Positions 1 to 64,000 of a stretch of 64,000 bases of DNA are shown one piece after another. Position numbers and translations under genes: made by a program. The stretch comes from Myxococcus xanthus (GTDB lineage Bacteria; Myxococcota; Myxococcia; Myxococcales; Myxococcaceae), in contig NZ_CP017174.1 in assembly GCF_006402735.1 (NCBI RefSeq), forward strand, positions 7,420,001-7,484,000, given 5' to 3'. The notes under the pieces are model-generated. The model was not told the origin of the DNA, did no database searches, and saw only the letters and a list, made by a program, of their open reading frames with translations. Numbering within the stretch: the stretch's first letter is position 1; each line of letters starts with the position of its first letter.

Positions 1-51
1 GGTGGCCGTGGACGAAGCGACGAGTAGCGCCGCCAGCAGGGCGTGAGACAT
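1..51 (-). CDS. 5' end of an unidentified exported protein (partial)
   Basis: Read on the minus strand, an ATG at 51-49 opens a frame that runs off the left edge. Its first 17 residues (MSHALLAALLVASSTAT) look like the start of a signal peptide. A GGAG lies about 11 nt upstream of the ATG. It would be the next gene downstream of mutM, 76 nt after the mutM stop, so it may be co-transcribed. Only the export signal is visible, so the function cannot be named and the reality of the gene depends on sequence outside the window. Confidence 0.4.
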   Translation of the reverse strand, partial: MSHALLAALLVASSTAT

Positions 52-127
52 GGGCAACGATCTCCAGGGCCACCTGGGGCGGCCGGGTCTGAAAGGCGGG
101 CGATTCAAGCGACGGGACCAAGGGGTG

Positions 128-1000
128 TCAACGCTTACCAGGGCGGGCCTTCGCGCCGTCAACGGCCGGCGACCCCGCCTCACTTCGGCGTCCGTCCCCC
201 GGCTGGCACCGGGGGCAGTAGTGGGTGGTACGGCCTCCCTGGGTGAAGGACTCGACCCGGGTGCCACACTGGGAGCATGGGCTCCCCGCGCGGCCGTACA
301 CCCTGAATGGATTCTCCGAGCGCCCCTCCTCCAGGTACACCGGCTCCTCCCCCTCCTGCTCCTTGAGGCCGAAGTCGATGGAGGCGCGGATGGCCTGGAC
401 CAGGCGTTTCCACTCGTCCGGCGTCAGGGAGCCGGGCTGGCGCGAGGGGTGAAGGCCCGCGCGGAAGAGCGCCTCGGCGGCGTGGATGTTGCCCAGGCCG
501 GAGATGCGCTCCTGGTCCATCAGCGCCACCTTCAGCTCTTTCCGTGAGGAGCCCACGGCCTGCTGGAGCTGCCCCGCGGTGAGGCCATCCGCCAGCGGAT
601 CCCTCCCCAGGATTCGCACCGCCTCCAGCTCCCGCAGGCGCGCGGCTGGCGCCGGCTCCAGGCGGCCGAACATTCGTGGATCGGAAAAGTGGATGACATG
701 GCCGTCGTCCAGATGAAACCGGGCGCGGCTGTAGGGCGCCACCTGCCCCTCGGTGCGGCGGACGAACTTGCCCGTCATCCCCAGGTGCCCCATCAGCCCC
801 TTGCCGCCCTCGAAGGCGAAGAGCAGGTACTTGCCCCGGCGGACCAGCGACTCCAACCGGCCCGTCAGCGTGTCGAACTGCTGGCGCTCGGCGCCTCGGA
901 AGATGCGGGTGTTCTCCGACTCGGCACGCACGAGGCGCCGGTCGCTGAACCAGCGCACCAGGTTGCGCCGCGCGATTTCGACTTCGGGTAGCTCTGGCAT
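128..1000 (-). CDS. mutM: Formamidopyrimidine-DNA glycosylase (MutM/Fpg)
   Basis: Bifunctional glycosylase/AP lyase that removes 8-oxoguanine and other oxidised purines in base excision repair. The protein is 290 aa. It starts MPELPEVE, giving the catalytic Pro and Glu after Met removal, with the conserved Lys at 57, the GHLGMTGKF strand at 71-79, the helix-two-turn-helix segment around GLGNIH (168-173), and a C-terminal zinc finger with Cys 242, 245, 262 and 265. The start at 1000 was chosen because family members begin exactly at MPELPEVE; longer readings add 13 unlikely residues. A TATGTG hexamer sits at 1011-1016, 10 nt before this ATG, and there is no Shine-Dalgarno. A short charged tail follows the zinc finger. 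Divergent from the M48 gene. Confidence 0.97.
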   Translation of the reverse strand: MPELPEVEIARRNLVRWFSDRRLVRAESENTRIFRGAERQQFDTLTGRLESLVRRGKYLLFAFEGGKGLMGHLGMTGKFVRRTEGQVAPYSRARFHLDDGHVIHFSDPRMFGRLEPAPAARLRELEAVRILGRDPLADGLTAGQLQQAVGSSRKELKVALMDQERISGLGNIHAAEALFRAGLHPSRQPGSLTPDEWKRLVQAIRASIDFGLKEQEGEEPVYLEEGRSENPFRVYGRAGSPCSQCGTRVESFTQGGRTTHYCPRCQPGDGRRSEAGSPAVDGAKARPGKR

Positions 1001-1205
1001 CCTGCCGGGGCACATACACCGGCGGGCGTCCCCACGCACCGCCTACCTGCCGGGCAGCGAACACGGGTGTGGTGGCGGCGCGAAAGCCGGATGCCTGGAT
1101 GCTTGCACCACGTGGCCCTTGAAGGCAGGTGCCGATGTGGGCCAGCGTCGCGCCTCCCGCGGAGCGACGCGGCGTAGACCTCTGGAAAGAAAGGCAGCAC
1201 TCGTC

Positions 1206-2030
1206 ATGCAGCGCATCCTCGTGGCGGTACTGGGAGTCACCCTGGCATTGGGCCTGTCGACGGGCTGCACCAAGCAGCGCATCTCCGCCGAGAAGGCCGT
1301 GGCCCGCACCCTCATCTCCGACGAGCAGGAGGAGCAGCTCGGCAAGCAGGTCAAGGCGGAGTTGGAGACGAAGGAGAAAATCAAATACGTGCAGAACGCG
1401 GCCGTCGTCGACTACGTGCGCGGCATCTCCGCCAGCATCCTGAACCAGGCCTCCAAGGACCGGCCCGGGGTGAAGTGGAAGATCAACGTCATCGACGACC
1501 CGAAGATGGTCAACGCCTTCGCCACGCCCGGCGGCTACCTGTACGTCTACACCGGCCTCATCCTGGCCGCGGACACGGAGGCGGAGCTGGCCGGCGTCAT
1601 GGCGCACGAGGCGGGCCACGTCGTGGGCCGTCACTCCGCGCGCGCCATGGTCAACCAGATGGGCCTGCAGGCCATCACCCAGGCGGCGCTGGGACAGAAC
1701 CCGGGCACCGTGGCGCAGATCGCCGCGTCGCTGGTGAGCGGCGGCACGCTGCTGGCGCACGGCCGCGGCGAGGAGATTGAAGCCGACGAGTACGGCGCCC
1801 GCTACGCCTCCGGTGCGGGCTACGACCCGCGGGGCCTCATCACCTTCTTCGAGAAGCTCCAGAAGGAGCAGGGCGACACGCCCGCGCTGATGAAATGGCT
1901 GAGCACGCACCCCACCAACCGGGACCGCATCGCGAACATCCAGAAGATCATCTCGCAGAAGAACCTGCGGGGCAGCAACAACGGCCCGGGCGGGCTTCCC
2001 GCCATCAAGCAGGCCCTGGGCGGAAAGTAG
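1206..2030 (+). CDS. M48 family zinc metallopeptidase lipoprotein
   Basis: Predicted periplasm-facing metalloprotease of the BepA/Oma1-like M48 family, usually involved in envelope protein quality control. The protein is 274 aa with a signal peptide ending in the lipobox LSTGC (Cys 21). The zinc motif HEAGH is at 134-138 and the third ligand Glu is in EIEADE near 192, the expected M48C arrangement. No transmembrane segments follow the signal. The start at 1206 is supported by GGAAAGAAAGG upstream and by giving a complete lipoprotein signal; the frame is open further upstream but that part overlaps mutM. A TAGACC hexamer at 1175-1180 may be the -10 element. The gene converges on the YihY gene with an 11-nt gap. 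Confidence 0.9.
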   Translation: MQRILVAVLGVTLALGLSTGCTKQRISAEKAVARTLISDEQEEQLGKQVKAELETKEKIKYVQNAAVVDYVRGISASILNQASKDRPGVKWKINVIDDPKMVNAFATPGGYLYVYTGLILAADTEAELAGVMAHEAGHVVGRHSARAMVNQMGLQAITQAALGQNPGTVAQIAASLVSGGTLLAHGRGEEIEADEYGARYASGAGYDPRGLITFFEKLQKEQGDTPALMKWLSTHPTNRDRIANIQKIISQKNLRGSNNGPGGLPAIKQALGGK

Positions 2031-2041
2031 TTCCCCAGCCC

Positions 2042-3088
2042 TCAGTGCAGCGTGGAGGAGCGAGGGTCCTGCTCCTCCACGGTGGGCTCGGGCTCCTGGC
2101 CCCGGGCCACGCGTCGCCGCCACCGGAAGCGCGCCAGCTTCGACCGCATGGCGCTGCTGGCGCTCTTGGCCGCGCCGGGCGTCTTCAGGGGCGGCTCCAG
2201 CGGCGCGGGCTCCCCGAAGCCGCGGGCGCCCTTCGACTTCCCCTCCACCGAGGCGTGCTCGAGGATGGCGTTGATTTCGCCTCCGACGATGAAGATGAGC
2301 CCGGAGAGGTAGAGCCACAGCAGCAGCACCATCACACCACCGATGGAGCCGTAGGTGACGTTGTACTTGCCGAAGTGCTCCACGTACTGCGTGAAGCCCC
2401 AGGTGCTCGTCAGCCACAGGCCCGTGCCCAGGACGGAGCCGGGGGTGATGTACTTGAAGCGCTGCTTCACGTCGGGCAGCAGGTAGTAGCAGCACGCCAG
2501 CACCAGCATCACCAGTGACGCGGTGAAGGGCCAGCGCAGCCAGGACCACACGAGGTGGAAGGCGTCCACGAGTTGCAGCTTCCCCGCCAGCCACAGCCCC
2601 AGCCGCCCGCCGAGCAGGAACACGGCGAAGGACAGCGGGATGAGCAGCGAGCCCATCAGCGTCACCAGCATCGCCAGGCCCTGCGTCTTCCAGAGGGGCC
2701 GGGATTCGGAGACGTCGTAGGCCAGGTTGAGCGCGGTGCGCAGCGCATTCACGCCGCGCGACGCGGACCACAGCGTGATGACCAGACCGGCCGTCAGCAG
2801 CTTGGGCTGGGGTTGGTTGACCAGGGACCGCAGGTGGCCGGTGATGAGCCCCAACGCGTCACCCGGCACCAAGGGGCGGATGCGGTCCAACATCGCGTCC
2901 ACCGCGCCCGGGGCGAACGGCAGGTACGCCACCAGCGTGACGAGGAAGAAGAGGAAGGGGAACAGCGAGAACAGCAGGTAGTACGACAGCTGCGCCGCGA
3001 TGTCGGTGACGCTGTCCTCCTGGAATTCCTTCACGAAGCGTCGGCTGAACTCGCGCCAGGACAGGTGCTTGAGTCTGGGCAACCGCAT
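2042..3088 (-). CDS. YihY/BrkB family inner-membrane protein
   Basis: 348-aa integral membrane protein of the YihY (formerly RNase BN) family; the cellular role is not established. About six hydrophobic segments lie between residues 30 and 285. The N-terminal DIAAQLSYYLLFSLFPFLFF stretch and the C-terminal LLLWLYLSGLIFIVGGEIN stretch are the family signatures. A basic, Pro-rich cytoplasmic tail of about 65 residues follows the last helix and is longer than in the E. coli protein. A good Shine-Dalgarno (GAGGAGG) precedes the ATG. It stands alone between a convergent protease gene and the mtnP-type gene on the same strand, 123 nt downstream of the latter. Confidence 0.88.
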   Translation of the reverse strand: MRLPRLKHLSWREFSRRFVKEFQEDSVTDIAAQLSYYLLFSLFPFLFFLVTLVAYLPFAPGAVDAMLDRIRPLVPGDALGLITGHLRSLVNQPQPKLLTAGLVITLWSASRGVNALRTALNLAYDVSESRPLWKTQGLAMLVTLMGSLLIPLSFAVFLLGGRLGLWLAGKLQLVDAFHLVWSWLRWPFTASLVMLVLACCYYLLPDVKQRFKYITPGSVLGTGLWLTSTWGFTQYVEHFGKYNVTYGSIGGVMVLLLWLYLSGLIFIVGGEINAILEHASVEGKSKGARGFGEPAPLEPPLKTPGAAKSASSAMRSKLARFRWRRRVARGQEPEPTVEEQDPRSSTLH

Positions 3089-3211
3089 GCTCGCCTCCTC
3101 GCTCCGAGTCGTACCGGGGCTCAGAAGGTGAAAACGGAAGCGCGCTTTGGCAGCAGGCGGCCAGGCGAGCGCACGGCGTGTGGCTCGGCCAAATGGCCTG
3201 GTGCGGTGTCG

Positions 3212-4099
3212 TCAGGCGACGTTGGGCGGGAGGTATCTGCCCAGCAGCGGACGGAGGCGGCCGCGCACCTCGTCGGGGATGCGGCTGCGCTCGGTGCCGA
3301 TGGCCAGGGCCAGCGCGGTGTCGCAGCGGCAGGTGGCGCGGGCTTCGCCGATGCGAGGCAACGCGCGGCGGATGAGCGCGGCGCCGCTGGCGGTGACGGC
3401 CTTCCGGTTGTGGGAGATCTGCGCCAGCAGGTCGTCATGCTCCTGCCCTGGCGCGCGCGGCTGCCACGAATCGTAGTCGGTGGGCAGGGCCACCATGGCG
3501 TAGTGGAGCTCCGCCTCGCGGGCGAGCCGGGCCTCGGGCATGCCCGTCATGCCCACCAGGTCTCCTCCCCACGTGCGGTAGAGCATGCTCTCCGCGCGAG
3601 TGCTGAGGGACGGGCCTTCGATGCAGACGTAGGTGGCCTCGGTGTGCACGGTCGGCCCCAGCGGGTCCCTGGCGTGCTCGAGCACCTGGCGCAGGGTGCC
3701 GCAGAAGGGGTTGCCCAGGTCCACGTGGACGGCGACGTCGTCGAAGAAGGTGCAGGGACGGCGGTAGGTGCGGTCGATGACCTGGTCCGGCAGGGCGAGG
3801 TGGAGCGGATGGATGTGCTCGCGCAGGCTGCCCACGGTGCCGGTGGAGAGGACGTGGGTGACGCCCAGGACCTTCAGCGCGTACAGGTTGGCGCGGTAGG
3901 GCGCGCGGGTGGCGTTGTAGACGTGGCCGGTGCCATGGCGGGCGACGAAGGTGACGGAGACGCCGTCGAGCTCGGTGGTGACGATGGGGCCCGCGTGAGG
4001 ACCAAAGGGCGTCTCCAAGATGTGGGACTCGCCCTTCCCGGGGATGCCCAGTGCCTGGGCCAACCCGGGGCTCCCGATGATGCCCACCCTGACAGCCAT
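3212..4099 (-). CDS. mtnP: S-methyl-5'-thioadenosine phosphorylase / purine nucleoside phosphorylase family
   Basis: Phosphorolysis of methylthioadenosine (or a purine nucleoside) to free base and sugar-1-phosphate, in methionine and purine salvage. The protein is 295 aa. It has the N-terminal VGIIGSPGL strand, the phosphate-loop region FVARHGTGH, the substrate segment YVCIEGPSLSTRAE, and GMTGMPEARLARE with a nearby TDYDSW, which together fit the MTAP branch better than PNP. The ATG at 4099 has a strong GAGGAGG 4-9 nt upstream; the longer frame reading crosses the divergent gene. Whether it prefers MTA or another nucleoside cannot be decided from sequence alone. Confidence 0.88.
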   Translation of the reverse strand: MAVRVGIIGSPGLAQALGIPGKGESHILETPFGPHAGPIVTTELDGVSVTFVARHGTGHVYNATRAPYRANLYALKVLGVTHVLSTGTVGSLREHIHPLHLALPDQVIDRTYRRPCTFFDDVAVHVDLGNPFCGTLRQVLEHARDPLGPTVHTEATYVCIEGPSLSTRAESMLYRTWGGDLVGMTGMPEARLAREAELHYAMVALPTDYDSWQPRAPGQEHDDLLAQISHNRKAVTASGAALIRRALPRIGEARATCRCDTALALAIGTERSRIPDEVRGRLRPLLGRYLPPNVA

Positions 4100-4192
4100 G
4101 TGCCTCCTCATGGCGCGACCATCGCGCCAGGGGACCATAACGCGCCCCCCTGGCGCCGGAACCCCAGAAGACTGGTAGTTTTCGTAATCGCC

Positions 4193-5023
4193 ATGCGAGC
4201 CCTTCTGATTCTTGGCCTGACCCTCGCCGCCGGCCCCGCCGCGGCCGCCGTCCCTTCTGGTTGCCAGGAGGACTACGCGACCTGCAAGGAGGACTGCTCC
4301 ATCCAGTACGGAGGCAGTGGGCGCACCATCAAGCAGCTCACGCACTGTCTGGCCGAATGTCAGGAGGGCGTGGGCCTGTGCGCGGACCGGCACTCGTCGC
4401 TGAAGGGCCTGCCCGCCGGCGTCGTGGCGGATCCGCCGAAGAGGCGGAATGGGAAGAAGCTGACCCGCGAGGAGGACCCGTTCGGCGACGGTGATGCGCA
4501 GCCCTCGCGCAAGCGCAACAGCCGCGAGGAGGACCCGTTCGGGGATGAGAAGCCCTCGGGCCGGCGGGACGGCTACCGCGCGTCGGAGTCCTCCGCCGCG
4601 GCGGAGCCTTCGCGCCGCGCGCCGGAGCCTGTTCCTCCGCCGCCTCCGTCCTCCGGTGTCGCGGTGGAGGCCACGCGGACGGGCGTGTACCGGGCGAGTG
4701 AATCGGACCCACCTCCGTCCCCTACCCCCGCATCGGCCCCCGCCGACCCGACGTCCCTGGGCGACCTGGACTCTCCGGATGATGAGCCCGCGGTGATGGC
4801 GGCGCCAGAGCCCGCGCCCGCGCCGGCCGCGCCCGAGCCGGTGAAGCCTGCTCCGCCTGCTGTCTCCGCGAGCCCGGCGAAGAAGGACCCGCTGCTCGAC
4901 GAAGACGTGTCCGACGCTCCGCCTCCGGTGGTGAAGAAGCCCGCGCCCAGCAAGTCCAGCAAGCCGCCGCTGCCGCCCGAGCCCAAGTACGACATCTCCG
5001 AGTGGGACCCGAACGGGGACTGA
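4193..5023 (+). CDS. Secreted Pro-rich protein with REEDPFGD repeats (unknown function)
   Basis: 276-aa protein not recognised from any named family. A signal peptide (residues 1 to about 21, ending in AAAA) is followed by a Cys-bearing region of about 60 residues with five or six Cys (CQEDYATC, CSIQYG, CLAEC, LC). After that comes a long disordered tail rich in Pro, Ala, Glu and Lys. The tail holds two copies of R-E-E-D-P-F-G-D and two of GVYRASES/GYRASES-type units. It is probably a periplasmic or surface protein with a small disulfide-stabilised head. There is no Shine-Dalgarno; TAGTTT at 4176-4181 lies 11 nt before the ATG. It is divergent from the phosphorylase gene and its stop is 6 nt from the convergent 91-aa gene. 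Confidence 0.75.
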   Translation: MRALLILGLTLAAGPAAAAVPSGCQEDYATCKEDCSIQYGGSGRTIKQLTHCLAECQEGVGLCADRHSSLKGLPAGVVADPPKRRNGKKLTREEDPFGDGDAQPSRKRNSREEDPFGDEKPSGRRDGYRASESSAAAEPSRRAPEPVPPPPPSSGVAVEATRTGVYRASESDPPPSPTPASAPADPTSLGDLDSPDDEPAVMAAPEPAPAPAAPEPVKPAPPAVSASPAKKDPLLDEDVSDAPPPVVKKPAPSKSSKPPLPPEPKYDISEWDPNGD

Positions 5024-5029
5024 CGCGCG

Positions 5030-5305
5030 CTAGGCCGCTCCGGTTCCGCGCTCGACGTCCAGGATGGCCTGCCAGAGCGCGAACGGGGAAAGGATGCCCG
5101 CTTCCGCCAACTCGCGGTAGCGCTCGGCGTAGTCGTTCCAGACGCCGGCCCTGGCCACGACCTCCATGGACTCAGGCAGCACGTACGGACGGCGGCATGC
5201 GAAGAAGCGGTCGAAGGCGAAGTCGTAGATGCCTTGCCCGGTCGGCGCGGACAAAAGCCACAGCCGCTTTTCCACCTGAAACAGGTCCTCACCCGGACGA
5301 AGCAT
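5030..5305 (-). CDS. Hypothetical protein, 91 aa
   Basis: Small acidic protein with no recognised domain. It is predicted to be soluble and rich in aromatic residues (WLL, YDFAFDRFF, WNDYAERY). It lies downstream of alkB on the same strand after a 112-nt gap and converges on the Pro-rich gene. Codon use matches its neighbours and the composition is protein-like, so I think it is real, but no ribosome-binding site is obvious and no function can be given. Confidence 0.6.
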   Translation of the reverse strand: MLRPGEDLFQVEKRLWLLSAPTGQGIYDFAFDRFFACRRPYVLPESMEVVARAGVWNDYAERYRELAEAGILSPFALWQAILDVERGTGAA

Positions 5306-5417
5306 GGACGCATTCTACGGCGTTCACCGCCGTCCACCCTTTCCAACCGGCGGCCCATCAAGGCCCGTCCTCATCGCGAGACTGAAGCACAGGGAGGCCC
5401 CAGCCCTGCTCCGGACA

Positions 5418-6071
5418 TCAACGCGCCTTCCGGAACGTCAGGTTGATGCGATGCCCACCCACCTGCGGATGGTGGCCCGGCTTGAGCGGCGTGACGCCGT
5501 GGTAGCGCAGGCGGGCTGGCCCGCCCCAGACGACCACGTCGCCATGGCTCAACCGTACTCGCGCCGGCCTGTCCGCTCGCTCCGCGCCACCGAAGAGGAA
5601 GACCGCCGGGAGCCCCAGTGAGACGGAGACGATGGGCGCGGTGAAATCACGCTCGTCCTTGTCCTGGTGCAGCGACATCTTCGCACCGGGCTCGTAGCGA
5701 TTCACCAGGCACGCATCAGGGATGAACCCTTCGAAGCCCGCCTTCGCGGCGGCCAACTGCGCGAGCCGCGGGAAGACCGCCGGCATCTGCGGCCAGGGCT
5801 GCCCCCGCACCGGGTCCACCGCGTCGTAGCGATACCCCGTCCGGTCCGTCACCCAGCCCCACGAACCGCAGCTCGTCATCGCCACCGACATGCGGAAGCC
5901 GCCCGGCGTCTCCATGTGGCGGAAGGGTGAAGCGAGCGCGACGTCCTGGACCGCGCTCAGCAACTCCGCGTCGTGAGCCAGCACGAAGCCTCGAAGCACC
6001 ATGGCACCGGGGCCCAGCGATTCCTCGCGAGGACCCATGCCACCCAGGCCGTCGAACAAGTCCATCGTCAT
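5418..6071 (-). CDS. alkB: Alkylated DNA repair dioxygenase AlkB
   Basis: Fe(II)/2-oxoglutarate-dependent oxygenase that oxidatively removes 1-methyladenine and 3-methylcytosine lesions. The protein is 217 aa, close to E. coli AlkB (216 aa). Iron ligands are H135-x-D137 (LHQDKDE) and H191 (YHG). The 2OG/substrate motif R208-x-N210-x-T212-x-R214 is complete. The aromatic PWPQMP segment typical of AlkB is present at about 92-97. It is the second gene of an operon, 9 nt after a distinct 2OG oxygenase; both may serve in alkylation damage. The first (6071) and third (6065) codons are both ATG; a TTGAGG upstream does not separate them. Confidence 0.95.
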   Translation of the reverse strand: MTMDLFDGLGGMGPREESLGPGAMVLRGFVLAHDAELLSAVQDVALASPFRHMETPGGFRMSVAMTSCGSWGWVTDRTGYRYDAVDPVRGQPWPQMPAVFPRLAQLAAAKAGFEGFIPDACLVNRYEPGAKMSLHQDKDERDFTAPIVSVSLGLPAVFLFGGAERADRPARVRLSHGDVVVWGGPARLRYHGVTPLKPGHHPQVGGHRINLTFRKAR

Positions 6072-6080
6072 TCGCGCGCC

Positions 6081-6848
6081 TCAAGCCGCATCATGGAAGA
6101 TGACGCCGACTGTGTGGCGCTGTCCTGAGCGGATGCGGCTGACGCCGTGCCGGAGGTTGACGCGGTACACGCCTCGCGTGCCCTGCACCGGGCGGTGGTG
6201 GACGGCGAACACCACCGCGTCTCCCTGGCGCAGCGGGACGACCTCCGCCCGTGACTGCATGCGCGGACGCTGCTCGGTGAGGACGAACTCGCCTCCCGTG
6301 AAGTCCCGCCCGGGCTCCGACAGCAGAATCGCCACCTGGAGCGGGAAGACGTGCTCCCCATAGAGGTCCTGGTGCAGGCAGTTGTAGTCGTCCGCCTCGT
6401 ACCGCAACAGCAGCGGCGTCGGCCGCACCTGCCCCGCCGCGTGGCAGCGTTCGAGGTACGCCGCATGCGCCTCCGGGTACCGCACCTCGATGCCCATGGC
6501 CGTGTTCCAGCGGTTCGCAATCGGCGCGAGCCGGGGGTACAGCGCCTCGCGCAGCCCGGTGACCACGTCCGGCAGCGGGTACTCGAAGTACTTGTACTCG
6601 CCCCGCCCGAAGCCGTGGCGAGCCATCACCACGCGGCCGCGGAACACGGCGTCTTCCGGGTACAGCGCCGTCAGGGCATCACACTCGGCCGGCGTGACGA
6701 GCCGCTCCAACGTCGCGCAACCTCGCGCGTCCAACTCCTCCGAGACTCGTGCCCAGTCGACGTCGGCCACCCGCTCCGGGACATGATTCACGGAACCTGC
6801 GGCGCTGGACGAACGGGCCTTTCGCGCCGTCACCTTCTGCGTGGACAC
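6081..6848 (-). CDS. 2OG-Fe(II) oxygenase, COG3826-like
   Basis: 255-aa protein with the double-stranded beta-helix oxygenase signature. H159-x-D161 (LHQDLYG) is followed by H234 in LRHGVS and by Arg 244 in GQRHTVG, consistent with two His, one Asp and a 2OG-binding Arg. It resembles the uncharacterised dioxygenases often found next to ada/alkB genes (known context, substrate unknown). The start is a GTG preceded by GGAGGGAGG. The N-terminal 25 residues are basic and probably flexible. The 9-nt gap to alkB implies co-transcription and a related role in alkylation or oxidative damage; that role is inference. Confidence 0.85.
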   Translation of the reverse strand: MSTQKVTARKARSSSAAGSVNHVPERVADVDWARVSEELDARGCATLERLVTPAECDALTALYPEDAVFRGRVVMARHGFGRGEYKYFEYPLPDVVTGLREALYPRLAPIANRWNTAMGIEVRYPEAHAAYLERCHAAGQVRPTPLLLRYEADDYNCLHQDLYGEHVFPLQVAILLSEPGRDFTGGEFVLTEQRPRMQSRAEVVPLRQGDAVVFAVHHRPVQGTRGVYRVNLRHGVSRIRSGQRHTVGVIFHDAA

Positions 6849-6929
6849 GGTGTCTGCCTCCCTCCAGGAAACCTTGCGGCCATGACTGGACGCTAAAGGG
6901 CGAAGGCAGGCACGGCACTCCGAGTCTTG

Positions 6930-7898
6930 CTACCCGATGCGCGGCGAGGCCTGCGAAGGCGCGGGCGCCACGGCGGGCGACCGGACGTGCGCCGCCTGCG
7001 TCAGTCGCACGCCCAGGAGCACGAGCACGCCGCCCACCGCAATCTCCCAGTGCAGCGCCTCGTCCAGGATGGCCCAGGCGGCCAGCGCGGTCGCCGCGGG
7101 CTGGAGGTTGGAGAACACGGCCACCTTCGACGCCGGCACCCTCGACAGCGCGAAATACCAGAGCAGATACGCCACCACCGACGTGAGCAGGCTCAGGTAG
7201 ACGATGGAGTAACGGGCCGCGGGGCTCGCCGCGAGCACCGCCTCCGGCTTCGCGAAGAACGGCGCCATCAGCAGCATCATGAACGTGGAGGCCACCATGC
7301 TCCACGACGTCGCGCGAATCGGTCCGTGGATGGCGACGAACGGCTTGCCCTCCGTCGTGTACACCACCCACGACATCACCGCGCCCAGGATGAGCAGGTC
7401 TCCCATCAACGAGCCGCTCGCATCCGCCAGCCCGCGCCCCAACAGCAACACCACCACGCCCGCGAACGCCGTGATGATGCCGCCCATCGCCCGGAGCGAG
7501 GCCCGCTCATGGCCCCGTCTCAGGCTGAGCAGGTACACGCCCAGCGGCGTCAGCGCGTAGAGCAGCGCCGCGTGCGCCGCCGTCGACTGGGACAGGCCAT
7601 AGAAGAAGAACACCTGGTTCACCGGCCCCGCCAGCAGGCCCAGCAGCAGCACCCGCCCCCACTCGTTGCGCGGCGGCAGCCGGGGCCCAGGCAGGAAACA
7701 CAGCAGCAGCATGAACACCGAGCCACTCAACACGAAACGCCACAACACCACCGTGAGCGGCGCCAGCTCCGCCATCGCGCGCTTGCCCGCAAGGTACGTT
7801 CCCGCGCTGATGAGGACCTGGAGGATGAGCCCGGCGTAGACAGGGCCCAATGACTGCGGAGAGGTGGACGTCAGGGGTCGAGCTGAAGGAGCGCCCAT
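6930..7898 (-). CDS. EamA/DMT family transporter
   Basis: 322-aa membrane protein with ten predicted helices arranged as two EamA repeats, typical of RhaT/YdcZ-type drug/metabolite exporters. The second half contains the SVVAYLLWYFALSRVPA segment characteristic of the family. The substrate is unknown. Its start lies inside queG (28-nt overlap), so it is probably translated by coupling at the end of the cobalamin adenosyltransferase-queG-eamA operon. The linkage with queG may be only transcriptional. Confidence 0.88.
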   Translation of the reverse strand: MGAPSARPLTSTSPQSLGPVYAGLILQVLISAGTYLAGKRAMAELAPLTVVLWRFVLSGSVFMLLLCFLPGPRLPPRNEWGRVLLLGLLAGPVNQVFFFYGLSQSTAAHAALLYALTPLGVYLLSLRRGHERASLRAMGGIITAFAGVVVLLLGRGLADASGSLMGDLLILGAVMSWVVYTTEGKPFVAIHGPIRATSWSMVASTFMMLLMAPFFAKPEAVLAASPAARYSIVYLSLLTSVVAYLLWYFALSRVPASKVAVFSNLQPAATALAAWAILDEALHWEIAVGGVLVLLGVRLTQAAHVRSPAVAPAPSQASPRIG

Positions 7899-8890
7899 TG
7901 CGCGGCGGTACGTACCAATTCGCTCGAATCGCCGCTGAGCTTTTCCAGTAACGGTTTCGCGTCCGCCTGCTTCGCCACACCCAACGCATACACGGCGTTG
8001 CGGCGCAGCCCGTCGTAGCGTGCGCGCGCCAGCGCGGTGCCAGGTATTAGGTGCTCATACTGTTCCACGGTGAGTCCCGCGAGCTCGCGCACGCCCAACT
8101 CCGCCACCGCCCGGGGCGCGAAGCGCGGGTGCTCCGCGAACACCGGCCGGCGGTTCAGCGGACACACCTGCTGGCAGATGTCGCAGCCGAAAACCAGGTT
8201 GTCGAACTTGAACCGGAACGCCTCCGGCACCTGCTGCTCGCGGTTCTCGATGGTCTGGTAGGACAGGCACGCACGCGCGTCCACGCGCCCGTTGCCCACC
8301 AGCGCGCCCGTGGGGCAGGACATGAGGCAGCGGCGGCACGCACCACACCGGTCCGCCGCCGGGCCATTGCCATAGTCGTCGACCTCGGCATCCACCACGA
8401 GCGTGGCCAGCAGCACCCACGAGCCATAGGGCTCGGTGATGAAGCAGCCATTCTTCCCCACGTAGCCGAGCCCCGCGCGCGCCGCCCACACCTTCTCCAT
8501 CAGCGGGCCACTGTCCACGCCTCCGTAGGAGCCCAGCCCCGGGTACATCACGTTGAGCGCCTTGCGGAACGCCTTCATCCGGTCGCGCAGCGTGGAGTGG
8601 TAGTCGCGTCCGCGGGCATAACGCGCGATGGGGGAGTCCACCGTCTCCGCGTCGTCGCGCCAGTAGTTGTTCGCGAAGGAGATGACCGTCTTCGCGCCCG
8701 GCAGCAGGAGCGAGACGTCCAGACGCTCGGCGGCCCGCTCGCCCATCCAGTCCATGTCCGCCGCGTAGCCCGCCGCCACCCACGACATCAGGAAGTCGGG
8801 TGGAATGGGCTCGGCGCGGGCGAACCCCACCAGGTCGAAGCCAACCGAGCTGGCGAGATCACGCAGATGGGCGGTGGGCAGCACGTTCAC
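7871..8890 (-). CDS. queG: Epoxyqueuosine reductase QueG
   Basis: Cobalamin-dependent iron-sulfur enzyme that reduces epoxyqueuosine to queuosine at the wobble position of tRNAs. The protein is 339 aa. The catalytic Asp is in GGVDSGP (Asp 126). Two [4Fe-4S] ligand sets are visible: C182-x2-C185-x2-C188-x3-C192 and C236-x2-C239-x3-C243. HEAT-like helices are found at the C-terminus (about 270-335). It follows the cobalamin adenosyltransferase by 13 nt, a sensible partner since QueG needs cobalamin. The length fits the short QueG form. Confidence 0.96.
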   Translation of the reverse strand: MNVLPTAHLRDLASSVGFDLVGFARAEPIPPDFLMSWVAAGYAADMDWMGERAAERLDVSLLLPGAKTVISFANNYWRDDAETVDSPIARYARGRDYHSTLRDRMKAFRKALNVMYPGLGSYGGVDSGPLMEKVWAARAGLGYVGKNGCFITEPYGSWVLLATLVVDAEVDDYGNGPAADRCGACRRCLMSCPTGALVGNGRVDARACLSYQTIENREQQVPEAFRFKFDNLVFGCDICQQVCPLNRRPVFAEHPRFAPRAVAELGVRELAGLTVEQYEHLIPGTALARARYDGLRRNAVYALGVAKQADAKPLLEKLSGDSSELVRTAAQWALLQLDP

Positions 8891-8903
8891 GGGGCGCGTC
8901 CGA

Positions 8904-9464
8904 CTACTTGGAGGGCTTCGCCGGAATCCACTTCACGTCTTCCACGCTCGCCCGGTGGTTGACCACGCGCGCCAGGACGAAGAGCAGGTCGGAGAGCCTG
9001 TTGAGATAGACGACCACCGCCTGCGGAATCTTCCCTTCGCGCAACAGCGGCACCGTGCGGCGCTCGGCGCGGCGGCAGACGGTACGCGCCAGGTGCAGTG
9101 CGCTCGCGGCCCGCGTGCCTCCAGGCAGGATGAAGTGGGTCATCTGCGGCAGCTCCGCCTCGAAGCCGTCGATGGCGCGCTCCATGTCCTCGGCCCACTC
9201 AGGCTTCAGCTCGGGAATGTGCGCCGACGCCTTGGTGCCCTCGGGCGTGGCCAGCACCGCGCCCACCGTGAAGAGCTGGTCCTGGAGCCGGTGGAGCAGC
9301 GCGTCCACATCCGTGGGCCCCTCGAAGCTCCGTACGAGGCCGAGGGTCGCGTTCAGCTCGTCCACTTCCCCATACGCGTCCACACGCACGTCGTCCTTCG
9401 AGACGCGTCCGCCACCGAACAGACCGGTCTCTCCCGCATCACCCGTCTTCGTATAGAGTTTCAT
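8904..9464 (-). CDS. pduO: ATP:cob(I)alamin adenosyltransferase, PduO type
   Basis: Transfers the adenosyl group of ATP to cob(I)alamin to make adenosylcobalamin. The protein is 186 aa. It begins MKLYTKTGDAGETGLFGG, the PduO/MMAB ATP-binding signature, followed by VDAYGEVDELNA. Later it has the helical segment ending in TVCRRAERR that lines the active site. It is first gene of a three-gene operon with queG. No Shine-Dalgarno is seen; TAGAAG at 9472-9477 is 7 nt upstream of the ATG, suggesting a leaderless transcript. Confidence 0.95.
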   Translation of the reverse strand: MKLYTKTGDAGETGLFGGGRVSKDDVRVDAYGEVDELNATLGLVRSFEGPTDVDALLHRLQDQLFTVGAVLATPEGTKASAHIPELKPEWAEDMERAIDGFEAELPQMTHFILPGGTRAASALHLARTVCRRAERRTVPLLREGKIPQAVVVYLNRLSDLLFVLARVVNHRASVEDVKWIPAKPSK

Positions 9465-9594
9465 GCCCCGGCTTCTAACGGTGCGTGACGACTGGCGTCC
9501 ATGAGAAGCCGCACCACGACGTACAGCCCTGTACGGAGTTCACCGCTGGCACGAGCCCCTTGTATCCAGGCGGGGCGCGATCGTACATGGCCCC

Positions 9595-10389
9595 ATGCAG
9601 CCCTATCTGTCCCTGCTCGACCACGTCCTGCACCACGGGGTGAAGAAGGGCGACCGGACCGGCACGGGGACGCTCAGCGTCTTCGGACCCCAGCTCCGGT
9701 TCGACCTCACGCAAGGCTTCCCGCTCCTCACCACGAAGAAGGTGCACACGAAGTCCATCCTCCATGAGCTGCTGTGGATGCTCGCGGGGGACACCAACGT
9801 GCGCACGCTCCAGGCCCAGGGCGTCACCATCTGGGACGAATGGGCCAACGCCGACGGCAGCCTCGGCCCCGTGTACGGGCACCAGTGGCGCTCGTGGACG
9901 GCGCCCGATGGTGGGCACATCGACCAGATGGAGGCGCTGGTGGAGGGGCTGAAGAAGAACCCCGACTCGCGCCGCCACATCATCAGCGCGTGGAACGTGG
10001 CGGACCTGCCGTCCATGAAGCTGCCGCCCTGCCACGTCCTCTTCCAGTTCTACGTGGCCAACGGGCGGCTGTCCTGCCAGCTCTATCAGCGCAGCGCGGA
10101 CCTCTTCCTGGGGCTGCCCTTCAACATCGCCTCGTACTCATTGCTGACGATGATGGTGGCGCAGGTGACGGGGCTGCAGGCGCACGAGTTCATCCACACC
10201 GTGGGTGACGCGCACCTGTACCTGAACCACGTCGAGCAGGCGAAGACGCAACTGTCGCGCGAGCCGCGCGCCCTGCCTCGCATGCGCATCAACCCCGATG
10301 TGACGGACCTCTTCGCCTTCAAGTACGAGGACTTCACGCTCGAAGGCTACGACCCGCACCCCGCCATCAAGGCGCCCGTGGCCGTATGA
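9595..10389 (+). CDS. thyA: Thymidylate synthase ThyA
   Basis: Methylates dUMP to dTMP using methylenetetrahydrofolate. The protein is 264 aa, the same length as the E. coli enzyme. The catalytic Cys is C146 in [10 protein letters not shown]. The [11 protein letters not shown] segment (21-31), [11 protein letters not shown] (phosphate-binding Arg), and [19 protein letters not shown] are all present. The stop overlaps the start of folA by 4 nt (ATGA), so the two are translationally coupled and act together in the folate cycle. TACATG lies 5 nt before the start. Confidence 0.98.
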
Positions 10390-10865
10390 AGCTGTCCGCC
10401 ATCGTCGCCATGGCGGCGAACCGTGTCATCGGCGCCGGCAACCAGCTCCCGTGGCGGCTGCCCGCGGACCTCGCGCACTTCAAGCGCATCACCATGGGCC
10501 ACACCCTGGTGATGGGGCGCAAGACGTACGAGTCCATCGGCCGCCCACTGCCAGGCCGCACCTTCATCGTCGTCACCCGTCAGCGCGACTTCGCGCCCCC
10601 GGGCGTCCAGGTGGCGCACTCCGTGGACGAAGCGCTCTCCGTGGCGGAAGCCAGCGGCGACCCGGAGGTCTTCATCGCCGGAGGCGCGGACCTCTACGCC
10701 CAGACGATGGACCGCGTGCGGCGCCTCTACCTCACGCGCATCGCCCGGGACTTCCCTGGCGACACCTGGTTTCCTGACGTGGACCTGTCGGGTTGGACGC
10801 GCGTCGAAGAGGAAGCACATCCCGACGCCGAGCCACCCCACACCTTCCTCACCTACGAGCGCTGA
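10386..10865 (+). CDS. folA: Dihydrofolate reductase FolA
   Basis: Reduces dihydrofolate, regenerating the cofactor consumed by ThyA. The protein is 159 aa, the usual length. It shows the Met20-loop region [11 protein letters not shown] with the catalytic Asp at 28, [16 protein letters not shown] for NADPH binding, and the second Gly-rich segment FIAGGADLY. It overlaps thyA by 4 nt, and the pair forms a classical thyA-folA operon. Confidence 0.97.
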
Positions 10866-10986
10866 CGCACCCCTCCGCCCGGCGGCGTCTACATGCATGC
10901 CCGGGCGAGGGCGCGCGCCCACATTCCCTCCTTCAAACGTTAAGCGCACAATCCAGACCTCACCCGTCAGTCCCAAGGAGCTCCGG

Positions 10987-11223
10987 ATGCACAAGACGTG
11001 GATGCGAGGACTTGGATTGGTTGCGGCGGCGGTGATGCTGGCCTGTGGTGGCCCCGTGGAGGAGGCCCCCGTGGACGAAACGGGCAGCGCCGAGCAGGAG
11101 CTGCGCCGGTGTGACCTGCAGGGGCGCTGTGCCGCCAACGAGGTCTGCGTGGGCGGCCCCGATGGCACCTGCTACCCGTGCAACCGCTACCCGCAGTACT
11201 GCGAAATCATCATCGAGCAGTAG
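10987..11223 (+). CDS. Small Cys-rich lipoprotein, 78 aa
   Basis: A signal peptide ends in the lipobox VMLAC (Cys 20). The mature part is about 58 residues: an acidic linker (PVEEAPVDETGSAEQEL) and then six Cys in a compact region (CDLQGRC, NEVC, CYPC, YC) that could form three disulfides. This layout, a lipoprotein linker plus a mini Cys module, is common among myxobacterial surface lipoproteins (general knowledge). AAGGAG lies 6 nt upstream of the ATG. No function is assigned. A strong hairpin follows the stop. Confidence 0.75.
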   Translation: MHKTWMRGLGLVAAAVMLACGGPVEEAPVDETGSAEQELRRCDLQGRCAANEVCVGGPDGTCYPCNRYPQYCEIIIEQ

Positions 11224-11239
11224 CGCGAAGGTGAAGCAC

Positions 11240-11273
11240 GAGGCGCCCGGCCATCCATCCGGCCGGGGGCCTC
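11240..11273 (+). terminator. GC-rich hairpin after the Cys-rich lipoprotein gene
   Basis: Inverted repeat GAGGCGCCCGGCC / GGCCGGGGGCCTC (one mismatch/slip) with an 8-nt loop, 16 nt after the stop. There is no T-run, as is usual in this GC-rich sequence, so the mode of termination is uncertain. Confidence 0.55.
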
Positions 11274-11320
11274 CCATCCCGCCACGTGGCACGTCCTGAC
11301 GCCATGCACACTTCCACGGG

Positions 11321-11680
11321 ATGCAGACCACCCTCCTCTCTCGTCCCATTGAAGTGCCGTGGCGAACCGCGGCCCTCTCCAGCGCCGCCGTGCTCACGGC
11401 GTCCAACGTGGCCGCGCTCGTGGCCAGCCTCCGGCTTGCTCCCTTGCTGCGCCACCGGCTGAGGCCGCGGCCTCGTGCCCTGCCCGCACTGGCCGTGGGA
11501 GCCACCGCGCTGGGAGCGCTCGCCATCGGCGCGCTCAGCATCGGCACCCTGGCCATCCGAGCGCTGACTATTGGCAAGCTGCGGGGTGACGACTGGCAGG
11601 TGGACTCACTCCGCGTGGGCTCGCTCCAGGTCGTGGAGACGATTGGACCCGCGGGCCTGTCTGGCGTGGGCGCGACCTGA
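11321..11680 (+). CDS. Hypothetical protein with five-residue IGALx repeats
   Basis: 119-aa protein with a hydrophobic N-terminal half. At residues 57-88 it has a run of five-residue units (LGALA, IGALS, IGTLA, IRALT, IGKL) and then LRVGSLQV with the same spacing. The pattern recalls pentapeptide-type beta-helices or the LAIG-repeat membrane-associated proteins seen in other bacteria; no function is known. No Shine-Dalgarno is visible and the codon use is normal. It lies between the lipoprotein terminator and the FTR1 fusion. Confidence 0.55.
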   Translation: MQTTLLSRPIEVPWRTAALSSAAVLTASNVAALVASLRLAPLLRHRLRPRPRALPALAVGATALGALAIGALSIGTLAIRALTIGKLRGDDWQVDSLRVGSLQVVETIGPAGLSGVGAT

Positions 11681-11718
11681 TGCCGGCTGATTTTGAAGTT
11701 GCCTCGCAAGATTGAAAG

Positions 11719-11747
11719 GCCACCACCCCGCTGGTAGAGGGGGTGGC
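11719..11747 (+). promoter_or_regulatory. Inverted repeat abutting the start codon of the FTR1 fusion gene
   Basis: GCCACC-A-CCC and GGGGGTGGC form a stem (one bulged A) ending directly at the ATG at 11748. The right arm contains a TAGAGG -10-like hexamer partner region (11735-11740) and the only Shine-Dalgarno-like sequence (GGGGG). It could be a repressor operator over the -10 or a hairpin hiding the ribosome site; both are inference. Confidence 0.4.
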
Positions 11748-13607
11748 ATGACTCGCGCCGCCTCGCTGCTGCTGTTCCTCCTGCTTGCCCTGCCTGTTGC
11801 ATCCCGCGCGGACGACGGCGCCTCCGAGGAACGCACGTGGCACCGGCTCATCGGCATCCTCCAGTACCTGGAAGCGGACTATCCGCTCGCCATCGAGTCG
11901 CAGTCCGCGTTCGAGCTGGCGGAGCAGAAGAGCTTCGCGGCGGAGGCGGTGGACGCGGCGCGCGGCCTGGGCCCCGCGGCAGCGGCCTTCCTGCCGCGCG
12001 TACAGGACATCCAGGCCCGCGTGGACAAGGGTGAGGACCCTGACGGCGTCAGCCGCGACTGCGGTGAGCTGGTGGAGAACCTCGTCACGGCCGGAGGGCT
12101 GGCCCGCAGCCCACGCCGCCCGCCGGACCTGGCGCTGGGCCAGTCGCTGTTCGCCACCAACTGCGCCGCGTGCCATGGCGCCGACGGCAGCGCGAACGTG
12201 GCCATCGCCGCCAACATGGAGCCGGCGCCCGCCAACTTCCAGGACGCGGAGCTGATGGAAGGCCTCACGCCGTACAAGGCCTTCAACACCACCAGCTTCG
12301 GTGTGCCGGGCACCGCGATGCCGGCCTACCCCACCCTGTCCGAGGAGGAGCGCTGGTCGCTGGCCTTCTACGTCTTCACCATGCGCCTGCCCGAGTGCGA
12401 GGGCACGCCGCCACGCGTCTCCCTGGAGCGGCTCGCCAACGCCACCGACGCGGACCTGGTGAAGGAGTTCGGCCAGGAGAACCTCGCCTGTCTGCGCCGG
12501 AAGATGCTGGACGCGGACGAGGAGCGCTCGCTGCTCGCCGCCCGGGAGAACGTGCAGCAGGCCATGCGCCTGGGCGCCGCGGGTGACATCGCGGGCGCGA
12601 AGGCGGCCCTGCTGGACGGCTACCTCAACGGCGTGGAGCCGGTGGAGCCCAAGCTCAGCGCGCGCGACTCGGCGCTGACGCTGAAAATCGAGCAGGGCTT
12701 CCTCAAGGCCCGCATGGCGGCGGAGCGCGGCAGCCCGCACCTCCAGGACGAAGGCCGTGAGCTGCTGGCGCTGCTAGACCAGGCGCGGCGTGACTCGGGC
12801 ACCACCGCGAGCCTGCTGTCCACGATGTGGCTGACGCTGCTCATCCTGCTGCGCGAGGGCTTCGAGGCGACCATCATCGTCGCGGCGCTGCTGGCCGCGC
12901 TGCGGAAGATGAAGGCCACCGAGCACGCCCGCGTGGTGCACTTCGGATGGATTTCCGCGCTGATTGTCGGCGCGCTGTCCTACGTGCTCGGCCGCCACCT
13001 GCTGGCCGGTGCCCAGCGCGAGTGGATGGAAGGCATCGCCGCGCTCGTGGCGGTGGCCATGCTGCTGTACGCGGCGATGTGGCTCAACGCCCGCTCCAAC
13101 ATCAGCCAGTTCATGGGCGAGCTGCGCGAGAAGATGCAGGGCGCGCTGGGCCGCGGCAGCATGCTGGGCCTGTTCCTCATCGCCTTCACCGCCGTGCTGC
13201 GCGAGAGCTTCGAGACGGCCATCTTCCTCCAGGGGCTCGCGCTGGACTCGCCGGAGGGCGTGGCCTGGGGCGCGCTCGCGGGCGCGGTGGCCATGGCGGT
13301 GATGGTCCTCTTCATCAACCGGCTGGGTTACCGCCTGCCGATGAAGACGCTCTTCAACGCATCCACCGTCATCCTGGTCCTCACCGCGGTGATGCTGCTG
13401 GGCAAGGGCCTGCACTCGCTGCAGGAAGTCGGTGCGCTGCCGCTCGAGCCCCTGCCCTTCCCCTTCATCACCGTGGACATGCTGGGCATCTATCCGGACG
13501 CGCTCTCGCTCGTTCCCCAGCTCCTGCTGGGCGGCATTCCGCTGGCCCTTGTCCTGCTCCGCCGAAAGGGCCGTGCCCAGCCTGTTTCCGAGGCCTCCGC
13601 GGGTTAG
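11748..13607 (+). CDS. Cytochrome c-FTR1 iron permease fusion
   Basis: Predicted high-affinity iron transporter, 619 aa. A signal peptide (1 to about 21) precedes a periplasmic helical region. A cytochrome c domain follows, with the heme site C139-A-A-C142-H143 and a distal Met in GTAMPAYP (about 189-194). From about residue 355 to 605 comes the seven-helix FTR1/EfeU permease with both iron-binding motifs, REGFE (369-373) and RESFE (485-489). The fusion couples an oxidoreductase to the channel, which may replace the multicopper ferroxidase or EfeO partner. No other efe/ftr gene is adjacent. The start at 11748 gives a clean signal peptide; 12 residues upstream are open but lack one. Confidence 0.93.
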   Translation: MTRAASLLLFLLLALPVASRADDGASEERTWHRLIGILQYLEADYPLAIESQSAFELAEQKSFAAEAVDAARGLGPAAAAFLPRVQDIQARVDKGEDPDGVSRDCGELVENLVTAGGLARSPRRPPDLALGQSLFATNCAACHGADGSANVAIAANMEPAPANFQDAELMEGLTPYKAFNTTSFGVPGTAMPAYPTLSEEERWSLAFYVFTMRLPECEGTPPRVSLERLANATDADLVKEFGQENLACLRRKMLDADEERSLLAARENVQQAMRLGAAGDIAGAKAALLDGYLNGVEPVEPKLSARDSALTLKIEQGFLKARMAAERGSPHLQDEGRELLALLDQARRDSGTTASLLSTMWLTLLILLREGFEATIIVAALLAALRKMKATEHARVVHFGWISALIVGALSYVLGRHLLAGAQREWMEGIAALVAVAMLLYAAMWLNARSNISQFMGELREKMQGALGRGSMLGLFLIAFTAVLRESFETAIFLQGLALDSPEGVAWGALAGAVAMAVMVLFINRLGYRLPMKTLFNASTVILVLTAVMLLGKGLHSLQEVGALPLEPLPFPFITVDMLGIYPDALSLVPQLLLGGIPLALVLLRRKGRAQPVSEASAG

Positions 13608-13631
13608 GGCGACGCGCGCCCGTCGTTGCGG

Positions 13632-13637
13632 TAGCGT
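13632..13637 (+). promoter_or_regulatory. -10-like hexamer TAGCGT
   Basis: TAGCGT ends 7 nt before the GTG at 13645. There is no Shine-Dalgarno in between. The same spacing recurs in this window, and here it supports the GTG start. Confidence 0.4.
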
Positions 13638-13644
13638 GTCCCAG

Positions 13645-14409
13645 GTGAAGGTTTCGCGAGCGCACTCCATCGGGTTGGCCATGCTGGTCCTCTCCTCGGG
13701 CCAGAACGCCGCCTGGGCGCAGGAGCCCCCCGCGAGCGAGCCCGCCCGGGCGCCCGCCTCCGAGCTGACGCCGCCGCCCCTGGTTCCAGCCCCCGGCGGC
13801 TGGGACGCGCCGACGCGCCGCGACGAAGACGCCGGGGACGACTCCCGCCCGAGTCAGGAGACGGAAGGCACGACCTCCGTCAACGAACAGGCCCTTCCCA
13901 GCAAGGCCCACGCCCGCCCCGCGGACCCCGTGCCAAGGGTGGCGGTGGAGTTCCTGGCCGGCGCCGGTGGCGGCATCATCGCGGGCTCCGTGGGAATGCT
14001 CACCGGCTTCATCGTGGGTGCGTCCACGGTGGGCTGCGACGAGTGCGGCATCGTCGCGGGCGTCGGTGGCATCACCGGCGTGGTGGTGGGAATCCCCGCT
14101 GGGACGTGGATGGGCGGCAAGCTCATGGGCGGCCAGGGCACCTTCCTCGCCACCGCGGGGGGCAGCCTCGTGGGCTGGGGTGGCGCGCTGATCGGCTCCG
14201 CGCTACTGGGCATCGGAGACAACGAACCCGGCGGAGCGGTGTTCCTGCTGCTGCTTCCCGTGGTGGGCGCCGTCGCGGGCTATGAGCTGTCGTCGCCGGG
14301 AGAAGAGCGCCCCGCGCTCACCCGCAAGGCCCCGAGCACGTTCCAGGTGGTCCCCGTCGCCGGGATGGGCGAACGCGGGCCGCGCCTGGGCCTCGCCGGA
14401 AGCTTCTGA
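13645..14409 (+). CDS. Exported Gly-rich protein, first of two tandem paralogues
   Basis: 254-aa protein of unknown function. The GTG start gives a complete signal peptide ending AAWAQ (about residue 27); the first ATG (13681) would cut into it. A Pro-rich linker follows (about 30-105). From about 110 to 230 comes a domain with several Gly-rich hydrophobic helices (AGAGGGIIAGSVGMLTG, GTWMGGKLMGG, GGSLVGWGGALIG) and a conserved CDEC pair. The C-terminus ends LGLAGSF. The next gene has the same organisation and ends LGLAGRF, so they are a duplicated pair. The Gly-zipper helices suggest an outer-membrane or membrane-associated location. Confidence 0.72.
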   Translation: MKVSRAHSIGLAMLVLSSGQNAAWAQEPPASEPARAPASELTPPPLVPAPGGWDAPTRRDEDAGDDSRPSQETEGTTSVNEQALPSKAHARPADPVPRVAVEFLAGAGGGIIAGSVGMLTGFIVGASTVGCDECGIVAGVGGITGVVVGIPAGTWMGGKLMGGQGTFLATAGGSLVGWGGALIGSALLGIGDNEPGGAVFLLLLPVVGAVAGYELSSPGEERPALTRKAPSTFQVVPVAGMGERGPRLGLAGSF

Positions 14410-14590
14410 GGCAAAGCCCCCCGGGCTGTTGCGATGACCGGTTGAAAGCGCCGCCCAAAACCCCCGACATTTCCAAACAGCGCACCACGGGACTCGCGCC
14501 CGACCCGCGCCGTCCGTTCAGCGCGAAACCCATCACGGAGGCGATGGCATCCGAGCCCGCGCCGTGCTCTCACTACGAGCATCAGCCCCC

Positions 14591-15271
14591 ATGCTCTCCC
14601 ATCCGAATTGCCCCATCCTGCTGACGCTCCTGCTGCCCGCCCTCGCGCTCGCCCAGCCAACGGATGACGCACCGCGGATGCCAGAGCCCGTGACGCCCGC
14701 GCGGCAACGGCCCGTGGTGGATCGGCCATCACCGGCCTCCAGGCCACCGGTCTCTCCCCAGTTGCATCCGTCCCAGGATGCGCCGTTTCCGCTGGGCGCG
14801 CGCCTCGTGGGCGAAACGGTGGGCGGCGCGCTGATTGGCGCCTCCAGCCTCGCGGTGACCTTCCTCGGAGGTGTCCTCGTGTCGGACCGGGTGTCCTGCG
14901 GCTACAGCGAGTGCCGCTCCGGGAGGAACCTCAGCCTCATCAGCGCTTCGATTGGGATGGGGCTCGGCGCGGCGTCAGGCGTGTACCTGGGAGGCTCGCT
15001 GATGGATGCACGCGGCGGATTCCTGCCCACGCTGCTGGGCGGACTGGTGGGAACAGCCGCGCCATTGACCGTCGTGGCGCTGTCGGACGAAGCGTCCTGG
15101 GCGGTCCTCACCGCCACCTTCGCCGTACCCGTGGCGACGTCCATCCTCGCATTCGAGCTGTCCCATGGCGCCTACGAGCGGCGACGCCAGCAGGAGCGCC
15201 CCGTGGAAATGGTGCCCACGGTGAGCCTGGCCCCGGGAGGAGGGGCGCTCGGACTCGCCGGCCGCTTCTAG
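14591..15271 (+). CDS. Exported Gly-rich protein, second tandem paralogue
   Basis: 226 aa; signal peptide to about residue 22 (LALAQ), Pro-rich linker, then Gly-rich hydrophobic segments (GETVGGALIGASSLAV, GMGLGAASGVYLGGSLM, LLGGLVGTAAPL) and a short Cys pair (CGYSEC), ending LGLAGRF. The layout matches the upstream gene segment by segment, while the linkers differ. TACGAG at 14574-14579 lies 11 nt before the ATG. Its stop codon overlaps the stop of the convergent Nudix-MBL gene (shared CTAG). Function unknown. Confidence 0.7.
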   Translation: MLSHPNCPILLTLLLPALALAQPTDDAPRMPEPVTPARQRPVVDRPSPASRPPVSPQLHPSQDAPFPLGARLVGETVGGALIGASSLAVTFLGGVLVSDRVSCGYSECRSGRNLSLISASIGMGLGAASGVYLGGSLMDARGGFLPTLLGGLVGTAAPLTVVALSDEASWAVLTATFAVPVATSILAFELSHGAYERRRQQERPVEMVPTVSLAPGGGALGLAGRF

Positions 15272-16797
15272 GCGCGGAAGTACTGGAGCGACTCCTCACG
15301 CACGAGGCCCTCCTCCACCAGCTTCTCCAGGGTGGCCAGCGCGCTGCGCTCCGCGATGGGGTGCATCAGCGGCGGCGTGTCCGCGTAGGCCAGGGACACC
15401 ACCTGCGCCAGCGTGGCGCCGTTGGGTGGCACGGACTGGAGGATGAGCGCCTCCCGCGCCGCCCGGTGGTCCAGGTACTCCTGGAGCTTCGCGGGCCCGT
15501 CCGGAATCGGCGAGCCGTGCGCCGGGTACAGCGTGCTCACGGGCCAGTCCCGCAGCCGCGCGAGCTGCGACAGGTAGTCCCGCATGTGCCCTTCCGGCGG
15601 GTCGATGACGATGGTCCCCACGCCGGCCACCATGTCTCCCACCACCGCCGAGCGGCTGCGCTCGTCCACGAGGCACACGTGCCCCTGCGCATGCCCCGGC
15701 GTGTGCAACACGCGCCAGCGCTGCGGAACCGCACCCGCCAGCTCCAGCACGTCGCCATCCTCGAGCAACCGCTCCACGGGGAAGTCCAGCCGGTCCGCCG
15801 TGCGCGCATGGCACCACAGCGGGATGCCCAGGCGCTCCTTCACCGCGCGCGCGCCGCCCACGTGGTCACCGTGATGGTGGGTGAGCACCACCGCCACTGG
15901 CCGCAGCCCCTCCGCCTTCAGGCCGGACACCAGCGACAGCAGCTTCGCGTACTGCTTCACGTCCGCGGCGCCCGGGTCCACGATGAGCAGCTCGCCGTTG
16001 CCCAGCACATACGCGTTGGTATGCGCGGCCGGCGGCAGCGTGGGCGTCTCCAGCGCCACCACGCGCACGCCCTGCTGGAATTCGATGCGCTGCGAGACGT
16101 AACCCGGACAGAACGGAGGCGTCGCCAGGCGCGCCAGGACGTCGGACGCATCCGTGAAGGCGCCCAGCACCTGGAAGGCATGCACCGCGGGCGGGTGCAG
16201 CAGCGCCGTGCCATCTCCCCACCGCGCCAGGGCATCAGCGGGCTTCACCCAGGCGCCCTCCGCGAGCTCGCCGGGCCACCACTCCGCGCGCGCGTGGGCG
16301 GGCATCTCCACCAGGTAGAAGCGCGTATCGAAGCGCACGGGCAACGCCGGCGGCGTCACCCACCGGCCCGCGGCCCGGAAGTCATCCGCGTTCAGCGACA
16401 ACCCCTCCGCCTTCAACAAAGCGCCCCACCCCAGCGTCCCGTCCAGGAGCGCCTTGCGCAGCGACTCCACCTTCACGGCGGACAGCGCCTCGGCGCCGCT
16501 GGCCACCAGCACACCCGTCTCCTCGAAGAGCTCGCGCGCCGCGGCCGAGCGCAGCGCCGCCTCCTCCCCGCTGGCGCCCGCCACCGGAACGTCCGCGTCC
16601 GCCGCGTCCAGCTTGCCTCCGGGAAAGGCATAGAAGCCGCCCGCGAAGCGAAGCGCCTTGCCGCGCTTCACCCAGAAGACCTCCACGCCCTCCCCCGCGC
16701 GCCGGTACAGCAGCGCCACGGAAGAAGGGCGGGCCTCCACCGGACTGTGGGTCAGCAGGTCCAGGCCCAGGCCCAGACTGGGAAGACGCTCGCTCAT
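15268..16797 (-). CDS. Nudix hydrolase-metallo-beta-lactamase fold fusion
   Basis: 509-aa two-domain enzyme. Residues 20-195 form a NUDT19-like Nudix domain, with FPGGKLDAAD (58-67) and REL-FEETG (88-95). From about 235 to 425 there is a metallo-beta-lactamase domain with the zinc motif HHHGDH (307-312), His 369 in HTPGH and Asp 388 in VGDMV. A C-terminal winged-helix-like region (about 440-505) resembles the LACTB2/RNase-type subgroup. This suggests hydrolysis of a nucleotide-CoA-like diphosphate plus a thioester or RNA substrate; which one is not known. Its start overlaps the stop of the HD gene by 4 nt. Confidence 0.88.
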   Translation of the reverse strand: MSERLPSLGLGLDLLTHSPVEARPSSVALLYRRAGEGVEVFWVKRGKALRFAGGFYAFPGGKLDAADADVPVAGASGEEAALRSAAARELFEETGVLVASGAEALSAVKVESLRKALLDGTLGWGALLKAEGLSLNADDFRAAGRWVTPPALPVRFDTRFYLVEMPAHARAEWWPGELAEGAWVKPADALARWGDGTALLHPPAVHAFQVLGAFTDASDVLARLATPPFCPGYVSQRIEFQQGVRVVALETPTLPPAAHTNAYVLGNGELLIVDPGAADVKQYAKLLSLVSGLKAEGLRPVAVVLTHHHGDHVGGARAVKERLGIPLWCHARTADRLDFPVERLLEDGDVLELAGAVPQRWRVLHTPGHAQGHVCLVDERSRSAVVGDMVAGVGTIVIDPPEGHMRDYLSQLARLRDWPVSTLYPAHGSPIPDGPAKLQEYLDHRAAREALILQSVPPNGATLAQVVSLAYADTPPLMHPIAERSALATLEKLVEEGLVREESLQYFRA

Positions 16798-18089
16798 GAT
16801 TCCACCGCCTGGCCAAGTACCCGGCCCATCAACGCATGTGCCTTGTCCGCCTGGTCTGGCCGGACGTACAGCCGGACGAGCCGCACCGCGCCACTGTAGC
16901 GTTGGTACAGCGGCGTGTAGCGCGCCACCTCGGTCAGCCGGCCGGTGGAGGCGTCGATGATGTACAGGCTCGGCCCACGGCCAGACGGCCCGGAGGTGTA
17001 CTTGCTGAGCACGTTCTGGGACTCGACGACGTAGTGGTCGAACTTGTGGGACACCAGCGCGCTGCGCAGCACGTCCAGGTCGTAGCCCGTGTCCCGCTCC
17101 GTGAACTGCGCCAGCAGCTTGTAGCCCTGCCGCCGGCTGATGCGCTGGGCCCACGGATTCTTGGAGCGGCGCAGCGTGTACCAGAGCGCCGAATCGTCAC
17201 AGAGCAGGAACTCTTCCGGATCCGAAGGAATCTCGAACTCGCCGGGCGACTCCTCGTAGTAGCGCCGCAGCATGTAGTCGAAGTTCACCGAGGTGTGGTG
17301 CAGGTACACCGACACGAACATGTGGTAGCGGCTGAGGAGGAAGTCCTCGAAGGCGAAGGCCGCCGCCCGGCTGAGGGCGAGGTAGGCCCGCCCGTCCTTC
17401 ATCGCGGGATTGAGGTTGCTGACAATCCAATCCATGTCGTACCGGCCATAGTTGACTCCTGTGTAGAAGGAGTCGCGCAGCAGGTAGTCCATGCGGTCCG
17501 CGTCCAGCTCGCCGGAGACGATGGCGCGTAGCAGCGGCGTCCAGTCCACGCCCTGGTGCGTGAAGCCCGGGTCCTTCGGCGGCTTCGCTCCCGACACCAG
17601 CGCCACCGCCGCCATGGGCGTAATCCCCATGCCGCCGAAGTGCTTCTCGATGATGGGCGTCAGCGAGCTGTCGAGGAGGATTTTCGCCGTGTAGTCCTCG
17701 TGCGTGGCCAGCTCGCCCTCCGCGGTGCCGTCCAGCCAGGACGGCAGGCGCAGGAGCGAGCGCTTCGGAGCGATGCGCTCCGAGGCATGTGACAGCGGCA
17801 TGTGCCCCAGGTCATGGCAGAGGACCGCCAGACGCACCGCCGCGCAGAAGCGCTCCCGCACGTCCTCCGGCAGCGACGAGCGAGCAGCCACCGCGCCGAA
17901 CACGCGCGAGGCGACATGCATGGCGCCCAGGGAATGGATGTGGCGCGTGTGCGTGGCCCCGGGAAAGGCCAGGTCCCCGAAGCCAAGCTGTCGGACATAC
18001 CGCAGCCGCTGGTAGTGCCGGCTGTCGATGACGGCCTTCTCGGGGTCGCTGACCGGGATGGTGCCGTGGATGGGGTCACGGATGCGCAT
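16794..18089 (-). CDS. HD superfamily phosphohydrolase (SAMHD1/dGTPase-like)
   Basis: 431 aa. It begins MRIRDPIHGTIPVSD, the usual start of YdhJ/COG1078 HD proteins. Metal-binding residues are His 52 in TRHIHSLG, H92-D93 in CHDLGH and a later Asp in ELDADRMDYLLRD. Such proteins hydrolyse (d)NTPs or related phosphoesters (established for relatives), but the substrate here is not known. The start at 18089 is preferred over an upstream ATG because the family motif starts there, TATGGA lies 9 nt upstream and AAGGGA is near. It is coupled to the Nudix-MBL gene by a 4-nt overlap, implying a joint nucleotide-metabolite job. Confidence 0.9.
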   Translation of the reverse strand: MRIRDPIHGTIPVSDPEKAVIDSRHYQRLRYVRQLGFGDLAFPGATHTRHIHSLGAMHVASRVFGAVAARSSLPEDVRERFCAAVRLAVLCHDLGHMPLSHASERIAPKRSLLRLPSWLDGTAEGELATHEDYTAKILLDSSLTPIIEKHFGGMGITPMAAVALVSGAKPPKDPGFTHQGVDWTPLLRAIVSGELDADRMDYLLRDSFYTGVNYGRYDMDWIVSNLNPAMKDGRAYLALSRAAAFAFEDFLLSRYHMFVSVYLHHTSVNFDYMLRRYYEESPGEFEIPSDPEEFLLCDDSALWYTLRRSKNPWAQRISRRQGYKLLAQFTERDTGYDLDVLRSALVSHKFDHYVVESQNVLSKYTSGPSGRGPSLYIIDASTGRLTEVARYTPLYQRYSGAVRLVRLYVRPDQADKAHALMGRVLGQAVES

Positions 18090-18098
18090 GATTCCCTT

Positions 18099-18104
18099 TC
18101 CATA
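18099..18104 (-). promoter_or_regulatory. -10-like hexamer TATGGA
   Basis: On the minus strand, TATGGA ends 9 nt before the ATG at 18089 of the HD gene. It favours this start over the ATG further upstream. Confidence 0.35.
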
Positions 18105-18223
18105 CTCCTGGATACCCCCTCGGGAGGTCATCAAACGTACCGCGAACCTTTCCGGGGGGCAGCCGACCTCGCGTGTGGACTGTGATGGAGGCAGGGGACG
18201 TGGTAACCCTCCCGCACCACCGA

Positions 18224-19303
18224 ATGCACATCATCCTGCTGCACAACCGCGACCACGACCTCCTCGAGGACGACCCTGGGCGGGAGGCCCGGGAGGATGT
18301 GGTCCGTGTCGTCTCCTCCATGGCGGACGCCCTCAACCGGGGCGATACCCTGGTCGAACCGCTCGCCATCGAAGGTGACCGGTTCGACTTCGTGGACACC
18401 CTGCGCCGGCGCCAGCCGGACCTGGTCGTCAACCTCTGCGAATCGTTGGCGGCCGACAGCCGGGGCGAGATGGCCGTCCCCTGCCTGCTGGACGCGCTGG
18501 GGCTGGCCTACACGGGCTCGAGCGCGCTGTCCCTGGGCCTGGCGCTGCACAAGCCCAAGGCGAAGGAAGTCCTCGCCGCGCGCGGCGTGTCCACCCCGCC
18601 CTTCCGCGTGGTGGAGCGACTGGAGGATGCGCTGGCGGTGGACCTGCCCTGGCCGCTCATCGTCAAGCCCGCGCGCGAAGACGCCAGCATGGGCGTGACG
18701 TCGGAGTCCGTGGTGCACGAGCGCGCCGCGCTGGTCCGCGCCTGTGACGCGGTGCTCCGCGAGTTTCATCAGCCGGCCCTGGTGGAGCAGTTCATCCCCG
18801 GGCGGGAAATCTATGTGCCGCTGCTCGGCAACCGGCCGCGCCAGGCGCTGCCCCTGACGGAAATCGTCTTCGGTCGTACGTTCGAGGACAGACCCAACAT
18901 CGTCTCCTACAACGCCAAGTGGGAGGCGGCGTCGGCGGAGTATCGGGACACCACCAGCGGATTGTGCCGGCTGGACGCGAACCTGGAGTCCCGTTGCGTG
19001 CAGGTTGCGCTGGAAGCCTTTGCAGCACTGGACTGTCAGGACTATGGACGGGTCGACCTCCGGGTATCCCCGGAGGGCGTGCCCTACGTCATCGACATCA
19101 ACCCCAACTGCGACCTTCATCCGAGCGCGGGGTTCGCCAAGGCCGCCCTGGCCGCCGGAATGGACTATCCGGCCCTGGCGTCCCGGCTCGTGGAGGTCGC
19201 GCTCGAGAGAGCACATGGACATCCGTCCCATCGAAGAAAAGGATCGGGCGCCAATCGCCGCCCTGATTCGAAAGATCGAAACCTTCTCGCCGCAGGAGGT
19301 TGA
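18224..19303 (+). CDS. ATP-grasp ligase, D-Ala-D-Ala ligase-like
   Basis: 359 aa. It has the N-terminal Rossmann part (MHIILLHNRDHD, PDLVVNLCESLA, LLDALGLAYTGSSA), the central ATP-binding segment PLIVKPAREDASMGV, and the Mg/ATP signature DYGRVDLR with DINPNCDLHPSAGF. This is the D-Ala-D-Ala ligase architecture, but the active-site loop and context (no ftsQ/mur genes) argue for another acid-amine ligation. Starts: ATG 18224, at the family start, or GTG 18200 after GGAGGCAGGGG. The C-terminus runs 89 nt into the following GNAT gene in another frame. Confidence 0.82.
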   Translation: MHIILLHNRDHDLLEDDPGREAREDVVRVVSSMADALNRGDTLVEPLAIEGDRFDFVDTLRRRQPDLVVNLCESLAADSRGEMAVPCLLDALGLAYTGSSALSLGLALHKPKAKEVLAARGVSTPPFRVVERLEDALAVDLPWPLIVKPAREDASMGVTSESVVHERAALVRACDAVLREFHQPALVEQFIPGREIYVPLLGNRPRQALPLTEIVFGRTFEDRPNIVSYNAKWEAASAEYRDTTSGLCRLDANLESRCVQVALEAFAALDCQDYGRVDLRVSPEGVPYVIDINPNCDLHPSAGFAKAALAAGMDYPALASRLVEVALERAHGHPSHRRKGSGANRRPDSKDRNLLAAGG

Positions 19304-19682
19304 GGTCGCCATCGAGCTGGCGAACACCACGCTCACGCCGGGCAACACGGACTACGCCATCATCGTCGCGGACCGCGGCGGCGAGCTCGTGGGCTACGTC
19401 TGCTACGGCCCCACGCCGATGACGGAGGACACCTATGACTTGTACTGGATTGCGTCCGCACCGGAAGTTCGCGGTCAGGGCGTAGGCGCGGCGCTGGTCT
19501 CCGCCATGGAGGGCGACCTGCGCCGCCGCAACGGACGCCTCATCCGCGTGGAGACGAGCGCCACCGAGGCCTACGGCCCCACGCGCGGCTTCTACGCCTC
19601 CATGAAGTACGGCGAGGAGGCCCGCATCCGGGACTTCTACAAGGTGGGGGACGACCTCATCATCCTCACCAAGCGGCTGTAG
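19215..19682 (+). CDS. GNAT family N-acetyltransferase
   Basis: 155 aa. It begins MDIRPIEEKDRAPIAALI and carries the acetyl-CoA motif RGQGVGAALV (about residues 86-95) with the YWIASAPEV beta-strand before it and the YGPTRGFYASMKY motif afterwards, which is typical of amino-group acetyltransferases. The start lies 89 nt inside the ATP-grasp gene, so the two are translationally linked. Likely it acetylates the product or a by-product of that ligase (inference). Confidence 0.85.
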   Translation: MDIRPIEEKDRAPIAALIRKIETFSPQEVEVAIELANTTLTPGNTDYAIIVADRGGELVGYVCYGPTPMTEDTYDLYWIASAPEVRGQGVGAALVSAMEGDLRRRNGRLIRVETSATEAYGPTRGFYASMKYGEEARIRDFYKVGDDLIILTKRL

Positions 19683-19718
19683 TCCCCGCGCCGCCAGGCC
19701 GGGCGGGTGAAGACAACG

Positions 19719-19742
19719 GCCCCTTCCCTCGTTAGAAGGGGC
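19719..19742 (+). promoter_or_regulatory. Perfect 8-bp inverted repeat covering the start region of the transglutaminase gene
   Basis: GCCCCTTC - 8 nt - GAAGGGGC. The right arm contains TAGAAG (19733-19738) and the AAGGGG that would serve as Shine-Dalgarno for the ATG at 19746. It may be an operator, an RNA hairpin masking the ribosome site, or a terminator of the ATP-grasp/GNAT operon. Confidence 0.5.
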
Positions 19743-19745
19743 ACG

Positions 19746-21245
19746 ATGACTCGCACGCACCGACCGACCTTGCTGGCCCTCGTGCCCCTGTGCGCCCTGC
19801 TGGTGGGCGCACCGTCCGCGCTCGCGAGGGCGCCCGCCCCGGCGGCCAAGGCCGCTGCCACCCAGGCTCCCGTCTCCGACGTGGTGAAGGCCGCCCGGCC
19901 CAAGGGCGGCGAGTACTTCGGCCTGTACCTCATGGACAAGAAGGTCGGCTGGCTCTTCACCGACCTGGAAGTCCTGCCGGGCCAGCCCGCACGGGTGAAG
20001 ACGACCAACCAGCTCGTCTTCAAGGCCATGGTGGGCTCGCGCGTGTCGGAGCGCATGCATGACGAGGAGCGCATCTACGAGGCGAAGCCCGGTGGGCGCC
20101 TGCTGTCCTTCGTCGTGAAGCAGACGGGTGATGGCGGCACGCAGACGCTGGAGGGCACGGCCACCGCGAACGGCTTCCAGGTGGTGCGCAAGCGCCCGGG
20201 CCGCCCCGACGAGACGCTGCCCAAGCTGCCGCCGACGAAGGAGCGAGTGGAGGACGCCGACCCGCCGCGTGTGGCGCTGCTGCGCAAGGCGAAGGTGACG
20301 GGCTTCTCGTTGGATGGAATGGACCTGGAGTCCTACGGCCTCTCCACCACCGTGGAGCCCGAGGAGCAGCGGACCATCAACGGCGTGCAGGTGAAGCTGG
20401 GCAAGGCCGTCACCGTGTCGGAGAAGGAGAAGGTCCCCGTCGTCTCGTACATCACCCAGCGCGGGGAGATGGTGCTGGTGGACTACGGCACGACGATGCA
20501 GGCCCGGAAGGAGACGGAGGCCGTCGCGAAGCGGCTGGACCTGGTGGAAGTCTTCGGCCTCACCCGCGTGGTGCTGCCCAAGCCGCTGCCCGAGTCCGCT
20601 CGCACCGTGCCCGGCAACGTCACGCTGGTGGTGCAGGGCCTGCCCGCGAAGTTCCAGGAGCAGACGTACCGCCAGCAGTTCAAGCCGCAGCCGGACGGCA
20701 GCGTGGAAGTGACGCTGTCCGCCGCCGCGCCCAAGGCGCGCAAGCCCCTGCCGCTGAAGGACCCGGAGGGCGGAGAGAATCTCAAGTCCACCCTCGTGGT
20801 GGAGAGCGAAGCGCCGGCCATCCGCGAGCTGGCGAAGCAGATTGTGGGGACGGAGAAGGACGCGTACCGCATCGCCCAGAAGGTGAACACCTGGGTGTAC
20901 TCCAACCTGGAGAAGGACTACGGCGCCAGCGCGGACCGGGCCACGGACGTGCTGAGCCAGAAGAAGGGCGACTGCACGGAGCACTCGCTCCTGTCGGTGG
21001 CGCTGCTGCGCGCGGCGGGAGTGCCCGCCCGGCGCGTGGACGGCGTCATCTACATGGTGAACCAGGACGGCGTGCCCGCCCTCTACTGGCACGAATGGGT
21101 GGAGGCCTTCGTGGGCGAGTGGACCCAACTGGACCCCACCTTCAACCAGGTGGTGGCGGACGCGACCCACTTCGCCTTCGGCAAGGAAGGCAACGCCGAA
21201 ATCACGCCGCTCATCGGCGCGCTGAAGGTGACGGCCGTCAAGTAA
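19746..21245 (+). CDS. Exported transglutaminase-like cysteine protein
   Basis: 499 aa with a signal peptide to about residue 27. The N-terminal 330 residues have no recognised domain. The C-terminal part (about 360-480) is a transglutaminase-like core: catalytic Cys in KKGDCTEHSLLSVALLRAAGVPAR, His in YWHEWVEAF and Asp in WTQLDPTFNQ. It is probably a periplasmic peptidase or amide-cross-linking enzyme acting on peptides; the substrate is unknown. It follows the GNAT gene by 63 nt, but the palindrome in between may give it its own promoter. It converges on the DUF255 gene. Confidence 0.85.
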   Translation: MTRTHRPTLLALVPLCALLVGAPSALARAPAPAAKAAATQAPVSDVVKAARPKGGEYFGLYLMDKKVGWLFTDLEVLPGQPARVKTTNQLVFKAMVGSRVSERMHDEERIYEAKPGGRLLSFVVKQTGDGGTQTLEGTATANGFQVVRKRPGRPDETLPKLPPTKERVEDADPPRVALLRKAKVTGFSLDGMDLESYGLSTTVEPEEQRTINGVQVKLGKAVTVSEKEKVPVVSYITQRGEMVLVDYGTTMQARKETEAVAKRLDLVEVFGLTRVVLPKPLPESARTVPGNVTLVVQGLPAKFQEQTYRQQFKPQPDGSVEVTLSAAAPKARKPLPLKDPEGGENLKSTLVVESEAPAIRELAKQIVGTEKDAYRIAQKVNTWVYSNLEKDYGASADRATDVLSQKKGDCTEHSLLSVALLRAAGVPARRVDGVIYMVNQDGVPALYWHEWVEAFVGEWTQLDPTFNQVVADATHFAFGKEGNAEITPLIGALKVTAVK

Positions 21246-21256
21246 CGCAGGCCGCG

Positions 21257-21278
21257 CCGGCCCCTGCTCAGGGGCCGG
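21257..21278. terminator. Bidirectional hairpin between convergent genes
   Basis: CCGGCCCC - TGCTCA - GGGGCCGG, perfect 8-bp stem. It lies 11 nt after the transglutaminase stop and includes the stop of the convergent gene (21268-21270). Confidence 0.55.
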
Positions 21279-23358
21279 TGAGCGCCGCCAGCCGCTGGGC
21301 CAACACGTCCGGCTCGGTGACGGGCAGCTCGCAGACGAAGCCCCGGCACAGGTAGGCGGCGGCCCGTCCCTTCACGGGCTCACGTCCTTCGAAAGTCCCT
21401 TGCAGCAACGCAGGCACGGGCTGCCCTGGTGCCTTCCAGGCCAGCGCCACCGTGGGCGCGAAGGCACGGTCCATGGCGGCCCGCAGCGGCGCCACGTCGT
21501 CGGACGCGCCCGCGACGGTGACGGACGCCGCGCCCTCCAGCAGCGCATCCGCCGCCAGGCCCAGGTAGCCGTAGCCCATGGCGTTTCGCACGAGCCCGTC
21601 GTGCATCCGCGCCACGTAGCGCTCCGGCAGCTCCAGGTGCTGCTTGTCACCCGTGAGCGCCGCCAGCTCCACCTGCGCCTCCGTCAGCGTGGAGGCGCCG
21701 GACGGGAAGGCGTTGTCGAAGAGGCCATACGTCGCCACCACCAGGTCCTTCTGTCCCCGGGGCGCGGTGAGGTACGCCGCCTTCTCCGAATCCCAGAAGA
21801 GGTCCACGGCCCGGCGCACCAGCGCGTCCGCCGCCTCCAGGTACTTCACGTCGAAGGTGGCCTGGTAGAGCGCGGTGAGGCCCGAGGCCAGGTCGCCGTA
21901 GTCCTCCAGGAAGCCGTCGATGCGCGCCTGTCCCTCCTGGTACGAGCGCGCCAGCCGCGTCCCGTCCCACGCCTTCTCCAGCACGAAGTCCGCGGCGTCC
22001 GCCGCCCACTTCGCCCACTCCGGCTTGCCGAAGACACGTGAGGCCAACGCGAGCCCGCGAATCATGAGCCCGTTCCATCCCGACAGCAGCTTGTCATCCC
22101 GGCCCGGCTTCACCCGCCGCTCCCGCACGTCGAAGAGCGTCTGCTTCGCCGCGGCCAGCTCGCGCTCCACGGCGTCTTCGGAGACGCCGCGCTCCCGCGC
22201 CAGCTCCGACACGGGCACCACCACCTCCAGCACCGTGGCGCCGTGCTCGAAGTTGCCGCCGGGCTTGATGCCGAAGTGGCGCAGCACCAGCTCCGCCTGC
22301 CCTTCCGGCAAGGCCGCGCGGACCTCCTCCGGGCGCCAGACGAAGAACTTCCCCTCCTCGCCCTCGCTGTCAGCGTCCTGCGCCGCGTAGAAGCCGCCAC
22401 CCACGTCGGTCATCTCGCGGCGAACGTAGGCCACCGTCTCCTCCACCACCTTGCGCCACAGCGGGCGAGGCTCCACCTGCTGCGCCTGCGCGTAGAGGTG
22501 CAGGAGCTGCGCGTTGTCGTAGAGCATCTTCTCGAAGTGGGGCACCAGCCAGCGCTCGTCCACCGAGTACCGGTGGAAGCCGCCTCCCAACTGGTCATAG
22601 ATGCCGCCCAGGGCCATGCGCTCCAACGTCAGGAACACCGCGTCCTTCAACGGCGCGCCCCCGCCTCTTCGCCATGCGCGCAGCATCAGCGCGAAGTTCA
22701 TCGGGTTGGGGAACTTGGGCGCGCCGCCGAAGCCTCCGTGGACCGCGTCCACCTGCTTCGCCATGCGCTGGCCCATGCCCACCACGTCCGCCGCCGTCAG
22801 CACGGCGGGCGCGGCCTCCAGCCCGTAGGTGGCCAGCTCCCCGAGCCCCTCCTCGAACTGGGCCGACTGCCGCTGCACCTCGTCCTGCTTGTTCTCCCAC
22901 GCGTCCCGCAGCGCCATCAGCAGCCGGGGGAAGCCCGGGCGGCCATAGCGGTCCTGCGGCGGGAAGTAGGTGCCGCCGTAGAAGGGCTTCAGGTCTGGCG
23001 TGAGGAACACCGTGAGCGGCCAGCCGCCCCCCTGCCCCATGAGCTGCACCACGCCTTGATAAATCTGGTCCAGGTCTGGCCGCTCCTCGCGGTCCACCTT
23101 GATGTTGATGAAACCCTCGTTCATCAGCCGGGCCGTCTCGGGTGACTCGAACGACTCGTGCGCCATGACGTGGCACCAGTGACAGGCGGAGTAGCCCACG
23201 GACAGCAGGATGGGCTTGTTCTCCGCCTTCGCCTTCGCGAGCGCCTCTTCCCCCCAGGGAAACCAGTCCACGGGGTTGTGTGCGTGTTGGCGCAGATACG
23301 GAGAGGGTTCCCGGGCCAGACGATTGGAAGTGTCAGCTGACGGAGGGGGCGTGGCCAT
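21268..23358 (-). CDS. Thioredoxin-domain protein of the DUF255 (SSP411/YyaL) family
   Basis: 696 aa. The N-terminal thioredoxin-like domain contains [17 protein letters not shown] with Cys 59 and 62 (C-x-x-C) and [21 protein letters not shown]. It is followed by a large alpha/alpha toroid (six-hairpin glycosidase-like) of about 450 residues, for example [14 protein letters not shown] and [14 protein letters not shown]. This is the full-length family arrangement. The role is not established; family members are linked to redox or carbohydrate functions only by domain. The start gives the family N-terminus ([21 protein letters not shown]). Confidence 0.93.
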
Positions 23359-23461
23359 CGGGACTCCAGGAAGAGGAATTGCTGTCGAGATACGAACCCG
23401 CGTGAGGGCGGGCAAGCCGAAAGCACTGGAGGGATGGTGGTCAACAGAGGGGCGGACGGAG

Positions 23462-23467
23462 TAGGTC
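23462..23467 (+). promoter_or_regulatory. -10-like hexamer TAGGTC
   Basis: Ends 6 nt before the GTG at 23474. It supports this GTG as the start of the glycosyltransferase, which otherwise lacks a Shine-Dalgarno. Confidence 0.35.
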
Positions 23468-23473
23468 GCCACC

Positions 23474-24856
23474 GTGTCTCCGCCGTCTCCCGCCGTCCAA
23501 CGTCCCGCCTCGACGGGACTCAGTCTGAAGACCTGCGTGGCGCTGCTCGGCGTGGCGATGGGGGCGCGGCTCGCCCTGGTGCTGGGCACGGATGTCTACT
23601 TCGACACCGCCTATTACTGGCAATGGGCCCGCAAGCTCGACTGGGGCTACTTCGACCACCCACCCTTGGTGGCATGGCACATCGCCCTGCTGGGCATCGA
23701 GGGCACGGCGATGCTGTGCGGCGTGGGGACGGTGGCCGCGGTGTGGCGGCTGGCACGCGACGTCCATGGTGACACGGCGACAGCCTGGCGAGCGGCGGCG
23801 CTGTGGAGCGCCGTCCCCGCGGGCGCCGTGGCGGGAGTATGGCCCACGCCTGACTCCCCCCTGCTCCTGTTCTGGACGCTGACCCTGTGGGCCCTGTGGC
23901 GGGAGCGATGGGTGGTGGCGGGACTGGCTGGAGGGTGCGCCCTGCTGTCGAAGTACCCGGCCGTGCTGCTGGGCGTGGCGTTCCTCATCACCGCGGTGCG
24001 AGCGCGGCGCATGCCTTGGGGCGCGTGGCGCACGGCGACGCTGGCGGGCGCCGTCTTCGCGCCGGTGGTGTTCTGGAACGCGGGCCATGACTGGGTGGGC
24101 TTCGCCTTCCAGCTCAGCCATGGCCTGGGACGCGATTGGCGCAGCAGTTGGCACACCTTCGGCGAGTTCCTCGCGGGCCAGCTCGCCCTGGGAGGACCGG
24201 TGCTCTTTCCCCTCGCGCTGGTGTACGGCGTGCGCGGTCCGCGCGAGCACTTCCTGCTGCGCATGGCGGCCTGCGTCCCCCTGCTCTTCTTCGGCTACGC
24301 GTCGCTGCGCACAAGGGGGGAGGCCAACTGGCCGTCCGCGGCGTACATCGCGGCCTGCGTGGGCGTGGCGGGCATGCGGCCGCTCTGGCAGCGCGCGGCG
24401 GCGTTCAGCGGGCTGGCGGTGGTGCTGGTGATGGGCTCGCACCTGCTCTTCCCCTTGCTCCACTTCCGCCGGGATACGGCGCTATGGCGGACGCACGGAT
24501 GGAGCGTGCTGCGCGAGCTGGCCACACCGCAGCGGCTGTTCCCGGACCTGTCGCCCGACGGCGTGGCCGCCGTGTACGCGCCCAACTACCAACTGGCGTC
24601 CCAGGTGGCCTACTACGCGCGGCGGCTCACGAAGACAGGGGCTCCGGCCCGCTTCAGTCAGTACGACCTCTGGTCCGCCCCGGACGTGACGCCCGGACAC
24701 GACGTGCTGTGGGTGAGCGAGGGAGGGCCTCAGCCTCCCGAGGACCTGGCCTCTCGCTTCACCGCGCTGGAAGGCCCCGTGGAGCTCTTCGGCGACTTCC
24801 ATGGACGCCGGTTGCACACCTTCCAGGTGTGGCGACTGCGAGCGCGAAAGCCCTGA
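23474..24856 (+). CDS. Membrane glycosyltransferase of the GT39/GT83 (PMT/ArnT) type
   Basis: 460-aa polytopic protein. Near the N-terminus, [26 protein letters not shown] carries the acidic and aromatic residues of the polyprenyl-phosphate-sugar transferase first loop (the Asp and D-H-P-P motif). About ten hydrophobic segments follow, then a C-terminal soluble domain of about 100 residues (from around 350, after the ALWRTHGW segment). It likely transfers a sugar from a lipid-linked donor to a lipid, glycan or protein in the cell envelope. The GTG start is used because of the TAGGTC element and the frame; an internal ATG at 23555 would remove the first helix. No LPS-modification genes are adjacent. 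Confidence 0.82.
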
Positions 24857-25031
24857 GCGTCGACTCCGGGGACCTCCGTGTCCCAGCCAACGGGCCTTGT
24901 TCACCGACGGGCAGTCTGGTCCCCTGCCTTTGACGGTGCCACGGGTGAGCCATAGGTTGCCGGCTCCAGGTGCGTTGGTGGAGCCGGTCTCTCCCAGGGG
25001 CCCGCGGACCTGCTTCCAGGAGGGGCTTGCC

Positions 25032-26111
25032 GTGACGCACGCATTCCAATCCCCTGCCGCGCCGGATGACGTGGCCCGGATGAACCGCTCCCGGCGGCTC
25101 GTGGTGGAGGCGCTGGGGTGTGGCCTGCTCGTGGTGGCCCTGGAGGGTGCCCACCACGGCGCCGAGCACCTGGGCGTGAGCGCCACGGATGGACGTCTCT
25201 TCATGTCCCTGGCGGCGGGCGCGGTACTGGCATGCCTGGCCTTCGTGCTTCAGCCGCTCACGGGCGCGCACTTCAATCCCGCGCTCACCTTCGCGGATGC
25301 GCTCGAAGACGGCACCCCGTGGCGTGACGTTCCCCTGTACGTGCTGGCCCAGGTGGGAGGCGCCGTCGCGGGCCGGTTGGTGGCCCACGTCATGTGCCAT
25401 GAGCCGATGCTCGTCGCCGCGCGTGAGCCCGCGGCCAGCTCGGCGCAGTTCGTCACGGAGCTGGTGTCCACCTTCGGGTTGCTCGTCATGGTGCGCGGCT
25501 GCGTGCGGAATCGCCCCGCTGCGATTCCTCTGGTGGTCGCCGGCTATCTGGCCGCCACCGTCTGGTTCACCGACTCCCGTGCCCTGGCGAATCCGGCGCT
25601 CATCCTCGCCCGGGCGTTCAGCACCCGCCCCAGCGCCATGCACCCCATGGATGTGGAGTCCATCATCGCCGCGCAGTTGCTGGGCGCCGCGCTCGCGGTG
25701 CTGCTCTTCCGCTGGTTGCAGCGGGCGCCGCGAATGAAGCAGGCCCGCGTCTGGTCCATCGTCTTCGAATGCTCACAGCCGGAGGTCGCGCAGCAGGCCG
25801 TGGGCATCTTCAACCACCTGGCCTCGCCGCAGCGCGCACGGGCCACGGCGCAATGGCGCGCCAGCGAGGACACGGACCTGCCACCGCTCATCATCCGGCT
25901 GGTGCTCGCGGGCGAATCCCCCGCGCCATCGCAGCTCGGCGGTGTCTCCTGGCAACTGCCAGTCTCCGCCGACGCGGTGACCACCGAGGAACCCCGGCTC
26001 CGCGCGGAGCTCCGAGCCCCCATCCACCAACTCCTCCGAAACCGGGGATGGCTGCGGCTCTACGCTGTCGGCGACGCGGCGCGGGAAGGTCCGGGCGGGC
26101 CGCGGCCCTAA
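25032..26111 (+). CDS. Aquaporin-family (MIP) channel with C-terminal extension
   Basis: 359 aa. Residues about 25-235 form the MIP channel with both Asn-Pro-Ala boxes, HFNPALTFADA (N82) and LANPALILARAF (N187). The second box lacks the Arg usual right after the motif (L instead). A soluble extension of about 120 residues (from about 240, VWSIVFECSQPEVAQQAVGIF) follows and resembles nothing I recognise. The start is a GTG with AGGAGGGG about 8 nt before it. Water, glycerol, or another small solute such as a metalloid acid may be the cargo. The stop overlaps that of the convergent gene by 3 nt. Confidence 0.85.
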   Translation: MTHAFQSPAAPDDVARMNRSRRLVVEALGCGLLVVALEGAHHGAEHLGVSATDGRLFMSLAAGAVLACLAFVLQPLTGAHFNPALTFADALEDGTPWRDVPLYVLAQVGGAVAGRLVAHVMCHEPMLVAAREPAASSAQFVTELVSTFGLLVMVRGCVRNRPAAIPLVVAGYLAATVWFTDSRALANPALILARAFSTRPSAMHPMDVESIIAAQLLGAALAVLLFRWLQRAPRMKQARVWSIVFECSQPEVAQQAVGIFNHLASPQRARATAQWRASEDTDLPPLIIRLVLAGESPAPSQLGGVSWQLPVSADAVTTEEPRLRAELRAPIHQLLRNRGWLRLYAVGDAAREGPGGPRP

Positions 26112-26815
26112 GCCAGCCGGCGGTGACGCGCCCGGAACAGGCCGTCGTACAGGCCCAGGAAGAGGTGCCCGCCCAGCGCCAGGCCCTGCTCAATCTCGGC
26201 CGCCCCCGCCTCCGTCTCGTAGGGCACATCGAGCTGCCGGTAGAAGCCTTCCGCGTGCTCCTCGTCGAGGTCCGCGTGCGTGGGGTAGTGCACCACCTCG
26301 CCATGCTGGAGCCAGCCCCGCGCGACGATGCCGCGTCCCAGTTCCAGGGAGATGCCACTGAACAGGTCCTCGATGATGCCGAACACGGCCAGCCCGGTGA
26401 GCGGCCCCTCGAACGCGGCGATGCCCGTGAGTGCGACGTTGAAGGCACGCACCTCCGGCCATGTCCCATGTCGCTCCGCGCGAGCCGTCTCAACTCCCAG
26501 GCGCGCGAGGAGCAAGTGGAACGTGCGTTCGTGGCCGTGAGCCAACGTGCCGCGGCCGTGCTCGTCGAAGATGTTCTCCACCAGCGGCAACCGCTGGTTG
26601 GGATGTGGCAGACGGCTGACGAGCATCGCCATGGGCCTGGAGAAGTGCGCCACCGCGGAGAAGAACTGGAGCTGCGTCTCGACGAAGTCCTCCCGCGCGA
26701 AGGTGCCGTCTCTCAGCGCACACAGGTAGGGCGCGTCCAACGCGTTCCACGCCGCCTTGAGTCCGGCGATGTACTGACGCAGCTTCAGATTTCGGACGAG
26801 GGAAGGTGCACCCAT
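26108..26815 (-). CDS. Heme-oxygenase-like diiron protein (TENA/PqqC/CADD-like)
   Basis: 235-aa all-helical protein. Its segments ENIFDEHGRG and AHGHERTFHLLLARLG, with WLQHGEVVHYPTHADLDEEHAEGFY later, match the iron-containing redox enzyme group of the HDO superfamily (Glu/His iron ligands within these segments). Known relatives cut C-C bonds of amino acids or fatty acids or make p-aminobenzoate; the substrate here is unknown. It is the last of three overlapping genes (31-nt overlap with the GNAT gene), so it is translated with them. The start at 26815 is the first ATG in the homologous region. Confidence 0.78.
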   Translation of the reverse strand: MGAPSLVRNLKLRQYIAGLKAAWNALDAPYLCALRDGTFAREDFVETQLQFFSAVAHFSRPMAMLVSRLPHPNQRLPLVENIFDEHGRGTLAHGHERTFHLLLARLGVETARAERHGTWPEVRAFNVALTGIAAFEGPLTGLAVFGIIEDLFSGISLELGRGIVARGWLQHGEVVHYPTHADLDEEHAEGFYRQLDVPYETEAGAAEIEQGLALGGHLFLGLYDGLFRARHRRLA

Positions 26816-27705
26816 GCTGGCGCTCTGACTGGAAAGGAGAGGTCGAGAGAATAGACGGTGCACACCGAATCCTGGGCGATGCCCACCTCACGCAGCCAGC
26901 GGACATGGTCCTCCAGCCGCTCGTCGATGCTGAAACAGGTGAGCGCCTCGCCCCCGCGCGCCGCCAACTCCACACCGCAGGTACGAAGGTACTCGCCCCA
27001 GCCGTGCGTCCAGGCTTCGGGCGGTGCCGCCAGGTGGACCAGTGGCCACGGGCGTCCCGTGGACAGCCGCTGAAGGTCCTTGTCCCCCGCCGTGGTGCAC
27101 CACCCCGCCCCTTCCAGCGTCCTGGCGGGAGCGGGTCCCAGGCGGAGCCCCGCTCCCGTGGGACGCGGGGGCGCACGCCGGGTATCCAACGCCTCGAGCC
27201 GCGAGGGCGGTACGAAGTAGAGCGCGAGCCGGCTCGCCGGACGTCCCATGCGCAGCGGGTTCCAGCCTCGGGCGATACGCATCACGTCGCCCCGGGCGCC
27301 GCGCATGGCCGCGCCGTAGAGGAAACGAATCCGGCGCAGCGGGGGAATGAGGAAGAGGTGCTTGAGGCCCTGAAGCAGGAGCTTCGTGGAGAGCCCGGAG
27401 CCCCGCGCGTGCTTCGCCAGCTTGAGGTCGCAGATGTAGAGCGCGTCCACCTTTCGCGACCCGTGCCACACCGGACGCAAGACCCCCGTCACGGAACCGA
27501 GCAAGTCGTCGCCACGGAGCGCCAGAAGGAAGTACGCCTCTCCCATGGAGGAGAAGAACGGGTGGTACCCGGGCCCATGGTCGATGAAGAAGTGGTCGGC
27601 TCCATCCGCGAGCGGATAGAGGATTTCGCGCTCCAGCAGGCGCAGCCGCTCGACGTAGGGCCCGAGCGAGTCGGGCCGGGCAACGATGAAGCGCACGTCA
27701 CTCAT
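26785..27705 (-). CDS. GNAT-like acyltransferase
   Basis: 306 aa. The first half is GNAT-like, with SVTGVLRPVWHG, the beta-strand-loop ALYICDLKLAKHARGSGLSTKLLLQGL containing a variant of the acyl-CoA motif (RGSGLS), and FLYGAAMRG. The second half (170-306) has no recognised fold. It overlaps the DUF3419 gene by 4 nt (ATGA) and the diiron gene by 31 nt, so all three are one translation unit. An N-acyltransferase acting on an amine of a lipid head group is plausible but unproven. Confidence 0.75.
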   Translation of the reverse strand: MSDVRFIVARPDSLGPYVERLRLLEREILYPLADGADHFFIDHGPGYHPFFSSMGEAYFLLALRGDDLLGSVTGVLRPVWHGSRKVDALYICDLKLAKHARGSGLSTKLLLQGLKHLFLIPPLRRIRFLYGAAMRGARGDVMRIARGWNPLRMGRPASRLALYFVPPSRLEALDTRRAPPRPTGAGLRLGPAPARTLEGAGWCTTAGDKDLQRLSTGRPWPLVHLAAPPEAWTHGWGEYLRTCGVELAARGGEALTCFSIDERLEDHVRWLREVGIAQDSVCTVYSLDLSFPVRAPAWVHLPSSEI

Positions 27706-28691
27706 GGGCTGTCTGGCACGCGGAAGCCGACCTCGATGCGCTCGTAGAACAGGCTCCTGTCCCTGGCAAGCAACTCCGCGCCGAGCGCGTCATCGAACTC
27801 GAAGGCAGGCTGGAAGAAGCGGCGAAGGTCCCGGCGGTTGTTGAGCTGACGGATGAGGACGGCGCAACCGGGCCGCGCCTCACGCGCGAGTAAACCTGCC
27901 CACTCCGCCACCAGCGCGTCTTCCGACCAGTCGAAGATGTTGGAGAGCGAGATGACGTCGAAGCGGTCCAGGCGCGGCACATCCGGCAACGAGCCCTGGA
28001 CGAGCGTCAGCGCCAGCGGGCCTTCGGCCCGGAGATACTCGGGGGCATCCTCACGCAGGTACCCGCCGAGCAGCACGTGCTGGAGGAAGGGATTTCGAGG
28101 CGCATCCTCGCGCTGGAGCCCGCGTTCGAAGACCGCCTGGAAATAGCCAGGATACGAGCCGGGCTCGGCATGTTGTGTCGCCGCGGGACCGAACATGGTG
28201 TTCAGCAGCGGCGCCGCCAGGGCCAGCTCGAAGGCCACGGGCCAGTAGGGCGAAGCGAACCAGCGGGCACAGACCTCCCGGCGTTGTGAGGCCGTGGTGG
28301 CCGGCGCGAAGAAGGCGGCGAGTTCATGCGCGGGCGCGACGAACTCCTCGATGAACCGGCGGAGCGTGCGGAAGAGCCCCTCGAATTCGCCGCGCTGATT
28401 CAGAGCCGTGGTGTCCTCCTCTTCCACGCTGTAACGCGCCAGCGGAAGGCGACCGAGCCCCTCCGCCTTCTCCCGGACATGCGCGAGCTGACGCGGGTTG
28501 AAATCGAAGCCCACCAGTTCGAGCGCTGGATGGCGCCGCGCCAGGGTGAGGAGTGTGCAACCTCCCGAGGCCACCGTGAGCACGGCCCGTGCCCGCGTGC
28601 GCTCGACGAGCGCCAGTTCCAGCGCGGCATCCTCCCGGACAACGGCGAACTTCAAGCGAAGGGGCGGCGTCGAAACCAAGCCAGGTTCCAT
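27702..28691 (-). CDS. DUF3419 family S-adenosylmethionine transferase (BtaA-like)
   Basis: 329 aa. BtaA-type enzymes transfer the 3-amino-3-carboxypropyl group of SAM to diacylglycerol, the first step of homoserine/betaine lipid synthesis. The motif ASGGCTLLTLARRHPALELVGFDFNPRQ (here as separate blocks around residues 40-70) and DVISLSNIFDWSEDAL (about 252-266) are the DUF3419 signature. No BtaB N-methyltransferase is present in the window. TAGAAC at 28698-28703 is 6 nt before the ATG. Because it is divergent from the desaturase, one promoter region of about 25 nt serves both directions. Confidence 0.82.
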   Translation of the reverse strand: MEPGLVSTPPLRLKFAVVREDAALELALVERTRARAVLTVASGGCTLLTLARRHPALELVGFDFNPRQLAHVREKAEGLGRLPLARYSVEEEDTTALNQRGEFEGLFRTLRRFIEEFVAPAHELAAFFAPATTASQRREVCARWFASPYWPVAFELALAAPLLNTMFGPAATQHAEPGSYPGYFQAVFERGLQREDAPRNPFLQHVLLGGYLREDAPEYLRAEGPLALTLVQGSLPDVPRLDRFDVISLSNIFDWSEDALVAEWAGLLAREARPGCAVLIRQLNNRRDLRRFFQPAFEFDDALGAELLARDRSLFYERIEVGFRVPDSP

Positions 28692-28697
28692 GGCATG

Positions 28698-28707
28698 GTT
28701 CTACCTC
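28698..28707. promoter_or_regulatory. Divergent -10-like hexamers between the two arms of the lipid cluster
   Basis: TAGAAC on the minus strand (28698-28703) and the weaker TACCTC on the plus strand (28702-28707) lie 6 and 9 nt from the ATGs at 28691 and 28717. The two arms are therefore possibly under a single control region. Confidence 0.35.
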
Positions 28708-28716
28708 GGAACCCCC

Positions 28717-29649
28717 ATGCCGCTCGCGACAGAATCCCTCACCCCTTCGCAGTTGCGTGAATTGGAGCAGGTCGATGCGCGGCACGTTCCGCGGCTCGCC
28801 GTGTTCCTCCTGTTCTACCTCGGCGCGGCGGCGCTGTCCGTGGTGCTCGCGGCGCGGGACGCGGCCTGGACAGACTGGCTCGCTCGCGCCCCGCTGTACC
28901 TCATCGCCGCGGCGTCGTTGCATGGCATCAGCCTGTTCACCCACGAGGCCGTCCACGGTGGCCTCGCGCGGCGGCCCTGGTTGAACCGGCTGGGTGGCAT
29001 CGCCTGCGCGCTCCCGGTGTTGCAGAACTACGCGGCCTACAAGGTGCTGCACCTGAAGCACCATGCCGACCTGGGCGGCGGGAAGGACCCGGACCACTAC
29101 GCCAACTACACGGGTCGGCGCTGGCTGGAGCTGTTGATGCATGTGGGCCGGCTGCTGCTCGGTTACCCCGCGTACATCACGATGATTCCCATCCTGGGCT
29201 GGCGGCAGGGGACGGCCGCCGAGCGGCGATGGGTGCTGTTCGAGGTGGCGCTGGCCGTCGCGGGCCTGACGGCCGCGGTCATCTTCATCCCCGGACAGGT
29301 GCTGCTCCATGCATGGGCGATTCCGATGCTCCTCCTCAACACCCTGGTCAACGTCCGGGGCATGAGCCAGCACACCTTCCTGCCAGAGAGCACGCACCCG
29401 GTCCGAGGCTCCCGGACCATCCTGTCGAACCCGGTGACGCGCTTCTTCATGTGCAACGAGAACTACCACCTGGAGCACCACCTGTATCCCCGCGTGCCCT
29501 GGTACAACCTGCCCGAGCTGCACCGGACGCTGCGCGCGGACCTCGTCGCGCAGGGGGCCCCCTTCATCCCGTCCTACTTCTCGTTCGTACGCGGCGTCCT
29601 CTCCGGTTCGCTCATCCGAGGGGCGAAACCCGCCACGCCCAATGCCTGA
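28717..29649 (+). CDS. Fatty acid desaturase
   Basis: 310 aa, membrane-bound diiron desaturase or hydroxylase. Three histidine boxes are visible: HEAVHG, KVLHLKHH and NYHLEHHLYP. Several hydrophobic segments carry the core (AVFLLFYLGAAALSVVL, LAVAGLTAAVIFIPGQVLLHAW). The last box is of the N-x-x-x-E-H-H type, which also occurs in sphingolipid hydroxylase/desaturase relatives. An ATG at 28690 would overlap the divergent start codon, so 28717 is used. Its stop overlaps the start of the PAP2 gene by 8 nt, so the two form one operon. Confidence 0.88.
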   Translation: MPLATESLTPSQLRELEQVDARHVPRLAVFLLFYLGAAALSVVLAARDAAWTDWLARAPLYLIAAASLHGISLFTHEAVHGGLARRPWLNRLGGIACALPVLQNYAAYKVLHLKHHADLGGGKDPDHYANYTGRRWLELLMHVGRLLLGYPAYITMIPILGWRQGTAAERRWVLFEVALAVAGLTAAVIFIPGQVLLHAWAIPMLLLNTLVNVRGMSQHTFLPESTHPVRGSRTILSNPVTRFFMCNENYHLEHHLYPRVPWYNLPELHRTLRADLVAQGAPFIPSYFSFVRGVLSGSLIRGAKPATPNA

Positions 29650-30523
29650 GCGGCTGTACCCGCACGAAGTCCTGCTGGCGGCGTTCGGCATCACCCTCTC
29701 GACGGCGCTGGTGTTCGTCGCGGGAGTCTCCGCGGCCGTCACCGTGCAAGCGGTTGGCGGCACGGTGATGTTCATGGGCAGCGTGGCGCTGCTGGCGCGA
29801 CTGGACGCAGTGGCCCATGTCTTCCGGGCGCGGCTGCTGCTCGCCTACCTCGCGACGTTCTTCTTCTATGCCTCCGTGAAGCAGGCCGTCCCCGCGCTGG
29901 GGCTCGTGACGCGTGACGCGTGGCTCCTGTCCGCTGACGTGTTCCTGTTCGGCATCACCCCGGCCGCATGGCTCCAGCGGTGGAGCACGCCCTGGGTCAG
30001 CGAGTTCTTCAGTGCCAGCTATCTGGCGTTCCACGGCTACCTGCACCTCGCCATGGCCTGGGCGCTGGTGGGGCCGCGTGCGCGGGCGGAGCGCTTCTTC
30101 ATCGACGTCTTCTCCGCCTATGTCCCGGGCATCGCCGGCTACTACCTGATGCCCGCCGTCGGGCCCGTGGCCGCCTGGCCGGAGCTGTTCACCCTCCCCA
30201 TTGAAGGTGGCTGGTTCACACAACTGAATGCCGCCGTCGTGGCGAGCGGCTCGTCCACCTACGACCTCTTCCCCAGCCTGCACACGTACATCACGCTGGT
30301 GCTGCTCGAACACGACCGGCGTCAGCACCCGTGGCGATTCCGTCTGATGGTGCCCGTCGCCGTGGCCATCCTCATGTCCACGCTGGTGCTGCGTTATCAC
30401 TATGCCGTGGACCTGCTGGCGGGCGCCGTGTGGTTCATGGTGTTTCGCGCCTGCTTCCCCCGGCTCCAGGCGCGCTGGGAGGCGCGGACGGCGCTATCGA
30501 ACCTGGCCCAGGCAGGACAGTGA
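29642..30523 (+). CDS. PAP2-superfamily membrane protein, inositol-phosphorylceramide-synthase-like
   Basis: 293 aa with about six helices. The catalytic signature occurs in two parts: FPSLHTYITLVLLEHD (about residues 210-225, S/H) and RYHYAVDLLAG (about 255-265, H and D). This His-His-Asp arrangement of the SPT/IPC synthase type differs from soluble PAP2 phosphatases. It could transfer a phospho-head group to or from a lipid or dephosphorylate a lipid phosphate. It is coupled to the desaturase, suggesting work on the same lipid. A peptidase remnant follows 19 nt after the stop. Confidence 0.8.
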   Translation: MPERLYPHEVLLAAFGITLSTALVFVAGVSAAVTVQAVGGTVMFMGSVALLARLDAVAHVFRARLLLAYLATFFFYASVKQAVPALGLVTRDAWLLSADVFLFGITPAAWLQRWSTPWVSEFFSASYLAFHGYLHLAMAWALVGPRARAERFFIDVFSAYVPGIAGYYLMPAVGPVAAWPELFTLPIEGGWFTQLNAAVVASGSSTYDLFPSLHTYITLVLLEHDRRQHPWRFRLMVPVAVAILMSTLVLRYHYAVDLLAGAVWFMVFRACFPRLQARWEARTALSNLAQAGQ

Positions 30524-30542
30524 TTGGCCAGACGCCCCGCCC

Positions 30543-30842
30543 GTGAAAGATTTCAAATCCTCTCAGGAGAACTTCTCCACCATGCTGGTCGGCGCGAACC
30601 GCGTCCGGGTGGTGGGGCAGCGCAGCGCGGGCACCAACGGCAACATCACCAAGCTGGTGCTCCCGGACGGCTTCCGGTTCATGTACACCGGGATGGAAGT
30701 TCTTCGTCCCGACCGCCCCACATTCCATGGCGTGGGAATTGTCCCGGATGAAGAGATTGTGCCCACCACGGAAGACTTCGCGATGGGCAGAGACGCAGCG
30801 CTTTTGAAGGCCATCGACGTGCTCCAAGCACGCGAGCAGGCG
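30543..30842 (+). pseudogene. Truncated S41 (tail-specific protease) C-terminal fragment
   Basis: About 100 codons match the C-terminal end of S41 peptidases: the SSQEN segment equivalent to the active-site Ser loop, then GQRSAGTNGNITKLVLPDG, the TGMEVLRPDRPTFHGVGIVPD block and the ARDxx-type helix TTEDFAMGRDAALLKAI. The N-terminal PDZ and protease core are absent, and nothing in the 20 nt upstream continues the gene. The frame stays open to 30992 with unrelated sequence. I read this as a decayed remnant rather than a working gene. Confidence 0.6.
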
Positions 30843-30930
30843 CTTGCCGGAGTGAGTGCGAGCGGCGCCTTTCGATGCGGGCGTGTGCAGCGGCAGGATG
30901 GCGCTCCACACCCCGTGGAAAGGAGCAGTC

Positions 30931-31539
30931 ATGAACTCACGTTTTCTTGCTGTCGCTGTCCTGGGTGCCGCGATGTTCACCGGCTGTGGTGAGCCGGAGC
31001 CCCCCCCTGAGACACCCGCCGGTGAAGGCGTCATCATCCCCTCAGCGGAGACGCAGGGAGGGTCCGCCACCGTCACTGCCGCCGCGTACTGCGACGACGT
31101 GACGACGTGGAATTCCGCGTGGGCGGCCCTGGAAGACCAGGTGCTCGTGCTCGTCAACGAGCACCGCGCCGCCGGAGCCGTCTGTGGCGGCGTGGCCAAG
31201 CCTCCCGCGCCCCCACTCAGCAACAACGCCCAGCTGCGGTGTGCGGCGCGCAAGCACTCCAAGGACATGGGCACCAACAACTTCATGAGCCACACGGGCT
31301 CGGACGGCTCCACGCCCTGGCAGCGGATGAACTGGGCGGGCTACACGTACCGCAACGCCGCGGAGAACGTCGCGGCCGGCTACTCCACGGCCCTGGCCGT
31401 GGTGAATGGCTGGATGACCAGCACCGGGCACTGCAACAACATCATGAACCCGGCGCTGCTGGAGATGGGCGTCGGCTACTTCAACGCGCCGAGCAGCACG
31501 TACCGGCACTACTGGACGCAGGCCTTCGGCCGGCAGTAA
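30931..31539 (+). CDS. CAP/SCP-domain lipoprotein
   Basis: 202 aa with a signal peptide ending in the lipobox FTGC (Cys 18). A Pro/Glu-rich linker is followed by the CAP domain (about 60-200), with CAARKHSKDMGTNNFMSHTGSDG, WQRMNWAGYTYRNAAENVAAGY and GHCNNIMNPALLEMGVGY. The conserved His and Glu residues of CAP proteins are in place. This family acts extracellularly in binding or as sterol/protease-like proteins; the role here is unknown. AAAGGAG lies 6 nt upstream. It probably heads an operon with the DUF350 and transglutaminase genes (12-nt gap to the next). Confidence 0.85.
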   Translation: MNSRFLAVAVLGAAMFTGCGEPEPPPETPAGEGVIIPSAETQGGSATVTAAAYCDDVTTWNSAWAALEDQVLVLVNEHRAAGAVCGGVAKPPAPPLSNNAQLRCAARKHSKDMGTNNFMSHTGSDGSTPWQRMNWAGYTYRNAAENVAAGYSTALAVVNGWMTSTGHCNNIMNPALLEMGVGYFNAPSSTYRHYWTQAFGRQ

Positions 31540-31551
31540 CACCGGGATAGA

Positions 31552-32142
31552 ATGCGCGGCCGGGCGCTCATCCAGGGCGCCCGGCTCGCCTCGCTCGTCA
31601 TGGACCTCGTCCTGCTATTCGTCGGTCTCATCAAGGTGGTGTTCGGCGGCCTCGTCGCCGCGCTGGGCATCTGGCTCGCGCTGCGTGGACTGAGCCGCAT
31701 CCTCGGCGCCAACCCCGTGGAGGAGCTGCGCCAGGGCAACGTTGCCGCCTGCCTCGTCCACGCCTCCAGCATGGTGTCACTGGGGCTGCTGGTGCAGCAC
31801 GCGGTGCAGGCCACGTCGGACGCGCTGGACCTCACCGTGCAGAATCCGCCCCTGCATCTGCTGGTCGTCGGCCGCCTGGTCGCGGTGGCCGTCCTGCACG
31901 TGGGGCTGTCACTGGGCGTGGGCGTCACGGTGCTCGGCACGGGTGTGCTGCTGTTCGACCGGATGACGCCGGGCATCGACGAGCTGGCGGAAGTGCGCAA
32001 GGGCAACGTCGCGGCGGCGCTCATCCTCTCCGCCATCCTGCTGGTCCTGGCGCTGCTGACCGCCCCGGGCCTCCAGGCGGCGCTCAACGGGCTCATCCCC
32101 TTCCCCCAGCTCCCTGAAGGGACGCTGCGCGCGCCCGCGTGA
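31552..32142 (+). CDS. DUF350 membrane protein
   Basis: 196 aa with four hydrophobic segments. Two repeats of the DUF350 signature, ELRQGNVAACLVHAS and EVRKGNVAAALILSA, are in the two halves. The cellular role of DUF350 is not established. TAGAAT at 31548-31553 overlaps the ATG at 31552; if it is a -10, the start would be the ATG at 31600 (MDLVLLFVG), right before the first helix. It overlaps the next gene by 4 nt. Confidence 0.72.
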   Translation: MRGRALIQGARLASLVMDLVLLFVGLIKVVFGGLVAALGIWLALRGLSRILGANPVEELRQGNVAACLVHASSMVSLGLLVQHAVQATSDALDLTVQNPPLHLLVVGRLVAVAVLHVGLSLGVGVTVLGTGVLLFDRMTPGIDELAEVRKGNVAAALILSAILLVLALLTAPGLQAALNGLIPFPQLPEGTLRAPA

Positions 32143-32999
32143 AGACGTTCTTCAAATGGATGCTCGGCGTGGTGGGCCTCGCCAGCTGCATCTGCTGCTG
32201 CGGCCTGGGCACGCTGGGCCATCTGGCGGGCATGGACATCGCGCCACCGGAGCCCGGCCATCCCAGCGGCGCCCGCGCGGTGGATTTGGGACTGGTGCTG
32301 CTCCCGCCGGGCACCTCACCGCAGCGGGCCCGTGACTACGACTGGCGAGCGGACAGCATCCAGCCCCCCGAGCACCACGTCTCCTACGGCCTGGGGACGG
32401 CGCTGGCGCAGACCCTGGCGGATGAACACGCGGCGCTGGGCCGCCGGCTGAACTACCGCTCATTGGGCAGGGAGCGCTTCTCGTTCAACGCACCGCCCGG
32501 CTGTAGCGCCGACATGCGCTGCATCTACGAGGAACTGATGCGAACCAACGCCGAGCCCGTGCGGAGGCTGGGTGACACGTTCGTCGCCTCCATCCGCGAG
32601 CGGAGGCTGGATGCCGCGCAGGCCACGCAGCTCATCGTCGGCTTCGTGCAGCGCATCGACTACGAACTGCCGGAGCACGAGGCCTTCGGCATCGTCCCAC
32701 CGGCGCTGGTCCCCGCCGAGAATCGCGGCGACTGCGACTCCAAGGCGGTGCTCGCGGTGATGCTGCTGCGGCAGGCGGGAATCGACGCGGTGGTGCTGTA
32801 CTCCGACCCGCTGTCCCACGCGGCGGTGGGCGTGGGGCTGCCCGGCAAGGGCACGGCGCTGCGCTACGCCGGGCGCAGCTACCTGTACGCGGAGGTCACC
32901 TCCCCGGGCTGGCCGCTGGGCATGATTCCGCCCCAATACGACAAGCCCCGGCTGTGGAAGGTGCTGCCCTTGAACGGGGGGCCGGACACGGCGGGCTGA
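32139..32999 (+). CDS. Transglutaminase-like protein downstream of DUF350
   Basis: 286 aa with an N-terminal hydrophobic segment containing four Cys (ASCICCCG). The C-terminal half carries a papain-like core: Cys in RGDCDSKAVLAVMLLRQAGIDAVVLY, His in PLSHAAVGVG and a later acidic residue (YAEVT). It is exported or membrane-anchored. The DUF350-transglutaminase overlap (4 nt) points to joint function at the envelope. The enzyme may be a peptidase or transamidase. Confidence 0.75.
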   Translation: MKTFFKWMLGVVGLASCICCCGLGTLGHLAGMDIAPPEPGHPSGARAVDLGLVLLPPGTSPQRARDYDWRADSIQPPEHHVSYGLGTALAQTLADEHAALGRRLNYRSLGRERFSFNAPPGCSADMRCIYEELMRTNAEPVRRLGDTFVASIRERRLDAAQATQLIVGFVQRIDYELPEHEAFGIVPPALVPAENRGDCDSKAVLAVMLLRQAGIDAVVLYSDPLSHAAVGVGLPGKGTALRYAGRSYLYAEVTSPGWPLGMIPPQYDKPRLWKVLPLNGGPDTAG

Positions 33000-33011
33000 C
33001 GCCCCTGGGCC

Positions 33012-33779
33012 TCAGTCCGCCTCGGCGCCTGGCGCCGCGAGCAGGCCCTGCACCAGGTGCTCGTAGGCCTCCTTCATCGGCAGCTCGGAGTCGACCTTGA
33101 GCCGCCGCCGGAGTGTCTGGGTCCGCCGGCCATCCCGTGGGTCCACGCCCTCCTTCTGGTACGCCTCCCACCACACCCCGCTTCCACGCCGTTGCCACAG
33201 GGGCACGTCGTTGAAGTTGATGCCTCGCTGGAAGAGCAGCTCGTTCTTGTAGCTCACGGGCTTGCCGTCCAGCTCACGGGTGGCCTGCGCCGCGCTCCGG
33301 CCCTCCTTGCGCAGCGTCCAGTAGCACCAGCCATGCAGCGAACACCGGCTGCCGTCCGCCTGTCGCCAGAGGAAGTAGTCCAGCACCGCGCGCTCCGAGG
33401 CGCCCAGCCATGCCCGGCCGTCGAACACCGCCGGGACACCCGCCGCATGCGTGAAGGTTGCGCTGGCCAGGCCCGCCGCCAGGGACACGACCTTCTCGAC
33501 GGAGCGGTCGAAGAGCGCCCAGTCCGGCCGGAAGAGCACGGAGATTTCGTCGCTCTGCGTGTAGGCGTAGACGCCTTGGAGTTCCTCCAGCATCACGCTG
33601 GCGGTGCGCACCATGAACTGGTGGAACACCGGGTCGAAGGGCTTCTCGTAGCGGGCCTCGGTGAAGCGCGAGAAGCCCCGCCCATCCACGCGCAGCACCA
33701 CCCAGGCGCCCGGCAGCATGCGCTGGCCGTGGAACACCTCGCCCTGCCTTGCTCGCGCCGCCAGTTCCTCAGGGTCCAT
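33012..33779 (-). CDS. Thg1-like 3'-5' tRNA polymerase (tRNA-His guanylyltransferase family)
   Basis: 255 aa. Metal-binding and catalytic motifs of the palm domain are conserved: LRVDGRGFSRF (Asp 32) and YAYTQSDEISVLF (Asp 77-Glu 78). These enzymes add nucleotides in the 3'-5' direction to tRNA 5' ends, after activation of a 5'-phosphate with ATP or GTP. Bacterial members (known from myxobacteria) repair 5'-truncated tRNAs in vitro. ATG 33779 has GGAGGAACC upstream and matches the family start. It overlaps the kinase gene by 11 nt, which suggests it is paired with a 5'-kinase. Confidence 0.9.
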   Translation of the reverse strand: MDPEELAARARQGEVFHGQRMLPGAWVVLRVDGRGFSRFTEARYEKPFDPVFHQFMVRTASVMLEELQGVYAYTQSDEISVLFRPDWALFDRSVEKVVSLAAGLASATFTHAAGVPAVFDGRAWLGASERAVLDYFLWRQADGSRCSLHGWCYWTLRKEGRSAAQATRELDGKPVSYKNELLFQRGINFNDVPLWQRRGSGVWWEAYQKEGVDPRDGRRTQTLRRRLKVDSELPMKEAYEHLVQGLLAAPGAEAD

Positions 33780-34239
33780 CGGGTTCCTCCATCCAGGGTT
33801 GGACGCGAATGCCACCGTCGGCGGCCAGCGTCACGTAGAACAGTGCGTCGAAGCCCTCCTCGAGCCGGGGCCGCTCGAGTTGCTTCACGGTGGCGCGCAA
33901 CGCCACCTCCGGCACCCGGGCACGCCCTTCACGCAAGGCATTGCGCGCCAGGCAGTCCTCCAGCTTCGACGCGAAGTAGTAGCCAATGATTCGGGCCTGG
34001 TACTCGCGCCCCAGGGCGATGAGGGGCGCGCGCACGTCCGCGGAGGGATTGGTGTTGTCCACCACCACCGGCCGGCCCGCCGCCAGCGCCTCCGCGATGT
34101 AGCGGCGCTGGCGGGCCTCCTTGCGAACGGCGTGAGGCCACAAGTCCTTGCTGACGTGCACGTGCGTGGCCGCGAAACGCTGCCGGTAGAGGCTGCTCTT
34201 GCCCGAGCCCTGCAAGCCAACGAAGAGAACCAGGTCCAT
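33769..34239 (-). CDS. Polynucleotide-kinase-like P-loop ATPase
   Basis: 156-aa AAA_33-type kinase related to the T4 Pnkp/PNKP kinase domain. Walker A is GLQGSGKSS (residues 8-16, Lys 14), VVVDNTNPS (about 62-70) is the DNTN-type motif and the lid/phosphate-binding helix is ALREGRARVPEVALRATVKQLERPRLEEGFD. The N- and C-terminal extensions of phage T4 Pnkp (phosphatase) are absent. It is the first gene of the pair with Thg1-like; a 5'-OH kinase would make the 5'-phosphate that Thg1-like enzymes need (inference). The start at 34239 is at the family beginning MDLVLFVG. Confidence 0.82.
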   Translation of the reverse strand: MDLVLFVGLQGSGKSSLYRQRFAATHVHVSKDLWPHAVRKEARQRRYIAEALAAGRPVVVDNTNPSADVRAPLIALGREYQARIIGYYFASKLEDCLARNALREGRARVPEVALRATVKQLERPRLEEGFDALFYVTLAADGGIRVQPWMEEPDGP

Positions 34240-34409
34240 GACGTGCGGCTCCGGACGCCTCCGATTGAGAGGGGCTGACAGCGATGGCCCCAGCCATAAC
34301 GCTGCCACGCGAAAAAGACAGTCAACCCGACGAATCTGTCGCGTCCGCAGTGTCATCCCAACGTCACGAATGCCTGTCATTCCAATGAATTCCCAGACTT
34401 GGGCATGCA

Positions 34410-34439
34410 TTGACACATTCCGCTTAAGCAGACTAACAA
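34410..34439 (+). promoter_or_regulatory. Candidate promoter for the subtilase gene
   Basis: A perfect TTGACA is followed after 17-18 nt by a weak TAACAA/CTAACA, in a relatively AT-rich patch about 70 nt before the ATG. The poor -10 lowers confidence. Confidence 0.35.
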
Positions 34440-34506
34440 GCACGTCTCGTTTTTCGAGGATTCAAGCGTCGTGCAGCACGGAAGTCCCTCTCAAGGAGAC
34501 ACCGCC

Positions 34507-36813
34507 ATGCGTATGCCGTCCTCGTTGTCCCCGCTGTCCCTCCTGGCCCTCGGTTGGGGCTTGTCCGCGCCAGTCACGGCGCTCGCCGCGAACACGCCGG
34601 ACCTGCGCCCCGGCGTCATCCGGAGCACCGCGGCGCTGGGCCCCGCCCGGGTCCTCACCGGTGCCGAGGCGGAGAAGGCTCGCCTCGTCACGGGCATCGA
34701 CCGTGCGGCGAGCGGCACGTATGCCCTTGCCACGGGCGCCGGGCATGTCTTCCACCGGACGGCCCAGCCCATCCATGCGTTGAAGACGCTCGACGTGCCG
34801 CGTGCGTCGGTCCAGCTCCACACCTGGCAGGAAGAGACGGCGGACGGCAGGCGCCAGGACTTCTTCGCCTACAGTCAGGGCGGCGTGGCGTTGCTGGGCC
34901 GCGTGCAGCCGACCGAGTACCTGGTGCGGCTGGAGCACGCGCGCTTCGACCCGCTGAAGGGCGCACAGCCCCTGGTCGCCGGCCTGCTCACCGCGGACGC
35001 AAGCAACACGCTGCACCTGGTGCAGTTCCAAGCCACGCCCCTGCCGGAGTACCGCGACGCCATCAAGGCCGCGGGGGGCAAGGTGCTGCGCTTCCTCACG
35101 GACCACACCTTCCTCGTGGAGATGAACGCCAGCACGCACAAGCGCGTCGCCGGGCTGCCCTACGTCCGCTGGGTGGGCGCGTACCATCCGGAGTACCGGG
35201 TGGAAGGCGTGCTGCGCGAGTCCCTCCAGGGCCGCGCGTTGAAGCTGGAGCCGCAGCGCTACTCCATCATGGTGGGCGAGCGCGGCGCGGCGCGGCAGGG
35301 CGAGGTCGCCTCGCTGGTCCGCACGCTGGGCGGCACGGTGGAGCTCATCGAGGCGGGCGGCCTGCGCGTGGAGGCCACCCTCACCCAGTCCCAGCTGGAG
35401 CGGCTGGTGCGCTCCAATGCCGTGCAGTACGTCGACCGCTGGGGCGGTCCGGGTGAGCTCGACAACAACAACGTCCGCGACGTGGGCGGCGCGACCTACC
35501 TTGAAGGCGTGGAGGGCTTCACGGGTCAGGGCGTCCGCGGCGAAATCTTCGACACCGAGCTACGCACCACGCACCAGGAGTGGGCAACCCCGCCGCTCAT
35601 CCACAGCACGTCCACCACGGGCAGCTTCCACGGCACCGCCTGCTACAGCATCAACTTCGCCCGAGGCGTGGACGCGAACGCACGCGGCCTGATTCCGTCC
35701 GGACAGGGCATCTTCTACCGCTACAACGAGTCCTCCCAGTTCGGCGGCCCCAAGTCCCGCTACGACATCAACCGGGAGCTCATCGACCCAGCCGGGCCGT
35801 ACCGCGCCGTGTTCCAGACATCCAGCGTGGGCAGTGCGCAGGTGACGGGCTACACGACCATCTCCGCGGAGGTGGATGACTACCTGTTCCAGTACCCCAT
35901 CCTCAGCACGCAGTCGCAGAGCAACACCGGCAACCAGAACTCGCGGCCACAGGCGTGGGCGAAGAACATCGTGTCCGTGGGTGGCATGTACCACTACGAC
36001 GACGCCAGCCGCGGGAATGACCGGTGGAACGGCGGCGCCAGCGTGGGCCCGGCGGCGGACGGCCGCCTCAAGCCGGACCTGTCGTACTACTACGACCTCA
36101 TCCGCTCCGCGTCGAACACCAGCAACACGTCCTACACCAACTTCGGTGGTACCAGCGCGGCCACGCCGCAGACGTCGGGGCACTTCGGCCTGCTGTTCCA
36201 GATGTGGCACGAGGGCGTCTGGGCGGGCTTCGGTGGTGGCGCGGATGTCTTCGCCAGCCGTCCGAAGATGGCCACGGCGAAGGCGCTGATGATCAACATG
36301 GCGCATCGCTACAACTGGCTCGCGGGTGGCTCCAACGGCGACCTGACGCGCGCGCGGCAGGGCTGGGGCACCGCGGACGTGAGGCGCCTGTATGACCGCG
36401 CCGCCGTGACGAGCATCATCAACGAGACGGACACCCTGCTCCCGCTCGGCACGAACACGTACAACGTCACCGTGGCTCCCGGGGAGACGGAGCTCAACGT
36501 CACCATGGTCTACACCGACCCCGCCGGCACGGTGGGCGCGGCGCACGCCCGAATCAACGACCTGTCGCTGCGCGTGACGTCCCCCACCGGCGTCGTCTAC
36601 TGGGGCAACAACGGCCTGACGGCGAGCAACGTCTCCACGCCGGGCGGTGTGTCGAACACGGTGGATACGGTGGAGAACGTGTTCCTCGCCACCCCCGCCG
36701 CCGGCACGTGGACCGTGGAGGTGATTGGTGACGAAATCATCGAGGACACGAATCTGGCGACTCGCGTGCTGGACGCGACCTACGCGCTGGTCGTGAGCGG
36801 CGGCAAGATTTAG
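34507..36813 (+). CDS. Exported subtilisin-like serine protease (S8)
   Basis: 768 aa. A signal peptide (1 to about 28) precedes a propeptide of about 310 residues. The catalytic domain has Asp 349 in EIFDTELRTTH, His 375 in SFHGTACYS and Ser 550 in FGGTSAATPQTSGH. The D-to-H spacing is only 26 residues, short for the family. A C-terminal beta-sandwich (about 640-768) with TVAPGETELNVTMVYTDP and GTWTVEVIG resembles a proprotein-convertase P domain. Secreted proteases of this type are common in predatory myxobacteria (general knowledge). AAGGAG lies about 7 nt upstream of the start. Confidence 0.9.
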   Translation: MRMPSSLSPLSLLALGWGLSAPVTALAANTPDLRPGVIRSTAALGPARVLTGAEAEKARLVTGIDRAASGTYALATGAGHVFHRTAQPIHALKTLDVPRASVQLHTWQEETADGRRQDFFAYSQGGVALLGRVQPTEYLVRLEHARFDPLKGAQPLVAGLLTADASNTLHLVQFQATPLPEYRDAIKAAGGKVLRFLTDHTFLVEMNASTHKRVAGLPYVRWVGAYHPEYRVEGVLRESLQGRALKLEPQRYSIMVGERGAARQGEVASLVRTLGGTVELIEAGGLRVEATLTQSQLERLVRSNAVQYVDRWGGPGELDNNNVRDVGGATYLEGVEGFTGQGVRGEIFDTELRTTHQEWATPPLIHSTSTTGSFHGTACYSINFARGVDANARGLIPSGQGIFYRYNESSQFGGPKSRYDINRELIDPAGPYRAVFQTSSVGSAQVTGYTTISAEVDDYLFQYPILSTQSQSNTGNQNSRPQAWAKNIVSVGGMYHYDDASRGNDRWNGGASVGPAADGRLKPDLSYYYDLIRSASNTSNTSYTNFGGTSAATPQTSGHFGLLFQMWHEGVWAGFGGGADVFASRPKMATAKALMINMAHRYNWLAGGSNGDLTRARQGWGTADVRRLYDRAAVTSIINETDTLLPLGTNTYNVTVAPGETELNVTMVYTDPAGTVGAAHARINDLSLRVTSPTGVVYWGNNGLTASNVSTPGGVSNTVDTVENVFLATPAAGTWTVEVIGDEIIEDTNLATRVLDATYALVVSGGKI

Positions 36814-36840
36814 TAGGCCAGGGTTGAGCTGACGCAGGCG

Positions 36841-36877
36841 CCGGGCCGGTGTTCCCTTCGTGGGAGTGCCGGCCCGG
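36841..36877 (+). terminator. Terminator hairpin after the subtilase gene
   Basis: CCGGGCCGG and CCGGCCCGG form a perfect 9-bp stem around a 19-nt loop that may pair internally; it ends in ACTGTTTCT. It starts 28 nt after the stop and also faces the convergent GyrB-like gene. Confidence 0.6.
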
Positions 36878-36892
36878 ACTGTTTCTGGAGGG

Positions 36893-37969
36893 CTACCGCG
36901 AGCCGCTCGTACGCCGTGCCAGAAGTTTCGGCGTCACAGGGTGCTCGCGGAGGAGTTCGATGAGCAGGGGCTGGAGCTGCTTGCGGATGGCCTCTTCCAG
37001 TCCTGGGATGGCCAGCAACTCCTTGGTGGGGCCCGCGAACGCCATCTGCCTCCGGGGTCCACTCACGGCGACGATAGCCGTCAGTCCCTGCGCCACCCGA
37101 TCCCAGGGGAATGCCCCCCGCGTCTCACCTGAGAGCTTCGCCAGTGCACCCCGGAGCGCCTGAGTGACGCCCTTCACGTGTGCGCCATGCCGCACGGTCC
37201 GCACGGCGTTGGCAAATGACAGCAACGTGCTGCCCTCGTCTTCGCACCACTGCAATGCACACTGGACACGCAGTCCGTCCCACGTGAAATCGAAGGCGAT
37301 CGGCTCGGGGTGGAGACGCGTCCTCGCCTCCGTGAGGACGTGAGCCCACTGCGCCACACCGCCAGGCAAGTGCCACAGCGTGCGCTCCTCCCGCTGGAGG
37401 TCCACGAAAGCAACGCGCAGCCCGGGAGCGAGCGCCGCCAGCTCGCTACAGCGCCGGGAAAGGCGCTCCCGGTCGAAGGCGAGCACCTCGAAGATGGTGG
37501 CGTCTGGAACGAAGTGGAGACGTATTCCTCTTTCCGCGGAGACGGGCATCGGCGCCATCGGCGTCACCTCAGACACGTCTCCCTGAGGACGGCCATGCTC
37601 GCCCATCAAGCGCCACTGACGCCCCTCCGCCCAGATGTCCACCTGGTAGCGTGACGACAGGGCGAGAGATACGACGAGCATGCTGTCCCAGAACAGCCCC
37701 ACTTCCAGTGGCTGCCCCAAGAATCGCTTCCCTTCCACCACGGGGACCACATCACCGATAGGTACCGTACGGCTGGTAGAGAAGAGGGCAATGGAGTTGT
37801 CCCCGCCCAGCTCCAACACCACGTCTCCGCACTGCCCAAGGATCGCCTCTTCGAGAACCGACTCCAGGAGGAAATAGACGAGGTGATGCAGCCCGAGTTC
37901 GCCCGTGTCGCCACAGTACATGCCAGGACGCTTGCGCATCGCATCGAGGATGTCGGTGGGTGGCACCAT
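36893..37969 (-). CDS. GyrB-like ATPase/transducer protein with eroded ATP site
   Basis: 358 aa. The N-terminal MRKRPGMYCGDTGELGLHHLVYFLLESVLEEA aligns with GyrB, but the catalytic Glu 42 and Asn 46 equivalents are Phe 33 and Ser 37. The DDGRGIP motif (STSRTVP here) and the GGLHGVG box are both lost. The transducer part (about 215-358) is well preserved: HVKGVTQALRGALAKL and FAGPTKELLAIPGLEEAIRKQLQPLL, keeping the Lys of the QTK loop as PTK. No TOPRIM domain is present. It is probably a scaffold or sensor rather than an ATPase; the gene may regulate or derive from gyrase. TAGAGT at 37976-37981 is 6 nt before the ATG. Confidence 0.75.
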   Translation of the reverse strand: MVPPTDILDAMRKRPGMYCGDTGELGLHHLVYFLLESVLEEAILGQCGDVVLELGGDNSIALFSTSRTVPIGDVVPVVEGKRFLGQPLEVGLFWDSMLVVSLALSSRYQVDIWAEGRQWRLMGEHGRPQGDVSEVTPMAPMPVSAERGIRLHFVPDATIFEVLAFDRERLSRRCSELAALAPGLRVAFVDLQREERTLWHLPGGVAQWAHVLTEARTRLHPEPIAFDFTWDGLRVQCALQWCEDEGSTLLSFANAVRTVRHGAHVKGVTQALRGALAKLSGETRGAFPWDRVAQGLTAIVAVSGPRRQMAFAGPTKELLAIPGLEEAIRKQLQPLLIELLREHPVTPKLLARRTSGSR

Positions 37970-37975
37970 CCCGAC

Positions 37976-37981
37976 ACTCTA
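37976..37981 (-). promoter_or_regulatory. -10-like hexamer TAGAGT
   Basis: TAGAGT on the minus strand ends 6 nt before the ATG at 37969 of the GyrB-like gene. There is no Shine-Dalgarno. Confidence 0.4.
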
Positions 37982-38064
37982 CTCTGGCCTCGATTGCCCA
38001 TCCCGTGGACACGAGAGTCCTCGTCCCACTGGCTCCGGCCCCGCCCCAATGGCATGACAGGCCC

Positions 38065-39984
38065 ATGGCCCGTGACGTCTCCTTCTTCGACCAGCTCGGC
38101 TCGCTCCTCGCCCAGGAACGCGAGGCCGAGAAAGCCCGCCTGGCCGCGCTCGCCCAGAGCCTCACGCTGCATGAGCGCGAGGAGCACGGCCTGTCCGTCC
38201 TGGACCTGGAGTCCATCGAGGAAGAGGTCGGCCTGGGAGGCCGCTTCCTCGTCACCCTGGGCCGCGCGGACCGCCGCCCTCTGCCCACCCGGCTGCACAA
38301 CGGTGACCTGGTGGCCGTGCTGCCCCGCCGCGCGGAGGTGAAGGAGCCCGCCCGCGCCCTCATCTCCCGTGCCACCGCCACGCGCATCCAGCTCGCCTTC
38401 GACCGCTCCCCGCCGCCCTACGTCCACGAGGGCCTCCTGCGCCTGGACGTCGTCCCCAACGACGTCACCTATGACCGGCTGCGCGCCGGGCTCCAGCGCA
38501 TCAAGGCCCTGGACAAGGGCGCCGAGCGGCACAAGCGCGAGGTCGTCCTGGGCAACGAGCCGCCCCGCTTCGACAAGCCCCGCGAGTTCGAGCCCACCCG
38601 CCCCCTCAACCCCGAACAACAGGACGCCACCGCCCGCGCGCTCGCCGCCGAGGACTTCTTCCTGGTCCACGGCCCCCCGGGCACCGGCAAGTCCACCGTG
38701 CTGGCCGAGGTCGCCGCCCAGGCCGTGGCGGACGGCAAGCGCCTGTTGTGCACCGCCGCCAGCAACGCCGCCGTGGACCACCTGTTGGACTTGTGCCTGG
38801 ACAAGGGCCTGCGCGCCATCCGCGTGGGTCACCCCGCCCGCGTGGCCGCGCGGCTCCAGGAGCACACCCTGGACATCGTCGTGGAGTCCCACCCGGACCG
38901 CGCCGTCTCCCGCGACCTCTTCGACGAGGCCTTCTCCCTGCTGGGCTACGCGCGCCGCCAGCGCAACCAGGGTCGCAGCCGCGAGCGCTTCGCCAACGCC
39001 CGCGCGTCCACCTCGGAAGCCAAGGGCATGCTCGACGAGGCCCGCGCCCTGGAGCGCAAGGCCGTGAAGTCCGTGCTCGCCAACGCGGACGTCATCTGCG
39101 TGACGCTCTCCAGCCTCGACTCCGGCGTGCTCTCTGGACAGCAGTTCGACCTGGCGCTGCTCGATGAAGCCACCCAGGCCACCGAGCCCCTGGCGCTGCT
39201 GGGCTTCCTGCGCGCGCCCCGCGTCATCCTCGCTGGCGACCCGCAGCAGCTACCGCCCACCGTCCTCTCCCAGGAGGCCGCGAAGGCCGGCCTGGGCGTG
39301 AGCCTCTTCGAGCGATTGCTCAAGGACCACGGCGAGGGCGTCAAACGCATGCTGCGCGAGCAGTACCGGATGAACGCGCGCATCATGGATTTCCCCTCGC
39401 GGGAGATGTACGGCGGCGAGCTTCGCGCCCACCCCTCCATCGCGGACCGCACGATGGACGCCGTCCTCACGCCCGGCGCGGACGTGGATGCGCCCCCCGT
39501 GCTCTACCTGGACACCGCGGGCAAGGGCTTCGACGAAGAAGTCGAGCCCACCACGCGAAGCCTCTTCAACCCCGGCGAGGCTGGACTGGTGGAGGCCCGC
39601 GTGCGCGCCCTGCTCGCCGCCGGACTGGCGCCCCGAGAGCTGGCGGTGATTACCCCCTACAGCGCCCAGGCCCATCAGCTCCGCGAGCGCATCGAGGCGC
39701 TCAGCCCGGAGGTGGAGGTCGACACCGTCGACGCGTTCCAGGGCCGGGAGAAGGACGCCATCATCGTCTCCCTCACCCGCTCCAACAGCGAGGGGCAGCT
39801 CGGCTTCCTCACGGACCTGCGCCGCATGAACGTGGCCCTCACCCGCGCCCGCCGCCACCTCTTCGTCGTGGGCGACTCCGCCACCCTCAGCGGGCACCCC
39901 TTCTACGCGCGCTTCGTCGAGGGCACCCAGGCCAGCGGCGGCTACCGCTCCGCCTGGGAATGGCCCGACGCCCAGGACACCTGA
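38065..39984 (+). CDS. SF1 helicase, UPF1/IGHMBP2-like
   Basis: 639 aa. An N-terminal beta-rich region (about 50-150) precedes the helicase core. Helicase motifs: Q-motif NPEQQDATARAL, Walker A GPPGTGKST (about 212-220), Walker B LALLDEATQATEPLALLG, motif III GDPQQLPPTV, motif IV REQYRMN, motif V VDAFQGREKDAIIVSLTRSN and motif VI NVALTRARRHLFVVG. This is the UPF1-like group, acting on RNA or DNA; the actual partner is unknown. The ATG at 38065 begins MARDVSFFDQL, which looks like the family start; a longer reading adds an unlikely peptide overlapping the divergent gene. Confidence 0.9.
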   Translation: MARDVSFFDQLGSLLAQEREAEKARLAALAQSLTLHEREEHGLSVLDLESIEEEVGLGGRFLVTLGRADRRPLPTRLHNGDLVAVLPRRAEVKEPARALISRATATRIQLAFDRSPPPYVHEGLLRLDVVPNDVTYDRLRAGLQRIKALDKGAERHKREVVLGNEPPRFDKPREFEPTRPLNPEQQDATARALAAEDFFLVHGPPGTGKSTVLAEVAAQAVADGKRLLCTAASNAAVDHLLDLCLDKGLRAIRVGHPARVAARLQEHTLDIVVESHPDRAVSRDLFDEAFSLLGYARRQRNQGRSRERFANARASTSEAKGMLDEARALERKAVKSVLANADVICVTLSSLDSGVLSGQQFDLALLDEATQATEPLALLGFLRAPRVILAGDPQQLPPTVLSQEAAKAGLGVSLFERLLKDHGEGVKRMLREQYRMNARIMDFPSREMYGGELRAHPSIADRTMDAVLTPGADVDAPPVLYLDTAGKGFDEEVEPTTRSLFNPGEAGLVEARVRALLAAGLAPRELAVITPYSAQAHQLRERIEALSPEVEVDTVDAFQGREKDAIIVSLTRSNSEGQLGFLTDLRRMNVALTRARRHLFVVGDSATLSGHPFYARFVEGTQASGGYRSAWEWPDAQDT

Positions 39985-40057
39985 CACCTCGGGTTGTAAC
40001 AGGGTAAAGGCAGACCCGCCCTGGGGCACTACGCAATCTATGCGAGGCTTTCCGGCC

Positions 40058-40084
40058 AAAATTGTCGCAACTGTGCACAATTTT
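40058..40084. promoter_or_regulatory. Perfect AAAATTGT/ACAATTTT inverted repeat (operator-like)
   Basis: AAAATTGT - 11 nt - ACAATTTT, a perfect 8-bp palindrome in a sequence of about 70% GC. It lies 114 nt before the ATG of the 59-aa gene. It probably is a regulator-binding site; no homologue is known to me. Confidence 0.5.
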
Positions 40085-40197
40085 TGTCACCCAGCTCGAC
40101 AGGCGAGGCGGTGCAGTGCCGGAAATTCGGGCCTTTGAGGCCTCTCTCCTGTGCGGCATGAAACATGCTCTTCCCCGCGGCGGGGAGGAACCGCCAC

Positions 40198-40377
40198 ATG
40201 TCCCAGCAGGCGAATGTTACGAAGGAAAACGATGTCTGGGTTCTCCGTATCGAGAAGGACAACGGCAAGCAGCAGGAGTACCGCTGCGCCACCGAGAATC
40301 AGGCGCGCCAGCTCGCGATGATTCTCTCCCGGCCCGACACGGGTGGGCCGCCGCGGCAACCCGCCGGGCCCCGCTGA
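40198..40377 (+). CDS. Small conserved-type protein, 59 aa
   Basis: Starts MSQQANVTKENDVW. The middle VWVLRIEKDNGKQQEYRCATENQARQLAMILS could form a small beta-hairpin followed by a helix, and a Pro-rich tail (PDTGGPPRQPAGP) ends the protein. GGAGGA lies 10 nt upstream. It has its own inverted-repeat operator upstream and a terminator hairpin downstream, so it is a free-standing regulated unit. No function recognised. Confidence 0.75.
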   Translation: MSQQANVTKENDVWVLRIEKDNGKQQEYRCATENQARQLAMILSRPDTGGPPRQPAGPR

Positions 40378-40385
40378 ACGCGCGC

Positions 40386-40421
40386 CGCGCCCGGGCGTGG
40401 ATGACGGTTCTCCCGGGCGCG
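40386..40421 (+). terminator. 10-bp hairpin after the 59-aa gene
   Basis: CGCGCCCGGG - 16 nt - CCCGGGCGCG, a perfect 10-bp stem beginning 8 nt after the stop. No T-run. Confidence 0.55.
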
Positions 40422-40454
40422 TGAACCGGGTAAGGCACGGGGCAGGAGGCTCCC

Positions 40455-41309
40455 GTGTCCGACGCGCTCGAATCCCTCACTGTTGATGCCGAAGGCCTGG
40501 CGCTGCATGTCCGGCAGCGCCCCGCGCCCAACGCGCCCGCCGTGCTGTTCCTGCACGGATGGCTGGACCATTCCCACAGCTTCGATGCCCTCATCCCGCA
40601 CCTGCCCCAGACATGGCGGCTGGTGCTGCTCGACTTCCGGGGCATGGGCCGCAGCGCCCACGTGGGCCCCGGCGCCACCTACCAGTTCAGCGACTACGCG
40701 CTCGACGTGGAGGCCACGTTGGACGGGCTGGGCCTGGACGCGGTGCACCTGGTGGGGCACTCGCTGGGCGGCATCGTCTCACAGGCCTACGCCGCCGCCC
40801 GCCCGGGGCGCGTGAAGAGCGTGACGCTCATCGAAAGCCTGGGCCCCGCTGGCGGGCCCGCGGAAGGCGCCCTGGGCCGGCTGCGCAGCGCCCTGGATGA
40901 CGCGCGCCGCCCGCCCAACCGCAAGCGCTACCCCACCGTGGAGACCGCCGCGGCGCGGCTGCTGGAGAACAGCCCCACGCTGACGCAGGACGCGGCGCTG
41001 TACCTCGCCCGGCACGGGACGGAGCCCTACGAGGGCGGCTTCGCCTTCACCTTCGACCCGCGCCACCGCCGCCGCTTCGGCATGGGTTATGACGAGGCCC
41101 AGTGGATGGCGCTCCAGGCCGGCGTCACCTGCCCGCTGCAGCTCATCCTCGCCACCGGCGGGCTGCGCCACGATGAAGCCCTCATGCGCAACCGTACGCA
41201 GGCGCTCCAAACCCTCGCCCATCCACCGCTGCACCTCCCCGGCGGGCACCACGTCCACATGGAGCAGCCCGAAATGGTCGCGGAGGCGCTCATTCGCCTC
41301 GCCTCCTGA
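40455..41309 (+). CDS. Alpha/beta hydrolase
   Basis: 284 aa. The nucleophile elbow is HLVGHSLGGIVSQAY (Ser near residue 104) with the preceding HGWLDHSHSFDALIPHL oxyanion-loop region and the catalytic-triad acid and His in the C-terminal half (FDPRHRRRFG, LPGGHHVHMEQP). The substrate is unknown; candidates are esters, lactones or haloalkanes. The GTG start has AGGAGG 6 nt upstream. It stands as a single gene between two terminator-bounded units. Confidence 0.88.
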   Translation: MSDALESLTVDAEGLALHVRQRPAPNAPAVLFLHGWLDHSHSFDALIPHLPQTWRLVLLDFRGMGRSAHVGPGATYQFSDYALDVEATLDGLGLDAVHLVGHSLGGIVSQAYAAARPGRVKSVTLIESLGPAGGPAEGALGRLRSALDDARRPPNRKRYPTVETAAARLLENSPTLTQDAALYLARHGTEPYEGGFAFTFDPRHRRRFGMGYDEAQWMALQAGVTCPLQLILATGGLRHDEALMRNRTQALQTLAHPPLHLPGGHHVHMEQPEMVAEALIRLAS

Positions 41310-41539
41310 TACTCACCTACACTTCCTCACCGACAGAAGGACGGGAAAGTCTTTCACCCTCCAGAGTATCGCCCTTCCTCTTTGCCAACCTGATGACACC
41401 CACATCACGCCAACTTCCTGAAATCAGGGAGACTCCCCCTCGCTCCCTGGGTTGGTACGCAAATTGATGGAGGTGCAGGGGGCGGATCACTCACCGGGCA
41501 CGGGCCGGTGGGTGTGGGGAGAAGGGTGGGGAGCGGGCA

Positions 41540-44536
41540 ATGAGGATGGGGCTGACAGGGCGTGGACTCACACTGGCGTTGCTCGTAACCGTCGGGACGG
41601 CGTGCCACGAGGGGATGGAGACCCGCGCGGTGCAGGCCACCGCGGTGGTGGACACGGACCTCCTCGACTTTGGCGATGTGCCCGTGGGCGAGTGGCGGGA
41701 GCGGAAGGTCCGCATCCGCAACGTCGGGTACGTGCCCTTCTCCGCCCTGGACGCGCTGGGTCTGGCCAACAACCCCTCCTACCAAGTGGAGCTGGGCGAA
41801 GGCGCCGAGCGGGTGCTGCCGGGCGAGTCCCACGTGGTGCACGTCCGCTTCCACCCGCTCACCGAAGGCCTGGCGACGGAGACGGTGCACGTCAAGACGG
41901 ACGCCAACCAGGGCGCGGAAGCCCAGGTGCAGGTGATGGGCATGGGCACGCCCACCCCAATCGGCGTGGAGCCGTCCTTCCTGGACTACGAGACGCTCGA
42001 GGTGGACAGCGAGCGCACGCTGGAGGTCACGGTGACGAATCCCGTGGACCTGCCGCTGACGCTGACGGTGGTGGGCACGCACCCGGACCCTTTCTCCGCG
42101 GACACCCTCACCATCCCCCCACTGTCGTCGCGCAAGGTGAGCACCAGGTACCTGCCCCGCGCGCTGGGGAACATGGGCGCGCGCATGGAGATTCTCTCCT
42201 GTGAGGGCTGCACACCGTCCACCGTGGAGCTGAAGGGCAACTCGGTGGCCTCCGCCTTCGTGTTCGACCCGGCGCCCGTCCCCTTCGATTTGATTCCGGT
42301 GCATGAGCGCACGCAGTCGTACACACGCGCGCGCAACATCACCTGGCGCCCCGTCACCATCGAGCGGCTGGTGACCAGCGACCATGCCTTCGTGCCGATT
42401 TCCCGGCCGGAGGGTTCCCTCGTCGGCCCGGGCGAAGTCGTCGAGATGCAGATGGAGTTCGCGGCGCGCTTCTCCGGTCCCAACGTGGGCGACCTCACGG
42501 TGCACTACACGTCCGACAAGGCGCGCAATTCGCAAGTGATTCTGGACGCGCGCGGCGGCCGGCCCACGCTGGCGGTGACGCCGGTGTCGCTGGACTTCGG
42601 CGAGGTGCCGGTGGGCGGCAAGGTGGAGCGCGTCATCCGCATCTCCAACGCGGGCACCAACGGCCCCCTCCAGTTCATCGGCGTGGCGGCGGGCGGCGAC
42701 AGTCCGCAGTTCAGCGTGGACGTGCCCACGCGCGGCACCGAGGCCTATCCGTGGAGCGGCGGCGTCTGGCCCGTGCTGGAGGCGACGCCCGGGCTGCCCA
42801 TTGCCCCCGGCACCGACGCGCTGGAGCTGAAGGTCTACTTCGAGCCCACCGCGGCGGGCACGTGGACGGCCGCGCTGCGCGTGCGCTCGGATGACCTGTT
42901 CAACCCGGAGCGCGAAATCATCCTCACCGGCCGCTCGCGCCCCACCGCGCCGTGCGTGTACGAGTTGACGCCGCAGCCGGTGATGGACTTCGGCAACGTG
43001 ACGCCGGGCCGGGGCGCGGTGCAGGGCTTCCACTTCCGCAACCCGGGCAGCGCCGAGTGCGCCGTGAAGAACATCCACATCAGCAACGATGGCGGCGGCG
43101 TCTTCTTCATGCCGGGCGGCCGGCTCACGGGTGGCGTGGTGCCGTACGACTCGGGCTTCAGCGCCATGGTGGCCTTCCGGCCGCAGGCGGAGGGTGACTT
43201 CACCGGCGAGCTGCAGTTGACGGTGAGCAACCCGGCCGCGCCCATGGTGCGCCTGCCCCTCAAGGGCGTGTCCCGGCAGAGCTGCCTGGTGGCGACGCCG
43301 TCCTTCGTGGACTTCGGCCCCATCCGCTACGACTGCGCCGCGGCGCCCCGGAAGACGTACGTGGCCAACCGGTGCGGCAGCCCCGTCACTGTGACGGGCG
43401 CGGACATCGGCAACGGCACCAGCCACCAGTTCTCGCTGGTGATGCCCATGACGGCGCCCGTCACGCTGGCGCCGGGCGCGGGCTTCGAGTTGGAGGTCGG
43501 CTACGCGCGCAACGTGCACGGCCAGCACTTCAGCCCGCTGTACCTGCGCACGCCCAATGAGCCTTCACCCTTGCTCGTGCCGCTGCTGGCGGAGACGAAC
43601 CACGAGGGCATCCAGGTGGACCGCTTCACGCAGGGCGCCGACAGCCAACTGGACGTCCTCTTCGTGGTGTCCAACACCACCACCATGCAGCAGTACCAGG
43701 ACCGGCTGAAGGCGGCGATTCCTCAGTGGCTGCAGGCGGCCCAGACGAACGGCGTGGACGTGCGCGTGGGCGTCACCAGCACGGGCCTGGTGGCCCGGGG
43801 TCCGCAGTGCGGCGGCGGCGCCAACGGCGGCGAGGCCGGGCGCCTCTTCCCGGTGGATGGCAGCCGGCCTCGCGTGGTCTCCGGCTCCAGCGCCACCGCG
43901 GCCGCGGCCATCCAGGCCAACCTGGGCGTGGGCATGTGCCACAACCTGGTGCAGGGCCTGGAGACGATGCGCCAGGCACTCTCCGCGCCCCTGTCCGAGC
44001 ACATGGATGACCCGCGCACCCCGCAACCCAATGACGGCAACTCCGGCTTCGTCCGCGCGGCGGCCCGCATGGCGGTGGTGGTCCTGGCCGACGAGGACGA
44101 CAACTCCGGCTTCGGTCCAGAGAGCTACATCCAGTTCCTCCAGACGATGAAGGGGACGGGCATGTCCCACCGCAGCCGGCTCTACGGGCTGGTGCCCACC
44201 GACGCCGGCTGCGCGACCGCGGGCAGTGGCTCGGCCCGCTTCACCGCCGTGGCCAACGGCACGGGGGGACAGGTGGCCAACATCTGCGGACAAAACTACG
44301 GCGGGCTGCTGGAGCAGGTCATCCAGGGCGCCGGGGAGCCGCAGGCGGACTTCCCGCTCACCGCGGCGCCCACGGGCCTGGGGGAGATGGGCGTGCGCGT
44401 CCAGGGCCAGCCGGTGCCCGCGACGCAGTGGGTCTACGACGCGGAGCAGAACGCCATCGTCTTCCAGCCGGGGGCCATCCCCCTGGCCGGCCAGTCGGTG
44501 GAGGTCCGCTACCGCAGCCTCTGCGCGGTCCCGTAG
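41540..44536 (+). CDS. Choice-of-anchor-D (ASH repeat) lipoprotein with VWA-like C-terminal domain
   Basis: 998 aa. A signal peptide ends in the lipobox VGTAC (Cys 22). Five ASH/choice-of-anchor-D type beta-sandwich domains follow, with cores such as LDFGDVPVGEW (about 41-51), FLDYETLEVDS, SLDFGEVPVGGK, VMDFGNVTPGRG and FVDFGPIRYD. From about 690 comes a VWA-like domain (QLDVLFVVSNTTTMQQ, about 703-718), where the MIDAS Asp is replaced by Ser (about 711). It likely is a large surface lipoprotein for adhesion or binding. The first and third codons are both ATG (41540, 41546). A short 8-bp stem follows the stop. Confidence 0.82.
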   Translation: MRMGLTGRGLTLALLVTVGTACHEGMETRAVQATAVVDTDLLDFGDVPVGEWRERKVRIRNVGYVPFSALDALGLANNPSYQVELGEGAERVLPGESHVVHVRFHPLTEGLATETVHVKTDANQGAEAQVQVMGMGTPTPIGVEPSFLDYETLEVDSERTLEVTVTNPVDLPLTLTVVGTHPDPFSADTLTIPPLSSRKVSTRYLPRALGNMGARMEILSCEGCTPSTVELKGNSVASAFVFDPAPVPFDLIPVHERTQSYTRARNITWRPVTIERLVTSDHAFVPISRPEGSLVGPGEVVEMQMEFAARFSGPNVGDLTVHYTSDKARNSQVILDARGGRPTLAVTPVSLDFGEVPVGGKVERVIRISNAGTNGPLQFIGVAAGGDSPQFSVDVPTRGTEAYPWSGGVWPVLEATPGLPIAPGTDALELKVYFEPTAAGTWTAALRVRSDDLFNPEREIILTGRSRPTAPCVYELTPQPVMDFGNVTPGRGAVQGFHFRNPGSAECAVKNIHISNDGGGVFFMPGGRLTGGVVPYDSGFSAMVAFRPQAEGDFTGELQLTVSNPAAPMVRLPLKGVSRQSCLVATPSFVDFGPIRYDCAAAPRKTYVANRCGSPVTVTGADIGNGTSHQFSLVMPMTAPVTLAPGAGFELEVGYARNVHGQHFSPLYLRTPNEPSPLLVPLLAETNHEGIQVDRFTQGADSQLDVLFVVSNTTTMQQYQDRLKAAIPQWLQAAQTNGVDVRVGVTSTGLVARGPQCGGGANGGEAGRLFPVDGSRPRVVSGSSATAAAAIQANLGVGMCHNLVQGLETMRQALSAPLSEHMDDPRTPQPNDGNSGFVRAAARMAVVVLADEDDNSGFGPESYIQFLQTMKGTGMSHRSRLYGLVPTDAGCATAGSGSARFTAVANGTGGQVANICGQNYGGLLEQVIQGAGEPQADFPLTAAPTGLGEMGVRVQGQPVPATQWVYDAEQNAIVFQPGAIPLAGQSVEVRYRSLCAVP

Positions 44537-44636
44537 GCCCGGCAGGGAGGTCCGGGTCACCCCGGCCAAGACAGGGAAGTCGCGGTGTTACAGGAAATGA
44601 TGCACCGTGGACTTCCGTGTTCCCACCCGGCGCGGC

Positions 44637-44642
44637 TATCGT
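44637..44642 (+). promoter_or_regulatory. -10-like hexamer TATCGT
   Basis: Ends 10 nt before the GTG at 44653, which begins VETFGRYELL. It supports that start over the in-frame GTG at 44641, which overlaps the hexamer. Confidence 0.35.
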
Positions 44643-44652
44643 GGCGGACGTC

Positions 44653-45822
44653 GTGGAAACATTCGGCCGCTACGAGCTGCTTCGGAAACTCGCCATCGGC
44701 GGCATGGGCGCCGTCTACCTCGCCCGGCAGAAGGGGCCGGTGGGGTTCCAGAAGCTGCTGGTGGTGAAGCGGCTCCTGCCCCACCTGTCCGAGGACGACG
44801 AGTTCATCGACATGTTCCTGGATGAGGGGCGCATCGCCGCGCACCTCAACCACCCCAACATCGCGCAGATCTACGACTTGGGAGACGTGGACGGGCAGTA
44901 CTTCATCGCCATGGAGTACGTGCATGGCGAGGCCGTGGGCCCCCTGGGCGCCCGGGCCCAGCAGCACGGCATCACCATCCCGCTGGGGCTCAAGTGCCGC
45001 ATCATCGCGGACGCCGCCGCGGGCCTGGACGCGGCCCACAACGCGCGCAGCCCTTCGGGCCGGAAGCTGGCGTTGATCCACCGCGACGTGTCCCCACAGA
45101 ACGTGCTGGTGGGCTTCAACGGCGGCGTGAAGCTCATCGACTTCGGCGTGGCCAAGGCGTCCGGGAAGCTGTCCCAGACGATTGTCGGCACCATCAAGGG
45201 CAAGCACGCGTACATGTCCCCGGAGCAGGCCCGCGGTGAGCCGCTGGACTCGCGCTCGGACGTGTTCGGCCTGGGGACGGTGTTCTACGAGCTGCTGACT
45301 CAGCAGCGCCTCTTCAAGCGAGAGACGGAGCTGGCCACGCTCAAGGCGGTGGTGGGCACGAAGATTGTCCCTCCGTCGGAGGTGGTGCCAGAGATTCCCA
45401 AGGCGCTGGACGCCATCGTCTTCAAGGCGCTGGCGCGCAAGCGGGACGAGCGCTTCTCCACGGCCGGTGAGCTGCAGCTCGCGTTGGAGGAGTTCCTCCT
45501 CACCCAGAAGCTGCACGCGACGACGGCGCACCTGGCGGCCTTCATGCGGGACATGTACGCGGAGGAGCTGGAAGAGGACCGCTTCGCCACCGAGCCCACC
45601 GTCATCAACTTCGACCCGCGTCAGGCGGCGAGGGCCCAGTCCCCCCGGCCTCCTGCTCGCGCCAGCGGTGGGTCCTCCCCCGCGGCGGCGCCTGTACCCG
45701 CCGGACAGGCGCGGCCCGCCGCCACTGCCCGTCCGCCGGCCGCCGCGCCGGGTGCGAAACCCGCCCCAGCGAAGCGGCCTCCACCGAAGGGCCCCGGCGG
45801 ACAGGGCGACGGCGGCAAGTAG
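44653..45822 (+). CDS. Eukaryotic-like Ser/Thr protein kinase
   Basis: 389 aa. The kinase domain has the Gly loop IGGMGAVYLA, Lys in LLVVKRLL, the catalytic loop HRDVSPQNV, DFGVAK, and SPEQARGEP (SPE instead of APE). It matches the Pkn family of myxobacteria, here with no transmembrane helix. The C-terminal 90 residues are Pro/Ala/Lys-rich and disordered. The start at 44653 reads VETFGRYELLRKLA, the usual family beginning, with a -10-like hexamer upstream; an in-frame GTG at 44641 is the alternative. It stands 116 nt after the ASH lipoprotein. Confidence 0.92.
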   Translation: METFGRYELLRKLAIGGMGAVYLARQKGPVGFQKLLVVKRLLPHLSEDDEFIDMFLDEGRIAAHLNHPNIAQIYDLGDVDGQYFIAMEYVHGEAVGPLGARAQQHGITIPLGLKCRIIADAAAGLDAAHNARSPSGRKLALIHRDVSPQNVLVGFNGGVKLIDFGVAKASGKLSQTIVGTIKGKHAYMSPEQARGEPLDSRSDVFGLGTVFYELLTQQRLFKRETELATLKAVVGTKIVPPSEVVPEIPKALDAIVFKALARKRDERFSTAGELQLALEEFLLTQKLHATTAHLAAFMRDMYAEELEEDRFATEPTVINFDPRQAARAQSPRPPARASGGSSPAAAPVPAGQARPAATARPPAAAPGAKPAPAKRPPPKGPGGQGDGGK

Positions 45823-45830
45823 CCCGCGGA

Positions 45831-46193
45831 CTAGAAGTTCTTTCCGTCCACCTTCATCACCGGCAGGCCGTCCAGCTCGACGCCGTCCAGGCAGCGGACG
45901 TTGATGGCGCGCATCTCCTTGCCATCCGGCATCGTGCCCTTCCCGAACGAGCGGACCCCACACGTGCCACAGAACAGGTGGTGGATGCTCTTCTTGCCGA
46001 ACTGGTAGTCGGTGATGTGCTCGGCCCCCTTCTGGAGGTTGAACTGCTCCGCGGGGGCGAAGCCCAGCAGCATGCCCGTCTTGAGACAGATGGAACAGTT
46101 GCAGGACACCAGCGGCTGGCTCAGGTCCAGGCTCACGTCGTAACGGACCAGACCACAGTGGCAACCACCCTCGTAGCGCTTGGATTCGGACAT
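45831..46193 (-). CDS. GFA-family zinc protein (CENP-V/GFA)
   Basis: 120 aa. Zinc-binding Cys pattern: GGCHCGLVRY, CNCSICLKTG and HHLFCGTCGVRSF. This is the glutathione-dependent formaldehyde-activating enzyme family, whose actual activity in most members is unproven. The start at 46193 is the first Met in the homologous region (MSESKRYEGG). It follows the PhnD-like gene by 64 nt and ends near the kinase gene stop on the other strand. Confidence 0.88.
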   Translation of the reverse strand: MSESKRYEGGCHCGLVRYDVSLDLSQPLVSCNCSICLKTGMLLGFAPAEQFNLQKGAEHITDYQFGKKSIHHLFCGTCGVRSFGKGTMPDGKEMRAINVRCLDGVELDGLPVMKVDGKNF

Positions 46194-46257
46194 GCGCGCA
46201 TCCTGCCCCAACGCGCACGGAAAGAGCGGCACGAAACGATGACGCCTGGCGGTGCGG

Positions 46258-47082
46258 CTACAGGCTGGCCAGCGCCACGCGGTACAGCGCGCGGTAGCCC
46301 ATGCGCGGCGCGGATTCGAAGCGCTCCGCGTTGAAGATGTCCTTCAGCAGCGCCTGCCCATCCGGCGACGACTGGAGGCTCAGCAACGTGGACTCCAGCG
46401 AGGTCACCAGCTGCGGCGGCAGCCCCATGGCCACCGGGACACCGTCGTTGGGGGCCTCGTCGGTGTACGCAATCAGCTCGAAGCGTCGGCCGGCGCCCGC
46501 GCCCAGCACGTCCTCCACGCCGGTGGCGAACGTCAGCCCCGTGGACGCAGGCGGACAGAAGACGCTGGTGACGTCCGCCTTGCCGTCCAGCACCGCCTCC
46601 AGCGCGCCCTGGTACGAGCCCGCGAAGTGCTGCGCGAAGAAGGCCCGCGTCGGCTCCAGGCCCTGCGTCTTGAGGTAGGCGGTGGGCAGCAGGTAGCCCG
46701 CCACCGAATCCCGGTCCACCCACGCGGCGGTGGTGCCCTTCAGCCGCTCCACCGTCAGCCCCGCGCCCGCCCGGCACACCAGGGCGGAGCGGTAGGACGA
46801 CATGCCCCGGCGAACGCCGCGCACCACCACGCGCACGCCCATGGCTTCCATGCGCGCGCAGACGAAGGGCGGGGCCCAGGCCGCGTCCGCGCGGCCAGAG
46901 AGCAAGTCCTTGGCGAGCGTCTCGTAGCTGGACGCGACGCTCACCTCCACCAGCTTGCCCAGCGCGCGCTGGAGGAACGAGGCAAGTCGGTCTGCGCGCT
47001 CTCGCGCCGTTTCGCTGCCCAGCGAAGGGGGCAGGCCGAACCGGAAGGAATGCCGGGGCGTCGAGGGGGCTTGCAGGGTCAT
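46258..47082 (-). CDS. PhnD-like substrate-binding-fold protein without signal peptide
   Basis: 274 aa. It resembles phosphonate/phosphate ABC-transporter binding proteins (PhnD/TauA-like): FGLPPSLG at the N-terminus, DLLSGRADAAWAPPFVCARM, VVRGVRRGMSSYRSALVCRAG and GSYQGALEAVLDGKADVTSVF. No signal peptide or lipobox is present and no permease/ATPase genes adjoin it, so it is likely a cytoplasmic ligand sensor. It belongs to the ttcA-terB operon (12-nt gap after the TerB-like gene). Confidence 0.78.
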   Translation of the reverse strand: MTLQAPSTPRHSFRFGLPPSLGSETARERADRLASFLQRALGKLVEVSVASSYETLAKDLLSGRADAAWAPPFVCARMEAMGVRVVVRGVRRGMSSYRSALVCRAGAGLTVERLKGTTAAWVDRDSVAGYLLPTAYLKTQGLEPTRAFFAQHFAGSYQGALEAVLDGKADVTSVFCPPASTGLTFATGVEDVLGAGAGRRFELIAYTDEAPNDGVPVAMGLPPQLVTSLESTLLSLQSSPDGQALLKDIFNAERFESAPRMGYRALYRVALASL

Positions 47083-47094
47083 ACGCCCCCCTAA

Positions 47095-47919
47095 CTACCC
47101 CTCCCTGCCCAGGCGCGCCACTTCATCGTCGGCCAGGCCGAACGTGGCCTGGAGCATATCCAGGATTCGCTGCTCGGGATGGCTCGGGGCGCCCCCCGCG
47201 TGGGCAATCTTGATGGCCAGCCGGAAGGCCTTCACCCGCTGGGCGTGCGTCGTCAGGCCGTGGGCCAGCACATGGAGTCGCTGGGGCAGGCCCTCGGCGG
47301 CCAGGGCCGACACGGACTCACTGACGAAGCTCTGCGCGCGCTCGGGGCTGACGTTCTCGAAGAGGGGGTCGGCCGCGAAGCTCTCCACCAGCGCCCGGGC
47401 CTCGGCCTCCTGGAGCTTCCCGTCCGCGGCGCTCACCAGCACCATGACCTCCGCGAACAGGCGCTCCAGCGGCTCGCCCAGCGCCTCCGCCAGGCTGCCG
47501 CCGTTCTCGATGACGTCGATGATTTGCGCCACCTCGTCCTCGGAGATGCCCAGCGCGGCCTGGAACGTCTTGAGCAGGCCCAGCTCGTCCCGCGTGGCGC
47601 GCTGGTCCGCCAGGGCCACCGCCGCCGCCAGCCCGAAGGCCAGCATCCGGTTCTTGTGGTCCGGCAGCCGGCGCCGCAGCGACGCGAGCACGTCCTCCAG
47701 ATTCTTCGCCTCCGACAGCCGCTCGGCGCTGGTCTCCACCAGGGCGTTGAGCTCGTCCGGGCGGGTGCCCTCGAACTCCGGGCGCTCCAGCACGCGGCTG
47801 AGGAGCGTCTGCATCTCCCGCTGCGAGACGCGCCCGTCGGCCATCGCGGCCAGCAGCATCGCCTCCACCAGTGCGCCGTTGCGGTCGTTCCGCGCCTTCA
47901 CTGCCTGCTCTCGAGCCAT
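47095..47919 (-). CDS. Tandem TerB-like domain protein
   Basis: 274 aa, all-helical. Four segments with the TerB ADGxhxxxE pattern appear in two pairs: [53 protein letters not shown] and [23 protein letters not shown]. It looks like a duplicated TerB domain, with Asp conserved in three of four copies. TerB proteins sit in tellurite/stress-response complexes, but no ter genes are nearby. It overlaps ttcA by 22 nt; AGGGAG lies upstream of the ATG. Confidence 0.75.
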
Positions 47920-48740
47920 GGGCTGGCGCTCCCTTGCGTGTCCTTCGGTTCGGTCGTCGTGGCCCCTTCCTCGCTGGCGTGCAGCGGGTCGGGGTTGAGC
48001 GTCTTGTCCAGCAGGTGACTCGGCCGCACGTTCGCCATGGCGTTGAGGACGCTCTGGCGGACGTTGGGAATTTCCTTGCCCAGCTCCTCCATCAGCCGCT
48101 GCATCCGCTTGCGCTGGAGGTTCTCCTGCGTGCCACACAAGTCGCACGGGATGATGGGGAAGGCCATCAACTCCGCGAACTTCGCGATGTCCTTCTCCGG
48201 CGCGTAGCACAGCGGGCGGATGACCACGTTGCGCCCGTCGTCGCTGCGCAAGAGCGGCGGCATCGCCTTGATGGAGCCGGCGAAGAAGAGGTTGAGCAGC
48301 AGCGTATGGATGAGGTCGTCGCGGTGGTGGCCCAGGGCAATCTTGGTGCACCCCAGCTCCACCGCCGCCGTGTAGAGGATGCCGCGCCGCATGCGCGAGC
48401 ACACCGAGCACTGCGTCTTCCCCGGAGGCGTCTTCTCCAGGACGATGCTGTAGGTGTCCTCCTTCAGCAGCTTGTACGGGTAGCCCTCCCGCTGGAAGTA
48501 CGCCTCAAGCTTGTCCGCTGGGAAGCCGGGGTGGCCCTGGTCCAGGTTCACCGCCAGCAATTCGAACTTCACGGGAGCGCGACGCTGGAGCTCCCGCAGG
48601 AGGTGCAGCATCGTGTAGGAGTCCTTGCCTCCGGACACGCCCACCATGATGCGGTCCCCGTCCTCAATGAGGCGGTGGTCCGCGATGGCTCGGCCCATGT
48701 GGCCAAGCAGACTCTTTTCCAGGCGCTGGACGTCGTTCAT
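47898..48740 (-). CDS. ttcA: tRNA 2-thiocytidine biosynthesis protein TtcA
   Basis: 280 aa. The PP-loop SGGKDS (36-41), a C-x-x-C in [10 protein letters not shown] (C111, C114) and a second Cys pair in CDLCG (C199, C202) identify TtcA, which thiolates C32 of tRNAs. The start at 48740 (MNDVQRLEK) is used because the ATG at 48752 overlaps a TAGGAT hexamer (48751-48756), a likely -10, that would place the transcription start downstream of it; the 48752 start adds four residues. It heads an operon with the TerB-like, PhnD-like and GFA genes. Confidence 0.93.
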
Positions 48741-48750
48741 CGGCGCGGCC

Positions 48751-48807
48751 ATCCTAGCGGCGGCCCGGGAAAAAACACCTCAATCCCAAGGTCCGGTCCG
48801 CTAGCCT
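48751..48807. promoter_or_regulatory. Divergent -10-like hexamers between ttcA and rnd
   Basis: TAGGAT on the minus strand (48751-48756) is 10 nt before the ttcA ATG at 48740. TAGCCT on the plus strand (48802-48807) is 10 nt before the rnd ATG at 48818. No Shine-Dalgarno is seen for either gene. Confidence 0.4.
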
Positions 48808-48817
48808 GCCCCCCGCA

Positions 48818-49987
48818 ATGCCGACCTACCCGCAAGGTGCCGTTGACGTAGTAGATGCCTCAGGTGAAGAGAGCGCGACCCGCACGCTGGAAGCCGCGCG
48901 CGAAATCGCCGTGGACCTGGAGGCGGACTCGATGCACGCCTTCCGCGCCCGGCTGTGCTTCCTTCAGCTCGCCACCGACGACCAGGTCTTCCTGTTGGAC
49001 ACGCTCCAGCCGGGCGTGGTGCCGGGCATGCTCGCCCCGCTGATGGCCGACCCGGCGCGCACCAAGTTCTTCCACGCCGCCCAGGGCGACCTCCAGTTCC
49101 TCGCCGAGGTGGGCGTCCGGGTGCGGGGCCTCTTCGACACCCACCGGGCGGCCACCCTGCTGGGGTGGCCCAAGGTGGGCCTGGCCGACCTCGCCCGGGA
49201 ACGGCTGGGCGTGGAGCTGCCGAAGGAGCACCAGCAGTCGGACTTCTCCATCCGCCCCCTGCCCCCGGGCATGAGGGAGTACATCGCCAATGACGTGCGC
49301 TACCTGTGCGAGCTGGGCCGCCAGGTGCGCGACGCCTGCCGCGAGGCCGACATCCTGGAGGAGGTCCTCCTGGACTGCGTCCGCCTGTGTGACGAGGCCG
49401 CGGCGCGCCCCGACGTGGGCGCGGACTTCAAGCCCAAGCTGCCCCGCGCCGGGCTGAATCCCACGCAGATGACGCTGGCCCACGCCATTGCCCACGCCCT
49501 GCACCGCAAGCGGCTGGAGTGGGCGGAGAAGGACAACGTCCCCATGGGGCGGATGCTCTCCAACATGGCGATGGGTGACATCGCGGTGAAGCTGCCCACC
49601 AACCCCAAGGAGCTGGCGCGCATGGCCGGCGTGCGGGGCTCCTTCATCCGCACGCACGGGGAGGAGCTCCTGGCCGTGGTGCGCGAACTGCTGGAGAAGT
49701 CGCGCCGGGGCGAACTGGCGCCGGAGCGCGAGCCCAAGGGGCCCAAGGACGCCAACAAGCGCAAGCGCGAGGAGGCCCTCAAGGCCTTCCGCGTGGAGAA
49801 GGCCACCGAGCGCAAGGTGACGCCCAGCGTGGTGCTGACCAACCCGTTGATGGACGCGCTGGCCTCGCAGCCCCCGAAGGACGTGGAGGCGCTGGCGCAG
49901 GTGCCGTACCTCGGCGAGAAGCGGGTGCGGCTGTACGGCCCCGCGCTCCTTGAGCTGCTGGCCGCCTACCCCGTCCTCAACGCCTGA
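48818..49987 (+). CDS. rnd: Ribonuclease D
   Basis: 389 aa. 3'-5' exoribonuclease trimming tRNA precursors and other stable RNAs. The DEDD active site is complete: VDLEAD (Asp 33, Glu 35), FHAAQGDLQFL (Asp 91) and YIANDVRYL (Y155-x3-D159). At least one HRDC domain follows (about 215-285), with a second weaker one at the C-terminus after a lysine-rich linker. It is divergent from ttcA, another tRNA gene, and both share the short intergenic region. Confidence 0.95.
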   Translation: MPTYPQGAVDVVDASGEESATRTLEAAREIAVDLEADSMHAFRARLCFLQLATDDQVFLLDTLQPGVVPGMLAPLMADPARTKFFHAAQGDLQFLAEVGVRVRGLFDTHRAATLLGWPKVGLADLARERLGVELPKEHQQSDFSIRPLPPGMREYIANDVRYLCELGRQVRDACREADILEEVLLDCVRLCDEAAARPDVGADFKPKLPRAGLNPTQMTLAHAIAHALHRKRLEWAEKDNVPMGRMLSNMAMGDIAVKLPTNPKELARMAGVRGSFIRTHGEELLAVVRELLEKSRRGELAPEREPKGPKDANKRKREEALKAFRVEKATERKVTPSVVLTNPLMDALASQPPKDVEALAQVPYLGEKRVRLYGPALLELLAAYPVLNA

Positions 49988-49996
49988 AGTGAAGGG

Positions 49997-50019
49997 GGGC
50001 CGCGACCTGCTCGCGGCCC
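49997..50019 (+). terminator. Hairpin after rnd
   Basis: GGGCCGCG - 7 nt - CGCGGCCC, perfect 8-bp stem, 10 nt after the stop. Confidence 0.5.
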
Positions 50020-50068
50020 TGGCGCCAGTCATGGAGAATGTCCGCCCGCGCGCCCCTTCCCGCCGCGG

Positions 50069-52807
50069 ATGGAGATGCTCCCGGTGCGGTGCCGACACTT
50101 CATCCTTCCGCTGCTCGTCCTCTGCCTCGGCGCCTGTGCGGGCTCGCGGCCCCAGCCCGCCCCCACTCCGTCCGCCTCCGCTCGCCCCGTCACGCATGCC
50201 GTGACGCCCGAGGAGGAGGCCCCCGTCCTCACCCCGCCGGGCCTGCGGCTGTCTCCGGCCGTGCGGCCCGTGCGGCAGACGGTGACGCTGGAGCTGGACC
50301 CGCGGCGGGAGATGTTCAGCGGGACGACGGACATCGAAATCGAGCTGCCCCAGGCCACGCACGAGGTGTGGCTGCACGGGGAGGAGCTCTCCGTGAAGGA
50401 CGCGGCCTTCATCGTGGCGGGCGCACGGGTGAAGACATCCACGCTGCCCCTGGGCGACACGCTCGTCTTCCTCCCACGTGAGGCGGTGGGCCCCGGCACC
50501 GTCATCCTGCGCGTGGCGTACACGGGCCGGGCACGTGCCCGGGAGAGCTCGGGCGTCTACCGCGAGCAGGACGCGGGACGCTGGTACACGATGACGCAGT
50601 TCCAGCCGATGGCCGCGCGGCGCGCCTTCCCCTGCTTCGACGAACCCGCCTTCAAGATTCCCTGGCGGCTCACCTTGCGCGTACGTGAGGAGGACGGCGC
50701 CTTCGCCAATTCACCGGTGGAGGCGGAGACGCACGGCCCGGATGGATGGAAGACGGTGCGCTTCCAGACGACGCCCCCGCTGCCCTCGTACCTGGTCGCC
50801 TTCGCAGTGGGCCCCTTCCAGGCCGTGGACGCGGGCGTCGCGGGCCAACACCGCGTGCCGGTGCGGATGCTGGTGCCGCAGGGCCGCGCCGCGGAGACGG
50901 CCTGGGCCGCGCAGACCACGCCCCCGCTGCTGGAGGCGTTGGAGTCCTGGTTCGGCACGCCCTACCCCTACGCGAAGCTGGACGTGCTGGCCCTGCCCGG
51001 CACGCAGGGTGGCGCCATGGAGCACCCGGGCCTCATCACCTTCAGCGCCCCGCTCATGCTGGGCCCCGTGGAGGGGGACTCCCTGTGGCGCCAGCGCTAC
51101 TTCGCGCTGACGCAGGCACACGAGCTGGCCCACCAGTGGTTCGGCAACCTCGTGACGCCCGCGTGGTGGGACGACCTCTGGCTCAACGAGTCCTTCGCGG
51201 ACTGGCTCGCCTACAAAGTCGTGACGCAGTGGAAGCCCGAATGGCGCGGTGACGTGCGCCGCGTGGAGGCGCGGGGTGATGCCCTGGTGGAGGACCGGCT
51301 CGTCAGCGCGCGCAGTGTCCGGCAGCCCATCCAAGCGCCGGGAGACATCCACTCCGCCTTCGACGGCATCACCTACAACAAGGGCGCCGCGGTGCTGGCC
51401 ATGTTCGAGTCCTGGGTGGGCCCCAACGCCTTCCAGCAAGGCGTGCGGCACTACCTGGACACCCACGCGAGGGGCACCGCCACCACCGAGGACTTCTTCG
51501 AAGCCCTCACCCAAGCCACCGGCAAGGACGTGGCGCCCGCCTTCTCCTCCTTCCTGGACCAGCCGGGCGCGCCGCGCGTCGCCATGACGCTGGAGTGCCC
51601 CAAGGAGGGACCGCCCCGGCTGGCCCTGGAGCAGCGGCGCTATCTCCCTCTGGGCTCGCCGGGCGGACGCGGCGAGGAACAGGCGTGGCAGGTGCCGGTG
51701 TGCGTGCGCTACGCCGCCGGGGGCACGGAGGGCCGCGCCTGCACGGTGCTCTCGGAGTCCAAGGGCACGCTGTCCCTGGATGGCGCGAAGGCCTGCCCGG
51801 ACTGGGTCCACCCCAACGCGGAAGGCCGCGGCTACTACCACGCGCTGCTGCGCGGTGACGCGCTGGAGCGGCTGACGCGGCAGGGAGGCCGGGGGCTCAG
51901 CATCGCCGAGCGCCGCGTCCTGCTGGATGACGCCGAGGCCCTGGTGGCCAGCGGCGACCTGGACGTGGCCCAGGCCCTCACACTGGCCACGCGTCTGCTG
52001 CGTGCGGACGACCCGGACCTCGTCATGGGCGCGGCGGCCCTGGTCGCCAGCGTTCGGGATGACTTCGTCCCGCGAGCCGCGTGGCCGAACCGGGCGCGCT
52101 TCGTCCGTGGCCTCTTTGGCGGTCAGGCTCGCCAGTTGGGCTTCGTGCCGCGCCCGGACGAAAGCGACGACGTGCGCATGCTGCGGCCCCGGCTGGTGTG
52201 GATGGTGGCCCAGTCCGGCGAGGACGCCCTCCTGCGAACGGAGGCCCGGAAGCTCGCGCTGCGCTGGCTGGACGACCGGCGCTCCCTGTCCATGGACGCG
52301 GCGCAGGGCGTGCTGGGCGCCGCCGCGGTCTCGGGGGATGCCGTCCTCCACCAGCGCATGCTCGAAGCCCTGCGCACCACCACGGAGAGCCGCGAGCGCG
52401 ACCTGCTCTTCACCGCCCTGGGAGGCTTCCAGGATGCCGCGCTCGCCAGCGCCAGCCGGGCCCTGCTGCTGGCGCCGGACGTGGACACGCGCGAGGCCCT
52501 GCCCATCCTCTTCCGGCAGTTGGAGGAGCAGCCCACCCGCGCGGGTGCGTTCGACTTCCTGCGCGAGCACTTCGAGACGCTCCGGGAGCGGTTGCCGCGC
52601 GACATCGCGCCCTGGCTGCTGGGCACCGGCGGATTCTTCTGCGACGCCGAACACCGCGCGCGGTTCGCGGCCTTCTTCGCGTCCTACGCGCCCACCTTTG
52701 AAGGGGGTGAGCGCGCCCTGGCGCAGGCGCTGGAGCGCGTGGACCTGTGCATCGCCCAGCGCGAAGCCCTGCGCCCCGGCCTGGAACGCTTCCTGCGCCG
52801 CTACTGA
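50069..52807 (+). CDS. M1 family metalloaminopeptidase lipoprotein
   Basis: 912 aa with a lipobox LGAC (Cys 23). Residues about 50-240 form the N-terminal beta domain and 240-470 the catalytic domain. Zinc ligands are H351-E352-x2-H355 (HELAHQWF) and Glu 374 in NESFADWLAY. The exopeptidase motif reads GAMEH (315-319) rather than GAMEN, so substrate recognition may be altered. A C-terminal helical region of about 300 residues ends in ERFLRRY. It is an outer-membrane- or periplasm-anchored peptidase. The first and third codons are both ATG (50069, 50075). Confidence 0.92.
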   Translation: MEMLPVRCRHFILPLLVLCLGACAGSRPQPAPTPSASARPVTHAVTPEEEAPVLTPPGLRLSPAVRPVRQTVTLELDPRREMFSGTTDIEIELPQATHEVWLHGEELSVKDAAFIVAGARVKTSTLPLGDTLVFLPREAVGPGTVILRVAYTGRARARESSGVYREQDAGRWYTMTQFQPMAARRAFPCFDEPAFKIPWRLTLRVREEDGAFANSPVEAETHGPDGWKTVRFQTTPPLPSYLVAFAVGPFQAVDAGVAGQHRVPVRMLVPQGRAAETAWAAQTTPPLLEALESWFGTPYPYAKLDVLALPGTQGGAMEHPGLITFSAPLMLGPVEGDSLWRQRYFALTQAHELAHQWFGNLVTPAWWDDLWLNESFADWLAYKVVTQWKPEWRGDVRRVEARGDALVEDRLVSARSVRQPIQAPGDIHSAFDGITYNKGAAVLAMFESWVGPNAFQQGVRHYLDTHARGTATTEDFFEALTQATGKDVAPAFSSFLDQPGAPRVAMTLECPKEGPPRLALEQRRYLPLGSPGGRGEEQAWQVPVCVRYAAGGTEGRACTVLSESKGTLSLDGAKACPDWVHPNAEGRGYYHALLRGDALERLTRQGGRGLSIAERRVLLDDAEALVASGDLDVAQALTLATRLLRADDPDLVMGAAALVASVRDDFVPRAAWPNRARFVRGLFGGQARQLGFVPRPDESDDVRMLRPRLVWMVAQSGEDALLRTEARKLALRWLDDRRSLSMDAAQGVLGAAAVSGDAVLHQRMLEALRTTTESRERDLLFTALGGFQDAALASASRALLLAPDVDTREALPILFRQLEEQPTRAGAFDFLREHFETLRERLPRDIAPWLLGTGGFFCDAEHRARFAAFFASYAPTFEGGERALAQALERVDLCIAQREALRPGLERFLRRY

Positions 52808-52809
52808 CG

Positions 52810-53451
52810 TCAGCGTTTGCGCGCGAGCATCATCCCGTCACGCACCGTGAGCAGCACGTGCTCCACGCGAGGGTCCGCCGCCACCTTCGCGTTGAAGTCG
52901 ACAATCGCATGGTCACTGGGGCCCTCCGGCTGGAGCACCCGGCCCGACCACAGCACGTTGTCCGCGATGATGAGCCCGCCCGGCCGCAGCAGCGGCAACA
53001 CCGCGTCCCAGTAGGCGGCGTAGCTCGGCTTGTCCGCGTCGATGAACGCCAGGTCGAATGGCCCCTGGAGCGTCTTCAGGGTGTCCAGCGCCGGACCCAT
53101 GCGCAGGTCGATTTTCCGCCCATGCGGACTGCGCAGGAAGAAGGCGCGCGCCACGTCGGTGGCCTCGGGGTTGATGTCGCAGGTGATGAGCGACCCGTCA
53201 TCCGGCAGCGCTTCCGCCATCATCAAGGCCGAGTAGCCGGTGAAGGTCCCGATTTCCAACACCCGCCGCGCACCCGTCAGGGCGACCAGCATGCGCAGGA
53301 AGGTGCCTTCCACGGACCCGACCTGCATGTTGGGGGAGGACATCCGCGCATACGTGACATCACGGAGTTCATCGAAGAGGGGCGCGGGTGCCGTGGTGTG
53401 AGCGTCCGCGTACGCCTCGATTTCGGGAGGAACGAGGGTGAGCTTGGGCAT
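52810..53451 (-). CDS. SAM-dependent O-methyltransferase (CCoAOMT-like)
   Basis: 213 aa. Motif I is RRVLEIGTFTGYSALMMAEALP; LAFIDADKPSYAAYWDAVLPLLRPGG and IIADNVLWSGRV complete the PF01596-type signature with its metal-binding Asp residues. It probably methylates a catechol-like or small-molecule hydroxyl; the substrate is unknown. The start at 53451 gives MPKLTLVPPEIEAYAD; TAATCG at 53459-53464 lies 7 nt upstream of the ATG. It converges on the M1 peptidase gene with a 2-nt gap. Confidence 0.9.
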   Translation of the reverse strand: MPKLTLVPPEIEAYADAHTTAPAPLFDELRDVTYARMSSPNMQVGSVEGTFLRMLVALTGARRVLEIGTFTGYSALMMAEALPDDGSLITCDINPEATDVARAFFLRSPHGRKIDLRMGPALDTLKTLQGPFDLAFIDADKPSYAAYWDAVLPLLRPGGLIIADNVLWSGRVLQPEGPSDHAIVDFNAKVAADPRVEHVLLTVRDGMMLARKR

Positions 53452-53550
53452 GTCCCATCGATTAGCACGTACCGCGGGGCCCCCCACTTCAGGTTGCCGT
53501 CAGACGCCTCGTGCATAACTTTGTCGTCGCTCTGGATGGAGGAGGTCTCG

Positions 53551-53904
53551 ATGCTGGCAGCCAGAATTGGTGGTGCGCACGCGGATGTGTCCCGGTGCAT
53601 CGCCGCGAGCCTCCAGTGTCAGGTTTCCTGCGAAGAGGGCATGGCCCGCCGGGTCGCCCGAGGGGAGCCGCTGTCCGGCGAAGTGGTACGCCTGCTTCGA
53701 CAGTGTGCTGAACTGTGCGAACTGAATGCACGCGCGCTCCAGAAGGAGAGCCGGCTCGCCCGGCGCACCGCGAGCCTGTGCTTCGACCTGGCCAACCTGG
53801 TTGCCCGGACCGCGTGGCTGGACGCGGAGGACCGCGATTCGTACACGCTCGCGCGGGACGCGCTGCAATTGGCCCGCGCGTGCAGGCCCCTGCTGTTCGC
53901 CTGA
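53551..53904 (+). CDS. Small Cys-bearing helical protein, DUF326/Csp-like
   Basis: 117 aa. Four helices are suggested, with Cys on several of them: VSRCIAASLQCQVSCEE, LLRQCAELCELNARAL, SLCFDLANLVA and ALQLARACRP. The spacing resembles the Cys-rich four-helix bundles of copper-storage proteins (Csp/DUF326), but with only about seven Cys instead of a dozen or more. GGAGGAGG precedes the ATG at 53551; an in-frame ATG at 53536 lacks it. A metal- or thiol-related role is possible, not shown. Confidence 0.65.
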   Translation: MLAARIGGAHADVSRCIAASLQCQVSCEEGMARRVARGEPLSGEVVRLLRQCAELCELNARALQKESRLARRTASLCFDLANLVARTAWLDAEDRDSYTLARDALQLARACRPLLFA

Positions 53905-53905
53905 G

Positions 53906-54520
53906 TCAGAAGCGCAGGTGCGGACTGAGCACCAGCGTGGGGCCCGCGCCTGTACAGATGTTGTCCGCAGGCTCCTTGTTGATGTCGCAGCGCTGATAGT
54001 AGCCACTCAGGGTGACGCCCAGCGGCCCATGGATGCGGACGTCCATGCCGGCCCCCGCGGCCAGTGCGAGATGCGAACCGGTGTACAGGCGCGGAACAAA
54101 GGCATCTGTATCGATATTGGTGGAGGTGCTTCGCCCCACGCGAAGCGCCACCCAGGGTGACACACGCCGGTCCCGCAGGAAGCGGTAGCGCGCCTCCGCG
54201 GCAATGCCCCGGAAGGCGCCCCAAGGATGCTGTCGGATTTCCATGTTCCCAGGAGGCTTGGCGTCCAGATCCGCGGCAGGGGACGTGTTGAAGGTCCGGC
54301 CCCACTGCAACGCGAGGCCGACTTCCAAATCGAGGGGAGTCACCAGGAGCAGGTGGGCGCTCAGGAGCCCGCCTCGATTGGCGCTGTTTCTACCTGCGAA
54401 GAGTCCTCCGCCGCCGGAGAGCAAGACGCCCCACCTCGGCGACGACGGTGTCTCTGACCTCGCAATGCCAGGCAGCAACAGGCTGAACAGCAGAACAGAC
54501 ATCATCAGGCGCGCAGACAT
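53906..54520 (-). CDS. Predicted outer-membrane beta-barrel protein
   Basis: 204 aa. A signal peptide to about residue 23 (GIARSE) is followed by alternating beta-strand-like segments (LLSAHLLLVTPLDLEVGLALQWG, GIAAEARYRFLRDRRVSPWVALRVG, VTLSGYYQRCDINK), ending in HLRF, the C-terminal Phe typical of OmpA-fold barrels. The ATG at 54520 is preferred because AGGATGG is positioned upstream. Function unknown. It converges on the helical gene with a 1-nt gap and has a recognisable promoter. Confidence 0.7.
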   Translation of the reverse strand: MSARLMMSVLLFSLLLPGIARSETPSSPRWGVLLSGGGGLFAGRNSANRGGLLSAHLLLVTPLDLEVGLALQWGRTFNTSPAADLDAKPPGNMEIRQHPWGAFRGIAAEARYRFLRDRRVSPWVALRVGRSTSTNIDTDAFVPRLYTGSHLALAAGAGMDVRIHGPLGVTLSGYYQRCDINKEPADNICTGAGPTLVLSPHLRF

Positions 54521-54566
54521 CAATACCATCCTCACGGGCGCACGCGCCGACCCGAGTGCTGTCGCG

Positions 54567-54596
54567 AGTATAGTGACCGGCGCAGCCAATAGGCAA
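54567..54596 (-). promoter_or_regulatory. Sigma-70-like promoter for the outer-membrane protein gene
   Basis: TTGCCT (54591-54596) - 18 nt - TATACT (54567-54572) on the minus strand. The ATG lies about 47 nt downstream, leaving a leader of some 40 nt that contains AGGATGG. Confidence 0.45.
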
Positions 54597-54615
54597 ACAT
54601 TCGTGAGGGAGCCCC

Positions 54616-54759
54616 ATGGACGTCCGCCCTCTGGCTGCTCGACTTCTCAATACCGTCGCCCGCGCGCAGTCGCGGGGCGCTCACGCCGCCCGCTGGACGG
54701 GAATCTCAGACAGCATCTCGTTGAGCGCGTCGACCTGTTGCTGCTCGTGGCCCGGCTGA
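54616..54759 (+). CDS. Possible truncated or short gene (47 aa)
   Basis: ATG at 54616 with a well-placed GAGGGAG opens a frame of 47 codons starting MDVRPLAARLLNTVARAQSRG, an amphipathic-looking helix. The last third runs antisense into the 3' end of the M48-TPR gene, where the composition changes. It may be the 5' remnant of a lost gene or a chance frame; I give it low weight. Confidence 0.25.
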   Translation: MDVRPLAARLLNTVARAQSRGAHAARWTGISDSISLSASTCCCSWPG

Positions 54760-56933
54760 GCCTGGACGATGTCGATGGCGCGCTGGAGCACGCGCCGCGC
54801 CGCTTCGGGAGCGTCATGTTGGACGTGGAGGCGGGCCAACTCCACGAGCTGCGGCACCAGATATGGGTCCTGCGCTCCCGCCGCCTGCTCCAACCGCACC
54901 AGGGACTCCTGGAGCAGTGAATACGCATCCGTGTGGTTGCGCTCCTTCAAATCGAACGCGGAGCTCTGCAGGACGATGGCGCTCGCGAGCCGGTCCTGCT
55001 CCTCGTCCGTCGCGGCCAGGGGCGTCGGCGCCTCGTACCCTCGCGCTTTGAGTGTGCTGTCGAGCTCCTCCAGGACCTTACCTCCCAGTTCGGCGGCGAG
55101 CGCCGCGGGGTCCGCGAACAGGCTCAGCGCCGGCTCGCGCTCCTCGGGACGCTGCCCCGGAATGCCCGCGACCCGTGCGACGCGCTCCGTCGGAGGTGGA
55201 TGCGAGTCATAGGCATCCACGGGCCGGGAAAACAGCTCCTCCCGGATGAGCGACTGGAGCACCGGGGGCGTGTTCAGCGCGACCGAGTCCACGGTGCGGA
55301 ACAGGTCCCGCGTGGGCCGGCCGGCCTCGCGAAGCCGGAGCGCGACGACGATGCCCCGGTCATAGGCGTCGCTGTTCTCCACCACTTTCGACAGCGCCGC
55401 GCCGAAGGCGTCGCCGCCGTACGCGAGCGCGGAGACACGGTCCGCGAGCAACTCCCGGCGGCGCCCATGGCCGGCGGTGATGCGCAGGTAGACAAAGAAG
55501 TAGGCGCGCAGGAACCAGCCCACCGGATTGAGGTTGCCTCCTCCCATGGAAAAGATGCTCTGGATGACCTGGATGACCTGCGTCTGGATGCGCGAGATGA
55601 TGGGCGTCAGGCGCGTCTCGCCGTGCGAGAAGTGCCCGTACTCGTGCGCGAGAATGGACTTCAGCTCCGTCACCGTGAGGCCGCGCATCGCACCAAGCCC
55701 CAGATGCAGGATGCGCTCGCCACGTCCCATCAGCACACGGAACCGGCCGCCCGCCTCCCGCACGCCAATCCCCGTGCCCGCGTCGACCAGGACGCGGTCC
55801 ACCTTGCGAGACTTCGCGACGTCCGCCACCTCCTCCAGGGCCCTGAACAAGGCGGGAGCCTCCGAGACGGCGAGCTCACGGCCCTCTTCGCCCTGCTCGG
55901 GGCTGGTGAACACGCCGCGAAGGATGGCGAACAAGCCGCCCAGGCCAATCACCCCGATGACGACGAGCAGCTTCACGGGGACGACGGGCATCATGAACAC
56001 CAGCAGCAACACGCCGCCAGCGATGGCCACCGTCAGCACCAGCATCATCGGCACGGACACGTAGAACAGGAGTGAAGCGAACCACAGGACGGCGGCATAG
56101 AGCCGGTCCACCCGGCGCTCCTGGTGCGTCTGCTCCGCGCGCAGCAAGTGGAGATTGTCCGACTGGAGCTGGCCCAATTGCAGCTTCGAGAGCGCGAGCC
56201 CCGCGCCCCACGAGAACAGCAGTGCGCCCCCCAGGAACAGCGCCATCCCCAACGGGATCTGCCAGATGCGATGCATCCAGCGCTGCCGCGACACCTCTTC
56301 CTCGATGGCGGACATGAACGGGCTGGGCTCCGCTCCCAGCTCCTTCGCACGCTCGACCGCCTCCAGCGCCTCTTCCAGCGCTCCCGTTTCCGCCAATGCC
56401 GCACTCAGCGCCATGTGCGACATGGGCGCGTCCGGCGCGAGTTCCACCAACCGTCGCGCGTGTCTCAGCGCGACGAAAACCTGCTGGCGCTTCATGTAGA
56501 GCAGCCACAACTGGTGGTGCGCCACGACATCATCGGGCCAGATTTCGAGGGCGGCGTTCAGGAGTTCCTGCGCCTCGACAGGCCGTTCCTTCCGAAGCTT
56601 GATGGCCCCCAAGGCGCTCAGGACATCTCCCCGGCGCGGTCCGTCGATTCCCTGTTCCAGGGCGAGCTTCAAGTACCTCTCGGCATCGTCGAGCTGCCCG
56701 AGGTTGAAGTAGTACTTTCCCGCGAGCCGGGAGACGCGAGGATTGTCTGCGGCCTCTTTCAGGAGCCGCTCGATGGCTGGCCCTGCATCGGCGGGAGACG
56801 CGCTCTGCGCGACCTCGAACGCCGAGTCATAGACAGTCTCGAGTTCCTCACTAAATGGGAAGAGTTCGGGCGCCTTCTGCTCCGTGCCGGGAGCCTGGAA
56901 GGCGAAGAACAGGGCCAGTACGAGCGCGTGCAT
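54681..56933 (-). CDS. Membrane M48 protease with N-terminal TPR and C-terminal helical domains
   Basis: 750 aa. After a short signal-like hydrophobic N-terminus (1-15), TPR-like helices (about 45-210) lead into hydrophobic segments (about 225-245 and 285-340). The M48 domain has H430-E431-Y432-G433-H434 (ILAHEYGHFSHGE) and a third ligand in ELLADRVSALAYG (about 493). A helical tail with TPR character (about 660-740) ends the protein. Fusion of TPR scaffolds on both sides of an M48 domain suggests a membrane protein-quality-control enzyme. TAGAAC lies 22 nt before the ATG. Confidence 0.87.
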   Translation of the reverse strand: MHALVLALFFAFQAPGTEQKAPELFPFSEELETVYDSAFEVAQSASPADAGPAIERLLKEAADNPRVSRLAGKYYFNLGQLDDAERYLKLALEQGIDGPRRGDVLSALGAIKLRKERPVEAQELLNAALEIWPDDVVAHHQLWLLYMKRQQVFVALRHARRLVELAPDAPMSHMALSAALAETGALEEALEAVERAKELGAEPSPFMSAIEEEVSRQRWMHRIWQIPLGMALFLGGALLFSWGAGLALSKLQLGQLQSDNLHLLRAEQTHQERRVDRLYAAVLWFASLLFYVSVPMMLVLTVAIAGGVLLLVFMMPVVPVKLLVVIGVIGLGGLFAILRGVFTSPEQGEEGRELAVSEAPALFRALEEVADVAKSRKVDRVLVDAGTGIGVREAGGRFRVLMGRGERILHLGLGAMRGLTVTELKSILAHEYGHFSHGETRLTPIISRIQTQVIQVIQSIFSMGGGNLNPVGWFLRAYFFVYLRITAGHGRRRELLADRVSALAYGGDAFGAALSKVVENSDAYDRGIVVALRLREAGRPTRDLFRTVDSVALNTPPVLQSLIREELFSRPVDAYDSHPPPTERVARVAGIPGQRPEEREPALSLFADPAALAAELGGKVLEELDSTLKARGYEAPTPLAATDEEQDRLASAIVLQSSAFDLKERNHTDAYSLLQESLVRLEQAAGAQDPYLVPQLVELARLHVQHDAPEAARRVLQRAIDIVQAQPGHEQQQVDALNEMLSEIPVQRAA

Positions 56934-57027
56934 GCAACCCCCGATGATGTTTCGCGTTCTAGCACGACGGGCAACAGCGCCACCGATGCCCCTCCCGGAC
57001 TCGATGCGCGGCCAGCGTCATGCACAT

Positions 57028-57062
57028 GGGGCGCGAGAGGACTGATTCTTCTCCCGCGCCCC
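57028..57062 (-). terminator. Hairpin after the propeller lipoprotein gene
   Basis: GGGGCGCG and CGCGCCCC, extended by AGAG/CTC with one mismatch, around a 10-nt loop. It lies 36 nt downstream of the 57098 stop, before the M48-TPR gene. Confidence 0.5.
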
Positions 57063-57097
57063 GGTATCACGTTCCAGCGGTCAAGATGACGCCGGGA

Positions 57098-58468
57098 TTA
57101 CAGGTCCAGCAGACGCGCCTGGAAGCCGCTGCTCCCCGTCGCCGTGAGCAACACCAGTTGATCGTTGTGGACGAAGACCCGCTGGGCCTTGCCCGGGTAG
57201 TACGCCGCCGAGAGGATGTCGAACTGGTGGTTGAGCACCCGAAGCTGCGTCCTGTCTCCCACCGTGTCGATGAGGTAGAGCCGCTCACCGTGGAAGGCGA
57301 TGTCCACGAACGACAGGCCGATGCTGGTGCGGTACGTCAGGTCCGCCGTGTTGAAGAGGAGGCCACTCCCCGTCACGACCGCGGAGCCATCCGGCCACAG
57401 CCGCAGCGGCGCCCTCAGGTTGTAGGCACCATGGTAGGGCGAGTCGATTTCAGCGCCCAGCGTGCCCGCCTCCATGTCCACCTGCACCCGGTTCAGGTCC
57501 TGTGGCGAGACGCCGCTATCGGCGAAGTAGATGGTGTTGTTCGCCTCCGAAAACAGCAGGTTCACCGCCGTATCCCGCCAGTCCACCGCTGCGACCCGCG
57601 CCCCCGTGGACCGCTGATAGAGCGCGTGCGTATCCCAGGCCCCGGAACCATCGATGGTGAACAGGAAGCGGTCAGCCACCACCATGTTCGACACCGACTC
57701 AGGCGCCGCGGCGAAGAAGCGCCCCGCGCCGCCCTCCGTCGGAGCGAAGGCGTCAATGCGTCCCCCTGTGTAGGACAGGTACGTGGCCTGACCATCCGGA
57801 GCGACCGCCATCGCGGTCACATCCCCCGTACCGATGTAGGCGGGCAGGAAGCTCCGGGACGACAGATCGAACCGCCGGATCTGATCCGCATTGCCGTCCA
57901 GGAAGTGGATGACGCCATCATGCGTCAGCGTTGCATCCTGGTAGGCGAAGGCAAACGCGGCCCCGCCCAGCACCACGCCAGCATCCGGGTCCACGCCGCC
58001 ATCACTGCCACCATCCGGAGTGGGCTCACCGGTCTCCAGTTCGCCCGTGATGTCGATGCCACCGTTGGTCGTACCCGGGCAGTTGGTGGGGTTGCGATGC
58101 AGCACGAGGCTCGCCGAAACCACCTCCCCTGCCACGACATCGACCTGGGAACTACCCGCGTAGACCTCCAACATGGACGCGTTGTACGCAACCACCCGCA
58201 CGGTCCGGCTCGTGCCCGCGGGCACTTCTGACACCTGCCCCCGGATGGCCGTGCCGTCCACTTGAAGCGGAACAGGCCCGATGACCGACATGCCCAGGCC
58301 GGAAACAACGGCATCGGCGGACACGACGCCGCAGACATCCCCCGCCAGGGAGATTTCCATTCGGACGGATTCGGTTTCACCTGCGTTCTCGGACGGTCCC
58401 TCGCTGTTGCACGCCGCCACCAGCGCACAGGCCGCCCACATCAGCCCAACTCGACTCGGAATTCTCAT
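57098..58468 (-). CDS. Lipoprotein with predicted beta-propeller
   Basis: 456 aa. The signal peptide ends in the lipobox LVAAC (Cys 20). Residues 25-150 form a beta-sandwich-like part, then an acidic Gly/Asp/Pro linker (ETGEPTPDGGSDGGVDPDAG). From about 165 to 455 come repeated 40-residue blades (VIHFLDGNADQIRRFDL, TAMAVAPDGQATYLSY, TIYFADSGVSPQDLN, RLYLIDTVGDRTQLRVL) typical of a beta-propeller. No catalytic motif is seen. GAGGGGG precedes the ATG. Likely a surface binding protein. Confidence 0.78.
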   Translation of the reverse strand: MRIPSRVGLMWAACALVAACNSEGPSENAGETESVRMEISLAGDVCGVVSADAVVSGLGMSVIGPVPLQVDGTAIRGQVSEVPAGTSRTVRVVAYNASMLEVYAGSSQVDVVAGEVVSASLVLHRNPTNCPGTTNGGIDITGELETGEPTPDGGSDGGVDPDAGVVLGGAAFAFAYQDATLTHDGVIHFLDGNADQIRRFDLSSRSFLPAYIGTGDVTAMAVAPDGQATYLSYTGGRIDAFAPTEGGAGRFFAAAPESVSNMVVADRFLFTIDGSGAWDTHALYQRSTGARVAAVDWRDTAVNLLFSEANNTIYFADSGVSPQDLNRVQVDMEAGTLGAEIDSPYHGAYNLRAPLRLWPDGSAVVTGSGLLFNTADLTYRTSIGLSFVDIAFHGERLYLIDTVGDRTQLRVLNHQFDILSAAYYPGKAQRVFVHNDQLVLLTATGSSGFQARLLDL

Positions 58469-58897
58469 GAATGTTCCCCCTCCGCGCGGGTCCACTACGA
58501 CAAGTGCGGTTCCCGTGCCATGCGTTGCAAACGTGGACTCGGAACTCCCGAGCCCACGGCCACGCAATGACGGCAGACCCTGCAAAGCCTGACACACCCA
58601 CTGAATTCGCGGCGACCGCCGATGCGCTGGGGCGCAAGAAAGCGTGTCACGCATTAGCGATGGGTTACGACGACCTCATGCATTCCTTGATGCAAGGCCA
58701 CTGCGGACATTGCCCATGCACGTCTATGAATGCGATTCGCGTCACAACCCCTGGCACATGCCTGTCTGCGGCAGGAGCCCCCCTGAGCCATCGCTCCTCC
58801 CGCCGCTACAGTCGCTTCGAACGGCGGCGGACACTGAAACGGCGACGCCACGGCCCGCTCCGGCAAGAGCGGGCACGTCTGGTGTGCCCATACCGGC
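58469..58897. other. Intergenic region with no supportable gene
   Basis: About 430 nt between the propeller lipoprotein gene and the convergent-side membrane protein gene. Only short frames are present, none with Shine-Dalgarno and protein-like composition. It contains some lower-GC sequence (58640-58700) with a weak TGCAT - ATGCA repeat, possibly the promoter of the 58468 gene. I see no RNA gene. Confidence 0.5.
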
Positions 58898-59470
58898 CTA
58901 TTCCCACTGCTTCGCGATGTCCTTCTGAGTCGGCTGCGCAGGCGGCGGAACGTAATAGCGCGCCGGGTGGTAATCCCTGTCCGACCAGGTCACCTTCTTC
59001 CCGAACTCGCCCACCGCGCCGCGAACCTGGCCGACCGGATACTGACGCTCACGCCCGTCCGTGAAGGCCTCGGCGACGCGCCCATCCTTGAAGACGGCCC
59101 GGTAGATGAGCGTCTCCTCATGGCACCGGATGCCCGTGTAGATGGGCTCGTAGCGGACACCGTCGGCACGGAGCAGGTGGTACTCCAGCTTGTTGTACTT
59201 CTGGTTGGGCTCGAAGCGCCCCTTGCTGCACCGGGCCACCACCTCGGAGACTTCCTTCAGGAACGCCCGCGAATTGGCCGCCGCTTCCGGAATCAGCCCC
59301 GGGGAATGCGTGGGATTCATCCTCGCGATGGCCGCGTCGATGCTCTCATTGAGCAGCTTCGCCAGCGTCGGACTCGAGATGTTCCCTGGCTCCGCGGGTG
59401 GCGACAGGTACGGGGTCAAGAAGAAGTAGACGCCCACGCCGATGGCACCCGCGCCCCAGCCCAGCAGCAT
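58898..59470 (-). CDS. Membrane-anchored hypothetical protein
   Basis: 190 aa: one N-terminal transmembrane helix (MLLGWGAGAIGVGVYFFLTPYL), then a soluble domain of about 165 residues with YRAVFKDGRVAEAF and a Pro-rich C-terminal end. No family recognised. The ATG at 59470 is preferred; the ATG at 59494 sits directly after AAAGGGGG with no spacer and overlaps a possible TAAAGG -10. It lies 101 nt downstream of the M32 gene. Confidence 0.6.
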   Translation of the reverse strand: MLLGWGAGAIGVGVYFFLTPYLSPPAEPGNISSPTLAKLLNESIDAAIARMNPTHSPGLIPEAAANSRAFLKEVSEVVARCSKGRFEPNQKYNKLEYHLLRADGVRYEPIYTGIRCHEETLIYRAVFKDGRVAEAFTDGRERQYPVGQVRGAVGEFGKKVTWSDRDYHPARYYVPPPAQPTQKDIAKQWE

Positions 59471-59595
59471 TGTTTTTCCAGGTTTGATTTGCATCCCCCT
59501 TTACAGTGTTGCTCCTCAGCTATCACAGAACGGACAGCCCAGGTACGAGGCGGCATGAATGCCACCTCCTGACTGACGCACGCTCTCTCAACCTC

Positions 59596-61089
59596 TCAAA
59601 GCGAGACACCGTAGAGCGCGCCGTACTTCTCCTTCAGGTACGCCAGGAAGTCCGTGTCGGTGAGCCCCTGCCCCGTCACCTGCTTCACGCGCTCCTCCGC
59701 GGAGTGGCGGAAGCCATGCTGGTGCACATGCGTGCGCAGCCAGTCACGCAGGGGCAGCAACTCACCCCGGCCCAGGTGCTCCTCCAACTCCGGCAGGTCG
59801 CGCTTCGCGGCGCGGTAGAGCGACGCCGCGTACAGGTTGCCCAGCGAATACGTGGGAAAGTAGCCCAGCTCGCCCCAGGCCCAGTGGATGTCCTGGAGCA
59901 CGCCTTGCGTGTCATCCGGCGGAGTGACGCCCAGGTACTTCTCCATGCGTGCGTTCCACGCGGCGGGCAGGTCCTCCACCGGCAGCTCGTCGCGCACCAG
60001 CAGCAGCTCCAACTCGTAGCGCAGCGCGATGTGCAGGTTGTACGTCACCTCGTCCGACTCGATGCGGATGAGCGACGGCCCCACCGCATTCACCGCGGCG
60101 TGGAAGGTCTCCACGTCGGTGCCGGACAGCGCCTCCGGGAAGGCGGCGCGCAGCACGGGGAAGTAGTGCCGCCAGAACGGCAGGCCGCGGCCCACCATGT
60201 TCTCCCACAGGCGTGACTGCGACTCGTGCAGTCCCATGGAAGGCGCGGCGGCCAGTGGTGTGCGGTAGAGCTCGGGAGCGAAGCCCTGCTCATACAGGCC
60301 GTGGCCGGCTTCGTGGATGGTGCTGAAGATGGACGGGAACGGCGTGGCCGTGTCCACGTGCGTGGTGAGCCGCACGTCCAAGGGGTGCGTGCCCCCGGTG
60401 AAGGGGTGGATGCTCAGGTCCTGCCGGCCCGCGTCCAGGTCGAACCCGATGTCCTTCAACAACCGCAGGGTGAAGGCCCACTGCGCGTCCTTGTCGTAGT
60501 GACGGCCCATCAGGAAGGGCGCCACCGGCCGGCTCACCGCGGTGAGCTTGCCCACCATGGGGATGAGGTGCTCGCGCAGCGCCGACAGGACCGGCGTCAG
60601 GCGCGCCACGCGCATGCCTGGCTCATGACCTTCCAGCAGCGCGTCATAACGCTCCCCGTCATGGCCATACGCGTCCGCCTGCTCCCGGCGCAGCGACAGC
60701 AGGCGATGGAGCGCGGGCTGGAAGACGGTGAAGCGCCTTGCCTGCCGGGCTTCCCGCCAGGCATGGATGGCGTCGCTGATGGCTCCCGCGAGCGCCCGTA
60801 CCAGGGGCGCGGGGACGCGCACCTCCCGCTCCCGCTCCCGCGTCAGCACCGTCACCATGGCCCGGGCGTCGTCGGACAGGTCCGCCTGAGCGGCGGCCTG
60901 GGCCAGGGCGTCCCCAAGCCGGGGGTCCACCAGGCGCTCGTGGTGCAGCCCCTGCAGGGTGGAGAGCTGATGGGAGCGGGCGGGGCCGGCCTTGGCGGGC
61001 AGGTACGTCTCCATGTCCCACGTGGCCAGGCCGATGAGGCCCTGAAGGTCGCGAAGCTCCTGCATCCGGGTCAGCAGCCAGGTATCCAT
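59596..61089 (-). CDS. Carboxypeptidase Taq (M32 metallocarboxypeptidase)
   Basis: 497 aa, near the usual M32 length. Zinc motif H259-E260-A-G-H263 in STIHEAGHGLYEQG, and the family marker HESQSRLWENMVGRG. It removes C-terminal residues from peptides and is cytoplasmic. The start at 61089 (MDTWLLTRMQEL) is preferred because TATGAA at 61097-61102 is 7 nt upstream and overlaps the ATG at 61101. It is divergent from the gene at 61160. Confidence 0.93.
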   Translation of the reverse strand: MDTWLLTRMQELRDLQGLIGLATWDMETYLPAKAGPARSHQLSTLQGLHHERLVDPRLGDALAQAAAQADLSDDARAMVTVLTREREREVRVPAPLVRALAGAISDAIHAWREARQARRFTVFQPALHRLLSLRREQADAYGHDGERYDALLEGHEPGMRVARLTPVLSALREHLIPMVGKLTAVSRPVAPFLMGRHYDKDAQWAFTLRLLKDIGFDLDAGRQDLSIHPFTGGTHPLDVRLTTHVDTATPFPSIFSTIHEAGHGLYEQGFAPELYRTPLAAAPSMGLHESQSRLWENMVGRGLPFWRHYFPVLRAAFPEALSGTDVETFHAAVNAVGPSLIRIESDEVTYNLHIALRYELELLLVRDELPVEDLPAAWNARMEKYLGVTPPDDTQGVLQDIHWAWGELGYFPTYSLGNLYAASLYRAAKRDLPELEEHLGRGELLPLRDWLRTHVHQHGFRHSAEERVKQVTGQGLTDTDFLAYLKEKYGALYGVSL

Positions 61090-61096
61090 GCCCGGA

Positions 61097-61150
61097 TTCA
61101 TAGCCCGCTTCGCGGCGCACTATCGCGAAAGACGCACTCGGGAGTATGAG
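61097..61150. promoter_or_regulatory. Divergent -10-like hexamers between the M32 gene and the 180-aa gene
   Basis: TATGAA on the minus strand (61097-61102), 7 nt before the ATG at 61089, and TATGAG on the plus strand (61145-61150), 9 nt before the ATG at 61160. No Shine-Dalgarno for either gene. Confidence 0.4.
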
Positions 61151-61159
61151 GGCTGCGCG

Positions 61160-61702
61160 ATGGCCAACGTCATTCAGTTCTTCATGTCCCCCGACGACGA
61201 ACTCGCCTTCTTCCGCTTCCTGGAGCGCTTCGTCCTGGAGGTGTACCCCCGGCGCGTCCCACAGGATTGGGAGACCTTCCGCGCGAACACGGAGAACCTG
61301 GAGCGGCTGCCCCCAGAGGACCTCTACATGGTGGCCTCCGAGCTGGGCGCGGCCATCGTCGACAAGGTGAAGCGGGGCCCGGACAAGGGCTACTGGCGCA
61401 TCGACGAGGTGCGCTCGCCCGTCATCTTCATGGAGCGCTGCCGCCCCAACGAAGAGGGCGAGCTGCTCAGCGGCAAGATGTGGGCGGAGCTGGACATCAC
61501 CGCGCAGACGGGCCGGAAGAACGCGGCGCCCGACAAGTTCCGGAGCCTGTTCCTCGAGGTCGAGGAGTACATCAAGAAGACGTACCGCAAGGGCGATCCC
61601 AAGGGCTTCTTCGTGGGCCCCAAGACGGCGCGGCTCTGCAAGGAAGGGCTCGTGCTGCGCGACTCCGCCTTCCGCGGCGGCACGGTGTCTCCCTACAAGT
61701 AG
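61160..61702 (+). CDS. Conserved-looking hypothetical protein, 180 aa
   Basis: Soluble protein beginning MANVIQFFMSPDDELAFFRFLERFVLEVYPRRVP. Well-formed alpha/beta composition with clear charged faces, no signal peptide and no transmembrane helix. No named domain recognised. It is preceded by TATGAG 9 nt upstream; it converges on the sensor kinase gene with a 10-nt gap. Confidence 0.72.
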   Translation: MANVIQFFMSPDDELAFFRFLERFVLEVYPRRVPQDWETFRANTENLERLPPEDLYMVASELGAAIVDKVKRGPDKGYWRIDEVRSPVIFMERCRPNEEGELLSGKMWAELDITAQTGRKNAAPDKFRSLFLEVEEYIKKTYRKGDPKGFFVGPKTARLCKEGLVLRDSAFRGGTVSPYK

Positions 61703-61712
61703 CCGCGGCGCC

Positions 61713-63047
61713 TCAGGGCAGGGCCACGGGCAGGGTGAAGGAGAAGGTGCTCCCCTGCCCTTCGTGGCTCTCCACGTTGAGCGTCCCGCCGTGCGCGGCC
61801 ACCAGACTCCAGGCGATGCTCAGCCCCAGCCCCGTGCCGCGTCCCGGTGAATGGCTGGCCCGCCAGAAGCGCTCGAAGAGGTGCGGCGCGTCCTCGGCGG
61901 GGATGCCGGGTCCGGAGTCCTTCACGAAGACGCCCACCTTCGCCCCCTCCACCAGGCGGGCCTGCACCTCAATGGCGCCGCCGGGGGGCGTGAACTTGAT
62001 GGCGTTGCTCACCAGGTTGGCCAGCACCTGGAGGATGCGCTCGCGGTCGGCGAGCACCGGCGGCAGCTCTGGCGCCAGCGCCACCGTCAGGACCTGCCCC
62101 TTCTCCAGCGCGAGCGGCCGGAGCACCTCCAGCGCCTGCGCCAGCAAGGCGTCCACTGGAAGGGGCTGGAGCGTCAGGGGAATGGGCATGCCGCGCAGGC
62201 GCGCCCGGTCCAGCAGGTTGCCGATGAGGCTGCTCATCTGCTGCTCGGCGAGGACGATGTTCTCCAGGTAGCGGCGCCGGCGGTGCTCCTTCTCCGGTGC
62301 CGTGCCCGCATTCAGAATCATCTCCGCGTTCATCCGCACCGCGAGCAGCGGCGTCTTGATGTCATGGGAGACGACGGTGAGCAGCTCGTCGCGCCAGCGC
62401 ACGGCCTCCTGGGCCTGAAAGAACAGCGCCTCCGCGCGCTCACGCAGGCGAACTTCGCGGCGCAGGACATGCTCCTTCGCCAGGGCCACGGCCAGAAGGT
62501 TCGCCACCGCGTCCAGCAGCGACAGCCCGTCCTCCCCCAGCCCCACCGACTCCACGTGGAGCACGCCCAGGACACCTTCCTTCGCCACCAGCGGCAGGGT
62601 GACCGTCCCGGGAACCCGGGCCGGTCCCGTCTTGAACACGCCCTCGATGGCGTCACGCCCTGGCGGGGTTACGCGCTCCAGGCCCACGAGGTACGCGTAC
62701 GCGGCGGCGGCATGCGCCACGGCCTGGGACGGAGGGGACTCCATGCCCACGGACGAATGCCACGCCACCAGACAGGGCCGCTCCGGAACGGGCACTCCGG
62801 ACGCATCCACCCCCTCCATCAGGAGCGCGACGCGGACCGGCAGCCATCGGGAAAGGCGGTCCACCAGCGAGGGAAAGCTGGCCGCGACGCCATCGGAAGC
62901 GCAGAGCAGCTGGCCGACCTCATGGAGCCGCGCCAGATGGCGGCGGGCCTGCCCCTGCTTTCGCCAGGCGCGACGGGGCCACCGGCGGGAGGCTGGGACG
63001 TCCGGGCGGGCGGAGTCATCCCCCGCTGGGCTGCGCGGCGCCTTCAC
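61713..63047 (-). CDS. Cytoplasmic GAF-containing sensor histidine kinase
   Basis: 444 aa. A GAF-like domain (about 50-190) is followed by a HisKA domain with VVSHDIKTPLLAV (His 228) and the HATPase domain (about 330-440): NLVSNAIKFTPPGG, VKDSGPGIPAED, GTGLGLSIAWSLVAAHGG. No transmembrane segment and no fused receiver domain are present, and no response regulator gene is adjacent in the window. The GTG start overlaps the stop of the upstream 143-aa gene by 4 nt (GTGA). Confidence 0.92.
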   Translation of the reverse strand: MKAPRSPAGDDSARPDVPASRRWPRRAWRKQGQARRHLARLHEVGQLLCASDGVAASFPSLVDRLSRWLPVRVALLMEGVDASGVPVPERPCLVAWHSSVGMESPPSQAVAHAAAAYAYLVGLERVTPPGRDAIEGVFKTGPARVPGTVTLPLVAKEGVLGVLHVESVGLGEDGLSLLDAVANLLAVALAKEHVLRREVRLRERAEALFFQAQEAVRWRDELLTVVSHDIKTPLLAVRMNAEMILNAGTAPEKEHRRRRYLENIVLAEQQMSSLIGNLLDRARLRGMPIPLTLQPLPVDALLAQALEVLRPLALEKGQVLTVALAPELPPVLADRERILQVLANLVSNAIKFTPPGGAIEVQARLVEGAKVGVFVKDSGPGIPAEDAPHLFERFWRASHSPGRGTGLGLSIAWSLVAAHGGTLNVESHEGQGSTFSFTLPVALP

Positions 63048-63475
63048 CGGGGGTGCCTCGTCCCTTCCACCGCCGGGCGTTCCACGGCCAGCAGCTCCTC
63101 ACGGAGCGCGGCGGAGAGGACCTCGCCCGTCAGCGCCCCGAGGACGCGCAGCCACTCCTCGACCAGGACCACCAGCGACTCCTCCAGCCGCTCCGGGTCC
63201 AATTCAGCCACGACCGGATGCAGCCCCTCGAAGCGAAGCCCCTCCGACGTGACGGCGAGCGCCGACAAGTGCGGATGGGCCTGGACCACCCGCTGGAGCA
63301 CCCGCTCCAGGATGACCACCAGGGTGACCTCCCCCAGGGCCGAACGGCCACGGCGCCACAGCGCCTGGAAGCCACGCTCGAACAAGTCCAACAGCGCGGG
63401 AGGAGATGGGTGCGGCAGCTGGCGTTGACGCCAGGCACGCACGACCTCGTGAGGTGGAAGGTGCCGCTCTGACAT
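63044..63475 (-). CDS. Hypothetical protein upstream of the sensor kinase, 143 aa
   Basis: All-helical, acidic and Arg-rich (LFERGFQALWRRG, ERVLQRVVQAHPHL, ESLVVLVEEWLRVL). It is the first gene of the operon with the histidine kinase; the 4-nt overlap implies coupled expression, so it may modulate the kinase. No domain recognised. The start at 63475 is the first Met consistent with the preceding spacing. Confidence 0.62.
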   Translation of the reverse strand: MSERHLPPHEVVRAWRQRQLPHPSPPALLDLFERGFQALWRRGRSALGEVTLVVILERVLQRVVQAHPHLSALAVTSEGLRFEGLHPVVAELDPERLEESLVVLVEEWLRVLGALTGEVLSAALREELLAVERPAVEGTRHPR

Positions 63476-63525
63476 GCAGTGGGCCGGCTGCGGTGCGTCG
63501 CGAAAAAGCCCCCGTCGCTTAATGA

Positions 63526-63558
63526 AGCCCCTGGCGAAAGTCCACTCGCCCAGGGGCT
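63526..63558 (-). terminator. Terminator hairpin downstream of prfC
   Basis: AGCCCCTGG(CG) - CGCCCAGGGGCT on opposite arms form a 9-11-bp stem with about a 10-nt loop, 23 nt after the prfC stop. It separates prfC from the kinase operon. Confidence 0.55.
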
Positions 63559-63580
63559 GATACAACCCGGCCGGCGGGCC

Positions 63581-64000
63581 TCAGCCGCCCGAGGCCACGG
63601 TGGTGGCCTGCCGCAACTGCGGGGCCTCCGAGACGAACTTCAGCTCCGGGTGCTTGTCCTCGGCGTGCTGGAGCGCCCAGTCATCCCGGAAGAGCACCAG
63701 GGGCAATCCGTCCCGGTCCTGCACCGTCTGACGGTTGCCTTCCCAGTCGAACGCCTTCGGGTCGAAGTTGGCGCCCACCACCCAGCGCGCATGGCTGAAG
63801 GGCAGCCGGTCGAGTGCGATCTTCGCGCCGTACTCGTGCTCCAGGCGGTACTGGAGGACCTCGAACTGGAGCGCGCCTACCACGCCGACGATGGGGTCCT
63901 TCATGCCCATCTGCAGCTGCTGGAAGATTTGCACCGTGCCCTCCTCGGAGAGCTGCTCCAGGCCCTTCTCCATCTGCTTGCGGCGGAGCGGATCCCGGCT
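63581..64000 (-). CDS. prfC: Peptide chain release factor 3, C-terminal part (partial)
   Basis: Runs off the right edge. The 140 codons present match the RF3 C-terminal region: SRDPLRRKQMEKGLEQLSEEGTVQIFQ, DPIVGVVGALQFEVLQYRLEHEY, ARWVVGANFDPKAF and LVLFRDDWALQHAEDKHPELKF. RF3 is the GTPase that recycles RF1/RF2 from the ribosome. Its GTPase and middle domains lie outside the window. Confidence 0.9.
   Translation of the reverse strand, partial: SRDPLRRKQMEKGLEQLSEEGTVQIFQQLQMGMKDPIVGVVGALQFEVLQYRLEHEYGAKIALDRLPFSHARWVVGANFDPKAFDWEGNRQTVQDRDGLPLVLFRDDWALQHAEDKHPELKFVSEAPQLRQATTVASGG

Follow-up and report, generated by a model that had tools for sequence, protein, structure and literature searches.

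The window, i.e. the whole 64,000-nucleotide stretch of Myxococcus xanthus DNA analyzed here, carries a gene that, judged from sequence and structure comparison, almost certainly derives from the N-terminal 43-kDa half of a GyrB-type protein and has lost the residues of the nucleotide site (Table 1). The gene belongs to a family of accessory character, whose members are inserted, lost, tandemly duplicated, recombined and sometimes broken. The best explanation overall, which we put forward tentatively, is that the family encodes non-enzymatic binding proteins, mimics or decoys of GyrB.

Table 1. The GyrB43-like gene, its segments and the flanking features in the window
Feature	Positions	Strand	Description
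S8 (subtilase) protease	34525..36813	+	Flanks the insertion site; also found where the GyrB-like gene is absent
Terminator-like hairpin	36841..36877	+	3' of the convergent protease gene
GyrB43-like gene, putatively ATP-dead	36893..37969	-	ATG start, 358 aa; GHKL-fold domain and transducer, no TOPRIM
Codons 201-358	36896..37369	-	Transducer domain, PF00204 at residues 204-348, loop Lys316 (PTK)
Codons 64-97	37679..37780	-	Remodelled former ATP-site/lid segment; equivalents of DNGRGIP, LHAGGKF, lid Tyr and GGLHGVG lost
Codons 1-37	37859..37969	-	Shortened N-terminal arm; RKRPGMYxG and GLHHLV kept, then Phe33 (E42 equivalent) and Ser37 (N46 equivalent)
SF1 helicase, UPF1/SMUBP-2 type	38065..39984	+	Flanks the insertion site; Pfam AAA_11/AAA_12, SMUBP-2/HCS1 1B domain

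Fold and nucleotide site of the window protein

A longer N-terminus for the 358-residue open reading frame is excluded, because the fourth codon upstream of its ATG is an in-frame TAG. The first residue of the product presumably corresponds to about residue 9 in E. coli GyrB numbering, and both the alignment and the upstream stop indicate that the N-terminal arm for N-gate dimerization is incomplete. At the other end, the frame stops after the transducer, TOPRIM and the GyrA-binding C-terminal part being absent. The loss of TOPRIM had been claimed in the original prediction and was confirmed: the transducer (PF00204, E = 1e-17) was the sole Pfam domain match in the protein, Pfam returning no match for TOPRIM or for the ATPase domain, and only 79 bp lie between the stop codon and the convergent protease gene, about half of this space being taken up by the terminator-like hairpin. 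A hairpin resembling this one was seen by eye at the empty site in another genome (G067). The promoter fared less well, as no sigma-70-like site was found between positions 36800 and 38200, where the gene had been given its own -10 element, in a scan that myxobacterial promoters may not fit. The same genome also encodes a full-length GyrB (832 aa) and a full-length ParE (643 aa) elsewhere.

Among the topoisomerase families tested in NCBIfam, gyrB (TIGR01059) scored best: the window protein aligns to positions 12-368 of the 639 of this model (E = 1.5e-49) with 169.1 bits, which lies below the cut-off of 882.4, as compared with 132.3 and 86.9 bits for the two parE models. Sequence searches matched, well above chance expectation, residues 8-351 to the E. 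coli GyrB43 structure 1ei1 (E = 4.3e-38) and residues 4-357 to PDB entry 3cwv_A (E = 1.2e-198, about 84% identity). The latter, a crystal structure released in 2008 as 'DNA gyrase, B subunit, truncated' from Myxococcus xanthus, is probably that of an orthologue; a full-text search of the open-access literature for 3CWV found no paper and no function attached to the structure.

AlphaFold2 gave an unusable model from a 3-row alignment (pLDDT 34.8) and a good one from 31 rows, in which 28 GyrB-type proteins from viral contigs were aligned with the window protein and two of its near relatives (mean pLDDT 84.5, pTM 0.84, with pLDDT below 50 at residues 1-3 and in the former ATP-lid segment, residues 68-94). 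This model matched 3cwv_A with a Z of 44.0 and an rmsd of 1.8 over 339 residues, and the E. coli GyrB43 (1ei1_A) with a Z of 36.1 and an rmsd of 2.9 over 336 residues at 29% identity; Foldseek also matched it to GyrB43 structures. Note that the model leans to the GyrB fold because its alignment held 28 GyrB-type rows, and that 3cwv provides independent experimental support from a relative. The comparison with GyrB43, which the original prediction had proposed as a check, thus points to a predicted GHKL-plus-transducer fold that has been kept, and the best sequence and fold matches listed for the protein are all type IIA enzymes.

The residues that would hold the nucleotide are gone from this fold. 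At the equivalents of Glu42, Asn46, Asp73 and Thr165 (E. coli GyrB numbering), the window protein has Phe, Ser, Ser and Ile, the first two (Phe33 and Ser37) having been pointed out as Phe and Ser in the original prediction; the D(D/N)GRGIP and GGLHGVG boxes, described there as missing, indeed read STSRTVP and GLFWDSM. The erosion extends to the relatives and is not peculiar to this copy: none of the 32 aligned family members has the Glu42, Asn46 (Mg ligand) or Asp73 equivalent, and three have that of Thr165, whereas 14/14 GyrB and 7/7 ParE retain all four. The LHAGGKF loop has likewise lost its His and Lys in every member (kept in 0/32), as has the lid its Tyr (0/32). Other positions are held throughout the family, with Arg12, Pro15, Gly20, Gly126, Asp156, Gly204, Pro223, Trp241 and Leu296 in 32/32 members, Arg14 in 31/32 and Tyr18 in 28/32. 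Conserved residues have also been gained relative to GyrB and ParE, namely Trp113 and Trp119 (31/32 each, at positions where GyrB has mostly Gln/Tyr and ParE Lys/His), Ser106 and Phe287.

The picture of an RPGMY start and a transducer with its PTK lysine being retained was correct for RKRPGMY (residues 12-18), Lys316 and the fold, but not for the transducer of the family as a whole. The equivalent of the loop lysine, Lys337, is present in 16/32 members (Arg in 6) against 14/14 GyrB and 7/7 ParE, and of the columns invariant in the GyrB/ParE rows used, the family retains on average 39% of the 28 in the transducer part, where 7 belong to the ragged C-terminus, and 41% of the 50 in the ATPase part. 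Since retention is alike in both halves, a transducer kept and an ATPase domain lost would be too simple a description: each domain has kept its fold, and what has disappeared is the set of ATP residues. Overall, the sequence, the solved close relative and the predicted model all support the view of a catalytically dead GyrB fragment. Lacking the ATP ligands, part of the arm and TOPRIM, the protein is therefore not a gyrase subunit in the ordinary sense.

Distribution, selection and genomic setting of the family

A family profile built from 27 members and applied to 195 genomes of the phylum at E <= 1e-80 found 34 places in 26 genomes, all of them Myxococcaceae, from five genera; 21 of the 27 genomes of the genus carry the gene. 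The weakest of the 34 places, a deletion allele, scores 311 bits, and full-length GyrBs reach at most about 254 bits among the matches listed. The profile gives 239.6-252.2 bits on the GyrB rows scored and 171.4-191.0 bits on seven ParE rows, so that by score GyrB is the closer of the two.

In a tree with 14 GyrB and 7 ParE reference rows, taken from many available and including no Topo VI B rows, the 32 near-full-length family proteins group in a single clade, supported at 100/100 and recovered in 100% of 200 bootstrap trees, which divides into two subfamilies. Because the tree is rooted on ParE, nearness to GyrB rests on the scores, and because the GyrB group has a support of 62/74, the family may stand beside or inside GyrB; the programme also issued a warning about meeting long branches and about the long ends of three rows, a caveat for all deep joins. 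Both the tree and the residue counts use 32 of the 34 places, the G078 deletion allele and the C-terminally cut second G069 copy being omitted. Three further copies lie outside both the tree and the list of places: the cut copy of G006 (244 bits, within the GyrB range), a divergent 409-aa frame in G052 (E = 4.6e-50) and the broken fourth copy of G059. Two subfamily II members, in G073 (L132:9783-11447) and G061 (L133:8488-10152), sit in 554-aa frames that are longer at the N-terminus by about 176 residues, probably because the frame runs on too far, across the end of the protease gene.

The 34 places, the single clade and the same losses in 32/32 members rule out a pseudogene confined to the window copy. 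A phage origin was also rejected: 73 phage records were matched, the 15 listed were 28-30% identical, two of them annotated 'DNA gyrase, B subunit', and when viral contigs were searched with the alignment of subfamily I, no relative was confirmed. The PADLOC defense library returned nothing but a weak DrmC match (E = 0.0044).

We computed dN/dS for 13 chosen pairs. Those of the window copy with its four nearest relatives gave 0.116 (G066), 0.26 (G077), 0.277 (G060) and 0.205 (G063), which at the sequence level indicates purifying selection on the gene in the window's group. Of the nine other pairs, three are low as well (0.154, 0.197 and 0.238), three from subfamily II lie at 0.38-0.46, two from subfamily I at 0.41 and 0.43, and the highest, G064a/G054 of subfamily I, at 0.67; in two pairs, the N-terminal third alone reaches 1.07 and 1.09. 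Some copies are broken, by an in-frame internal deletion in G078 and by loss of the C-terminal part in the second G069 copy and in G006. Such breakage, together with the weak constraint in some pairs, implies that some copies may be dispensable.

The gene also shows signs of mobility. Between the window copy (36896-37969) and its G077 counterpart (L039), dS falls from 0.91 (codons 1-95) to 0.49 and then 0.21 along the gene, a mosaic that suggests recombination between alleles. The GC3 of the window gene is 0.782 against a neighbor median of 0.913, and GC3 lies below that of all measured neighbors in 14/27 members. Tandem copies occur in G064 (3), G059 (3 and a broken fourth), G070 (2) and G058 (2), with within-array identities of 42-67% where measured (G064, G059 and G070). 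The window's own genome holds a scrap of a second family copy at 7.873 Mb (G000:C1:7873317-7873524; L004/L005), in which two stretches resemble the window protein, one of 27 residues at 67% identity and one of 40 residues at 50%, each in another frame than the other and with the middle missing; the family profile found no match there in the translated frames.

At the helicase locus, the site is filled in 10 of 26 genus genomes, nine with the family gene within 1.5 kb of the helicase and one, G079, with two genes in between. The window copy had been noted as adjoining a UPF1-like helicase. This adjacency is real but is not a meaningful linkage, since 26/27 genus genomes have the helicase (E <= 1e-100) and 16 of these 26 have no family gene beside it. 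A functional link to the helicase or to the S8 protease was rejected, both being present without the family gene. Of the 11 subfamily II sites in the tree, 9 adjoin a trypsin-like protease, the exceptions being the second G062 site and G035; nor is this protease found beside the family gene of G006, which lies outside the tree. A link to it was rejected too, as nine further genus genomes carry the protease without a listed family gene beside it. Both of the commonest family sites thus adjoin proteases that also exist without the family gene. Other copies adjoin a DUF4261 gene, an erythromycin-esterase-like gene or a sigma-54 activator. Across the sites, no recurring partner or toxin gene was found in the neighborhoods called and scanned, where the Pfam scan covered part of the neighbors, and none of the neighborhoods examined points to a consistently adjacent toxin. 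One of the two extra genes between family gene and helicase in G079 (L044:10107-11572) has an AAA_21 (AbiEii-like) match. The insertion site of the window may be one that collects accessory genes.

Possible modes of action

A protein of this kind would work without ATP, by binding, and we regard a binding-only mode of action as likely. With an ATPase-transducer surface like that of GyrB but devoid of the catalytic and lid motifs, it would be a mimic that competes with GyrB or ParE for the factors docking there, be they toxins, inhibitors, regulatory proteins or the DNA in the clamp; alternatively, it would bind gyrase or topo IV itself as a non-productive partner. That it is a decoy or mimic directed at gyrase-directed factors is possible, though we would not yet rely on it; the gyrase inhibitor or decoy suggested in the original prediction is likewise a possible reading. 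The accessory, duplicated and recombining character of the family fits a role in conflict or recognition better than housekeeping.

A more specific version of the mimic reading follows from the toxins that attack this part of gyrase. Cpe1 is reported to cleave GyrB between Gly101 and Gly102, within LHAGGKF (PMC12136450), and Fic proteins to AMPylate a conserved Tyr of GyrB/ParE (PMC7479194). The 32 members counted have neither the AMPylated Tyr nor, in the loop that Cpe1 cuts, the His and Lys, which would make the family a modification-proof decoy: toxin-proof GyrB43 mimics, spread and tandem-amplified in predatory myxobacteria, would soak up toxins or inhibitors directed at gyrase or topo IV. 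We hold this version to be quite unlikely, and the loss of the toxin sites is not specific to it, because the targeted motifs belong to the ATP site and would disappear whenever ATP binding is given up, whatever the cause. In the genome of the window, GyrB itself (L002) reads LHAGSKF, with Ser for the second Gly of the Cpe1 site, and ParE (L003) has LHAGGKF intact; the LHAGSKF of GyrB could matter for resistance to a Cpe1-like toxin.

The protein might instead act directly on the gyrase or topo IV of its own cell, as a modulator or inhibitor whose RKRPGMY/GLHHLV face and transducer would bind GyrB/ParE, for instance by accepting the N-terminal arms of these proteins, and would prevent or adjust the closing of the N-gate. 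The best retained N-terminal residues (Arg12, Pro15, Gly20, Arg14 and Tyr18) are indeed those common to GyrB and ParE, and the GyrB43 fold and the scores closer to GyrB than to ParE are consistent with such a role. However, N-gate dimerization in GyrB is driven by the N-terminal arm and ATP, as the title of entry 1ei1 agrees, and part of that arm and the nucleotide site are missing here. In addition, the family was not detected (E <= 1e-80) in six of the 27 genus genomes, and a permanent gyrase inhibitor would be costly and should be tightly controlled, with no regulator being linked to the gene. We thus consider a modulator somewhat unlikely.

The residues gained relative to GyrB and ParE (Trp113, Trp119, Ser106 and Phe287) would fit a DNA- or protein-binding scaffold unrelated to gyrase today, in which a dead GHKL domain and transducer serve a new complex as TOPOVIBL/MTOPVIB do for SPO11; MTOPVIB (PMC11077084) offers a precedent. 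The transducer part of the window copy has a net charge of +6, against +1 in the genome's own GyrB, but this charge is inconsistent over the 27 members counted (-5 to +12), and no recurring neighbor offers itself as the partner. A scaffold of this kind is, in our estimate, unlikely.

Slow decay of selfish or neutral gyrB duplicates, relics moved by recombination with no function beyond folding, would account for the patchy presence, the low GC3, the broken copies (G078, G069 second, G006, G059 fourth and the scrap in the window's genome) and the dN/dS of 0.38-0.67 in some pairs. It accounts poorly for the dN/dS of 0.12-0.28 of the window copy against its four nearest relatives, for 32 near-full-length open frames that share their losses and the gained Trp pair across five genera, and for a relative, 84% identical, stable enough to yield crystals; we find it improbable.

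Finally, a Fic_N/Fic gene (L057:6598-7641) lies directly ahead of the three open and one broken family copies of G059 (L057:6598-12236) and a 43-residue Fic remnant at the same place in G058 (L134:7851-7979), as if the decoy were the antitoxin that neutralizes an adjacent AMPylase, but this is very improbable and the pairing was rejected as one of a single lineage without association: only 1 of 49 Fic matches in the 27 genus genomes, many of them drafts and compared by eye, lies beside a listed family gene, the AMPylated Tyr is absent in 32/32 members, and tblastn with the G059 gene found no other relative than the G058 remnant in the fetched neighborhoods given.

Comparison with known systems

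The protein is already known as the deposited structure 3cwv, to which the window protein is alike over residues 4-357, with about 84% identity and a fold match of Z 44; a family-level description was not found in the open-access literature searched, nor were the family-wide losses, the single clade, the selection or the accessory behavior. A review on protein inhibitors of gyrase (PMC10886550) contains neither 'decoy' nor 'Myxococcus'. With GyrB (TIGR01059) and GyrB43, the window protein has the GHKL plus transducer fold in common; GyrB has, in contrast, the ATP ligands, the lid, the full N-terminal arm, TOPRIM and the C-terminal parts.

If the family binds gyrase-directed toxins, it would represent immunity by target mimicry, and if it binds gyrase, a new endogenous modulator; were the toxin-proof version of the mimic reading true, it would be a bacterial 'integrated-decoy' family built from a conserved antibacterial target. 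The family lends itself to immediate testing, since the crystal structure of a close relative has been solved and Myxococcus xanthus and E. coli are tractable hosts. It also serves as a warning that a short 'GyrB' annotation in myxobacteria need not mean gyrase.

Fic AMPylases, Cpe1 and MfpA are inhibitors or toxins of other folds and are not known to be relatives of GyrB. They meet the family at its target: the first two bind or modify the half of GyrB that the family would mimic (PMC7479194 and PMC12136450), and MfpA acts on the GyrB ATPase region, as the title of entry 6zt5 states, i.e. on the same half.

Dead topoisomerase B-subunits are known from meiosis, as Topo VI B-like proteins, and a bacterial GyrB-derived family that only binds would be a parallel case. 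Topo VI, the family of TOPOVIBL/MTOPVIB, is type IIB. In PMC11077084, Arabidopsis MTOPVIB is described as having no ATP binding, ATP-independent dimerization and DNA binding, and the likeness to our family lies in this mode, a degenerate GHKL domain without ATP binding that is kept as a binding partner; for the window protein, the loss of ATP binding is what would be expected from its motifs. The two differ in that TOPOVIBL/MTOPVIB are eukaryotic, belong to another topoisomerase family and have SPO11 as a partner, whereas no SPO11- or GyrA-like partner is known for the family described here. By analogy, the MTOPVIB precedent indicates that GHKL-transducer proteins can serve as functional binding partners even when they do not bind ATP.
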